From the NCBI GenBank assembly GCA_947179485.1, contig OX359250.1, positions 36,734,783-36,798,782 of the forward strand: a DNA stretch of 64,000 nucleotides, in the 5' to 3' direction. The DNA is from Allacma fusca (taxonomy: Eukaryota > Arthropoda > Collembola > Symphypleona > Sminthuridae). The translations under genes and the position numbers were made by a program. How positions within the stretch are numbered: position 1 is the first letter of the stretch; each line of letters opens with the position of its first letter. Of this stretch, positions 1 through 64,000 are shown piece by piece. Below the pieces are notes generated by a model. That model was not told where the DNA came from, ran no database searches, and saw nothing but the letters and a program-made list of their open reading frames with translations.

Positions 1-1260
1 ACTTAACGAATTTTTTACAACCATGGGCTCCACAATTCATGGGGCTTTCCTTTGGTAAGGGCAAACCCGGCACATGTCTTGAGACTATGGGTGTGTGAGT
101 GCGTGAGAACCTGGAGGACCGAGGGCTGGGAAAGGATCGGAAGGAGAAAATAGACCATGGCTTTAGTTTTGACTCTAACTGTGACAATGGCTGGTGAAAG
201 CTGAGCTCGGAGTGGTAATATACATGCTAGCGTATGCTTTCCCCCCCGACTCCTCACCGCACACTATCCATATATAAAGCCGGGAGAGAAGATGCTCCAA
301 CTACAACTGAGATTCCAGGAGGGGATTTATTTATGACGTGTCCCCAGAGATGTAATGGCCCCTTATTGCACATTGTTGACTGAATGAATGATGAATGCGT
401 GGAATGAGCTCCCAGCGTTAAAAAAAACCCAAGGAAAATCCTTGTTTTTCCCTCCATGCCTCCTCCCCATGTACTTGGAAATGTGAGGAGAAGGCCTGAA
501 TAAGTCTGGAACAGCCATGCAAGAGAGGTGATGAACGTACTTCTCCTCCACCGCTGTGTAGTCATAAAATATACTACATGTCTTGCTGACTCTGTGCATC
601 TTCTTCCACACAATTCACTCTTCACTTGGAAATGAATGAAATAAAAAAAAATCCAAGAGAGGTATTCCTTCCACAGAAACTATACAACCCACCCAGTAGC
701 TACTGTCCTATGTATGCACACTACGCCCAAAAAAAAAACACCCGAAAAGAATTTTACTTATTTTCCCTAAGTACATAAAACTTGGGCCATGGAAATTTCC
801 TGTGCTTTCTCCCATGCCCTTTCCCCACCACGGATGGCAACCCAACCCATCATGGAATGTACTACTTTTTGGTGATTCGACAATCAAATTTCTTCCTCCT
901 CATACCCCCGTTAGCCGTCCATTATTCTCCCATAGAATTGGGAATCTAGCTTGGATTTCTCCCAACAGTTTCAACACCAACATCCATAAACACCATTACC
1001 CGCCTGGTAGCTACTCCTCACTTCTTCTCCGTATCTAGTTCATTTCACCCTATCCAATCCCGTATCCTGGAGCAGAATTCCAATGACATTTGTACACTTC
1101 AACATCACCCATTTCCTAAGACCTGGAACGAGGAGACTCGATAAAGCAACACAAATCCTGTAGCTCCTATTCCTACCACCGCCAACTCTCACCACAAGAG
1201 TCAAGGAGCAACTTCGTCTGCTGTAGCGTGCTAGAAAGGAACACCCTTAAACATAACACA

Positions 1261-1350
1261 CTAAAATATAACCCACTAAAACATATCATACTAAAATATA
1301 ACCCACTAAAACATATCATACTCAAATATAACCCACTAAAACATATCACA
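1261..1350. repeat. 30-bp tandem repeat, 3 copies
   Basis: The unit runs CTAAAATATAACCCACTAAA then ACATATCATA. The three copies differ at two or three bases in the last one. Decayed half-units flank it on both sides. Confidence 0.95.
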
Positions 1351-3186
1351 GTAAAACAACTCCCGCTAAAATAAAACCTGCATAAACACCCACAACTGAA
1401 GGTAGCAAAAAAAGCGGGAGAATTCCCCCTGAACAGCGTCCCAGTCGCACAACATACAATGAGCCTTCAATAAAGTATTTCCAAACCAAGTCTTCACAAT
1501 TCTCCCAAAGCCGTGCCCCTGTCTCGTATTAACGGTAACATCCAATTGACTGGAAAAATCTTTTTCAGTCCCTCATGCATTGCAAGTCGTTGGAGGCCAT
1601 CTCCCTTTGATATCCTTTTTAAAAGTTTTAAAAGTTTTGATACACCACCTCCTTTGGGATTTCCTCCTATTTATTACATTGAAAGGGAAATGAGCTAGGA
1701 CCATTTCATTTCCAAGGGTTTCCGACACCACAGCCTGAATTATTGATGCTCGAGTTATTTTCTGCGACATTTGCCCTCTCTCATCACTGAAACCAATTTA
1801 TACTTTGGAAGCTCCTCTCACAAGAATTCTTCTGACTGGAGCTCCTTCAGTGACTTCGTCCTTTTCCCTTATCCCCCTCCCCTCCCAGAAATATCGGTGA
1901 GAGTTCCAAGCTGGAGGTCCATATGTACGTAACTATGAATCTAATCTAATTTTACTTGTATGATGTTACACTAGAATTGTTTTTTTTTTACAAAACGAAT
2001 ATTTGAACTACGTGTACAGCAAGACTTGTCTCTGGCTGGAGTATTCTTACTGGGGAGGAATTCTATAGGAGACTACCAAGGGAGGAAGTTACATGATGTC
2101 ATAATTGCTTAAGTCTAATGGTAATCCCCTTAGTACATAGTATGATCTTTAATGCTCAGCTATAATAATAATAATAATTACTGTAGCTAGATTATTAGAG
2201 GTTCCAGGAAGTGGGACCGGGGTCCAAGTGGTATGTTGATACGTGTAATTATGAAGACAGGAGTAGTCTCCTGAGTGATGGGAAGTGAGAATTAAGTTAT
2301 TGTAAAATATGAGTACTTTTTTTTATATGTAGATAACTAAATATTTTAGTAATTATGTGATAGTTTTAGCTTAGGAATACAAAAGACTCAAAGCATGAAA
2401 AAATTCAATGTTTATTTGAGACTCTCTCTCTCTCTCAAAATTTACGAATGGATGTGTCTCTCCCTGGAGTGCTAATTAGTGGCTTGTGTACAACTGTAAT
2501 TCTATGTTCCTAGAAGACTGGATCCCTCTTCCATGTCATGTGTTTTGTGTTGTATGTATTGTCATTCATATTATTTACATTGTATTTACTTATTTATTAC
2601 AATAATATATTAATACTAGATTTATTTTTCACCATATGCGTAGATTGAGAGTAGTGTCTCACTCTCCTGGGATATGCTTTCAGTTATATGTATGTTATCA
2701 TCATGGTATTTTTTGGTAACTACATTAAAAAAAGGGAACTACACTATAAAAAAAGGAACTACATCAAAAAAGGTCACTATACCAAAAGGGTAACCTTCAT
2801 TTTCAATAGTATCAACTTTGGAAATCAAACTTGTCAAGTGATATTAAAATTGACTACACACAAGGGAGGGGATGGGGAGAGGGGAAGAGGAAGATAATTT
2901 TTACTTCCTTACTTTCAAGTGTAAATAAATATCTGATTTGTGTATCTCTCCTTCACTAGGGGTAATATTTAATAATTATTATTATTGTTTTATTTTCTCA
3001 GTTTAGAACAACAATACTACAAAACCATATGATGTACGTAGGATTCATTCCACGTTGATACGTTTTATTACAGAGTAGTTCGAGGCTGTATCATATTAAA
3101 TTTGTGGTAAGGGAACATTATGTCCTGTCCGAGTCAAAAAATTAATCAATTACTTTCAATTTGAAAAACAATTTTTTCCACTCTTG

Positions 3187-3362
3187 TAAATTTTTTCCCA
3201 TTCATGTGAATTTTTTTCCACTCATGTGAATTTTTTCCTCTCATGTGAATTTCTTTTCTCTCATGTGAATTTTTTTCCCTCACGTGATTTTGTCCCTCAT
3301 GTGGATTTTTTTCCCTCACGTGATTTTTTCCCTCATGTGAATTTTTTTCCCCTCAGTGAATT
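3187..3362. repeat. About 19-bp T-rich minisatellite
   Basis: Roughly nine copies of a unit like TTTTTTCCACTCATGTGAA. Some units change to CCCTCACGTGATTTT. Translation gives a false repetitive ORF (NFFPS...) that should not be called a gene. Confidence 0.9.
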
Positions 3363-3871
3363 TATTTTTGAATTCTTGTGTAATAATGTAAGTATATACG
3401 CTCAGTCGTCGTACATACTCCGTGGATTCCTACGAGATTCTTTATGCAATCTAAAAATTCAGTCTTTGACTTGTTTTTCAATATTATACGAAAGCTTTGA
3501 AAAAGAAATCATAATTTTGTCGTTAATATTAATAATATTGTATTGATTGCGTCATCATATTTTTTTTCTCTTGACAAATTTTTCTGACATCTTGGAAAAA
3601 TCAAATCATGGAACAAAGGCACACATGCCAGCGTTTTTAAAGAATCTACAGATTATTTATTTTTTCCCCTTTTTCTCTTTTCCTTATTTCTTGTTACATG
3701 TTATGTATAATGTATAATACTATGTAGTATGGGGATACTCCCCTTGAAATAATATTTTGGTAGTGTTTTAATTTTTTTTATCAAATTTCAAAGCTCCAGC
3801 TATCATACTTAAGTGTGTGAGGTGTTCATGGATTTGATTGGCCTGGTTTGATTTCCGTCTGCCGGGACACT

Positions 3872-3881
3872 CACACACAAA

Positions 3882-3937
<56 letters not shown>
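3872..3937. repeat. (AC)n microsatellite
   Basis: An almost pure AC run of about 66 bp. The reverse strand translates to repeated Val-Cys, an artefact. Confidence 0.95.
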
Positions 3938-3940
<3 letters not shown>

Positions 3941-4539
3941 GACTGTTTGTAAATTGTAGGATAAATCAAGAGAGGAGAGAAAAGCTGAGATGTGTAGACA
4001 CCTGTACCTATATGAGGGAGTATATATGTACATCTATAATGGGAGAGGTGTGTGAGAGGGGAGAGGATGTATGGAGAAAGCTTACGAGTAAATTCCTGCC
4101 ATGTAGGGGCAGTAATTAATTAATTAATTAATGAGTGTATGGGGTCACAAGTAAATATACAGTTTGCGTGTGAGTAGTGTTGGAGTTTTGCTTCCCTAAA
4201 ATTAGGCTACGGCTAGGAGTTATCCAATATGTCTCTACGGTAGCATCTTTATAGAAATAAAATGTCAAATCGATTTCTTTACCATCACATGAGAATTTTT
4301 TTCCCCCCCTGGAATTAGTAGGCAATCTCTTCCTCTCACTCTCAATTCTCCTTCCAAAAGTCCAGGGACTAAACCTTTTGCATCCCAAATGGTTCTCTAC
4401 ACGAAGGGCTGAGGGGGAGACCAGTGAGCTGTAAGAGCTCAGTGGGGGTCCCACGTCCGGGGCGAGGGAGTGTGTGTGGGTCATGAAAAAATAAGGTATT
4501 AGGGAACGAACGGAAGTGATGGAGGAAGTGGACGTATCA

Positions 4540-4794
4540 TCATACAGTTTCAATGGGTGAGTCTTTGTGATGCTTCGCCCTCTCAAAATGGTCCACAGCT
4601 ACTATGTGCGTGGCGGGGTCAGCCATTGCCGCACTCTCGATGTCCGCCAGGGTGACAAGATGTTGATGATGCTGGGACCGCGACGGCGGCACCAGTGGCA
4701 AGTAATATAGAAGGCAAGATACGGAAACTAGGAACAGGAAGAAGATGAAGATTGCGTCGAAGAGGAGAAGCGCGTTCAGAGCCATCAGTTGCAT
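4540..4794 (-). CDS. Possible small single-pass membrane protein, 84 aa
   Basis: The ATG at 4794 starts MQLMALNALLLFDAIFIFF. One strong hydrophobic helix spans residues about 5-33, followed by a polar, His-rich tail and a TGA at 4540. The frame is open further upstream but has no earlier ATG there. Another ATG-started frame overlaps it (4906-4619). Residues around ALLLFD align without gaps with the 42-residue ORF at 25430-25558: AL, FD, LFL and C fall in register. The caveat is that this strand is pyrimidine-rich, which by itself gives Leu/Phe/Ser-rich translations. No family is recognised, no nearby minus-strand AATAAA was found, and function is unknown. Confidence 0.3.
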   Translation of the reverse strand: MQLMALNALLLFDAIFIFFLFLVSVSCLLYYLPLVPPSRSQHHQHLVTLADIESAAMADPATHIVAVDHFERAKHHKDSPIETV

Positions 4795-5395
4795 TGCATG
4801 GACTGATGATGATGGCGACGGTGGTGATGATGATGATGAAGAGGAAAAGGCAAGGAAGCAAGGATCCAGAGACCAACGTTTGGACTCTCGATGCTTCCAG
4901 GAGCATTCAGTTCCTTCAGGACTTGACAACGACTCACCCGAAAAAGGCTGTCGTCTCTCACCGGCCTTCCTCACGTCAAACTACTCACACTGATCCCTTT
5001 TTCCCCACTCGCCAATTCTCTGTCAACATGGATTTCCCTCTTCTAATAATTCCTCCTACTTTCCCTCCTTTCTGTCTCTCTCTCTCCCTCTCGCAATTTA
5101 CTTCAATGCGACCTTGTCCCCAGTTGCGGTTAATAAACTCCGTTCCCCTCCGGTGGTTCTCTACCAGGGTTTCAAGTCCCTAGAATTATTTTCGATCTGC
5201 AGGACCAGTCACGCTCCCCGAGTTATTGTAGCTCTGTAAGGAGTTACTCGGGAGATCTTCTCGAGACTAGCTTGGCTTCCAGAGTTATTGGAGCTTCGTG
5301 GAGTTATTTGGATCTTCGGAGGCTGTTAGGGCTGCAGAACTATGTATACCTCGAGTCTTCACACCGAGTCAGGACTGTAGAATTAGTTGGGGTCT

Positions 5396-5655
5396 GTAGA
5401 ATTATTTTAGGATTGTGGAATTAGTTTGGGTCTCTGGAATTGATTCAGGATCTTCTGAATTATTTTAGGTCCGTAGAATTATTTTAGATCTTCTGAATTA
5501 TTTTAGATCCGTAGAATTATTTTAGATCTGAAGAATTATTTTAGATCCGAAGAATTATTTTAGATCCAAAGAATTATTTTAGATCCGAAGAATTATTTTA
5601 GATCCAAAGAATTATTTTAGATCCGGGGTGTTATTTTACGTTCCCAGAATTATTT
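5396..5655. repeat. About 19-bp minisatellite with unit ATTATTTTAGATCCGAAGA
   Basis: About a dozen head-to-tail copies. The best-conserved ones are at 5480-5620, and they decay toward both ends into related GGAGTTATT/TAGAATTA words reaching back to about 5220. Confidence 0.95.
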
Positions 5656-8530
5656 TAGGATCCCCATTGAAGAACTGTGGGAGAAGAGTTGGGTGAGAAC
5701 CCCGTTGTATCTCCAGGAGTCTGTGAGGTCCGCGGGAGGAGATCTCCTTATCAGAGAGACTTTGGGTGATTTGGGGTGATACACCAAGAAATATCCCTGG
5801 TCGTAATAGTTTCCAAGGTAATTATTCCTTATCTTGTTAGCTCACCGGGTCCGACCAGCCAAAGGGAATATGACTATTGTGGAATTAATTTTTGGGTAGT
5901 TTTAAACTTTTGTAGATGCTCCAGCTCCTCGGCAGTCCGGAGTTCCTGGTGTAGAAGAGTAGTTCCTCCCGGCAGTATTTTATGGAGATCTCACGGAAAA
6001 ATCTGCTGAATAAAAAAAGAGTCTAGGTAGAGAGTTCAGAGGACAGTGGTAATAAAAGGGTGAGTTGACATTTATTTCCTCATGGCAGGAAATATGAAGA
6101 TAGTTTGGAATTGTTGAGGGAACTGCATTCCTTAAAAATTCATATAGGGAACACATGGTGGGGCCCAAAGAGAAGTAGTCCTGAGATGCATTGAGACTTC
6201 TTTAAATGATTAATACGACCCCTCTAATTGGAAAGTTTCCCTCCCCCCCTCTCTCTCTCTCCAAAATTTCCTCTCTCATAGTTTCCGCCTTCCCCTCAAA
6301 AAAAAAAAAAAAAAATACGACGAGCTCAACAAATTTATGACTTGAAGGACTCTAGTCTATCTACGTGCAATTTATCTTCGATACTGCTACAATATCTGTA
6401 CTAAAATCGAGGAATTGCTCCTCTCCGGCCATAACGGTCAGGCCAGCTGTTCCTCAGGAAGTGATTGAGGATAAGTGTGTAAATTCAAAAGGGGAGGGCT
6501 GGTGAAAGGAAGATGATATCTCGGGAGGTACAATGTTTGAATTTTGCGAGAGTTCCAGAGTGGGCCCCAGACTTGAGGAAGAGGTAGAGTGAGTGAAATA
6601 GATACTTGGGCCCGAGATAGGTACTTTTGGAAAAGGAGGAGGAAAGTTTAAAATGAGCAACAAAATGTTTGCACGAACAAGTTTCAAGAATAGATTAATT
6701 TGCCAAGTGAACTTTTCCTTATGTAAATAAAATTTGTTCTCACTTGTTGTAGGTTAGTTGAACGTCGGAGTTGGTGGTCTTAATATACTGATGGCGTGGT
6801 AGGGCTGAGCGGGTGCCGGGTGCTCTTAATTGTAATTGAAGGAATGCTCAATTGTCCTGTGATGACGGAGTTTCCGAGTCCTCTTTGGAAGTCTGACTCT
6901 CTCTAGCAACTCTTCCTCCTCACATAAGTGCGGAAGAATGCATTTCAATCTGAACCAGCTCAAATGATTTCCTCAGGGTTACATGCACTTAAACGTCATT
7001 GGATTCCGGTGGAGTTCTCTGGTTCTTGAGCCTTGTTTGGTCGAGATTTTTGTACAGGGACAGACAGGGCACATCAAAGAGTAGGGCTACTTTTTAATGC
7101 GTGGGAAGAGCTCTGTCCTCTCTCCGTCCGGCTTACTCAAGCGGGCTTGAAAATGACTCCTCAAAAGACGTTAGTCGTAGCACTTAACTTGGATTTGACA
7201 TGGAGTTTATGGATTTGAGTTGAGAGAGTGCATTCCGTTCCAATAAGCAAGGGCTCTTAACGCAATTTCTCTGTATCTCTCTCTCTCTCTCTCTCACTCC
7301 GGAGAAGAGTCAGAAAGAGAGCAGTGACTCCGAAGTGACACACACACACATACACACACACAAGGTCTTGGGAAGACTTTCCCCGTGGACAAAGTTCAGA
7401 GGACGAGTCAGGCTTTCCCCTTGTTTATTCCCTCTCAATAAAAATACATGGAGGGAGGGAAGTTGGAAGGGCTTTCACCAGGAATGTGATCAACTTTCCC
7501 TGACTTGCATCCAGTCACTGAAGAGTTTGGGGAAGAGTTATAGACTCTGTGAGGTTTGGTTTGGGGAACATTGTATTGCAATGTTTGAAATGTTCCAGGA
7601 GATAGATATTAATAAAATGTAGGGGAGACTCAAGTTTCACTCAAAGTTTCTTTTTTTTCTTTTCCCCTATATCTTAAGCAGGGAGAAAAGGGAAGGTCTG
7701 ATGAGATGAGATGTGATTAGGATTCTAGAGAGCTCACTCGTTTAATTAGCTTTGGCACCGACCGACCCAAATCAGCAAGACCCAGCCAACTACAGAGTGT
7801 ACAGAGACGTTCGGAACGGAGGAGCGGATGCTCGACTATTGGAGTCCTCCCGTCGCTCAAGTCTCATACTGCCCGAGGAAACACATTGCTCCTGGGTTTT
7901 CTACAATATCCCAATATTTTCTCTTAACAGTATTGCTTCCCCCCCTAACAAGTCTGGTGAAAGTCGAAGCTCCAAGTTTTCCTTTTCAAATGGGGACTTC
8001 ACCACTATGCTGAATTACTCCACATAATATGACGCTTTCTCTGATGATACTCTTCACCTTCCCTCAATACAGATGTGACTCGGGATGAATGTACACTCTC
8101 CAACTCTCTCTCTCTCTCTCTCTCACGATCCGACGGACTGAGTCGATGAAGCCCCTAAATTTAGAAAGGAAACATCATTAGTTTTATAACCCTCACAAGT
8201 AACCAACAAGTCAATTTGAGAGGCTAGTAAGTTTTTCTTAATTAGGAGACTCTTCACTTCCTCCTCCGGACAACATGCTCCCTGCTTCATCTGGGATCCG
8301 TAACTACACTCTGAGTGGTCTCTGTCAGCGTGTAACTTGAAGGGCAGGAGTGAGTGAGTCAATTTCAGTACTTATTTTTACTTATTTTGGATTTCTTACG
8401 ACTCCTTCACAGCGAGCTAACTTGTCATCACATCGCTTGCCCTTCGAATGTATTTTTGTACTTACAGCTGTTGTTAAGTTCAACATCAAACCAGTGTCGC
8501 TAAAACCAGACTTATTTTTTTTTTTAATTC

Positions 8531-9035
8531 AGAATTAGAAAAATGTTAAATTCGGAATTTAAAGAATTTGTAGTTAAATTCGGAATTTAAAGAATTTGTA
8601 GTTAAATTCGGATTTTAAAAAATTTGTAGTTAAATTCAGATTTTATAAAATTTTGTAGTTAAATTCAGATTTTAAAAAATGTGTAGCTAAATTCAGATTT
8701 TAAAGAATTTGTAGTTAAATTCAGATTTTATAAAATTTTGTAGTTAAATTCAGATTTTAAAGAATTTGTAGCTAAATTCAGATTTTATTAAATTTTGTAG
8801 TTAAATTCAGATTTTATAAAATGTGTAGCTAAATTCAGATTTTAAAGAATTTGTAGTTAAATTCAGATTTTATAAAATTTTGTAGTTAAATTCAGATTTT
8901 ATAAAATTTTGTAGTTAAATTCAGATTTTATAAAATTTTGTAGTTGAATTTAGAATTAGAAAAATATTAAAATCGGATTTGTAGAATTTCGTTGCGCAAT
9001 TCAGAATTAGAATATTTTTAAAATTCAGAATTAAA
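8531..9035. repeat. 28-29-bp AT-rich minisatellite, about 16 copies
   Basis: The unit is approximately GTTAAATTCAGATTTTATAA followed by AATTTTGTA. Two subtypes alternate (AAAGAATTTGTAG and TAAAATTTTGTAG), and copies near both ends are more diverged. The alternation suggests duplication of multi-unit blocks. Confidence 0.95.
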
Positions 9036-9455
9036 AACTTGTTATTATTTATCTACAGAAGTAAGTAAATGTTTTTATTTTTAAAATTAAGATGAAATAG
9101 AGAGTCAAAATGAGAATGGCAGACGGAATCATTCAAGGGTGAGTGAAGATTGTGTTCGGAATTGATTGGAAGAGAGTGAGACTTTGTTAAAGGGGAACAA
9201 TTGAAAAATTGAGATTGTGCGAAAACGGAATTTACTTTGCTTGCCCACATTCTGAGGGACTTTGTTTATCGGATCGATATAAGTGATAGAGAAGAGTTTG
9301 GGAATAAATATTCAGTGTTCTTGGGAAGAAATAAAGGGAGTAGTTTGAATTCCGCTGGTGGTTTCCTCACACGTATATACAATTCAAAGGGGGGTCTGAT
9401 TCCTGAAAAGTAATTTCTTAGCTCGAGCCTGTGTGTCAGTGTGGCGTGTGTGTGG

Positions 9456-9486
<31 letters not shown>

Positions 9487-10030
9487 GGGGATGTGAGGAG
9501 CAGCCATACCACTGAAGTGGAACTACTACTACAAGGCTTCTAAATGTTTGTAAGTCACTACACTTAATTATCATTTGGAGCTTTTAAGTCGGAACCAACA
9601 AGTACGGGCCGGTGTAATTCATATTGTGGCAAATGTGGTAATAATGCGAGGTGAAAGCCTGGCCGCAAGGCTACTTTCTTACTCAGTTTGTTCTACGCTT
9701 GTAGTTGGGGAGATTCAGGGGGGAGATACGGAGGATAGCAAATTATTCATACCTTATGGTAATAATACAACACGCTCCTTCCAGCTATGGTGGGGGATAT
9801 AGATAGGAACACTTCCGTAGTGTCGGGAAGGCTGTTTACTTATAAAATATGTGTTCCTCTTATGCATTGCATCATGTAAGGTGTAATCCGACCAGAACCA
9901 CTGCTCACAGGAAGTTCCCCAATGTAATTTTACTCTCTCGCTCTCTCCCTCTATCTCCGGCTCCTAATGTACATGCGGTCTCTCTCGGTATGTACTAGAG
10001 GCGATGGCTACAACAGACACACACACAGTC

Positions 10031-10078
10031 ACTCTCTCTCTCTCTCACTAAAAGGAGAGAGAGAGAGAGAGAGAGAGA
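10031..10078. repeat. (CT)n-(AG)n inverted microsatellite pair
   Basis: A CT run (10031-10046) is followed after seven or eight bases by an AG run (10054-10078). The two are complementary and can form a hairpin. A (GA)n tract at 9455-9482 lies nearby. Confidence 0.9.
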
Positions 10079-12409
10079 CTGGAGTTGTTGTTGGACCCAG
10101 CTCAAGCCCAACAATTAACAATTTGCTTCTGAGAATTCTGAATTACATTATATTAGGGTATTTAATCACTGCAGTCCCCCCACGTTACTTAGCAGACACC
10201 TAAACTGGGAAATGGTTGCATTAAATTAAGCCCTTCTCAGGTGGTTAGGATTCCTTGTATTACATTACGTGTCGGTAACCCAAATTTTGTCTCAAGCACT
10301 TTCCCATGCTAATTTCCTTCCCCCACACTCTCCCACTCCAAGGAGTCTCCCCTGTTTCTCATTCCTGTTAAAATATTTCCAGGAACTCTCAGCTTGGCTT
10401 CTTAATGCCTCTCCAGATCCTTAAATTCGAGCGTCATCACATCTGTTTACATAAGTTATTCCTAAAACCCTCCAAGCTCCCCTCCACATCTTCCATTCAA
10501 TTTTACCTCTTAACAACTTTGCATTTGTGGTCTAAGTGTTGTTCTAAAATAATTGGATTTTAGTTGGTCGGAGTAAATTCCAAGAGGTTCCTTTCCCAGA
10601 AATTACAACCGCTTCGCAGATGTCTACATGAGGATCTTAGCAGCCAATGATGTGCTTTCTCCCAGAGAGACTAGACTCTGACTCTGACTTTCTCCAAGCA
10701 TCTCCCATCCCGTCGTCCCATTGACCGATGGGCTTGATCTTTGAACCAAGTAGATACACGTCCGAGGAAAGGAATTGACAATAGCCCAACCGTCCGTCTC
10801 GAGAGCAGTCACTTCAAATTTGCATCATCCAATTGAATCCTCAGATCAAGGAGGCTTCCGAGAATTTTTTAGACGTGAGAACATGACTCTAGATATATTG
10901 TTCATAGGAGCATGCCTATCCTGTCATAACAGACAGGCCGTACGTGTGCTTTGGGTAAACGTGACCTTTGACGGGAAGTGACTGGGTTGCTTCACGTGAG
11001 GGGAAAAATTGCTCCTTTCCTTTGGTCTCTGACAAAGTCTTGTTTTAATACGTGCCACACCATCCAAAGGAAGACTGATCAAACGGGAGTGAGCCGGAGC
11101 TAACTACAGGGATATCTGTCTGAAGCAGCACTCCTAGGAGGAGTGACTTTTCCCTCTTAATAATAAAACTCCCTTGCAAAGGAGCAAAATTGATACCCCG
11201 AGGGTAAATGGGGAAGTGTCCCTACGAAAAAAAAGATATTTTTTAAAGATGGGTTTTTCCAGAGAAAATGCTCTGAAGAGAAAGGGAGTCTTGTACATTG
11301 AGAGTACTCTGTAATTATTGACCTATTCGAAAATTTTATAAAAACATTGTTACTATAAAAGAGTAATCTCAAGGGATTTTTGGATTTCAAGGGAATATGG
11401 AAGGAAAATTCGGGGAAAGCTAAAATGTGGAAAGTAGAAAATAATAAGATGCTTTTCACATAATACTCAAAATAAAGTTTGACGTTCTTCCCTCTGAATT
11501 CTAAACCTTGCAGTTGAGTATATTTAAAGCATTGGACATGCATCCATAAAAACATGTCATTTTGAAGGAGCTACTGTATAAGTTAGAATGGGAGATTCTG
11601 TGGAAATCTATATTTTCTTTTCCAGCTCCAACGCAGTTATTTTTTAATGTCAAAATCGTGTTTACAAGAGGATTAGCAGATTCCTTCCCACGAGATGGGG
11701 AAGGATTTTTGGGAAATAATTATAAACTGAAGACTCCACTTGAAATGATGGGTTCTAAATCAAAGGAAAATACTGTCTGAGAAGAAATTTAATGATGGGA
11801 AGTCTACGAATAATAACTGAATTGGATGGAATGATTTGGGGGACTCAGGAATATTAGAACGACTTGAGGGAAGCTAATGATGGAAGTTTGATGTGCACAA
11901 GTTATGGGCTAATAGTAGCTTTGGAAAAATTTGGCCTGAGGTATACCTTGATAAGAAAAAGAGCTCAACGAAAGAGGATAATATTATGGTAAAAGCTTTT
12001 TGGCTTTTTCCAACCTCATAAATCAACATTATATGTATTCATTCCCTCAAAGACCTCACAACATTTCCCAATATCCGTCTGCTGTAGGTCTGAAAGCAGG
12101 ACGACAAATATGAGAAACAGGCATTTTCCCTTCCCAAAAGACCGTCCGAATCTGTACATGCATTCCAGGGACCATCGCTATAAATCCTGTAGACATTATT
12201 GTTAACGGGAAGCCAACTCCTCGTCCTTCATACATTAAGGAGAAAGTCGAGAAATTTTTATAGGAGGGGGCTGTACCTAATGGTCACTTTCACTCATTCA
12301 AAATCTTAAATTTCGTACTCAATCTCATACATTTAATCGGAAGTTTGGCCCATTTTCCTTTCTCAAGGAAAAACAGAAGATTACCTTAAGGTTCACGAAC
12401 AACCCTAAC

Positions 12410-12655
12410 TTTCTCCGGGTCACGTAGGAGGTAACCAGGTAACTCCTGTTTACTTTTTCTGGGTCATACTGGACGTCATTCCTGTTTACTTTCTCCGGGT
12501 TACATAGGAGGTTACCAGGTTACATCTGTTTACTTTCTCCGGGTCACGCAGAAATTACTCAGGTAAATCCTGTTTACTTTCTCCAGGTCACAAAGGAGGT
12601 AACTCTTGTTTACTTTCTCCGGGTCACACAGGATGTCTCCTGTCTACTTTCTCCA
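12410..12655. repeat. Minisatellite with unit containing TTTACTTTCTCCGGGTCAC
   Basis: Six to seven copies of a variable 35-60 bp unit: CTGTTTACTTTCTCCGGGTC, ACATAGGAGGTAAC, CAGGTAACTC. The CTTTCTCC core is also the most over-represented octamer seen in the window. Confidence 0.85.
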
Positions 12656-14596
12656 GCAATAATTACACTGCAACAAAACTCGAAAGTATTCCAGTTCGTT
12701 TTGGTTGACTGGTTTCATTTTTCACTAATTACGTAACTACACACGCAATGCTGAAATCATGTCTTACTGCATTATCAAAGCTTTTAAAATAAGACGATCT
12801 GTTACATGAACTTTGATATGGACGAAAAAATAGTTGGAAAGTATTTTGTAAAATGTGTATCTTTGGAGAATGTAGCAAGGAGCCTGGGAGTTTTCGGAAG
12901 GAAACTCGGCATTTCTGGAGGAAACAAAACCCTAGAATTTCCACTGTTAAAGAAATTTTCGGAAGATTCCAATTCCTTAACTTACAGAGAGAGAGAGAGG
13001 TATCCAAACAACCCAATGGTGTCTTCTTTCTAGTCTTTGTGCGTATTAGCTGCTGGAAATCGAATTTGACGGTGGAGTGGTATGTATAGTGTGGGGATGT
13101 TGTTACTAGTGTCAAATCATTTGTAGAGAAAAACTCTTTGGAGAAAGTTCCTCCTCTCTCTCTCTCGCTTCAGATTTTAACCACCAAGAAAAAAGTAGTC
13201 AACGAGTTTTTCAAAGGGAGTCACACCAAGCATTAAGAGTATTTACTATTACATTGAGAATTGCCCCAAAGTTGTTCACTATATACTCTGAGAGGGAAAC
13301 GCCGGGACTTGACACATGTCAATTTTTCCGCTGTTTTTATCCCTACGTCGCTTCCCTGCTCTGGCGTTCTCAATCATCTCCTCAAAAAAAAATCCCTCAG
13401 TTTACTCCCCTCCATCAGCTTCCTCCCCATTGCATTTCTCCAGAAAATGCGGTTGGGGTCAAGCCTTGAACCCATGACATTCTCCTAAACTCAACTACCG
13501 CAAAATCTCATATAAAAAATAACACTAGCCGATCCAATCACCCAAAATATCTATAAGATTAAAGCTTCTTCCCCCATCGAAAAACATTCGAATGCCTCTC
13601 AAAGCCCAGCCAGACCAAAGTATCGATTTTAATTGAAAGGAAGAGAGAGAGTGTTAAAAATTTCTTTTGAAAAATTCCACAAGTTCCCTCCTTATAACAA
13701 CACTGACCTAGTAGATACCTGCAATGGAGGTTCTATTGAAGGTTCAACTACCTCTCCTTCCCCAGTCACTCCTCTTACGTCAGTCTCTCACGGAACCTCT
13801 CGCCTGCTGGATTGTGTGGGGAAAAGAAAAAATTGTTTGTAAACAGCAACGAGGGATCCCGGAGAGACCAATGAGATATCTCCGAATTCTCATGTAACAT
13901 CCTGTCTACTGTTGCTTGGCCCCGTGTCCTTCTAATCCAATGCCCAGGCCATGTTGCCTATTCCCAGCGTTGTATTTATCATGCAAAATACGCTTTGCTG
14001 CACAAGTTCAATTTGGAAGCGTGAATTTCCCCAACATTTTCTTCCACAGTGGAGATACAGGAGATCAAGGGGAACTGAAAGGTTGGCTGTAGCTCCGTGA
14101 GCTCCTAATTATATAGAACATTACTATTGCTCCGAACAACATTCCATATTAGCTGAGAACATAATTTATTTGCAAAGGGCTTCCCTGCTCTGTCACTCTA
14201 AGACCCCTCCAATAGTAAGAATCTCCTCCCAACCCCAAGGATTCTATACAGTGACAAAATCACCTTAAATATTTAGAATCTCCGTGAATGTCTCCTGGAG
14301 AATAGACCGTGCTAATTTTTCTCACTAAAAAGAGCTGTCACAGTAGGAGTCAATATTTGCTCCTCTTTTGGACGGCTCTTATAAAGACCCTGCTCTGTAG
14401 TAATGAGAGCGTCTGAGTGACAAATATAGGCCAGGGAGTGAGGCTTGTAGCTTAATGGGGGAAAATTTAAAACATTTATACTTGAGGAGGGATTTCTATT
14501 GCATTAGTGATGCCTTTGACTCCTGCAATTACTGCTGGGCTTAGATTCCCATCTTGGAAATTACCCTTGTTTCCATGTGGAGGAGGTACATAAAGA

Positions 14597-14597
14597 C

Positions 14598-14636
<39 letters not shown>
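14597..14636. repeat. (GA)n microsatellite
   Basis: A GA run with one GAAAGA interruption. On the minus strand it gives a false Ser-Leu repeat ORF. A related (CTCTCACT)n tract lies at 14868-14904. Confidence 0.95.
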
Positions 14637-17600
14637 CCAAACCAGTCCTATTTGTGGAGGTATGTTGCGCAGCACCTAGTCCCTCGTAATTGTGAGTGAG
14701 AATGGGGGTAAAACTTGGAAAATTAAGTTGGTTCAGGGTCCTGTTTGTCCTATCTCTTTCACTGAGATGCACTTGTAATCATTAGGGGTTTCAAGATAGA
14801 AAAGAGAGCTTCTTCTGTCGTCCGCACCCATTATGCCAGGTTTACCAGGTTGGCTCCCAAACCCACGCTCTCACTCTCTCTCACTCTCTCACTCTCTCAC
14901 TCTCCCTTCCACTCCCTGTTTATTTCCTTTTGTGTATTATTCTACTGCATAATCAATTCCATGCTTTCAGTTGCAGTGCAATTGTGCATGAGTAACGTGT
15001 ATCTCTCATCCTCCCACTGAGCCTCCTACCATACACTCAAGTGCTTCAACCAAGCTGAAACAGGTCTTTTCCCCAGTTAAATTCCTCCGATAAACTAGTA
15101 GGTATGAATTTGGAGAAAACGCTTCATTGAATTACCAACGAACCTGAATTTCAATTGTCTCAAATACTTACTTTCTCCTGTAGCCTCTCTGGTTGGGAGA
15201 GCTTGGGCTGCAAAAAAGGATTTATTTCAAAACTACATATCCCATCCCCTGGCTCCTACTACATACATGCACTCCATGTCTCCAAAGCGTCCTGCACAGA
15301 TCGGGCCTATATCAGTGGAGATAGATAGATATAGTCGGGGAGTATGGACGGGGACTCCTAGAGTCCCAGCCCATGCCCTGTTTATCACACTATAATAATT
15401 ATACACACATGGTCGGGATTTCTGCCTGCTCACAAACAATGTGCATTATCACTTCACAAATTTTATAAGCTTAAGGGGGTTCCCATACTCCTAATTGTAT
15501 AGGGGAATGCGCCTGTACACTAACACACGTCTACAATAATTTGAGTCCCTGGAAATAATTACATATCAAAAATTCCTCCCAGCTTTGACATGCATCTACG
15601 TCTACTATACTGGACTTGAGTGTGGAGGATTTGTAGAGGCAAATCCAGTCCTTAGGACGTGAGTACACGTGCAGACATTTATAATTCAGATGTATCTGTA
15701 AAGATACGGAGTCACTATTTACTGGGAAGCCTACTGAATCCTCTTCCCGGAAATCTGCTTGTACAGACCTAATGTCTAGTTGTCTGTGGAGGGTGGGGTG
15801 GAAGGACATAAATGTTTATGCAGGCTTACGTATAGATGCATACATATGTATGTAGATACCTGGAACCTCCAAACGTTAGAATGGGAATAGTAGGGAATTT
15901 TTTCCCGGGCTTTCCCCGCCTTTCTCTATCTCCGATTTTCATTTCACTTGATAAACATATTGGTTTGGATTATGAGGCGTGAATCTACCATTGAAATCTC
16001 TCCGTACACATATTTCCCTGGAAATGAAACTCTAGTAGCTTAGTGGGGAAATCTCTCGTAATTTATTCTTGAGCGAATTTATTCCCCCCGCCCCTCAGTT
16101 TTCCCCCCTTTCGTTCCACTAGGTTTACCCATCAAAGCCGACGCTCTTTTCTCGCCAAGTACCCCGTCGGAGTAAATTACCCTCAACTGACTATCTATCC
16201 AGGTGTATTGTACCCACCTCCAGCATCCATATCTCCATCTCTGCCTATCACCGACTCTTCCTCCAACAGTGTTTGCGTTAGGGTAGGTAAGCCTCAGAAG
16301 ATACAATCAATTACTCTCGGCTGTTTTTCTAGCCACTTTGCAATTAGCCAAGTCATCAGGGGGGCCCGTGAGTATCTGTCTGGCTGTCGTTTATTTTTTT
16401 AAACCTGTGAGAAATCAAGCGGGCAGTACAACTAGACTTGTTTTAGTATCAATGTGTCCGTAATACCCCGAGATGTGTATCTATCTATCCGTGAGGATAA
16501 TTATACACACATACAGACTTTCTCTCACTCTCTCATGAGCACTCGAGCATAGACTCTGGCCTGGGCAGTAGCACCCGTCAAATATTCTCTCCTCAGAGTA
16601 ACTTGGTACACACTCACGCGTCCTTGTTTTCCTCCAACTATCGATTATTTGGCTACACTGACACTCGGGAGGAGAGGGAAAGATAACATTTACTTAATAA
16701 TCATTCCAGCTGTCAGGAATAACAAAGAGGTGCCATTTACTTGGGCCTTTACTTATTAATTTTTAGCATTTATTCCACATTAACAGCCCAATCAGGATTT
16801 GCCCTTTGATTCAGCCCCTCAACGTCAGGGTTTGGACAGGTCCCAATCCTGTTACGAAGGGATCAGTAACATTCCCATTGTAACAATGACGTTGATACCC
16901 CAACATCATTTTTACAACTGAGCACGTTAGGAACGTAAATACCAGATCTTGCCCCTAGCCAGGAATGATCCATCCCTATGCACAAACAGAGCCCAGGATA
17001 TGCAAGGTAAGTATAATTACATACATGCAAATGGAAACCATCAAACAAGTTGCCATCGTCAGGTTGTCACTGATGCTTTCCCTAATCTGCCCTCATTTGT
17101 TTTAACAAGATAAATACAAAAAAATGTAAAGTGTACGTAGTAGGAATAGACAGGATGCGGGGTTCCCGTGAGTATTGATTTTCTGAGTTGAAATAAAATT
17201 CCGAAGGTGAAGTGTATTGTCGTGAGTGTCATTAGCCAGGGCTCGGAGCTCACAGGATTTGACGGGGGGAGGAGGCGGGGGAGGATGGAGGGGAATGGAA
17301 ACGTGAGAGAAAGCCAGTTAGTGCTAAAAAGCTGGGACATGTACAGAATTTCCCTATTTTTGATGGACACGGTGCTTTGTGGTCTGATGTGAGCACATGT
17401 GGTACATTAGCACAAGATTTGTGAATGAATATGATGATAATTTGTAGCATGTGTCTAGGGGGCAGCGGGCCCGAGTGAATATGATACCCTATTAAAACTC
17501 CAGATTTGATGAGTATACACTGGAGGAAATAGTAAAACAAGCTAAAAACACTGGGATCAATAAGGAGTGAAAGATGGTGTGTTGTGTAGAGTGAAAGTTG

Positions 17601-17674
17601 CTTGGAATAGAGACATGTTATGGATGTAGTTGTGTATGTGTGGAAGGCACGGATTGCACAGAGAGAAAGCGGTA

Positions 17675-17675
<1 letters not shown>

Positions 17676-17711
<36 letters not shown>
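17676..17711. repeat. (GA)n microsatellite
   Basis: GAGAGA run with minor interruptions. It explains the long Ser-Leu minus-strand ORF at 17250-17771. Confidence 0.95.
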
Positions 17712-17714
<3 letters not shown>

Positions 17715-17773
17715 CTCATCATTGGAATGGAAGAGAATCAAGGGAATTAGTGAGTTGAGGTAGGAGGACACAT

Positions 17774-18133
17774 ATGAACAGAGAGAGAGAGAGACAGAAT
17801 GGAGGAAAGTCAGCCCGTGTCATGTCACGAACTAATAATAATGAGGTAATTTCCTCCTTCTATTCGTTAGCTTTCGGTTTCCATTTTCTGCTGCTCGTGT
17901 CGGTTTTTCTTTCTCTTCTGCTTTCTCCCACTCTCTTCTATCTACACTGTCATTTGACGGTTTCCAAGGGAGGATTTTCCCTCATTTTATTTGACTCGTA
18001 TGCTCTCTCTCTCTCTCTCTCCGTATTATTATTGTTACATTATGAGAAACCACACGACGCTCTCTTTCTCCCTGCCACTCCTCGGCCGGGTCCTGGAGAA
18101 TACCACGCTTCAAGTGACACGGTGTCACTTTAA
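17774..18133 (+). CDS. Possible hydrophobic ORF ending at a poly(A) signal, 119 aa
   Basis: This ATG-started frame has two hydrophobic stretches (about residues 27-60 and 70-93) and a GC-richer tail, PRPGPGEYHASSDTVSL. The TAA stop overlaps an AATAAA at 18132-18137. The second helix is partly encoded by a (CT)n microsatellite (18000-18020), and the whole strand is pyrimidine-rich, so the ORF may be compositional. A second frame is also open across the same tract. No homology is recognised. Confidence 0.18.
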   Translation: MNRERERQNGGKSARVMSRTNNNEVISSFYSLAFGFHFLLLVSVFLSLLLSPTLFYLHCHLTVSKGGFSLILFDSYALSLSLSVLLLLHYEKPHDALFLPATPRPGPGEYHASSDTVSL

Positions 18134-18239
18134 TAAATATTTATTACAGAATAAAATCATCATTTTCTCTAAAAAATAGCCCCTGCATATCAGACTCATA
18201 CATATGCACGGGTGATGGTTCACCAATAGGGACATACAT

Positions 18240-18332
18240 ATGCTTTCTCCATAGACTCCAAGTACTTTCTCCATATACTCCAACTACTTTCTCCGTAGAC
18301 TCCAAGTATTGTCTCTGTAGTTCCCAAGGAGA
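18240..18332. repeat. About 28-bp tandem repeat containing CTTTCTCC
   Basis: Three to four copies of a unit like ACTTTCTCCATAGACTCCAA, GTA. The last copy has decayed to TTGTCTCTGTAG. Confidence 0.85.
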
Positions 18333-21300
18333 AAGTAAGTCCTACAGCCAGATGATAGCATAAATAACCATGGGTAGTAATTCCAGCTCAAGTCGTTATA
18401 CCTAACTTGTCCTGTAGATATATCCAAAGCGAAGTCAATCCGTCATGGTGTGAAGTTTTACTAGAAAACTCCCGGAAAAATTGCATTGTGTGATGGAGAT
18501 TAGGAAATACGTAGCTATTATAATAACCAAAGTTCTGCTCTGCAACTTCCGTTTATTTTAACACAAGTTATGTATATCCCCTTCCTCCCGGACTTTCCAT
18601 AGGAGTACCTTCCCTGGAAGTGAGGAAGGAACGAGAGCACTCTTGCTTTCTCTTCGGACCCAGTGAAAGTCCATGTGTCATACACGGAGGTTGGGACATT
18701 TGGGAAGGAGCGAGGGAAAAATGGAACCTCTCCACAAGCACCGATACCATGTAATAAACTACAGATTCATTTAACTAGAAAAAGCATTAAATGCACGTAA
18801 CTTCACGCTCCAGCTATCTGTCAGGGGTTACATCTTCCTCTGAATTAGTTTTCTCACTCTAACTTCCTCTCCAGGAGTATGTCTACACAGGGGTACTGAG
18901 AACCAGAGGTACATGGAGGAGTAGTTGCCTGAACAATGCAAATTTAGAGGGAACTATATATATGGGAGCTTCCATGGGGGTTTCGCATTTAGCAGTAAGT
19001 ACCTCCTAGACTCTGGTTGAGTTTTCGTCACGTACATAATGTCAAAACCGTGGAGAGTAAGGTGTTCCTGGGATTGAGTCCCAGCCCTCATTGAAAATCA
19101 TGGAGGGTTTTCCGTAAAACACACTGTCACTCGGAGAATGACAAAAGAAGGAAATTAATTGCTGAAATATTTAGGAAAATGAGAAAAAAATACTTAGAAA
19201 CCACCGACCTCGTTAGGAGTATTTAATATTACATTAACATTCTACAGATGTGGAGGCCTCCTAATAAGGCTGTACTGTGTGGTCTGGGAAGAGTTGGAGG
19301 AGCGGAGTGGGTTTCAATGGGTGAAAGCCCGCTTTTGTGCACTAAGCGGAGAGAACGTGCACTGGGTTTTATGCATGGGGCTTTTATGCATGAGAACCAT
19401 GCTCCTCCTATAGAAACGATTATTTCATAGTTTTTGTAGGGTTTACCCGAAATGCTCCCTATACAATACTTACAAGTGTTCCTTGACAGGTAAGTAGTCA
19501 TAAGGTAAGTGACAGTCTGCATTGAGACTTTTCACCATTCCCGAGCCGACTCCTCCGGCGTAATTAATATCCGCCAATCAGAAAGTCAGCAGGTTGAGAG
19601 ATAATAGGGCTCGTCTCTGTGTCGTGTGAAAGTGAAACAATACATGAGTATTTAATAATTAAAACTGCTCACCAAACTATAACTTTCTCTTAGGACGAAC
19701 GGATTTTCAAATGTCAGTCAAATCTGACTCAAGTTGCCTTTTCACCTCTTCCCTACTTACAGGGGATCTCCCCCTGTGTTATTATTAGTCTGGGTGGAAG
19801 GACGTGCTTCACACACCAAAAAATATGTAGGGACTTCTAAGAACTACCTTATAACTCCAGCGACAGTCAAATCGCTCATGGGTAGCCGAAATAGAAAGTC
19901 TTTTGAAAGCAATACTGATTGCAATGTCACTTTGCATTTCACTTGAAAAATGTGAGATTCAAGGCGATATGTGTGTGTGTGTGTGTGTGTGGTACTGTGA
20001 ACATTTTTTTCCTATCCATCTCCCGCATATAAAACTACACTTGAATGACTAGCAACTTGGAGAATTGAAAACCTGTCGCGGGTTTCAACACCCAGCCTTC
20101 AAGATTTCCCCCTGAAATTTCCCATGTAAAGCTATTTTTCTCTACATCGCATGCTGACACCTGATTGCATGACACTTTCAGGTGATATGAAAGCATTCAC
20201 GCAAACAATCACAAAAATCCTCGAGTCTCATGCGACTTTCAGGGAACATAAATGTACTCCAACTCCATCCCTCTCTAAATATGCTGCCTGATCCGGACAA
20301 GTTTGTCAGCTCCAGGAATCTCCCGAGTAATAATACTTTCTCCGTGCACTTTCTCCGTCTCACATTAAATTATCTCCTTGGAAGGCTCCGGGTCGAAAAT
20401 CCCCTCGAAAAAAAAAATTTACTCCACTGATTTCCCTCTCCTCAGAACATAGTAAATTCAACAAACAACTGATGCAAGTCGTAATGTGACATCCTACTAT
20501 GATGCACATCATCCTCACGCCCAGCGCGCGCATTCATTCATTTCCCACAATCTTCACACATTTTAAAATTCCCGCTGAACCCTATCTTTTGAAAGCTCCA
20601 GAATTTAAATCCAACTTCCTCGAGACGACTCATGCATCTTGACACGCCGTCACTCTCGAGAACTGAGCTGGAGTTTTTTTATGAATGATATCTTTCCTAC
20701 TCATTTATTCCCAGGTTCGACGACAACTCCATCAGATTAAGTTCCCCCTCCGAGAGGAGCCCATCAAATTGAATAGATACCGGCGCCCAATGCTGGGCAT
20801 CTATAAAAATGTAATTGAACTTACAATTATTATAAAAACTTAATCGTGAGGACTCTGGGAGAAAAGTAACGATTACGGAGTATTCTCTGGGAGAGCATTT
20901 ATCCCTGCATCCAACGACAATGAGCTTGAGCTAGTTAGTAAGTGTTGAAAGACTGGAGTGCCATCGGAAGGACTTTATAGAAAAGAGCTTAAATGAAGCT
21001 CCTAGGGAAAAGTGTAGTTTCCTTTTATTTCCATTGAGAACCAGATAACTCTAGTTTTATCACTTCACACGCCCTAAGTACCCCTCTCCATGTTTTCCAG
21101 GAAAAATACAGTTGATTATTTCCTCCATTAAATTTCCGAGAGTTCAAATCTGCTTAGTGTCTCCACTTCGGGTAATGTTTCTCGTTACTTTGGAAGGCCT
21201 CGCAAAGAAAGTGTCTTTAGATCAGAGAGAAGGCATGGAGAAAGCAGGAGGGAGAGCTGGAGAGAAAGCCGGGAGTGAGAGAAGGGGAACAAAGCATTCT

Positions 21301-24300
21301 TTTGATAAGACTCCAACTTGTGTTTGTAAAGAGAAGAGTTTGTCACTGAATATCACTTTAATACTTGCTCTTAATAATTGCAACAATTATTACGGGAGGA
21401 AAACTTCAAATTAAATAGATCTTCCTCAAGGATACTGGGGAACCCTCCTTTAGTGCACGCGCTATGGGAAGCTCTGAGGCTGTACTTGTTGGAGTTGGAG
21501 GCTGGGAGGAGTTTTTTCCCATTAGTATGTACGTAAATGGTACTACATGGTTTGGGATTGTATCATTTGAATTTTAACCACTACTAGAGGAAAACTTTCC
21601 CATGATTTTGTTTCCCAGGATATATGGTGTTGGGATCTGGAAGAGGAGGGCGGAGGGGGGAACTTCAAGTGTGAAGGTGGATTTGTGTCTTGAAGGAAAG
21701 AGTTTTATGAGAGGGGAGGTCTGAGTCTGATTTTGACAATCAAAAAACATGGGGACCCGCTGATAGTCCGCTCGTAATGTAATCGTCTTGAATACACTTT
21801 AATTTGTCTCATTCAGACAGGAATTTTGTTTCGTGATTGAGGATTATTTGAACAGATGCTCCTTGAGATCATTTCTCCTCATGTTTATGAGGCAGAAAGT
21901 TGGACATGTTGGAGAGAGGGGGGGGGAAGAAGGTAAAATGCAGCTGCAGTCCAATCATTCCAAGGACAGGTTCAATGGTGGAGCTGGTACAAAGGAGTCA
22001 TCAACAGTTCCACTCCTCTGACTCTCTCCTCCACGTATTTTTAACTTACATTAGGTTTCAGCTTTTAGCCAAGGCTCTAACTTACACTGCCTCCCAACTC
22101 CTACAGTCTCCCCTCCCTGTGGGAGCCATCCTGGTGAAAGCACTTTCTCCAGACCTGTATAGCCTCCTAGTCCCCCTAACACAGTCTTAATATTTCCCTT
22201 GGACAAGAAGTACCCTCAAAATCTCCCTCATTAGAGTTACTCTTGTAAACAGGGTGCACTGCAGAAAGGGAAGGACTTACACTCTTCCACTCATATCTAT
22301 CCGTAAGGCTTGAAACTTTCCCTATCTGAAGTCATATAAGGCTGAAAGTTACACACCCTGTCTGAAATTATCCTCTCGCTCTAACCTAGCCAATATTGCC
22401 AGATCGTCTTATAAAAGTAACGGAGCAACAACTTATGTACAGATATGTATTAGAGTGTACGGAAGGGTCGGGCCAGGTTGTTGGAGTATTTAAAGAGCGA
22501 CTCAAGCTGTCGGAGAAAGCACTAGAATCCTGCCCATGAGGAGAGGAGGCACGTGTGAAAATTGTTTCTGTAACTGATTTAATTTGAGGCTCTAATTAAG
22601 AGAAGTTACGTTCATTGGACAGTTATTGTATAGATTGTAATGATTGCGAGTCCCCACGGGAGGAAAGGATATCCTTGTTGCCATATTTATCTATAGATAT
22701 GTCCTGTGTACACATTATTATTTGCATCGATGCACACAGCTCCTCCATCGGGGAGCCCTCCCCTGCTCATGAGATGCAAAATGTGAATTCCACTTTGAGC
22801 AATTATTTTTTTCCCCAGAGCTAAGCACATTCTCTCAATCAACTATTTTGAATGTCATAGGAGTGTCTGCTTTCCCCTTCCTCCTTTCCTGAGCCTTCCA
22901 CGCAACTATATAGGGAAGGAGTCTATTAGAAAAGTTTTTGATACGGTTAACATGAGTACTAGCAAATGCGTGAGGCCAATGTGGAAGCACAATTGTAAGC
23001 AAGTTGTACTTGTTATGAAATAACTTTCCCCACACAAGTTTTACTTTTGATGAGAAAAAGTCCGGGAAAGTTGGACCGATTCTTTGACTCCTTACTGCCA
23101 GATGTAAATTATTTTCCAATACTACTTTTTTCTTAAATTGCTTCCTCCCCGAATATTTCAATCTTAAGGAATCGGTCACGTACGGACGCCCTGCTTTTGT
23201 ATCAATTTCCCCCGCACCTATTTCCTAATTACATTTTACTTTTATTTCTCAATTCCCTCCTGGAACTTGTAATTGTCTTCCCATGTGTTTGCCCTTTTCG
23301 TGGGAATTACTCGCACGCACATTCTCCTGATTCCTTGTTGAGACAATATTGTCAAATTGTGTATGTTCTACAGCAGTTGGGAATCTATTGTTTGAAAGGT
23401 TAAATTTAATACCAAAAATTTCCATGGGAAAAATAAGACTTGACCTAGGTTCACAGGCAATGCTCTGTCCTATCATTCCAATGTAATTCCCAGAAGATTA
23501 AGGTACTTTGCCCTGCAATACTGCTAAGACTCCAAGCCTGGAAAAATAAGACCTTAAGTCTCTTCATGACGTGAATCATGTCCTATGAAATGTAACGGAT
23601 CAAAAATCATAGGAATACCTCCGGTCTGGAATAAAACACTCAGTTTTGTTTCTCAGCTCAGATGAAGTAGTAAGTTACTTTTGTGAGTCAAGTTCCTCAA
23701 TTTTGCATAATTGCAATCTTCCTATTTCAATCCAATCAGATCTAAAAAAAGTTGGATCCGGTTAACTTTCTCCAATTTTTACTCCCCGCAAATTTGAGTA
23801 GGTATAAAGTTTTATGGAGAAAACCATAAAACATGAGGGAAATAAAGTGAAAGTGTTTTCCAGAAGTTGATCCGAAATTTTATTTGAGCGAGAAAGTTAA
23901 AATTAAGTTAATCCTACTTTAATTGAATTATTATTAAATCCTAATTTTACTCCAGTTGAATAGTTTTTGCCAAATAATAATAATAATAATAATTTTGTAA
24001 AATAATTATTTTTAAAACTTGGAGCAGAAATTTCAATTTTTCAGTAATTTTGTAAGTGAACACGTTTTCCAACAATTGTATCGTGATTTGTTCTAACAGT
24101 AGGTTTTTTTGAAAGAATTTTTTAAGAATTGAGTGAAAGTAGGGAATTAATTTGAAGTCATAATTAAATAACGGTTTTAGTCTGGAAAAACTGCCAGTGG
24201 GCTGAAAAACTGAGAGCTGGTAATAGAGTTTAAATATATGGGGTCGATAATGGTTAACTCGAGCATAACGAATTCCCAGAGCCATTGATTGAATTATTTG

Positions 24301-25429
24301 GGGATGGTTAATGGCATAACAAAATCAATTATTGTAGGCTCAACGATTTGACTAAAACTCCGTAAATATATTGAGGGGATTTTCTAAAAGAGTAGGAAGG
24401 AACTTGATTTTTTTTTCGGTTATAATTAAATGCTAGAACTTACTTGGAGCTTGTAGACGGGCCTGACCCCAGAAGGGTTGACAGAGCTGACAGGACTTGA
24501 AAAAGGTCAATGAGCAGAGACACTGATGAGAGGACAACGCGAGAGAGGATTTATTGTGAGAGATGACAAGTGGCGCGGGCAGTACTTGGAGTTGGGAGTT
24601 TTTCATCCAGATTCCAAAATGCCAATGGAGAGAGATTGAGGGTGAATCCTTAGGAAATTCTAGGGCTGGGTCCTTATTGGGAAAGATGTGAGACAAGTGT
24701 AATATTATTTCTCGTCCTCCCAGATGCTCATATAATAATAATCACAGAATTTCTTCTCTCTTGGCCTTCTCTCGCTCTCTCCGCACAGACGACGGGGATA
24801 TTTCCTTTTTCAATACAAGTCAAAAAAGAATTTCTTTGAGTCCAAATTGTAGGGTGTATGGAACCAATCTAATATATGATTCCCTTTTTTCTTGCTTGTT
24901 GTGATCCAGAGAGAGAACTCTTGTTGCTCCTTTTCCTCCTTAAAGGATACAGTTCATACATTTATTTTTCCCCCGATCTTCTCTCTTCTTTCTCTCTCTC
25001 TCTCTCTCTTTCTCCTCGAAATAAATTTATGTATTTTATTACTGCAACATGGTGTTTTTCCCCAAGTGAAATAATACCAAGTCTTTAAAAAATTTGTGCT
25101 CAGAACTGCTTTTGCTTTCTTATTCCCCGGCTGGAACAGAAGTTGAGGTCCTGAGATTTTTTTCTGTTTCCTACTACTTCCCTAGTCCTCAGTTCCAGGA
25201 TACATATGTATGGGCTCGGCTATAAATCCCAGTTTTGAATTGGCTGGCAAGCACACTCGACATTGACCGTAGCGGTTTCGGCTCGACGATCTCTTGTACT
25301 TTTACCTCAGAGGGTCCAGTTTCCCTATCAAATTGTGAAACTCAGCCTGACAAAGGCAGGCAAGTGACTGGAACACATACGAAAGTAGCCACAGTAGTGT
25401 ATTATCCAGTGGTTGAGGACAGCGGGAGC

Positions 25430-25558
25430 TCATACGATGAAGCTGTCGTGCCGAGTTAACTTCCGGGTAAGAACGGTGACAAGAACTACACAGAACATTG
25501 CCATGAGGAAAAGGAGTCCAAGAACGACGTGATCGAATATCATTAAAGCTGTCGGCAT
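25430..25558 (-). CDS. Possible 42-aa single-pass membrane micropeptide
   Basis: The ATG has A at -3. The frame reads MPTALMIFDHVVLGLLFLMA and continues through FCVVLVTVLTRKLTRHDSFIV to a TGA. It contains one clean transmembrane helix (about residues 8-30) followed by a basic tail (TRKLTRHD), the layout of an N-out, C-in micropeptide. Unlike the 4540-4794 ORF, its DNA is not a pyrimidine tract, so the hydrophobicity is less likely to be compositional. An upstream GAG|GTAAA could instead be a splice site. The terminal ATC GTA TGA could also be a weak donor, making this the first exon of something larger. No known micropeptide family is recognised. Confidence 0.33.
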   Translation of the reverse strand: MPTALMIFDHVVLGLLFLMAMFCVVLVTVLTRKLTRHDSFIV

Positions 25559-27748
25559 TTTTTTTTACCTCTCCTCACACATGTACACTTCTCGTTTTGC
25601 ACTCACGCTTCCCTCCCTTCCTTTCACAACAGATCTTTTTGAGAAATTATCTGAGAAAATGTTTAGGACGTACCATATTTCCAACGGGAGTCCCGCTTCT
25701 CTCTCGCTGTCTGGGCAGACTTGAATTTTTTGTTTTGATAAAGTTCAAAGGGGGAAGAATTTAAGAATATTTTCTCCTCCTCCGGGTTCCAAAGGAAATG
25801 ATGAGTTGAGGAATTTAAATATTCACTGGAGACCAGCAATAGTTTATTAGTAGGAGAGAAAGTCGTTTTGGAGAAAGTCGTTTCGGAGAAAGTCGTTGGA
25901 GAAAGTGAGAGTATATGAATGTGGAGGTAAATGTGAGGGTAAATGTTCTCTCTTGTCTCGTCGTGGTCTACTGACTTTAAGAACTGTTCAAGAGCACCGT
26001 AACGACAAGTGTTTACCGAGGATGGAACTCCCAATGTAATTTTCATACATTTTCCCCAAGTCTCTGACCCAGGTGAGGTGTGAGTTTTTTTTTCAAGAAA
26101 ATAAAAAAAACTTTGGAGGAGATAGAATCAACAAGATGCGAGTTGTGAGGTACTTTTTTTTTCTGGAGAAAAGGGGAAGAAAGTTTGCTCAAAAATTTCT
26201 ATCTTCTGAGCTAGGTTCCTATTTGGAGTTCACATGTGAACTTGACAATATTTTACAGAGTTGACGGCTGACTGTCGAGTTGAGGACGACTACTCCAGGG
26301 ACCACAATTAGTAGTGACTCGTGTGCTCTTTCTCCGCAAACTGAGACACTGACAGAGAAAGCGTGGACCTAAATAGTTGTGAGAGCCCCGAACCAACGGG
26401 AAAAGCCAAATGGGGAAAGAGCGAGAAGCAGCAAGCGGAGGAGAAAGCAGCGTAGAAGAGAAAAACAGAGAGAAAATTTTGAGTGTTGGAGCACTCACTC
26501 CGACTCTCTAGTCTCCTCAGTCCCTAAGCTATACACTGCGGCCCTTACTGTATCGATGCTACAACAACACTGGTTTCATCTCCTAGAACCAACTTATTTT
26601 TTTCACAGTATGCTCCTAGCTTTCACTTGGCTATGTGTACCAAATAATTTTTTTGAAAGTACACACACACACACACACACACAGACATACAGTACAGTAC
26701 AGTATCCCATACTCTTACTTGGTTCACTTGCTGCCCTGCTTCATGTACCGGCAGATAGAAGTTTTTGTTCGAGAGGAGGGACCTATGCTAAATAATCTTA
26801 TGTGCCTATAGATGCTTTCTCCATGGCATTAGAAACAGATGGAGATTGCATTTACTTCTTTCTTTCCATTTCCATCCATCCGCAGGCTTACGTATATAAC
26901 AGCAGTACTACAACTCACCTACACAAATGGAAGCAGTCTGCATCCCGCTCCTCTTATACATCCACGGGCTTTTTGTAGCAAAGGGTGTAAAGCTACATAA
27001 CATACGCCCTGTGTCATACATACACAACGTCCGTTCCAGTCTACACAGCTTCCATGAGCCAGATATATAATTATATATATATATATATCCAGAAAATATT
27101 TGGTGCCTACAGAGGACACACACACACACACATTACAATATTTAAGCATAATCATACACATTCAAATACTTACATGCAAATATCCGCATGGCATCCAGAC
27201 CCATGCAGGGACATACGCTTCCTCCAAATACGTCCCTGCTAGTGTTACATAAGCGGAGGGAATTCCATGGAAATGCATAAGAATTGCATTGTACTCTGTA
27301 GATATATATGGAAGTGGTGTAGTGTAGCTCTCCCTGTATTTCAATATGAAATTACTTTCTCCATGAGAACCCATGGGTTATGCCTCTCCTAAGGCGTACC
27401 AGGCGCCAGGACCCATGCACGGAAAGAGTTTCCCCAGGCAGCTCTCCGATACGGTGCTTGAAGCCTCTATAGCATCCGTAGTGGTATATGCTTAGGGGTA
27501 AAAATACTCTCCTGTCATATTGTTTATAGGTTTTTGTTGTGGACCAGTCTCCATGTAAGTATAGGAATCCCTCTCCTCTCACTCAACTTTCCCTTTCTCA
27601 TCAACAATCTCTCTCTCTCTCTCTCCGCCACCCACATACTATACGTGCATCCTGTGAGAGTCTGGGTGCGTGTCTGTACATAAATGTACGCGCATTCACA
27701 TTTCTCCTCTCTCCTCTCATGTCGTTCACTCACTCGGGGCTCTTGCAG

Positions 27749-27788
27749 TGAGAGAGAGAGAGAGAGAGAGTGTGTGTGTGTGTGTGTG
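27749..27788. repeat. Compound (AG)n(TG)n microsatellite
   Basis: About 22 bp of AG runs directly into about 18 bp of TG. Confidence 0.95.
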
Positions 27789-28450
27789 AAAAATAGCATC
27801 GAAAGATGATATTGCTCATACATGGGCCATAAGTATATGAGAGCACTAAATTATTTAAAGACCACCTTGACGTGCCTCCAGATATTCCTTAGCATGGAGC
27901 CATACAGCTATTTTTTCCAACTTGTCTCTCCCTCCCTCACCCGCTCTCTCTCTCTCTCTCTCGGGATACTCACTTTAAAAATTTAATTGTGTCGAGCCTA
28001 CCCATATGGTTGTACATAGAACTGCACTCTCCAGATGGATTAACGTGTGGAAAACAAAAGAAACCATCAGGGCTTTCCTGCCGTGAGGAATGCTATTTCC
28101 GTCTCTATTGTCACTCCCCAAGCCTCTTTTTCAGTTTAGGCATTGTTCCTATGCAATTTCTCAGATTTGCTTTTAAGACCTTGCAAGTCATCTTTATTCC
28201 AGCATAATCAAGTTTCCCGAATAAAAAATCCCCTTCTCAGTGATACTACAAATTAAGTCAGGAATTTTAGACAAATTTAGGAATCTTTTTTAACAATCCA
28301 GTGAAATGTTTTCTTTAAAATCCACTTGATTTTTTCCTTCAAATCAGGTATTTTTTCTAGAAATCTCGACATTTATTCTTAAAAATGCAAGAAATGTCTT
28401 CTAAAAACCCTAGTGACATTTTGTCTCAAAAATGTTGAAAAATCTCTTGA

Positions 28451-28681
28451 AAAATAGGCAATACTGCGCCCGTAACAAAATCTGACATCGAACAATATGA
28501 TCCATTGCTGGAAACTGTTGAAAAGGATCTTCTGGAGAAAGCACTGATTTGCTGCTCTTTTCTTCCCTGTCCAGAGATTTTTGTACAAGCCGGAGTGATA
28601 CACAAAGGTATTAAGAATTGGGAGCCCGATTGCTCTGAAGCACTGAGCAGCACGTGGTTGTTGAGAGCAAGCATATGGTAG
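28451..28681 (+). CDS. Possible internal coding fragment, 76 codons, no ATG
   Basis: A stop-to-stop open frame contains an acidic stretch DPLLETVEKDLLEKALICC and then PEIFVQAGVIHKGIKNWEPD. It reads like protein but has no start codon. A very good acceptor (a pyrimidine run ending CTGTCCAG) lies at about 28572 inside it, and a good donor (GAAGACAG|GTATGT) lies near 28768 in another frame. Two minus-strand frames are also open across the region. It could be an exon of a gene not otherwise seen, or chance. No family is recognised. Confidence 0.17.
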   Translation, partial: KIGNTAPVTKSDIEQYDPLLETVEKDLLEKALICCSFLPCPEIFVQAGVIHKGIKNWEPDCSEALSSTWLLRASIW

Positions 28682-30217
28682 AGGCATGTGGATCTCAACC
28701 CTGCGTGTGCTACCCAAATGGTGCAAGTAACCAATTTGTATTCAGAAAGCGTCAAATATGAAGACAGGTATGTCCATTTGTTCAGCACGCCGAAACTCCA
28801 GGTAGGGTTTTCATCCTTGTTATGCAGTACGCTCGTCGGAGATAAGGGGCAAGTGAAAGCAGTGAAAGTTAATGTGAAAGCGTTGTGGTTAGACTAAACG
28901 TACAGGCAGTAACGGTAGTGTGAGCTTTGTATCCCCGTCCCGTAAATGTGAGTACTCATATATGTATAAATATACCCATATATGTCGGGAGGAATCCCCC
29001 CTACGTACATCCACGCTACCAGTGAAAGGAGAGAGAAAGTTTGAGTACACACATGAACGCCTCCCTGTATTAAAATAACGCTAGGCCCTTTTTTTACCGC
29101 TCTTCTATTCGTTACAGGTCATTTCATTTTTGGTCGTCATTCCTCCGTATCATACCCCCATTTATTTTTATAAAAAAAAATTGAAATATGAAATTCAAAT
29201 AAGGTTTTGGAACATTTCAATGGAAACTATGAGCTGAGGTATTCCCCGGCAGATCGGAAACCACGGAGAGTACAACCCAGCTTTGTTCCCTTTCGCGTGT
29301 TATTAGGACGAAAGTTGAAGGGAAATTCAAATGTTGTCCAATAAATTCCCTCCCTATCTCCTATCCTATCCCCATAGTCTAACCTTGTGTGGGTCTAACC
29401 AGCATTTTAATTTCGTCCTTTCCAGCCAACTCATAGTACGGACTGGCAATATGGAAGTATCCAGCGCACGCTTGTCCAAAGTGTCCGAAAACCGGCACTT
29501 CGTTTTTTGCCTAAAATTAAGCTACTAAATAAATTGATGCAAACTCATTTCCCGAAAAACCATCTTGAAAAATATCTGTGTGGAAAGTATTTTTGATCTA
29601 GCTCTAATACGTTCCTCACATTTCCACTATTAGTAAATTTCTTAAACATAGGGTTAAGCGGGACGAGATCTATCACGAGATGTCGGATTGCTGTTTCAGT
29701 TCGACAAGCATAGCAAAAGTCGGTTTCAGTCGCAAAAATTGTAGGCTTTTTCGTGTTTTACCAACACATCGTGTGATTTTACGGGAACAAGATTATTCTA
29801 AATTGAGAATTTTAAATGCATTTTAACATGGAAATTTTCATTAGCAGGTTGTGCAAAAAATCCAGTGGAAATTAAACAAATTTGCTTTTGTGGTGTGTAC
29901 ACGCTTAACACCAAATACACAACTCTTCAACAAACTTTAAAAAATCACAACTAAAGGGAAACCCCCAATTTTTTTGCAAAATTTCGGAAAGTCGGGATTT
30001 TTTGTTATTTAAGTTATATAAATCTACTGAAAATTTTCGTGTTAAAATACATTTAAAATTCTCAATTTAGAATAATTTTGTTCCCGTAAAAACACGCGAT
30101 GTGAAACGCACGCGCCCCAATGAAAACGTCCATGATTTTTGCTACTGAAACTGACTTTTACTATGCATGTCGAACTGGAACAGCAATCCGACATTTCGTG
30201 ATAGATCTCGTCCCGCT

Positions 30218-31087
30218 TAGTGGTCCCAATCTTTCAATTCAATTCAAAAAATTCGTTTTGATTCAATTCAAATTATGAATTGAATGAAATTCAATGATTC
30301 GATTCAATTCACGATTCACAGGATTCACTTTGATTCATTTCTGCGTGCTGAATTGAATCGAATGATGATTCAAATCATTCAGACAGTAAAAGGTGGTAAC
30401 ATAAACATTTTATTTCAGGATTTTATAATGACTAGATACATAAAACCGCGAAAGATTATAATTCAAAAAATTTCACTATCACTAAAATTGTCAATACAGT
30501 ATACTCTCGCTATAAGGGATACCCTTATAAGGGATTATTTGATATAAGGGATTGGGATTTCCATTCCCGATTCCCATTTACACAACATATAACACTATGG
30601 TCAGAAGGGACAAATTTTGCAAATTGAGCATCGATTATAGCGAGAGTTGACTGTAACTTTAGCAAATTCGAGTTGCATATTCTGCTAATTAATTGTCACA
30701 TTATGATCTAAATTGGACGGTTAGTAAATGCTGTAATAATAAATTATAATAATTGATGTATTTCATGTATAAAAATTATTATTTACAAAGTATTTGATAA
30801 GTCGGTTTCCCAACAAAAATCAAAAATGTCTCTCAGAAACACGTACGAAATTTTTAATGTGATGCGTTACTTGCTGCATTTTTAGCGGGATATGCAAACA
30901 AATTCGTTGCAAGTGAATCATTTGAATCGTGATTCAAGGCATTTCGCGTGATTTCATTCATGAAGTGAATTGAATGAAATGATTCAATTCATGCTTTGAA
31001 TTGAATCGAAAAATGATGAATCAGAATTGAATTGAATCGAATCGAATCGAGTTTTTTTGATTCAGAATTGAAAGATCGGGACCACTA
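30218..31087. mobile_element. hAT-like non-autonomous element (870 bp)
   Basis: The ends read TAGTGGTCCCAATCTTTC and, in reverse complement, TAGTGGTCCCGATCTTTC, giving terminal inverted repeats of at least 22 bases with one mismatch. They are flanked by an exact 8-bp duplication, GTCCCGCT (30210-30217 and 31088-31095). An 8-bp target duplication with TAGTGG-type ends is characteristic of hAT. The subterminal parts are packed with GATTCAATTC-type repeats on both sides. It interrupts the right arm of the foldback element, so it is younger. There is no transposase ORF, hence non-autonomous. Confidence 0.8.
30497..30653. mobile_element. TA-flanked Tc1/mariner- or pogo-type MITE (157 bp)
   Basis: The inverted ends CAGTATACTCTCGCTATA and CAGTCAACTCTCGCTATA differ at two bases and are flanked by the dinucleotide TA on both sides. 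This is the layout of Tc1/mariner/pogo miniature elements. It sits inside the hAT-like element and is therefore the youngest of the three nested layers. Confidence 0.75.
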
Positions 31088-33960
31088 GTCCCGCTTAACC
31101 CCATGTTTTCGAAAATTTACTTACATTGGAAATATGAGGAACGTATTAGAGCTAGAGTAAAAATATTTTCCGCACAGATATTTTTCAAGACGGTTTTTCG
31201 GGCAATGAGTTCACCACAATTTATTTAGTAACTGAATATTAGGCCAAAACCAAGTGCCGGTTTTCGGGCACTTTGGACATGTGTGCAGCGTTAATTTATT
31301 GGCAACTTCGACAGTAACTTCAACCCGCAGAGTTCCAGGGACGTTGTGGGAATTCCAAAACCAAGTGAAAATCCCTCCCGTTTTGTGAATACACATCTCC
31401 AAATGATAACTTCTTCATATTAAAAATATCCCTTTGCAGAGACCCCAGGACGACTCCGATCATGTTCACTCACATCGGGATCTCCCTCCCATCCATTCTG
31501 ATTCAGAGTTGAGGAGTTGGCCCGAATTCATATTAATTACTGGGAAGTGAATTCATGAGCTCATTCATACTAACCCCGTAGAATGTTCATAAAGCTCGTT
31601 GCAACTTCCCTAAAAAGCATGTCAGTATCCTTTTAATTAGCTTTCTCCATTGTGTGGTGTGGAACCTCAAAGATGAAAACTTTGAGGGAACTTTTGGGAA
31701 ACGCTGTGGGAATCAATCTTTTTTATTTCCTCGTATATACATAGATATACATACACAAACATGCACACGCACACATAGAAACATACAGTACTCCATGTGG
31801 ACCCTTGGAGATCCCCAGCAGCTCTGGATCTACCACAGGAACAAAAGGGAAGGGAACTGTCTAATATATCTACGCTAGAGGTGCAATCAAATTTAGAATA
31901 ATGCACACTTTCCCTCAACCAAAAATTTAAAACAGAAAACAAACTCTTGTTTTTCCATGGTCTACTTACCTTTTATATTCCCCCAGCGTAACTTTAAAAC
32001 CAAATTCAAGTGTAAAATGTGACGAGAAATATTTAAAATCAAGTCAAATGTCTTTCTAACTCCTTTCTCCCAGGCACTAACCCAGCGCATCAACTCTCCC
32101 CTCTTCTTTTTACCCACTTCTCAGCATCTCTACAGACAATGGTTTCAGTGGGGAGAGGCTTTTCAACACTCTCTCTCTCTCTCTTAAAATTTCTTCCGTC
32201 TGCCTCCATGCTAGCTATTAACTCTAAACATCTTCTTTCCTTGTTTCATATTACGCACGTATTAGCTCTACGTATACATCTAAATATTTATGCATAATTA
32301 CGCCATTCAATGTGACTATGTATGCAAAAGTGTACTCATCTGGCACAGGGCTTACAGAGTGAAAGCATCAGCCCGTCGACTTTCTCCAGGCTCTCCCTAT
32401 CACTCTCCGAATTTCCATGTGTAACTTCCTCAACTCAGCTGGTATGGGATCACCACGTTTCGTACATATCCCTAAATATAATTGGACCATGAGCAAACTG
32501 GAGAGAAGTCCACTTTAAAAATTTATAGCTGAGGTGAAAGTCAAGGGGGATACACACCAGTGTAAAACTTTTATTGCATTTTGCGCAAAAAATGTCACTC
32601 ATTTTATGCAAAACGTTTGCGCGAGAATTGGTGTATTGTGCCCATAATTATTTATGCATTAATCATAGACGCGAAACGTTATGCGCAAATAGTTTTAGTT
32701 TTGTATATTCATTATGCTATGATTTCGATGCCAGCAACCGTCATTAATTAATAGGGAAGCACATAAAGTAGCGCTTCATTTACGATCAAAATGAGGAATT
32801 TTATAAAATCAACGAGTCGTGAGTACCAGGTATAAAATATATGAAAATGTTTTAATCACGTATCTTAATTGTTGAGTTTTTAATCCCTCACGTAGTCCCA
32901 TAATGACTTGAAAATTTAGGAGTTAGCCGATTTCCATTTGAGAAAAACATTCCAGGTTGAAACTAATAAAAATTCATAAGCACAGTTTTTCAAGCAGAAT
33001 TCAACAATAATTAGATGTAAAAACGTTCATCGTAAACTGCTACACTAAAATACAAAATGACAATTTATCTGAATACATTTTGTAATGATTCATTATAACG
33101 TGGAAAACACTGCATCCCTGTTAATGGGTTTAACAGGTGGTCGTAATATATGACCTTGAAGTGAAGTAATTCTTCGACCTGTGAGAGAATTACGATATCT
33201 TCTGGGTTGATTACCCTACGAAAACATTTCCTCGGAAAAATATGCATGCTTGTTGAAATACTTTGTGAAGCTATCCGATCACTTCGAACTAATTTGATCT
33301 CAGGTTAGATCTTAAGCAATTTGATAGCATTCTATAAATCTTGAAATTGAAACTGTTATTATCAATGTCAACTAAACAAGACAAATAAATTTAAATATTT
33401 AAATAACTATTTAATTTTTAAATCCAAAGCAGAATTAATAATAATCAAAACAAATTAAATTAATTTGGAAAATTCTAGAGCAATTAGGATGATCCTTCCT
33501 AATCTACCGGCATTTCTTCCAAAGATTGTTGTACTTACCGTAGAGTTTCTCCAGATCATCTATACATATTTTATAAATGTCTGCTCCATATTTGATTCAC
33601 GAATCATGATCCCAATTTATATGAACTGAAAAATTACATAATTACATGAATGTAAGAAAACTTTGTACATGATTTTATTGCTCAATACCATGATGCAAAT
33701 GACCTAACATGCATTTAATGATCTCACTCCATATGCATCTGAAAAACTTTATCCCAAAAGAATGACATAACAAATGTATAGGTTTTTAATGGCTCTTGTT
33801 ATGACAGTGAACCTTTTTACCTTTGCCAAAACGAAACAATGTCTACCTCACATTCGACTCAAACACCAACCCATGATCCACAATAAACAATTAGCTTAAC
33901 TTACTAATAATTCGAATTATACAATTTTTCTCTTTTTCACTTTATGAAACAATGTAATGA

Positions 33961-34018
33961 ATCGCTGCAGGTTGTAAGGGCCAAGACCAAGTCGACCAAT
34001 AAATTATCTATCTATAAA
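33961..34018 (+). mobile_element. LINE 3'-end-like tail
   Basis: GGGCCAAGACCAAG is followed by CCAATAAATT and a short ATCTATCTATA repeat. A polyadenylation-like AATAAA running into a short tandem repeat is how CR1/RTE-type LINE copies commonly end. Upstream reverse-transcriptase coding was not recognised, so at most a dead 5'-truncated copy lies inside the AT-rich element. Confidence 0.3.
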
Positions 34019-34297
34019 TATCTGCATAAATGCACCCGTATTAATTTATAATATTACAACCCCAATTTAGTAATTAAGAATATTTTCATGTTGTCACGCG
34101 TCAGCGTCAGGCTGGCAATTCAGATTTGCATTAGATTCTTTCTTCTGTTAAAGGATCGCCGGTAAGGGTTTTCAAGACGGCGTCGAATTCATTCGCCCTC
34201 GGAGCTCTATTGTAGCTTACGAAACAGTAAAGACAAATGCATTTTTATAAACTTGAGAATTACAAATTCAGAACAGCCATTACATCTGAATCAACAA

Positions 34298-34442
34298 GCG
34301 GCGTTGGGCCAACATTTCGACAACAATCAAAATTGTTCATAGTTCAATTTTTAGCTATGTTGGCGAAACTACCACTTTGTCCGTTGGGGGTGCATTGGCC
34401 CAACGTTGGCCATAGTTGGCCAACAGTGGGCCATAGTGGGCC
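34298..34442. repeat. Degenerate GTTGGCC-type palindromic repeat cluster
   Basis: TTGGGCCAAC, ATGTTGGCG, GTTGGGGG, TTGGCCCAACGTTGGCC, GTTGGCCAAC and TGGGCC recur within 150 bases. The cluster lies inside the AT-rich element. Confidence 0.6.
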
Positions 34443-37400
34443 TAAATCTATTAAGATTCAGGCTTTTGTTTGTGTGGTTCTTGGAAAACATTATTCCTGA
34501 TGAGTTACGCAAATTTGAATGCCTAAATACAATCGAAATTGATGATGTCACGTGTTTCAAAAACGTTATCAATAAATTGTTAGTTTTTGATACATATAAA
34601 TTCTGTTTGGTGATTATGTTATGAAAAATGGCAAAAAATATTTACCTTGATTTACCGGAAACATCCAAATTGATACAACCAGCAGAGAAGGTAATTTGTG
34701 TAAACAAATTAATCCTTGTATTTTCTGAAAGTAGCCTCTCATGTGCTTATCAATTACCTAATACTGCAGAGATTGAATAACATTTTATTTTGGCATTGTT
34801 CTTTGTTATTTGCCTAACTTGTGCTATGTAAAGTTATTAAAAAATATTGTTTTAGTTTAATTTTACTTTCATAATTTATAATGCATCATTCCTTATAATC
34901 TACCAAATATTATTCATGTTAAGATATAGTGCAATCCAAATATATGCATAAACATTAGGCAAGTTTGCCTGCATTCAGCAGCGTTTGTTTCTGCATAACT
35001 GGTTATGTGCTTCTCTGAAGCATAATTAGTAGAGCCAATTCGGCTTTAGATTTTTACACGGACAGTACCTGGGAACCGCAACTTCCCTAAACGACTGCAC
35101 ACTGTACAAGGATCGTCCTTACTTCCGAGTAATTTGAAGGAAACAAAACATCTGGGAATGGACAGGGGAGCGTATGCAGTATATAGAGAGGGAAAGTTTG
35201 AAGTGGGGCTTGGTCCCAGAATGAATTCCTGGAATGTTCTCTAAATTATTCGGGACATGCGGAAATTCTGGTGAATGGAGAGTGATCACATTCTGTCTTG
35301 CTACAGAGAGAGAGGAGGAGGACTACTGCACTCTGTCTGAACTGTACTGTGGGAAGCTAATAGTGATATTGCAACATTAAAATTTGTTCCTCGCAACATT
35401 ATCATGGGGCCTTTGGCACGTTCCATGATATTGCATAATTTGCATAGAATACTCAACTGAGGCAGGACGCCCGGCAATTATTTTCGGAAGGAAGGATCAT
35501 ATTTTTGATGAAGGTTAGGAAATCTTGAAAACTTGAGAATGATGGAGAGGGGATGAGGAGGAGGCAGAGGTCGGTCTGGATCCAGGCCCATTGTGAAGGC
35601 TCCAAGTGATGCATGTTTTGTTGACGGGAACGACGTTGGTCGATTAAGACCAAATGAGCTGGAAAGGGAACGCGTTTGCTTTTTCCCTAATTTCCATAAT
35701 CGGTTGGTTAGCCGACTAGCTTAGCGGCTTTTAATGTGCCCTTTTTGGAAAATACTTCATTATACTTTCTGCCTGTAGAAAACTTTCTCATCGCCATTCT
35801 CCAGTGGGGAAATTCCCTCTCTCCCCGTATCTCACCCAACTGAGGAACTCATGTGCGTATTACCATGTAATCCCGTTTATGTTCAGATTGAAATGAATCA
35901 CGTTCCTCCGGACTTACACACCTACATACATATATGCACGTCCACAATGAAGGGCTTGTGGAGTCCCGAAGATATGTAATTATATGTGATCACATATCTA
36001 TCTCCGAACCAGGGAAATATCGGCGGAGTACGCCCGAGATTTCATAAGGAGCCATAAGATAATTATTTCTCGTGGGACGGCAGGATTCTTTACAAGAGGC
36101 TCGTTTGGAGAAAGCGAGGAATGTTCCCTAGGAAATCTCATATAATAGCTAATCGTAAGTGCATTAAATTATGTCTGGTGTGAAGGTACGAGGTAATTAA
36201 TCACAAAAATCCACACATACGTGTACAGAGCCCTATAGGGCTACATACGTCCGCTCCGGAGCCTCCGAAATGAAACATGCGGAGAGCCTACGGAGAAAGT
36301 TATATTTCACTTTCTGTACGAAACGTAATTTTTTTCCCCTAACCCAGAAAAAGTATAGGGAATCCTACTATTGCATGACATAGAGTGTATCCTCGTAACA
36401 TAGGGACTCCTCTTCCCCTAAACGAATGAACTTTGGGCGGTATTTCATTCCGGAATTCTTTTCCCTGGATGCTTCTCAATTTTGAATTCTGTTCGGTAAT
36501 CAGAAGCAGAAGACAAAAGGGTGATTAAGATCGGTGTAATTTAAGTAAAGCCTTCCTGTGGGAGATAGATTATCCAAGTTTTTCCATCAACAATCGAGCA
36601 ATAGTCTCGAAACTACTCCTGACGCTGAACCCCTTCCCTCTAATATCCCTGACCAGTGTTCCCTATATACGCCCGGGCGTCGGCTCCCTGCTACATGACT
36701 AATGAATATCTAGTAGGGACATTTCTCATGAAATTGCTCCATGAGCCACGTACTATACAGAGGGATTACCACTTCTGTACCGCTTATCTCCACCCTTATC
36801 AAACTACAAGTTCTGACTTTTGCTGAAGTTGCCACAAGCCCGGAGTAACTTGTTTCGGGGAAGAGCCATAAATTCCTGGGTTTCATTCCGTCAGCACTTT
36901 CACCTTCCCTGAGTACTACATTTAAAGATGTAGCCTGAGCTGAGATCCGAGATAGGACTAAGCCTCCGTCCGACAGCTTGACCTTCCAGTTTATGAATGT
37001 TCGAGGAAAGGGAAACTGATGGTTTTGCAGCACTTGTAGCTACACTGCAGCATCCCTGACTTCTGGACCAGTCGAGTCAGTTGAGTTGGTACTCCACGTC
37101 CAGCCGAGTCTACAGACACTGTAGTGAGTTCTACCTACATTTGTCCGAAACTAATTTCTGTAATGTAGTTTCGAACGGACAATTGTACTAGGAACTATTC
37201 CCAGTAATGAAATGATCCTCGATAGAAATTAAGGGATGTTATCAAACAGTCTGACAATTAGAAACGTCCAGGAGAATTAGCAGTGGGGACATACCAGAGC
37301 GCGGGATCGGGTGCTCTCACTCGTTTCAATTGATGTGAGTTTAACAAACCAAAATGGCCAATAATCATTTGAGAATTAATGGAGACTAGGAGCACCGATG

Positions 37401-37915
37401 ATGAGGGGGAAATCACGTATTTTTTCGGATGAGGAGAAAGCACATGAAATCTGTTTAGTTCGGGATCTTATCAGGGGAGCGGAGGGTGATAGAAGGGACA
37501 GTTCCCATACGGCCCCGGATTCCCTGTGTATAGATACGAGTCCCATGATCGAGTCCCACTATTAGCGCATTAATGTGGACCCATAATGCTTGTTACCTCC
37601 GCATTTCATCAATGCTTGAGAAGTGATGGGGAAAGGGGCTCCTTCGGTTAAAAATATGATTGTGTTGTCCCACATATGATGGGTGTGTTGCTTCCATGGA
37701 GGATGTGATGCGATGGGATCAACGCGGGGTTCCTCTCACTCCCGCTTTCTCTTCTTCTTCATCATCAACATCATGATAGCACATATAGAAATCGGAGTGA
37801 ATGGTAGCCCAACATGCGGCTGGGAGGGGAATCAAATGAGCAACAGAAAAAAATCTCAGATGTCCTATTTCCTCTTTACTTTTCTATCTGGCTCGACTGT
37901 CATATTTTTCCACAG

Positions 37916-37918
<3 letters not shown>

Positions 37919-37948
<30 letters not shown>
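37919..37948. repeat. (CT)n microsatellite
   Basis: A pure CT run ending CGCGCGC. It creates overlapping false ORFs on both strands. Confidence 0.95.
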
Positions 37949-37949
<1 letters not shown>

Positions 37950-38269
37950 CGCGCATTTTCCCTCACACTCATAAACTTTTTTTCTTGGTTGAGTACTGTA
38001 CTGTGGTCTGATTTTTAGTGGGAGAGTTTCTCTGCTTTTAGTTATTGGGCTCTGTTGATGGTTCTGTGGCAATGCACATACTTTCACTGCTTTCACTTGC
38101 AACAGTGACTTATTTTACAGTGCACATGTCTGAGGACTCTACTTGTACATTTTTACGTAGATATAGACACGTATCTTCTATTTTTATGCATGGACATATA
38201 TCTACCAAACTTACGACTCCGTCTACGTCCATATTTATACTTGTACTCCTGTGTGTGGTATGTACGGGT

Positions 38270-38352
38270 GTATGTATGTATGTACATAGGCGTTTATGTA
38301 TATATTTATGTACGTATTTATGTATGTATTTATGTACGTATTTATGTATGTC
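38270..38352. repeat. (GTAT/TTATGTAC)n repeat
   Basis: Higher-order repeat of ATGTATGTATTTATGTACGT, about 4 copies. It is open in frames on both strands only because the unit lacks stops. Confidence 0.9.
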
Positions 38353-41300
38353 GGTAACTGAGTGTGGCACAGTAACAACAAATAAATGAAATGGTTTCAC
38401 CTCTCCCCAGACGGACGTTCCGTGATATTACATGTGTCTACAGGGTTGCTCGCACTGACTTGTGGAGCATTTAAAAGCCTTTATCTGTCTAGATAATAAC
38501 CTGAACCGTGGTTATTTTAAGTACTGGGCCTGTTCCATCAGAGTCCTGAGCCGCCGTGCCGGCATGTCTGTCTCCCTGTGTCTAAGTTATGATGAAGGGG
38601 ATTGAAGATATCCGGGGAAAACATAATAGTAATCCTTTGTTAGTGTTTTTTCCCATTGTGGCCGGACTGATTATTACCGGATGAGAGTGAAGGGAATGAG
38701 TGCCGTAATAGTGTGTGGGAATGGACTGTGAGAGGTTGACTTTTGAATACCCTGGAAAAACCCGGGCCGGAACGGATACAAATAAATGAGGCGAAGGAGG
38801 GATAATAAATGTATAACTATTGTGACTGTATGGATAGATTGGTGGGGAAATCTGGAGCTCCCTTCCCCAAGCCCTACAAGACGAGAGAGAAAATATTGGA
38901 CTTTTGGACTCTCATTAAAACAATGTGTTCATTCAGGAGTAATGGTATTTGCTTTTCCTCCGTAATCTCAGTGTGGATATGCGGACGACGACTTTCTTCC
39001 CGCACTCACTCTCCTGATCCCCTTCCCAGGCATAGGCCCACTCTCCTGCTAATTATGTACAAGTCGGCTGTACTTGGTCGCATCAATTGCACCTACATCC
39101 CTACTACTCTCAGCTACTTGTGCTCTCTCTTACAAGTGTGCCAGTTGGATGTACATCCCTCTGGAAACTACATCCAGCCATTTCTCACTATTGACTCTCG
39201 AGGAGGATCCGGACTGCAGGGTGTTACAAAACATTCCTAGACTTCCCTCTCCAATCTCCCCTATCGTTTCCAATTCCCCAAAATTATGAGGCTAGTCCTC
39301 ACTGGGACATTCCCTCGTACTAGTCATACTCTATTTCCCGGGAATTTTCACACTAGCAAATATGGAGCTAAGGGGAAATTCCTGGGGCTCCAATTTCTAT
39401 AACTTGCAATTAGTGGGGAACATTTCCAGCCCAATTGTCCCCTTATCGTTAGTCTCAGTACACTGTACTATTCAGTATTTATTATTTCCACAATTATTCT
39501 CTCACGGACTCAATCTAGTATAGGATCCTGGAGCAGGGCCTTCGAGGACTAAATCCCATCCTTTTGTTCTCTCAAGTACGACTCTTAATGACTGGAAATT
39601 TTTCAATCAGTTGGGATGACGCTGGAAAATACCGAGGTATTCTTTCCCACAATAAATATGTGATTCGCGGTAGTTGACTCCATTCCCAATCCAACACTAA
39701 CTAATGAACTCCAACCACAATTGTGCTTTCACTTGTGCAATCATCCCACTTGATTAGATCGGGATTCAGGTGTTAATTAATTAGCTCATTCTTAAAGGTG
39801 GAAATTACTTCTTTCATCCTGTCCTCGATCCCGACAGAGTCTCATGACAACATTTGTGTGTGTGCATACAGAAATAAGTTCCGTTTCATAAGGTAATGAC
39901 AAAGCCCGGAGAGGAATACCAATTAAATTCTATACCTCTTACCGAAACATAAACAAAACCCAGTGGGCAAAACTCTGTTGTGTAAGTTCAGGAAAATGAA
40001 CATATGTACATTAGTGGGGTTCGACTCCGAGCTTTTAAGATAAAATTACCTGAGTAATTATATTTAACACATACATACATACCTGGATGAAGTGATGGGT
40101 GTCGGGTCTGAAATAACGTCAGGGAAATAATTAATTTCCCAGGAAAAAACAATGACTGATCAGATAACAATAGTCAGTTGTAAACAAAGCGCTATTGTTT
40201 AATTAGCAATATTTACTTTCCCCAATACTCAGGAATGGATGGAATCCTCTCCCTAGGAAATCCAATCCATGACGGCTGGTTTCAATCCTGAACCCAATAT
40301 TTAGAGTCGAGAATTTAGCTCAGCTTCAGGTTTGGATAATTTGAGCTGGAATATATTTTAGCTAAATTTGAAGCTCACAATGAGGCGAGGGATGTCAGGA
40401 GCTATATAGTTGTCACCTGTCATAGCTTCCTCTTGTGAAATCACACAGACACCAAGTATCACATGATTGATTCTAAGCTCCTCAAAATATCCGACACTTT
40501 TCTCCCTCTCTCCCAGACTCCTGATTCCTGGAAGGTATGTACATGTGAGTGAGCTGACTCGTCGGAGTTACTTGTTATATTTAAATTGTGTCTCGTTAGC
40601 GCTCGCATTTAGAATATTTTCCGTAACTTCCTAACTGGGACTTTCACCAAAATACATTGAACCCTTGGAGTCTAGGTATGAGATAAATTTTTTTTTATCA
40701 TGATCTCAAAAATGTGCCAGCGACAATTGAATAGGTTGCCAGGGTTTTGGGGGTAATCCCCCAACATAACGTCCTTGGTTCAATAATTATTAATGAGCCC
40801 TGAATTAATGAAAAGGTCTTGGAGGGAAGGAGGAAAAAGGCATGCAGTCATCAAACCCAGGGGTGTCTTGGAAAATAGCGCATTTCCGTTGTGGGATGCC
40901 CAGAATAGAGTCACACGGTAATATCCCAGCATGAGAAATAGACACTAAATCATGGGTTCCTTCGAGTGAAATAATTATTCTCGTGATTAGACGTGATTCC
41001 GTTCTGTTCTCATTGTCCTCCACTGTCCTCCATTCATGCAGTTTCTTTATTCTCCCAGACATCCTCTCTTTAAATTTTGGTCCTTAGCCTGGGCTTTAAT
41101 GCATATTAACATTGCAGCACCGTACTTGTAAAATTTTTATGGGGACGACTAAACCATGTAGGAAACTAAAAGGAGTTTATATGTACACAGGAGAAAGAAA
41201 GAGTAGGATTCAACGGTACAGAAAAATCTCACTGCAATATTAGAATTTACTACTTACTGTAATGAATCCTTATGTAACAATAATCCAAACGTGTTTTCAT

Positions 41301-44300
41301 ATGGGAGTGGAGGTCGGTGAGAATGACCACATTGCCTTCAAGGTGTTATTACCGAGTGCTGCAATAATAATGTCTACAGAGCAGTACAATATCCGCCTGT
41401 CCGTTCCCTACCTTTCCTAAAGTTAGGGGAAGTTCCTAGCCCTTCCTGAGGATATACATGGATTGGTTCCCCCTGCAAAGAAAGCCCGCATTATGTTTCA
41501 CCGCAAATATGAAATTAGATATGATTATACATGGGGGGAGAAACCTGCAGAGCACCCGACACTAGACAAGAGCCGTAGGAGTAATAATATGGGACTGTTG
41601 GAAATATCTACAGCTGGGGTATGTGCTCACTTCCAAAGGGATTATAAAAGTATCCTGGAATTCTCATACAATTACACCTGTGCTATAGTGATTTCAATTT
41701 GTCCGTATGAATTGCTGGAACAGTAACCAGAGGAAACCTTAGTTTCTTGTCCTACCCAGCTGCTATAAAGCGTCTGCAATAAGGCTGGAAATAATACCAA
41801 TAACGGAATGCTGACAGTACACTGATACTCACAACTAATTCTTCCGGAAAAATAGGAGGTGAAGTCGGGAAAGTAACCCTCATTTTGGCAGGAAATAAAA
41901 AATAGTGCTACCATACGGCTCTTATTTTAAGAGTAATGCCTCTCCAGTGCTCAGGTTGTGGTGTATTGTTCATGCATATGCATACGGAGTAGTAAGCACG
42001 GAGAAAGCAGTGAAAGCATAGGGAAAGCACCATGACCAACCCTGACATCGAGTCTTGCAGTGAAGGGGCAGGCGTATGTATCTATCTATTTTTTTCATAG
42101 AACCTTCCATCCATGTGCCCTGGTAGACCTCTGCACTTGCGACCCGGAACTGCTCACAGTCCCTTCGGGGTCTTCCACTCCCCCTTTTTGGTGAGCCCTC
42201 ATGAGAGCTGTAACCTCGGACTCGGGTGAGAGCTCCTGTGGGGGCTGGCGTAAGGCCGTGGTCAGGAGACACGCTTGACTAAGGACTGCCTGCCAAACGG
42301 ATATATTACACGCTGGTAAGTGACTGTGCGGTTGGGGAGGTTCCTGTGGTCATGTCTACAAATATTGACGAGGCAGGCTGAGTGGACTGTATCAATACGC
42401 ATTTCCTTATCTTCCAACTTCTTTCCCCTGGAAGGTCCTCCTGTAAAGGTTGTTATGCCCACCGGAGGAACTTCAGACTTGGATTCCTTCCATTCCGAAT
42501 TTAGAAGTAGATAGTTTGTAATATTACAGTAGTTGTTAAATGCACTACACAGACCAGGTTAGCGGGGAATGCTAGCCATCCGTCCAGTGAAACAAATGAT
42601 CACAACTTGGGTCCTGAGCACTAGCACCATGGAGTATCTACCAGTAGCTCCATGGTTAGTTATATTCGACTGCAACAACATTTACAGCTTTTACAGGGAT
42701 CTCAATTATTCCATGGGATTGGAACCCTGAGACCAGGAACTAGTTGGAGTGGATCTCGCTGGAAAAAAAATATATTACTGGGGTTTTTGAAAACATGGGA
42801 CTGTGTTTGTTGTGTGCTGTTGTTGCCAACTCCATGAACGACCTCTTTGTGTATTCATGATTAGAGACAGACTTGGTGCTACGTGCCGTGATGATGCAGC
42901 CGAAATGCAGTGGAGGAGCAAGAGACCATGACCATTATTCTATTTCGGACCAGGCAACTTGTTTTGGAATTCTTCATTACACCCGAAAGACTTTTGTCTT
43001 TCTTCGTACATATGTCAACTTCATTCAGTGAAAAGTTTCCTCAACTTTTACTACTCTCTTTTGCTATCTCCATAGCTTCCATCCGGACTCGGCTGGCATC
43101 TGACAAGATAAAGCGTCCTCACTCTTATTAACATAGAATGATTCATGCTGTATCAAGACGGAGGGGAGGGCTTGTCAGTGAGGACATTGTGTGACTTCCT
43201 GATTAATACAATTTCATAGAAAACAGTTTGCCTTCATTTGATGCCCCTCTCCCCGACCCGATGTTCCATCTCTATAAAAAGAAAACACTCCATGGGAGAG
43301 ACACTTGTCCCAGCTTTCTCCGTGGTTTCCCTTCAAGTGCACAAATAATGCTTAATAATCTAATGAATTTTCTGTTTACGTAATTACATTTCACCCTTTG
43401 ACTTTCCCCGCCAGTATTGGTGGCATAATCCATTTAATCTCAAGGCCTCAAAACCTCCTTCTCTGTAATACGAAATACTTCTCCTAGCCACTACACAAAC
43501 ATGAGTACATATATCTATCTATAGCATATCATGCATACATGCATACATGCATTCATACGTACATTACATACATGCATCGTATAGATGTACATTCTAAATG
43601 TGTAGATACTTATATATAAAATACGTACAATGGTAGTGGCTGGTTAGTAATTTCCCTAGCGGAACAGCAGCAAGATTTCATGCCTACCGAATACAGGCCC
43701 AGGTCTCAACTTTCACCGCATTCCTTTCTACATGGGCGGATTCCTCACAGAGGTTTTGAAAAGTTTCGGTTCATGATATCTGATGCCACGTCATAATTGC
43801 AATTATTATTCCATCGCCAAAACTGACAAGGAATAGTCACAATTGAGATAGCCCCTTGTAGGGAGAACTTGTTGCTGTGTTTTGTTCCCAAAGTAATAAT
43901 TATTTCCTCGGAGACAAATTCCATGGAGAAGGAGCAGGTATGACAAAAATGAAGAATTGTGCAAGTGAATTCCGGAATTCTCTGCTCCAGGAAAAGTCTA
44001 AAAAAAATATGTTGTTTGTAATTATTTGTTTTGCAAAATGGGATCTGGGACATTTCCCCCATTATTCCGTAGAACACGTAAACATTCATTATTGAGCAGA
44101 CCCCATTCGATGCGAAAATTGACAAATGGTGACGATAGGATGGGAAAAATTAAATGGAAAATTACTGGAGCACACGGAGAGCTGGAAGATTTCCGGTATT
44201 AATTGAAAAAGTGCTGGGATATGAAGCAAGTGTTGCTCTCTGATGGAGCTGGTGACGCTGGGGAAAGCAAGGTGCAAATGGGAAATTTTATGTTTAACAA

Positions 44301-44721
44301 GGAAAAGCTTTCATACAACAGACATGTTAATATTAAATTAGAATCGCAAAGGAGACAAGATCCGAACCTTTTTCGGCTCTCTCATCAATGAATAGGTTTC
44401 TTCTCCTACTAATTTTCACAACCTCTTGGAAACTAGAGCTCCACACATGTATCTCCCTGCTTAAGCGACGGCGTCAGCAAGAAACTATCAGTGAGAAATA
44501 TCAGCACTCTTAACAACATGGTAGCCTCATCTTCCCAGTGCCTAGGCCCCTCATGCTGTGTATAGTAACTACCATGAAGATTCCCCTACACCCAGAATTT
44601 GCTACAGTATCATTCCCTGGGACTATACCAGCCCTTGGAATGGATGGTCCGATATGCCTCGTACCTATTTGTAGATGAACTCATACAACATACTTAAAAG
44701 ATCGAACGAGACAAAGATAGA

Positions 44722-44752
44722 AGGAGAGAGATAGAGAGAGAGAGAGAGAGAG
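44722..44752. repeat. (GA)n microsatellite
   Basis: GA run with a GATAGA interruption. Similar (AC)n runs lie at 26660-26683, 45837-45863 and 48432-48453, and a (GT)n run at 19970-19991. Confidence 0.95.
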
Positions 44753-45836
44753 CGAGTATAAGCTTGTTTTTGCTCCTCTCTCCCTGAAGCGCTTTGAAGT
44801 AGATGAAAGAATTCTCGCTCCACTAAACGTTGCTCTTCTCGTTGGTTGTTTGTTACGAGATTTAATATTGTAAAGCTGGAGAATTACTATAAGAAGTGCA
44901 TTAGTACATGTTACTCCCACGGTTTTTAATATTTGCCCATCTATCCTTATTTTGGCTTTTGCTGTGTCTCTAATACCACTCCGACCACTTCGGCCTCCTC
45001 CCTCTCTTCCCCCATCTTCCAGCAAATATTTTATTTCATGCCTATACGCACACACATTCCAATTACCATGAAGGGCTCGAAAGCAATCAGAAGTCTTTGC
45101 ACGCATGCGGTGATTGAAGGGAGCGTGTTCAAAAAATTACAAATAATTGTGGGATTTTTTTTTCTTGGGAGAAGGGGAGATAGGGAGAAAGCAGAGAAAG
45201 TGGAGAGCCTGGCTGGAAGTCAATGAGGAGAAAGTTGGGACGACAGTCTATTTTATCGAACAAGTTCCCACTCATCGGGGAAAGGGAAATAAACCCCGCG
45301 GCATTTGTTCTCCTTTTAATTTATTGTAAAAGGACAGAGTGGTAATTTATGGGAAGACTGTATCTCCGAGGTAATAATGATGATTGTTAGTTAAATTGAT
45401 GCTATACATGGCTGGAGAAGGAAACGATCTCCGTTTTGTAGGACTTTGAACACTGTAGGTTTTTCAAGGGGAATTGGAACTCCGAATGATGTTTCATGCG
45501 TCTCCTCGTCGGCCAAGATTCCTTCAAATGGGTTTTCGCACTGCAATATGAGAAATGGTGTATGGGAGAAAGTCATGAGAGATTCAGTAATAAATTCAAA
45601 CCAGAGGAGCATATAAATGTCCCACTTTATTTTCTTCCCTTTTATTTTTTTTACACTATAATGGCCACGATTACATACGTATACACATCCTCGCCGCGAC
45701 TCCTTTCTGATAAAACGATGAAGTTGGAAAATTATGCAATCTCAACTTGTGGAGTGTAAAGGTTTCATAAAATATGTCGAATCGAAACCCTCTGGTTCTC
45801 ATACAGTCTTCAGAGCTACTTCCTTCATTGCCAAAT

Positions 45837-45867
<31 letters not shown>

Positions 45868-48668
45868 AATTCAAGGAGCATATGTACCTTTTTAGCTCGC
45901 ACGGACATATCTCGAGAAACCCATTATTACATACACATAGCACAAGAAAGTGAGGACTGGAGAAACTCCAGGAGGAAGGTACTCCCTGTAAAATACTCTC
46001 CCAGGTCGGGGCTCATGTTTTGTTCCTTCTCCAACCATGAACTACATTAAAAATTTATCCGCGAACGCTCCCATGAACTGCACACATTCATATGTCAACA
46101 GCCCCACTTTCTCCGGCCCGAGCTCACTAACTTTCTCCGGCACGTAGTCATGCCAATGTAATGGTGCAAGATACTTTAATGGTCCAAGGAGGTGTAATTA
46201 GTCACCACTTTCTCCTACCCAACACATATGCATGTCCCAGTCTCCGCAGCTGGGAAGGAGTCGGATAATCTGGAAATGATTAGACGAATCCCATTAATTT
46301 CTCAGAAATCAACTTTCACTCGGGCTCCCATCCTCCCTCAGATTTGCATCCCAGGAGGTTCCTCAATCCCCGCACAACTTCCAGAAATCCCATATTTAAT
46401 TATTGATTCCACATCCTCAAAATTCGAGGGAAGCTCGTAGCCCCAATGAGTAAGCCTATTTTTACAAATTTTATGTCCATAAATCCTACAATCTAACAGT
46501 GGCAATCAATTAAATCAGCCGTCATCGCTAATTTAGTTACGAGAGGCATCTCGCGGAGGGGATAATTGAATAAATGACAACTTTCGTCTCTATGCACAAT
46601 GACAACTTCATGTTCCCAGGTCAAATTTGAAGAACTCTTATGCTTAAAAAAATGTCCTACTGGAACGTACAATTATTACACAGAGTTGAGCCTCATGCAT
46701 ATAATACACTTTCACTTTTAAGTTTTCCATTTTCTTCGAAAGTATCTGGTCTTGAAATCTTCATTTTGTATCTTTACCTCTTAATGTCCCCAGAGTTCTG
46801 AATACTGTATAATTCTTTCTCACCCACAAAAAAAAACAAAGTTTTATGTATCTATTGCTTTCTCCTTCCGAAGGCTGGATGGAAAGGAGGGAGTCAGAAG
46901 CATATTACTTAAATTAATAAATTCGTAGGCTGTACTATTCATTCATGGAGATTTTATTTCCCAGAAGGAGGGACGTAGTGTTTGTACACTAGCGTTTCAC
47001 CTAATTCAAATTCATCAGAGAGCCTTGTCATGCAGAGAGGGATTTTCTTAAAGGCTCCTCTAATGGAAAGTAATGATAAGGAATAGGGAAGGAGTCATTC
47101 AACTCCTGTAAGGCACCATCTGGTGCAAAGGCAGGGAGATAATTGGAAAGTTGGATTTTATGATGGATTTAATAATCACTACACTTTCGATTCGTGGGAG
47201 AAATGGGAACAAAACGCCAAATAATCATTATGGTAATCCCCCGACTGATACTCCCAACAAGGAAGAACCTATAAAATATACAAATCTCCCTGGAACTTCC
47301 AAAGTTGAATTGTTCTAAGAGATTAAAGGCAGGGGAAAGTTGGGACGAAAAGAAGTCTCAACCAGGAGGAAAGGCCCTTCAGGATTGTTCTCATACAACT
47401 ATCGAACATCCCAATTCTATTTCGTAATTAAATACGAATGGCTCGTCTCAATACCAAAACAATCTCAGATACGTTCCGAACCAATCACCATTCCACACAA
47501 ATCTGTAACATACATCCAAGCCAGTCCATATTTATCGACCTGGTATAACTTCCAGGGATTTTCCCAGTGAAAGTGAAACATTATGTATACTTAGATACAA
47601 GAGTCTACGTATAATAAATACCATGTAAGGAAAGGACTACCATAAGAATACCATTGGTAACTCCAGGTTTTAATTTGACTATCTACGAAGCTCCAGACAG
47701 GACGGAAGCCCAATGGTAATGACTGAGCCATCCACTAAACCACAAGTTTTTGTGGGTATTAATAAGCTTATAATAATTAGCAGGATTTTATAAAATTCAG
47801 GGCTTTTGTCCGTCCCTATTTTTTTTTTGTATGTAAGATTCAAGTCCATGAAAGAAGCGTTGCTTTTTTCCCTGCTCAAAAGGCTCCAGAGCTTCAACGG
47901 CTCAATGGGAGGATTGAACGAACCTCAACCAAAAAAAAAATGGAACGTGTGGAGTAGTACTTGTGAAAAATTTAGTCTCGAGTCTCCCTCCAAGTGATAA
48001 TACGTGGAAAGGAGAAGGAGGCAGGGAGAGAGGTAAACAGTAGGAAAGAGTTGAGTGAGATGGAAATGCTAACATTTTAAAACAAATTAAAATCAGAGTC
48101 ACTGAAACATTTCCGGGAAAAGTAACAAAAGCTGGCTTCCCTCCGCCCGTCTTAGGTCTGGAAATGTTCACAAGACGCGAACATGGTACTCAACGAGAGA
48201 GGAAACTATGTTCACATAAGTATAATCAAATAAGGGGGAAGTTGGTTAACAAGAAGGTTAGTTTCGAGTGCTGTAAATACTGAGTCTCGGGATGGTAACT
48301 AAGAGTGAGCTAAAAGCTTAAGTTAATAGAATTTAATGTACCGAAGTCTGTATTAAAATAATAATACCCGCCCTTAACTCTAATCGCATGAAATATTTAT
48401 TACAATAGGGTTTCTTATGGATGGGACTTACACGCACACACACACACACACACACCAAATCCCAGGCCCTACCGTCAATCTTGTCTTAGTTATTCTGGGC
48501 ACCGTTTATCTCCGGAGCCCTCCCTGGGTAAGAACTTCCCAGCAACATTTCCCGGGGTAACGTATGGACAGGGTAATTACAAGTAACAAAGTAGTCATTT
48601 CGGAGTGTCCCCTCACAAACTAGTCTCACACCACGTTCATTATTTGGAGTAGAGCGGAAAGTCACTTG

Positions 48669-49971
48669 TTACTCGGAGAGGTCTGATAGTATCAATTTGA
48701 AGGGGGTTATTGGCTGGGTAGATGGTACTGGGGAACTTTTGGCATCTCCTCCCGCACATCCATCATCAGGAGATGAGGGGGTCCCAAGGAGCTGAACGGT
48801 ATTGGGAGAAAAAAACAAGGGAGGCTGCACTGTACCTGCCAAAGGGGAACTTATACCCTCAGTAGAGACACAAGAGAGGGAGTGATGTAATATTATCAGG
48901 ATCACACAGGACTAAATAATAATAACCACGGGGACAAACAAGATGAGATTCACTCTTAGTGGCGTTATAATAGGAGAAGCGTCGACAACCGGAGTTTTGT
49001 CTCTGACTTTGGAATTCAGCCGAACAGTTTTCCTCATGCATGTTATTATCTTTCTCATCGGTCTTACGTCAGGCTCAGATTTTAACAAGAACATTTTCTT
49101 CCCTCCTCTCCAACTCCGTCGACCTCCGATTCCGCTCCACTGCAAGAGACATATACATATGTATCACCATATCTTCCCCAGCTCTCAGAAAGTTTGTGAG
49201 GGAAGCTCTCCTGCCATCGTGATTAGTTCCACAATCCAAAAAAACAATTGAACTTGATTTCATAATCTTGCTTTCATAATCTTACTTTCATAATCTTGCT
49301 TTCTCCACTTTCACTTTGTCCCTCTGACTATGTAATCCAGGGGTCCTTTGTAGGGGGAATATTAGAGAGCGGGGAAGAGATATCAGATTTTGTGGGAACT
49401 TATGTTCCTACCATGAAAATGAGGTTCCTATTGTCCCTGCTCTTTTCTTGTCCGTCCACACAGGAGGAGGAGAAAAGGAGATTTGTTTGCATATGTACAG
49501 ACACTTTTTCTTGATCCTTCATGGGGAGATTTTTTTTTGTGATAGCCAGGGAAGCTTGAATATTCCAATAATGTTTTGATGGATGGTTTGTGATTTTGTC
49601 GGAGCCTTCCCTTCTTGTCACCATGGCGTGAGGAGGAAGTGGTTAGTCTTTGTAGAGTCTCGAGTGGGTTGTTCTCAGCTTACCTTTTGTTGACACAATT
49701 GTTCAGTTGGGCTCGGGAGATAATTCGGTTGGTCGTCATGGTCCCCGACAGGACAGAAATCATCTTCAAAGTATAGGGATGTGAGCAGTTGGTTTCCGTC
49801 CGGGTGCTCAAGTGAGGGTTCAAGCTGAAAATCATGATGAGATAATGGCTGAGGCTTTTGTTCCCAATTGTGTGGAAACTGCTGAGATGGTAACTGTTGT
49901 GGTTCTAAATTGTCTACTGACATGGAGGATTGAGTGATAGTCTGCGACAGGAGTCGTTGGGGGTACATGGT

Positions 49972-50046
<75 letters not shown>

Positions 50047-50445
50047 GAGAGAGGTGTAGTTGGAGGAGAGCGGAGCTACAACTTATGCTAATACGAGTTC
50101 TGTATCAAAGGCTATCCACTGACTTACATAATCGTGTCTTTCTCCAACGTCTTTGTTCCCCTCTATTGAGGACTTCTCTCCCATTCTTTGGGGCTCCATT
50201 CTTAAGGCCACTACCTCCTTCTCTTCCCCGAGCTCTTCATCCATTTTCTTGCTACTTGGTGGTTGTTGTCCTACGCCAGTACTTACTGTCGTTGTCATTG
50301 TTCCCGCGGCATCAGCTTTGATGCCTGACAGGTACGAAGGAGAACTTGTTCTCTGTCTGACACTCTCATCAATCTCCACGGAATCCACTTGGGAAGGCTT
50401 GAACAAATATTCTCCTCCTCTTCCCTTCACAATTTTTCTGTCTTC
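48669..50445 (-). CDS. Possible three-exon gene, Ser/Pro/Gln-rich protein of unknown family
   Basis: On the minus strand three open stretches join at plausible splice sites, all in phase 0: 50445-50128 (donor TAT|GTAAGT), 49941-49684 (acceptor TCGCAG, donor AAAG|GTAAGC) and 48857-48669 (acceptor after a pyrimidine run ending CTACTGAG, stop TAA). The joined product is 254 residues, rich in Ser, Pro and Gln, with an acidic-hydrophobic patch LTSLYFEDDFCPVGDHDD in the second exon and SSPLAGTVQPP in the third. It looks like a disordered region, perhaps the activation part of a regulator, but no conserved domain is recognised. The 5' end is unknown: no ATG in frame begins the first exon, so further exons would be needed upstream. 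The 80-bp GA tract at 49974-50053 would be the pyrimidine tract of the first intron. An internal GTAAGT near 50279 is a competing donor. A minus-strand AATAAA lies near 48400. Confidence 0.35.
49259..49308. repeat. 16-bp tandem repeat, 3 copies
   Basis: TTTCATAATCTTGCTT is repeated three times (with ACT in the middle copy) and ends in CTTTCTCC. Confidence 0.9.
49974..50053. repeat. (GA)n microsatellite, 80 bp
   Basis: This is the longest dinucleotide run in the window, almost pure GA with one GAGGGA interruption near 50035. On the minus strand it is a (CT)n tract placed just upstream of a splice acceptor-like CAG at 49942, so it may act as an oversized polypyrimidine tract if the minus-strand gene here is real. 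Confidence 0.97.
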
Positions 50446-53400
50446 CTGTTCATCAAACAATAGTTTATGTACAAGGTTTCACACCATGCCTCTCCCCGGC
50501 TCTGTCAGTCTTCCCCATCTACACCTAACTCAATAAATACTGATTTATTTCCACCAACCAATGGATTTATCCGGACACACTCCAGTCCCATTCTCACCCA
50601 TGCTTTTTTTTATTGCCTTGGTCAAGAAGACTCTTCTCCTCGAGCTCCTTAAACCCCCGATTACTCTTCCCAAGTGTCAGGGTACATCCATTCCTATTTA
50701 TGAGGATGCAATTCACACTCCTAACCATGTAAATCCTCTCCCCTTCAAAAACAATATTTCTCAGGAGGATCTTCCCCTAAACCCACCATCCTCTCCCATC
50801 CTTTGAATTCCCAACTCACCCAGACCCACATCTCACGGCTAAGTAATGAACAGTAACTCCTCCGTTGTTTCTACAATAAATACTTTCAAAATTTACAAGG
50901 AGCGCAGGAGTGTTTAGTTTTTGAAACTTAAATTACACTAAACTTTCACTACCTTCACAGGGAGTGTAGAGGTGGGGGGGGAGGAAGGAGGGGAGGGGAG
51001 GGGAGGGGGAGAAGTTATGCCATTAATAAAAACAAAAAGGAAAGTTTTGTACAGAGGGATTTTGATAAAACCTGCTCGAAAATTGATTCCTCTGAGCTCC
51101 CTTTGTCCGCCCTGCTCCCTCAATCAGGAGAACCTTCCCAAGTTAAGAAATTCTTGGGTGAGTTTAAGTAGGTGCGTACATATTAGTGATTATGATAGTC
51201 TCTCCATTTGAGATACATCTCTTCGGAAAAACCATTGAAGTTTGTTCACGAGTCTCATCTTCTTACAGGAGGGGGATTGTGGTCCCTTGGGACAGGTTAT
51301 CGACTCGCGCAATCCGAACCATTCAACGAACTTCACATTAGAAGATCCTTGAGAGTCCATATTATAGGACGTTAATTCTCATTTATTTGACTCGGAGTGG
51401 GAGAGAATAAAATGATTTAAGAATCATTTACTAGCTAATCCTTAGATATACAGTTTCTCCTCCTTTAAATTTCACTTTTATTTACTCCTTCGAAAATTTC
51501 CTCCTCGGGAGGAACTCTCTCACTCTCTTTCCCTCTCTCCTTTGCAGAGTGTAAGGAATAGTTTCCCAAGTTAAATTAAAGGTAAGCTCCAGTGAGTCTC
51601 ATACATCAACTTTCCCCCTTCCAGTTTGGGCCGACATGAAATCCATTACTTCAGTTCCACTCTACGTTCCTGCACTTAGGGACCTTTTTCTTAAAAATGA
51701 TCCCCTCAAAGTTACTAATCACTCATGCAGAAGAAACTAAGAAAATTCTTGAGGAATTCTTACTTCCAAGAGATGAGCAACTTTAAGGTAATCAATTTCA
51801 ACGTAACTGTACAGAGATACGCATTTTTTTAGGAGATCCCCGTTATCTTTTACAGTTCATCCAGGAGGGATGGAGTGCATGGGAAAAATTAACAAGGAAT
51901 AGTTACGGAAGCAATTTTGAATAATAGTGTCCCTGAATTTCATATATAGTCTCGGAGTATCTATTTGTTATATTTTTTTTGTATGTCAGCCTCATTTGAT
52001 TACATGGGATTCGTGGCCTAAAAGCATTGGGTCCTAGAGAAACCTCCCTTCCCTTACTTAAGGGATCCGAGTCATATGAGCTCACATTGTGGACATATGT
52101 AGATGAAGGGGAAGGAGCTAGGGACTGCCGGAGGTTGGAGGCTCTTTGAGGCAAATACTTGAATTTTCATTGAAGGATGGGGAAAAGACTAAATTAAACT
52201 AAAAGCTATCGGTTCGGGGAGTACATGGAGTAAGACCGTTATTTTTGGATATTCAGATCCTTGGAGGCTCCGGGAGTTCCAAAGAATATTTAGAATTTAC
52301 CAACCATCACTTAATCCACAAAGTAAAATGGGAAGAGATTCAATCATCTTTAAGAGATTACAAGATAGGATTGTACAAGTAAACACGCCGGAGAAAAAAG
52401 CTTGGGTAACTGTTCTCTATAGAGCTACCTTTTGGCACATCTCCTCCCGTCTCGGATGTAATACCCCTCAGTACAAGGAACGTGGTTTGTGAATTGTACA
52501 CATAGCTCAAATGTAATTACAGTGTAGGCTCCGACTTCGTATCAACTACAGGATGTCTCCAATCCTGAAGGGATCCAAACCTTAGAAGCAGTGTTAAGAG
52601 GATTTTGAGGACAATAAAAGCTTTTGAATTTGAATACCTATTTTGATACATGGAATTCAAAGTAGAACAAAATGCAAGCTCCTGGAGCAACCCAACCCCG
52701 AAAATAGGAGGAAGGTACAGCTCCCGGAAACATTATCAATTCCCCAAGCAGCGCTCAGCCATAATCGAGAAATTTGATCCATTCCGCTAAGTACCTCAGT
52801 GCATATCGGGAAATACTTCATTCAAGTATCTATATTTATACTGGTACATTATTGAGACAAAAATTATTGTAACCAAATCAAATTTTTCTGTCCTCCCAAG
52901 GATAAAAGGAGCCTCCATGCACAAAGGGATTTGACATGCATGCTTACATGTGCTTGCATAAGGTCACACGCTACCCGCCTCCAGAAATCCCTCTCCTTTT
53001 AAATACACCAACTTCTCCATGGATGGAGTCCCTACCACAAGGAAGGGGAAAAAACCTACCTGGGAGTAAATACACACAGTCAAGTATCTATAGGGATAGC
53101 CCTCGGAAGGATATTTTACTTAAGTGGCTTTAACTTCTATCTCCTCCCTTCTCACCATCAGTCATCTATCCACATATAGTCTCGGTCCCATATAGATAGC
53201 ACTCGTCAGGGCAGACATCCAGTACTTGGGAGACAGACGGAGGTAGCTAGCCTCACCCACATAGCCCTACTTTAATGCAGGAGTGAGAGCAAAACTTGAG
53301 CTAGTAAACGTTGAGAGCCACGGTAAAATAATAGTAAAACCTAAATTGAAGTTGAAGTGGGTCATATGTACATGAACGACAAGGCTAAATTGAATAGAAG

Positions 53401-53794
53401 ATAAACGAGGTAGGGGCCATGAAATGATACAGAGACGAAAGGAGAGAGGAAACGATCAAAAAATATAACTTTCACAGTTTCATCACCATTCTCCTCTTTA
53501 TTGTTTTAAAACCATCTACTCCTTCATTTTTCCCATTTTTTTCTCTTTCCTCTCCCAATGGATTTTTGGGGACTCACAACAACCAAAAATCCCACAGAAT
53601 CTAACATCAGCTGGATGCACACTATTTTCTACAGTAGTCTTGAGCTTCCTGACAATGACTAATGTCAATGCAATAATCTTGTGGTGTAGGACTGTCCCTG
53701 GGATAAATACAACTGCAACTGAATTTTTGAGCTTGTAAAATAGTGCAGAGCTTATTTAGTCAGAAATCATGGGAGCATTTTTTATGTTTGAAAA

Positions 53795-53935
53795 ACTTCG
53801 TCTAAATTTTTTATAACGACATTTTTCCTACCTAAATTTTTCATACTAAATTTTTCATACTAAATTTGGTCTACGTAAATTTTTCATACCTACACTTTTC
53901 ATGCTAAATTTTTCATACCAAACTTTCCCTACCTA
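53795..53935. repeat. TAAATTTTTCATAC-type tandem repeat
   Basis: About eight copies of a 14-17-bp unit, including TAAATTTGGTCTACG and CAAACTTTCCCTACC variants. Confidence 0.85.
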
Positions 53936-54655
53936 AAAAAGGCCTTGTTTGTAAAATACAGATAAAGAAATCCGGTAGTGGAGTTGGTACAACAAGATTC
54001 ACAGATTACAGCCACTGTTATTAAGGCAAAGGGAAGTTACATAGGTGTGTTGATATAGGTACATCTACACATGTGTATCTACATGTGTAGATATGAACAT
54101 GTACGTAACCATATGTACAGAGGGATTCTGAGGAGAAGCGAGCCCCAGTAATAGAAGTTAGCGATAGTGTTTAAACGGAATCTATTGAGTAATAAAAAAA
54201 AATGGATGCTGTCTCTGCTCTAAGGTTCCTGGAAACAAATTCTGAACTAGGGCTAGTTACGATTTGAATCAGAGTCCCCATGAACCCTCACTGATATGGA
54301 AACAGCCATAAATTAAGACTCTCATACATGAACCTAGTTTGTAAGTCTACTTATAAAATCGTAAATGTCCTATCATTTACTCCGCCATTGCAGACGGGAG
54401 TGAATTTCAATTGAGAATTGGATTCAAGTCTAATCTAAAAAAAACATGTACAGTTTGTTCTTCACATTTATATGTTCACAATTGAAGGGACGGACACAGC
54501 AGAGAAAATCAATACTCAATTATCTTACTCCATACACTTGAGTTGCAAAAGGTCTCTCTCACTCTCTACACACAATCCATTTATTTCTTTGAGAACGTTT
54601 CTTAAATTTACTTGTCTACTAAGGTTCAGCTTAAACCATTGCGGCTTGGATCTTC

Positions 54656-54665
<10 letters not shown>

Positions 54666-54701
<36 letters not shown>
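54666..54701. repeat. (GA)n microsatellite preceded by (TG)n
   Basis: A TGTGTG lead-in and then about 34 bp of GA. Confidence 0.95.
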
Positions 54702-54704
<3 letters not shown>

Positions 54705-55395
54705 ATGAACATTTTCCACCACCTTACAACCTATTTACAAGGAATATTGCACATAAATTTTGTCCATTGTGATAGGACTTTATACATGTCCGTACATACA
54801 AACACAGCCCCGAGCTAATGCATGTAAAATGTTACATAATTATATCTATACTGATGCTCCTGCCTCCTCCCGTCTGTGTACACATATACTCCTCCAAATA
54901 TATTCCAGCCAACACAATGAGCCACTCTTCCAAGGAGAGTTGGAGGAGCCAGGGAAAAAATTGAAACACATTAGAGATATTCTAAAGCTACTTATAAGTG
55001 CAGAGGAATGAAAGGGGAGATTTGTTATCCAAACCAGAATTGATTTGATGACGGGAACATGCATCTGCTACATAAATTTGAAAAGTTTCCTCCTCCCTAC
55101 ATGCATACATGCTTGTCTGTAATTCCCTCCCTGGCCTCATATATATTTTTCTTCATTTTGAGACATAAAGTGCTTCCCTTTCATGCAGAAATTAATCCGA
55201 GCATGATTGCATCCGCAGAAAGGATATAGTATTGTGGACTCCTTCCCCAGGTGCATACTCCATGCCCTTGTTTACGGACCCCGTATGAGCAAGTGAGTTG
55301 TAGTGCAAACACCAAAATAGCTTTCGACAGAGGAGGAATAATGCTTGGATGGAAATAATAATTATTATTTCTTTTTTTTTTCTACTCTTATACTC

Positions 55396-55719
55396 TCATA
55401 CCTCCAATGTTTCCCGGTCTGTGGCGGGTCGCTCCCACTCCCCAGCATGGGCTGGGGGAACCAACGACCCTGACTGTAATTCCTGGGCCCAGGAAGGATG
55501 ATGGATGTTTGGGTGGAAACTATCTCTGTTGAGAATCTCTCTCGGGCATTGATCATTTCCCTTTATTCCCGATAAATGGTCATTCTTTGGGAATTCTTTC
55601 TTTAATTGTTTCGAAAATTCGGAGTAGAAGTAATGATTTATCAGTTTGAGGACCCCGGCACTGTACCATGAGAGCACAAAAAGGGCGAGGACGATCTTGG
55701 CAAGGAAAAGAGCCCCCAT
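55396..55719 (-). CDS. Possible small membrane protein, 107 aa
   Basis: The ATG at 55719 follows an A-rich leader (TATAAAA). An N-terminal hydrophobic helix, MGALFLAKIVLALFVLSW, occupies residues 1-18 and could be a signal anchor. It leads into YSAGVLKLINHYFYSEF, a Lys-rich stretch and a polar C-terminal half (residues 45-107). The ORF ends GAG GTA TGA. TTGGAG|GTATGAG is also a fair splice donor, so the true product may continue in a further exon. It lies directly downstream of the 55876-56238 ORF and may be a diverged tandem relative. No family is recognised. Confidence 0.33.
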   Translation of the reverse strand: MGALFLAKIVLALFVLSWYSAGVLKLINHYFYSEFSKQLKKEFPKNDHLSGIKGNDQCPREILNRDSFHPNIHHPSWAQELQSGSLVPPAHAGEWERPATDRETLEV

Positions 55720-55875
55720 TTTTATATTTTTTTTTTTTTGGGGATAGTTCCTCAAAAATGGGACTCGATCGTGGAGGGAGTATTTTGAGAGTAGTTTCCT
55801 CCCGGACTAGTCGACGAGTGCTACAAAAGAATTAAAAAATGGGATATTAGTTTTATTTGGTCGTAAAACCTCAAT

Positions 55876-56238
55876 TTAGTTTTCCCCGTCACCCATTACA
55901 TGCTGGAAGAGGTCTTTAATAGCGGAGTAGACTTCGCTCCATGGAATCACAGCGATGATCATAAAGAAGGAGTTGAGGAGGACAAAAAACTGCATGTTCT
56001 CAAGTGCTTCTGGGGTTTGAAATTGATCAAACCAGGACTGGCTTTGTTGTTGCTCATGATTACTTTGATTCGCTTGATTTAGAGAATCAGAAAGTCGATC
56101 ACTTCCTCTGACATCCGCAGTGTATTTGTTCCTCCCTCCTCTGGAGCCCTTCCGAGCCGAGCCTGATGAAGACGATGGTAGTGACGGAGACAGATTTTTA
56201 GCACGACTGGAGCCACTACTATTTGCTTGGCGAACCAT
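55876..56238 (-). CDS. Possible tail-anchored-type membrane protein, 120 aa
   Basis: The ATG at 56238 has a good context (AGCATGG). Residues 1-70 are polar and rich in Ser, Arg, Asn and Gln. A hydrophobic segment follows at about 83-100 (MQFFVLLNSFFMIIAVIPW), then a short amphipathic tail WSEVYSAIKDLFQHV ending DGEN. On the minus strand an AATAAA (55852-55857) lies about 20 bases after the stop, unusually close but consistent with a compact gene. It is followed 156 bases downstream by another small membrane ORF in the same orientation, and the two share a YSA-x(0-1)-[IV]-x2-L-[FI]-[QN]-H motif just after the helix. No family is recognised. Confidence 0.38.
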   Translation of the reverse strand: MVRQANSSGSSRAKNLSPSLPSSSSGSARKGSRGGRNKYTADVRGSDRLSDSLNQANQSNHEQQQSQSWFDQFQTPEALENMQFFVLLNSFFMIIAVIPWSEVYSAIKDLFQHVMGDGEN

Positions 56239-59234
56239 GCTCTCGTCTTTTTCCTCTTCCTTTTCTTTTATTAACCACAACAGAGTTTGTATGGAGCTAT
56301 TTTAAACCCATCCGTATCCATGTGTCCTGAGTCCCTAGCCCCCCCACGATATCTATTTCACATCAATGCAAAAAAGAACTTCACCGGAGGATTTGCGGCT
56401 GAAGATGTAACATGGATTTGGGAGGATTTCAATTCATTACTCCACCTAAATATTCTTTTGAATTCTCCTCAAAAATTATTCCCTCCTTCCCCACGACTTC
56501 CAATGATGAGACTGTACAGAGGGAGACATGTGTCGAAAAATTCATTGCTCTCGCGTCTCGATCACATCAGACTCAAATTTCCTCCCTCCCCTTGAGGGTG
56601 AAGGTTCGGACCCAGTCATGGAAAGAGGTAAAAAATTTTTTTTTTCACGGAGTATGTGATCACACGTCAGAAACTTTCCCACTTTATTTTTATTCCTTTT
56701 GAAAAACTACTCCCGTTGAAATCAATAGCGTGGAAATTTTAACTGTTGAAATGATACGAGCCAAACTTTTGAAATCCTTGAGGAAATTCCAGTTGGTGAA
56801 GTAGTGATTTATTTTAACAAGATACCAAAAAGGTATGCAGTTTGGACCGGCCATGAGGAAAACTGTCATTGCGCAAGGAGATGGTCTTTCCCCTATTCCC
56901 GTCATAAGACGTATGTACAGACTTGGACCCACACGGATAATTATTGGGGAATGGGCTTAATTGAAATCAATCAAGGAAATTATTAGTGTGATGTTTGAAG
57001 ACACTTTTATGACCAGGGCTTGGCTTTTGGGTGAGGGGCTCATTCATTGGGAGAATCCTTGTGGATGCAGTGACAGTACTCGACTCCCTCGGAGTATCCG
57101 TAGGAATTTAATTTACTTGACTCCATATAAGGTAACTATAGCTCCGTCCTGGGGAGGAACTTGAGAAGGGACGTATTGTATTTGGAGAGCTTCCTGTATT
57201 ATTTTATTCCCTAATTGTGGGTAAATACACGTGGGAGTCGGGTAAATTCTTTCTCCACATTAGAATAGAGGGGATCAGCCAGGTGGAACAGGCTAAAAAC
57301 TCTCATTTCTATGGATTCAGGGGAAATTTGCGAGTGACGGGATGTGTATTTACGATTTATATTTCCTTCAGTCCAAAAGGCTCTGACAAAGGCTGATTTG
57401 GGGTATGGGAGCACTTCTCAGTCTTCTTTCATGCGGCGTTCCCGAGCTTAAAATTAAATCTTTATAGTTGGCTCATAATCAAATATAGGAAGAGAGACCT
57501 GCCGCCGTCCCAGTTCATTTGGAGTTGTGTGCGTATAATTATAGAAATAAGGAGGGGGTCCCGTGAGAATAACTCATAATATATTGCAGCCCATTTCCAG
57601 GTAATCTTCTTATGGACAAAGGACTCTCAAGGTGGAGGCAGAATGATTCATGTTCCAATTTAAATACTGTTACGACACTTGGACTCTCCGGGTCTTCAGA
57701 GGTCATTCTTTCCCTCCGCTCAAGAACATAAGGGCATGGGGCTCTGATCCTCTGAGCTCAACTTAAACTCAACAGCCAGTCAGGGGGGTCAGTCATATTT
57801 ACATTCACATTTTCCTTGATGAGAATCCTCGAGAGAAAATCCATCGGAAACATCCTTTAAATTAACAACTTTCCTTCACATTTCATTCTCTGGTCGTTTC
57901 CAATCTCCCAATTCCAATGCTCCAACTGTTCTTCCCGGAAGATCTTATTATGGCCCACTTCTTTTGACTCTCCTCCCAACTTGTGTATTCTAGTCATTTA
58001 GTTTTAGGCATATGAGCAAATAGTGCAATTTATACAAAAAAGTGGTCATTCAGCTCGATTAGGTTTGGAATGAAGGAAAGTTAGCCGCAAGAATATCCTA
58101 ATTTTCTCTTCGGAAATTAATTTCTGGTGCAAGGGGACTCAAGAGTTTCAATAATGAGTCAAGAGTCAATTTAAACTTCATCTCCTGTGAAAGAGTTCAT
58201 TTTTCAAAAAAAAATCGTATGCTTATATATAATGAAGATTTTCAGCACATAATTACTACAAAATCAAACCCCTGTCATTTCCCCATAGCCAATTTCGTAA
58301 CCAAAGATTTGAGCATTTCAAGATCACACAATTTTATTGCTAGTTTATTATAATTAATTTTTGAAATAACCAATTTAAATAGGAACTCACGAGGGAAAAA
58401 TTCTTCCTAGAATTTTCTATGAAAATTTAAATAATTACTGCATTTTAGAAGTATGTCTTGCTTATTTCTGATTTCTTTCCAATTGCTTTAAATTATGAAA
58501 TTCTGGTGGGAAAATTGTCAGTTTGATTTAGCTTCTGATGTAAGGTTATTTTTTTATTTTCAGTAAATATATTTTTGTAACCAAATTTCTAAATAATTTT
58601 AAAAGGGAATACCAACATTCTTCCAGTCAATTTTCTTCAAAAGGAAATCTTGTGTGTATGTGCATACAAGACTATAATATGCAATTATTACTACTTATAT
58701 GAACCTACTTTGAACCTCCTTATGGGCAACATCATAATTTATCGTCTAATATTAAATTTTTAATGTCTATGGCTCCATGAAATTGAGATGGTCCATTACA
58801 GGCCTTAATGGCCCATATTTTAAAAGGTAGGACTTAAAAACGAAAAATAAACCGCTTAGTAAGTAGCGGGAGGCGAGTAACAGGTCCAAGAAGAGCTACG
58901 ATCTTCAAGATGAGGCACATGCATCTACACATACGTAAGATGGGAGGTCGATAAGAGCTCCAAATATTGGAAAATATTACTAAAGAATATGAAATGAACG
59001 GCAAGTACATAACAAGGGATGTATTTATGGGGGTAACAGTCAAACCCAATGTTTTTAAATTAGTTTCCATGACATTTTCTGAAGTAATCGCCCACGTTTG
59101 AGTGGAGGGTTCTCGGGAAACAGGTTTTCATTGATTGGGTGAAATTTATGAATTTTAAAGGAAGAAATATCTCTCAGGTTATGAAGATCACGATTGTGAT
59201 GCGCTTGTAAAGTTCATGTAACCGTTTCAGAGTC
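56239..59234. other. Region between the small ORFs and MKS1
   Basis: AT-rich from about 58000 on. Open plus-strand frames at 56750-56986 and 56961-57131 look partly protein-like, and the second ends at a good donor (CATATAAG|GTAACT). Missing MKS1 N-terminal exons would be expected here or further upstream, but none could be matched. Confidence 0.45.
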
Positions 59235-59308
59235 ATGAATGACGACGAGCCGAAAAGGAAACTTTTTCTTCTGTCATGGCATCTAACGGGGACGCAACAT
59301 TTCAAAAG
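59235..59308 (+). CDS. Possible upstream first exon of MKS1
   Basis: An ATG at 59235 opens a frame starting MNDDEPKRKLFLLSW. It reaches a possible donor (TTCAAAAG then GTGCCT) after 74 bases. Ending in phase 2, it would join the T at 59848 to read K-S-M-E-S-P into the MKS1 exon at 59849, so the phases agree (a one-in-three coincidence). If real, MKS1 would gain about 25 residues. Against it: the donor is weak, and the X-box-like site at 59661 would lie inside the intron rather than upstream of the gene. The same frame also runs on past the donor to a stop as a 52-codon ORF. Inference only. Confidence 0.2.
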
Positions 59309-59660
59309 GTGCCTCAAGTCCACGCTAGGACGTTATTTCCAACGTTTCACACTCCAAGTCCGAATTTTGTCCCTGACTGAAATAAGCTCCTAATAAGGGT
59401 AGGACACAGCCCTAGAATAATAATTATTTCAATGTTTCCTAAAATGGGGTTCAAATCTTTTGCAAAGTATGATCCGTATGACATCAGCAGTATCAATATA
59501 AATTCCCAATAAATGGGTTTGTTGGATGCGGTGGGGAATTTTAGCATAAATGCATACATTGTACAGTGCATATTGGGGCACTGTGAGACTTATGCTCGAA
59601 ATTGGATCTTTCCCCTTCATACAAATACATACTAACGGAGAGGCAGATGAATGGGGGGAT

Positions 59661-59674
59661 GTAACCATGGTTGC
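59661..59674 (+). promoter_or_regulatory. X-box-like RFX site upstream of MKS1
   Basis: GTAACCATGGTTGC is a near-palindrome. The left half fits the X-box half-site GTNRCC exactly. The right half, read on the other strand, is GCAACC, one mismatch from it, with a 2-base spacer. It lies 175 bases before the ATG at 59849, a normal distance for RFX-controlled ciliary genes. Function is inferred. Confidence 0.5.
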
Positions 59675-59848
59675 CTTTACTAACACACGTATTGATTAAC
59701 CCCTGAAGAACCGGAAGGACTGGATCCAAAAATATCAGACAGTTTTGTCTCCCTACCTGAAAAATATTTTGTAGGAATAACGTCAGTGCAGTCACGTTTA
59801 TAAAATTTAAAGTTCCTCCAAACTCTAGTGTACTTCTTCAAACACAGT

Positions 59849-61404
59849 ATGGAAAGCCCAATTATTCCAGATGTAACCACAGATTCTGACTCCGATAGCT
59901 CTGGAACAACCAATGGACTCACAGGTAACTTAAAGTTTTAATTGTGCACGGTTTGGCACGCTCAAATATTTCTATTTGAAAAAGAACATCAGCTGTGTCG
60001 CAATATTTGGCACAGAAGTAGAAAGCACACTGATGACAGTACAAATAAAATATAAATTATACATTATTACAAATTATATTTGTACAATTAGGTGGGCAGC
60101 CCGAAGATGACTACAATGACAGCTTGGAGGAGGATGCGGCAACAAAAGTTCGGAAGAGACGGTTTCTAGACGATCAAATGGATGATGTCTTCGAGGTAGA
60201 GTTCTCAGATTTTTTTAAAGTATTGTTGGGACCATCTAAATATTTTTAATCTTTAATTTGGTATTGCTTTCTTGTGAGTGTCGTTAATTAAGAAGGGTAA
60301 TTAATTTTTACTTAATTCTTATATTTTAATTTGATTCCTTTTGATTTCTAGCCTGTGCTACTAAATGAACTGAAGTTGGTCTTGCTGGGTGAAATAGTGT
60401 CCGCGGAAGGTTTTGACGCATCTCCTGTGTGTGTTCATTATTTATTCGAACTACCCAAAGGTATTCATCACGATTCCCCAAATTCAGTCTTTGAATTCTT
60501 TTTATATTGGATTTTATGAAGGTTAACGATAAATAAGGTCAATTTGGATTTATTGACAGGTTGGAGGAATGACAGCGTTGTAAGCAACTTGCAAGGCATA
60601 ACAAATAGTTGTTACTCTACGATCGAAGGAATGTGTCACTTCTCCTTCAGCTTCTTCATCCAGCTCATTTTTTCCCTGGATACTGTGGAAGAGAATAAAT
60701 CCAGTAATTTAGAGAGTATTTTGAATGTGGAAATATTGAAGTAATTATATGTAGTGTTAAAAGAATATTCAAATACATTTCAATTATTTTATTCAGTATC
60801 CCGCCCGGTAATCCTGATTTCAGTGGCTTCCATGCTGGATTCTACTCGAGTGAAATTTGATGGCTATGGTTATATTTCCTTACCATCCCATCCCGGAACT
60901 TACAATTTCAAAATTCAGACTTGGAGACCGAAACCGAGAACAATCGAGGAAAGGATGGCGGAGTGTTTTGTGGATGTTGCTCCATCATTACAGGATATTC
61001 GTGCTGCCCACCTACCATACTTTGAAGGCGAGGTAACATAAAATGAACATGAATTTCTGTGGGAGCAAATCTGTAATTTAAATTGCTTAGCTAATTTCAA
61101 TCTTCATCTGCAAAATATTTGATCGAGGTTCTTAAAATAATTGTAATTGAAACTCCAGGAGTGTCGAAGAGCAAATCGATTGGGATTACAAACAGAGCCC
61201 TCAGGCTTTGTTACCTTAAGATTCCATGTCTTCCATCAAGTACCTGCTGACATCCGAGCTCAGTCCAGCAAATTAATTCTCATGGAACGAATGAATTCTT
61301 CTACAATCGTCAAGAGTGTTCAAACTGTTATCGATGCATTTCAGCGAGCGAGGAAAAGAGCTGAGAATGCAAAGTTAGGCATGAGCACCAAATTAACCCT
61401 GTAA
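59849..61404 (+). CDS. MKS1: MKS1-like B9-domain ciliary transition-zone protein, six exons
   Basis: Exons read as 59849-59924, 60092-60195, 60352-60460, 60560-60703, 60797-61032 and 61159-61404. All introns are GT-AG and the phases agree, giving 304 residues. Residues 1-60 are acidic and disordered. A B9 (C2-like) domain follows from about residue 66, with LLGEIVSAEGFD near 71-82, GYGYISLP at 167-174 and TWRP at 186-189. After it come the MKS1-type LGLQTEPSGFVTLRFH strand and a C-terminal basic helix FQRARKRAENAKL (about 284-296), which separates MKS1 from the shorter paralogues B9D1 and B9D2. Known role of the family: part of the MKS/B9 complex at the ciliary transition zone that gates membrane proteins into the cilium. 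Vertebrate MKS1 is about 560 residues, so the N-terminal half is either lost here or lies in upstream exons I could not identify. The ATG at 59849 directly follows an acceptor-like CACAG, so it may be internal. The C-terminal identification is firm and the start is uncertain. Confidence 0.88.
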
Positions 61405-61480
61405 TTTACCAACAGTTATTGTTTGTTGGTAAACTACCGAAGGAAAAACTAAAATTTGTGAAGATTTTTCACATAACATC

Positions 61481-61486
61481 AATAAA
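61481..61486 (+). terminator. Polyadenylation signal of MKS1
   Basis: AATAAA lies 77 bases after the MKS1 stop codon, within an AT-rich 3' flank. Further AATAAA copies occur at about 61614 and 61790. The first is the likeliest, which would leave about 750 bases between the MKS1 transcript end and the BBS4 ATG. Confidence 0.6.
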
Positions 61487-62094
61487 AGTTTTAATTCATT
61501 TGTTATTCCTTCTCCGTCAATTATCAGGCAACGTTAAGCACATCAAGTAATTGTACACTTGGATTTGTGCCTGTACTGTTGACTCTGGATTTATTTTTAG
61601 TCGGTCATTTCGAAATAAACCTCCTTGGACATTAGGCCTTTGTGACACAAGCAATTCACTTCCAGAGCTTTGCGTGTTTGTAATTCTATGAATAATTTTT
61701 GTCAGTTTCTACCAGCTTTGATGGTTTCTCTGTGTTATGTCATATAACATATGGCACCCTGATTTCACAAGTATCTACATTCCAGTTTACAATAAAAAAA
61801 TTAATGTAAATAAACCAGTCGCTCGATTTCGTCTACACGCGAGGGAATCACTTGTACAGAAATAATAGGCTCGAGCAGGCATTTAAGGACGGATACCTCA
61901 TTGCGTGTGGATAATCATACAGTAAATTGTATCGCAATAATCGTAAACCTAATGGAACATGGAGATATGCCGGGGAATTAAGTACTCAATTTATATGTAT
62001 CTATACTGACTCTCCCAGATCCGTCCAGTATCAAGAGAGTTGTTGTACTCGAAGGCGATGGGGTGCTTGAGAAATTTCCGAGTCAAAACAAACC

Positions 62095-62108
62095 GTCACC
62101 ATGGAGTC
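62095..62108 (+). promoter_or_regulatory. X-box-like RFX half-site upstream of BBS4
   Basis: GTCACCATGGAGTC has one exact half-site (GTNRCC) and the AT spacer. The second half, read on the other strand, is GACTCC with two mismatches. It shares the pattern GTNACCATGG with the MKS1 site and lies 141 bases before the BBS4 ATG. The same bases form a strong start-codon context (CACCATGG) for a short upstream ORF, which is a competing explanation. Confidence 0.35.
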
Positions 62109-62184
62109 TGGACAAATTGATAGCCCGCTAAAAATTGATCAACTCATGAAAAGACACTTCATATATAGTAGTAGACAGATTTGA
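62101..62184 (+). CDS. Short upstream ORF before BBS4 (27 codons)
   Basis: The ATG sits in an ideal context (CACCATGG), and the frame reads MESGQIDSPLKIDQLMKR onward before a TGA at 62182-62184, 65 bases before the BBS4 ATG. If transcription begins upstream of 62095, this would be translated first and could damp BBS4 translation. Alternatively it is an alternative first exon, or just part of the X-box-like site. No homology is recognised. Confidence 0.25.
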   Translation: MESGQIDSPLKIDQLMKRHFIYSSRQI

Positions 62185-62248
62185 CATCAATACACCCGTC
62201 CTTGACAGTGTATTTGAGAGGTATTAATTTATTATTAAAAACATTACA

Positions 62249-64000
62249 ATGGACACGAAAAGGAACTCGGTGGAGAACTCCAACCGGGGTGAGGTCCAAC
62301 GATCCACTTCTCATAATGCAAACAGTAGTAACAGTACTCATGTCAATAACATTCCTCAGAGTAACTTGCGTTCTCTGCATAAAAAAGGTATTAAATCCTT
62401 ATCTTTACAATTAGGTATTTTGCTTCTCCTCCAATTGCTTTCTATTTAGCATCAACTTAAGTGCGACCTTTCCAGAAAACAGCACCACACTGTTTGCACC
62501 CCACTTGTACAGTTAAATAGTAGCCTCACATCACCTCTGTCTCCGTCTGGTGAAAGTTTTGTAGAAAGCGGAAATGACGACAGCATTACGTAAATTATTT
62601 GTACTGCTATTTTTCTTAACTACTCATTGCAAAAAAAAATTCTGGACATATTACATCCTACTGATAACCTTTTTTTGGATTTTTTTTTAGTGGAACTGAA
62701 ACATCCCTGTAGCAAGAACTGGCTCATCCATTTACACTATGTCCGACGTGAGTTTGAGACTTGCAAATCTGTGATTAACGAGGAGCTGGCCCGACTTAAT
62801 GGCAATTCCGAGTATGCAAATTATATCCTGGTAAGGACAAATAGAATTCTAAAAATAAGCTGAACATTTATTTTAGAAATAACTTGGGAAAAATTCCCCA
62901 GACACACATCCATACGTGTGGGCATTATAGTGAGGCCTTGCTCATCCCCGTACTTTCTCCTTCACAGGCACTTATCCTACGGAGCGAAGGAAGAATGCAG
63001 GAATCCCTTGATAGACTCCAAGTATGTCATGAGCTGGAGCCCACGAATGCCAACACAGTAAATCAGATCGCGAGATCATTGTAAGTCCTTGGAACTATTA
63101 TTATTTGGAAATTGGTATTTAATTTTCCAGCTGAATAATATCCAGATTCCTGCTCGGGAGACATAAACTGGCGGTGGATGCGTATCAAAAGGCCCAGTTC
63201 CTGAGTGATGAGTCCGACTCCGAGACTCATTACAATATGGGAATGTGCTACTTGTTCATGAAGGATCTGGATAAAGCGAAGGAGCACATGAGTCTGTCCC
63301 TCCAAGCAAGAGTGTCCTACGATGCTTTTGAGATGCTAGCTCAGATTTCCTTAGCCAAGAATAACATTCCAGAGGCGATCAGTGTTTACGAGAAAGCACT
63401 TAAGTAACTCCTATTTACAATCTTCCTTCTATTATGAAATCCTCCTCGAATATTTATTTGTATAAAGATGCTTTGACCGAGGGCTTCGCAGCGTCCGGGA
63501 TTTTTTTAATAGATGCTGCTAGCTACACACATAATTCGGCACAATTTAGTATGTTATTTAATATTTTGGGTAATCATTTATAATTCTTGACAAGCATTCA
63601 TTTCTCCTTAGGATCTTCCCTGAGAATCCAGCATTGTTAAGCAGTGCTGGTGTATTGTACATGAAAATCGGGAAGGACGGGCTGTCTTTCACTAAGCTCG
63701 GATCTGCCCTCGCTTTTGACGCCACAAGTCCAAAAGCTATTGTGGCAATTGCGTCCATGATGCAGGTAATAAGATTGACATTAAGTAATTACTGTTTGTA
63801 GGAAATATTTTCATTTAAAATTCCGGTGAAGATTTCAAAAACGCTCATAAAAAATGTATTCGTTTACACACTATATACCCTGCAATTTGCATCCACAGAC
63901 ATATGAAGACTACGATTTCGCCCTGGCGAAGTACAAAATAGCGATGCAGAAGATCCCGGATTCCTCCTCATTGTGGAATAACATTGGGATGTGTTTTTTT
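62249..64000 (+). CDS. BBS4: BBS4, BBSome TPR subunit (5' part, cut by window end)
   Basis: Exons are 62249-62387, 62691-62830, 62968-63080, 63146-63403, 63612-63765 and 63899 onward, all GT-AG with matching phase, giving 302 residues before the window ends inside an exon. A polar N-terminal tail of about 46 residues leads into KNWLIHLHYVRREFETCK, which is the signature entry to BBS4. Tetratricopeptide repeats follow, with landmarks ALILRSEGRMQESLD, ARSLFLLGRHKLAVDAY, HYNMGMCYLFMKDLDKA, IPEAISVYEKALKIFPENP, AIASMMQTYEDYDFALAKY and SLWNNIGMCFF. These follow vertebrate BBS4 (about 520 residues) closely and in order, so roughly the first 60% is present. Known role: the BBSome coat that moves membrane cargo along cilia; BBS4 also binds pericentriolar material. 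The ATG at 62249 is the first one that joins in phase to the TPR exons. The gene starts 845 bp after the MKS1 stop on the same strand. Confidence 0.93.

Follow-up and report, generated by a model that had tools for sequence, protein, structure and literature searches.

Genes of the ciliary transition zone and of the BBSome are mostly scattered and single-copy, and the human genes for MKS1, a transition-zone protein of the B9 family, and BBS4, a TPR subunit of the BBSome, lie on different chromosomes. In the springtail Allacma fusca the two genes are direct neighbours, and the entire pair is present twice. Control of ciliary genes has been described for the RFX targets of Drosophila, the X-box forms of which are given in Laurencon et al. 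2007 (PMC2375033). According to that study, CG13232/BBS4 drops 17-fold without dRFX, two B9 genes are also dRFX-dependent, a bare X-box does not predict RFX control, and conservation of a site between genomes is a useful criterion. The springtail sites described below are predicted ones, and differ in being imperfect and in being conserved between duplicate copies. With ordinary proximal duplication accompanied by gene conversion, the locus shares the presence of two nearby open copies, purifying selection and patchy synonymous divergence; here, however, a single copied block comprised two genes that belong to different ciliary complexes. We regard the pair as a well-kept gene duplication more than as a novel type of gene unit. 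In literature searches on MKS1/BBS4 adjacency and duplication, and on springtail or Collembola cilia, no description of the pair was noticed.

Identity and arrangement of the two genes

The window, i.e. the whole stretch of 64,000 nucleotides analysed, corresponds to C9:36734783-36798782 (C9 being its contig) of the 392,743,791-base assembly in 91 contigs in which the genome searches were made. A tRNA scan and an Rfam scan of the full window gave no matches; these two scans, an ORF list and a few Pfam scans are what the gene-poor setting named in the original prediction was compared with. The first gene (59849..61404, + strand) comprises six exons (59849-59924, 60092-60195, 60352-60460, 60560-60703, 60797-61032 and 61159-61404), which after removal of five GT-AG introns form a single open frame of 304 aa. 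Residues 70-247 constitute a complete B9-C2 domain (Pfam, 106.9 bits; profile positions 2-165 of 166), and in comparisons with approximate human sequences the closest human B9 protein is MKS1 (E 2e-36), followed by B9D2 (5e-12) and B9D1 (1.5e-4). The B9D2 and B9D1 genes of A. fusca, also assigned with approximate human sequences, occupy separate loci on C10. Residues 46-295 align with residues 290-543 of the approximate human MKS1, so that the likeness to the human protein takes in the complete B9-C2 domain and runs through the C-terminal tail, whereas the N-terminal part is absent (springtail residue 46 corresponding to about human residue 290) and the springtail has two copies of the gene. 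The N-terminal part of human MKS1, of approximately 290 residues, was not found in 281 kb (best E 0.42; a weak test, the query being approximate), and the regions upstream of both MKS1 copies have no coding similarity in common among ORFs of at least 35 aa; these two comparisons yielded no extra upstream coding exon. The missing N-terminus is read as a probable loss in the springtail lineage and as no bar to orthology, because the B9 and tail regions are those of MKS1. A search of the PDB with the springtail protein returned no matches up to E 1. On these similarities the gene is judged to be a true MKS1 orthologue, with a predicted role in the transition zone.

The second gene (62249..64929, + strand) has nine exons encoding a 502 aa protein with TPR repeats. 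Six exons lie in or across the window (62249-62387, 62691-62830, 62968-63080, 63146-63403, 63612-63765 and 63899-64021) and three further exons outside it, the last ending at 64929; position 64000 is thus the window edge and not the gene end, with BBS4 extending 929 bp beyond. A ten-exon model that included an exon at 62450-62589 was rejected, as it breaks the frame, while the nine exons without it give a clean frame of 502 aa. Among solved structures, chains of BBS4 match best, namely 6xt9_D (E 3.7e-117) and 6vbu_4. Alignment with 6xt9_D covers residues 54-463, over which the protein resembles known BBS4, the difference being that the springtail genome has two copies. The gene is accordingly classed by its similarity as a true BBS4 orthologue, and BBSome membership is predicted.

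Both genes lie head to tail on the + strand, MKS1 preceding BBS4, with 844 bp between the MKS1 stop and the BBS4 ATG. The original prediction, which named MKS1 and BBS4 in this order and orientation at a spacing of 845 bp, thus holds for the first gene through its B9-C2 domain and nearest human B9 protein, for the second through best matches to BBS4 chains over most of a TPR protein, and for the layout to within one base pair. Where ciliary genes number in the hundreds, the adjacency by itself is unremarkable and within the range of chance, since 0.6, 2.2, 5.0 or 8.9 adjoining ciliary pairs per genome are expected in random order if 100, 200, 300 or 400 ciliary genes, respectively, are assumed among an assumed 18,000.

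Duplication of the gene pair

The entire MKS1-BBS4 pair is repeated on C9 (C9:36587815-36592792), with the same strand, order and intron positions and with both genes open. This copy, 206,816 bp (~207 kb) upstream as measured from ATG to ATG, consists of MKS1 at C9:36587815-36589388 and BBS4 at C9:36590163-36592792, separated by 774 bp. MKS1 exons 2-6 and BBS4 exons 1-8 have equal lengths in the two copies, and amino acid identity between them is 262/303 for MKS1 and 441/502 for BBS4. The duplication, overlooked in the original prediction, showed up as a further MKS1-like match in the B9 search. Five B9-C2 matches were obtained (two MKS1, one B9D1 and B9D2 in two pieces), and all 18 matches of the BBS4 protein search fall inside the two BBS4 loci. 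By comparison, B9D1, B9D2, BBS5, BBS1, BBS9, BBS2 and CC2D2A (7/7 other ciliary genes) have one locus each, counted over best-scoring candidates only, so that weak extra copies could escape. An assembly join between MKS1 and BBS4 is very unlikely, because the diverged second copy keeps the identical order.

Nucleotide similarity between C9:36573700-36613699 and C9:36774783-36824782 is confined to the pair, where it forms three blocks of 73-82 % identity (E 1e-5). Likewise, none of 1328 ORFs (at least 35 aa) from ~91 kb around the other copy has a match in the 60 kb upstream or 25 kb downstream of the window copy (E 1e-4). Neutral flanks would be past recognition at the presumed age of the duplication, and the original break points are therefore not traceable.

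The copies of both genes are old yet constrained, with dN/dS well below 1. Nei-Gojobori estimates are dS 0.82, dN 0.076 and omega 0.093 for MKS1, and dS 0.49, dN 0.068 and omega 0.138 for BBS4, pairwise values of omega that do not tell which copy is the more constrained. Synonymous differences in BBS4 are patchy: pS is as low as 0.07 for codons 151-180 and 0.05 for codons 331-360, against 0.14-0.63 in the other 30-codon bins. In Sawyer-type permutations of the synonymous differences the sum of squares gave p 0.0025 and the longest run p 0.053 for BBS4, while the corresponding values for MKS1 were 0.054 and 0.094. Probable gene conversion between the copies is thus supported for BBS4 only, and the BBS4 dS would therefore be a lower bound on age.

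These observations are probably explained by an old segmental duplication of MKS1 and BBS4, both copies of which were kept by purifying selection, with each gene most likely under its own promoter and RFX the probable driver; we consider this explanation fairly likely. The identity and order of the genes, their duplication and constraint, and the conserved islands upstream of them are seen directly in the sequence. Ordinary gene shuffling would have made MKS1 and BBS4 neighbours before the small block was doubled by a proximal duplication, and purifying selection would since have kept both copies, BBS4 having undergone some gene conversion. Each gene would most likely have a short promoter of its own, probably acting through an RFX-type X-box. 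Ciliated sensory cells and spermatids would then express the two genes at the same time, since both answer to the same factor and not through a shared transcript. We infer RFX binding and separate transcripts from the sequence features described below. The contig that bears both copies, C9, is probably chromosome X2, and in males of the group to which A. fusca belongs one X1 and one X2 are lost early in development, according to PMC9630974. Two copies may have been retained because of gene dosage, the X being single in males, or because the sperm flagellum and the sensory cilium came to be served by different copies. The joint duplication with retention of both copies, and not the adjacency, is the part worth following. 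A joint duplicate with one gene per complex, probably on an X of which males carry only one, provides a natural test of dosage and also of whether sperm and sensory cells divide the tasks of cilium building between the copies. By comparing the duplicate promoters, ciliary regulatory sites could be read in a group that lacks functional genetics.

Genes adjoining the two copies

The next recognised gene after the window BBS4 is AKAP28 (~66131-68025, same strand, outside the window; Pfam E 1.2e-32 with a hand-joined model), which begins 1202 bp past the BBS4 stop and to which PMC12203939 ascribes a structural role in motile cilia. After the other BBS4, the next recognised gene is rotatin-like and lies ~2.8 kb past the stop. 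Its RTTN_N match, at 21.5 bits, is below the cut-off of 25 and derives from a second Pfam scan of the flanks, which covered nine pieces, five of them for the second time, and an approximate human rotatin sequence matches the gene with E 5e-9, as against 0.60 for the best match of one shuffled query. RTTN is reported as centriolar (PMC5558016). A ciliary or centriolar gene as the next one recognised after each copy had gone unnoticed in the original prediction. The Pfam scan of 20 flanking ORFs, mainly the longer ones of 198 from the flanks of the other copy and 223 from those of the window copy, gave no match over the cut-off and one weak SurA_N_3 match (17.2 bits, below its cut-off of 27.2).

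That both next recognised neighbours are cilium or centriole genes is suggestive, although it was noticed after the fact. It could be taken to mean that a functional ciliary cluster is held together by selection for shared regulation, as MKS1-BBS4-AKAP28 and MKS1-BBS4-rotatin, all on the same strand. AKAP28 (E 1.2e-32) and the rotatin-like gene in these positions would favour such a cluster, as would the low number of ciliary triplets expected at random (0.02-0.2 per genome, with 200-400 ciliary genes assumed among 18,000). However, in addition to the post hoc choice of the neighbours, which were recognised on the downstream side only, the flanks of the two copies are without similarity at the thresholds used, and the triplets are therefore not one conserved unit, while BBS5, BBS9, BBS1, BBS2, CC2D2A, B9D1 and B9D2 are located elsewhere. 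A selected cluster thus appears unlikely. Slightly less likely still is an X-borne ciliary module that was duplicated as a unit, the copies of which would have specialised for the sperm flagellum (AKAP28 side) and for sensory cilia or centrioles (rotatin side), with the neighbourhood helping to set expression.

Upstream regions and predicted transcription

Alignment of the regions upstream of the two MKS1 copies (290 ungapped columns, 48 % identical) contains only two identical runs of at least 10 bp, TGTAACCATGGTT and TATTGATTAACC. A 13-bp identical run is overlapped by a predicted X-box-like imperfect palindrome, GTAACCATGGTTGC (59661..59674, no strand assigned), 188 bp before the MKS1 start codon, which departs from the published X-box consensus; in the second copy a perfect palindrome, GTAACCATGGTTAC, occupies the aligned position. 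The BBS4 upstream alignment (756 columns, 53 % identical) has four identical runs of at least 10 bp, three of them in an island of ~60 bp starting CGTCACCATGGA. This conserved island (~62094-62154) opens with a second predicted X-box-like site, GTCACCATGGAGTC (62095..62108, no strand assigned), 154 bp before the BBS4 start codon. Joint column shuffles were as good as the observed arrangement in 0/1000 cases for the MKS1 site and 10/1000 for the BBS4 site, figures to be read with the fact that such shuffles split runs of conserved columns and that the sites were spotted by eye before the tests were chosen.

Two strings, RTHNYYWTRRNRAC and the palindrome GTTRCCATGGYAAC, were used for scoring, and we take both to be RFX X-box consensus forms. 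Against RTHNYYWTRRNRAC the four sites have 1-2 mismatches, equalled in 55-100 of 100 shuffles. Mismatches to GTTRCCATGGYAAC number 2-4, with shuffles as good in 7/100 (window) and 0/100 (other copy) for MKS1, and in 41/100 (window) and 7/100 (other copy) for BBS4. The four MKS1 and BBS4 upstream stretches thus contain imperfect sites at aligned places in both copies and no full consensus match. Perfect matches to RTHNYYWTRRNRAC occur upstream of B9D1 (GTAGTCATAGCAAC, 440 bp upstream) and BBS2 (6/100 shuffles each), while upstream of B9D2, BBS1, BBS9 and BBS5 no X-box match exceeds chance; for BBS1, BBS2 and BBS9 the earliest ATG that fitted served as start codon, and the stretch used for BBS5 was arbitrary. 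An X-box code in the A. fusca genome is not established, because B9D1 and BBS2 are the only ones with a perfect match among the six other ciliary upstream stretches. Parallel RFX regulation of MKS1 and BBS4 through separate predicted sites is possible. In both copies the BBS4 island also includes an ATG that opens a short reading frame, and the island could alternatively be conserved on account of a leader ORF.

Downstream of MKS1, a candidate poly(A) signal AATAAA (61481..61486, + strand) lies within AATAAAAGTT, a sequence that also follows the MKS1 stop of the second copy; the hexamer is found 77 bp past the stop in the window and 99 bp past it in the other copy. Further AATAAA hexamers are present along the AT-rich gap between MKS1 and BBS4. 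Because each gene has its own conserved upstream island and AATAAA follows each MKS1 stop, two separate transcripts would fit better than a shared one, and the co-regulation through a shared transcript entertained in the original prediction is not supported. A dicistronic or operon-like MKS1-BBS4 unit with one promoter would agree with the common strand and the short gaps (844 and 774 bp) in the two copies, but seems very improbable given the hexamers, the conserved island that directly precedes BBS4 in each copy, and gaps that differ by 70 bp and have diverged in the middle. The suggestion that the adjacency stems from a lineage with few ciliated cells is similarly unsupported; sperm cells make up an estimated 27.5-38.4 % of A. 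fusca male bodies according to PMC9630974.

Lastly, an assembly artefact or uncollapsed haplotype is hardly credible as the source of the second copy and a haplotype duplicate is rejected, for although curators took out 23 haplotypic duplications from the assembly (PMC10427803), so that some did arise, the specimen was a male (PMC10427803) and, if the contig is X2, would carry a single X2 (PMC9630974), no similarity between the flanks was found at the thresholds used, and a dS of 0.5-0.8 lies far past allelic difference.

Second MKS1-BBS4 pair and flanking sequences

A second MKS1-BBS4 pair, in which both reading frames are open, is located 207 kb upstream (C9:36587815-36592792 on contig OX359250.1; 4116-9093 of the surrounding locus, L008). 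On the 3' side of the window copy of BBS4, and on the same strand, lies a gene with an AKAP28 domain (window about 66131-68025; 6131-8025 of L006, the locus spanning the window's downstream edge), the middle exons of which are partly modelled. A rotatin-like gene, also on the same strand, is found 3' of the second BBS4 copy (about 1877-7500, end approximate, of downstream locus L015).

Both BBS4 copies are preceded by a short open frame starting MESGQID (62101-62184 in the window; L008 6316-6390), which may represent a leader ORF, a lost exon or a promoter element. Codons 1-18 of the two versions are similar, and most of the changes between them are silent or mild. Upstream of MKS1, a coding-like frame on the minus strand (55876-56301; 120 aa counted from its own ATG) has a hydrophobic C-terminal segment, and Pfam scans of this frame returned no family above its cut-off.

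Transposase-like ORF and tandem repeats

The ORF at 2477-3058 of a further locus (L014) resembles, as judged by eye, a hAT-type transposase fragment, with no Pfam match at E 0.01. Tandem repeat arrays with units of 19-124 bp, and an AG run, occur at 1249-1371, 3170-3367, 5371-5663, 8545-8965, 12408-12633 and 49974-50053.
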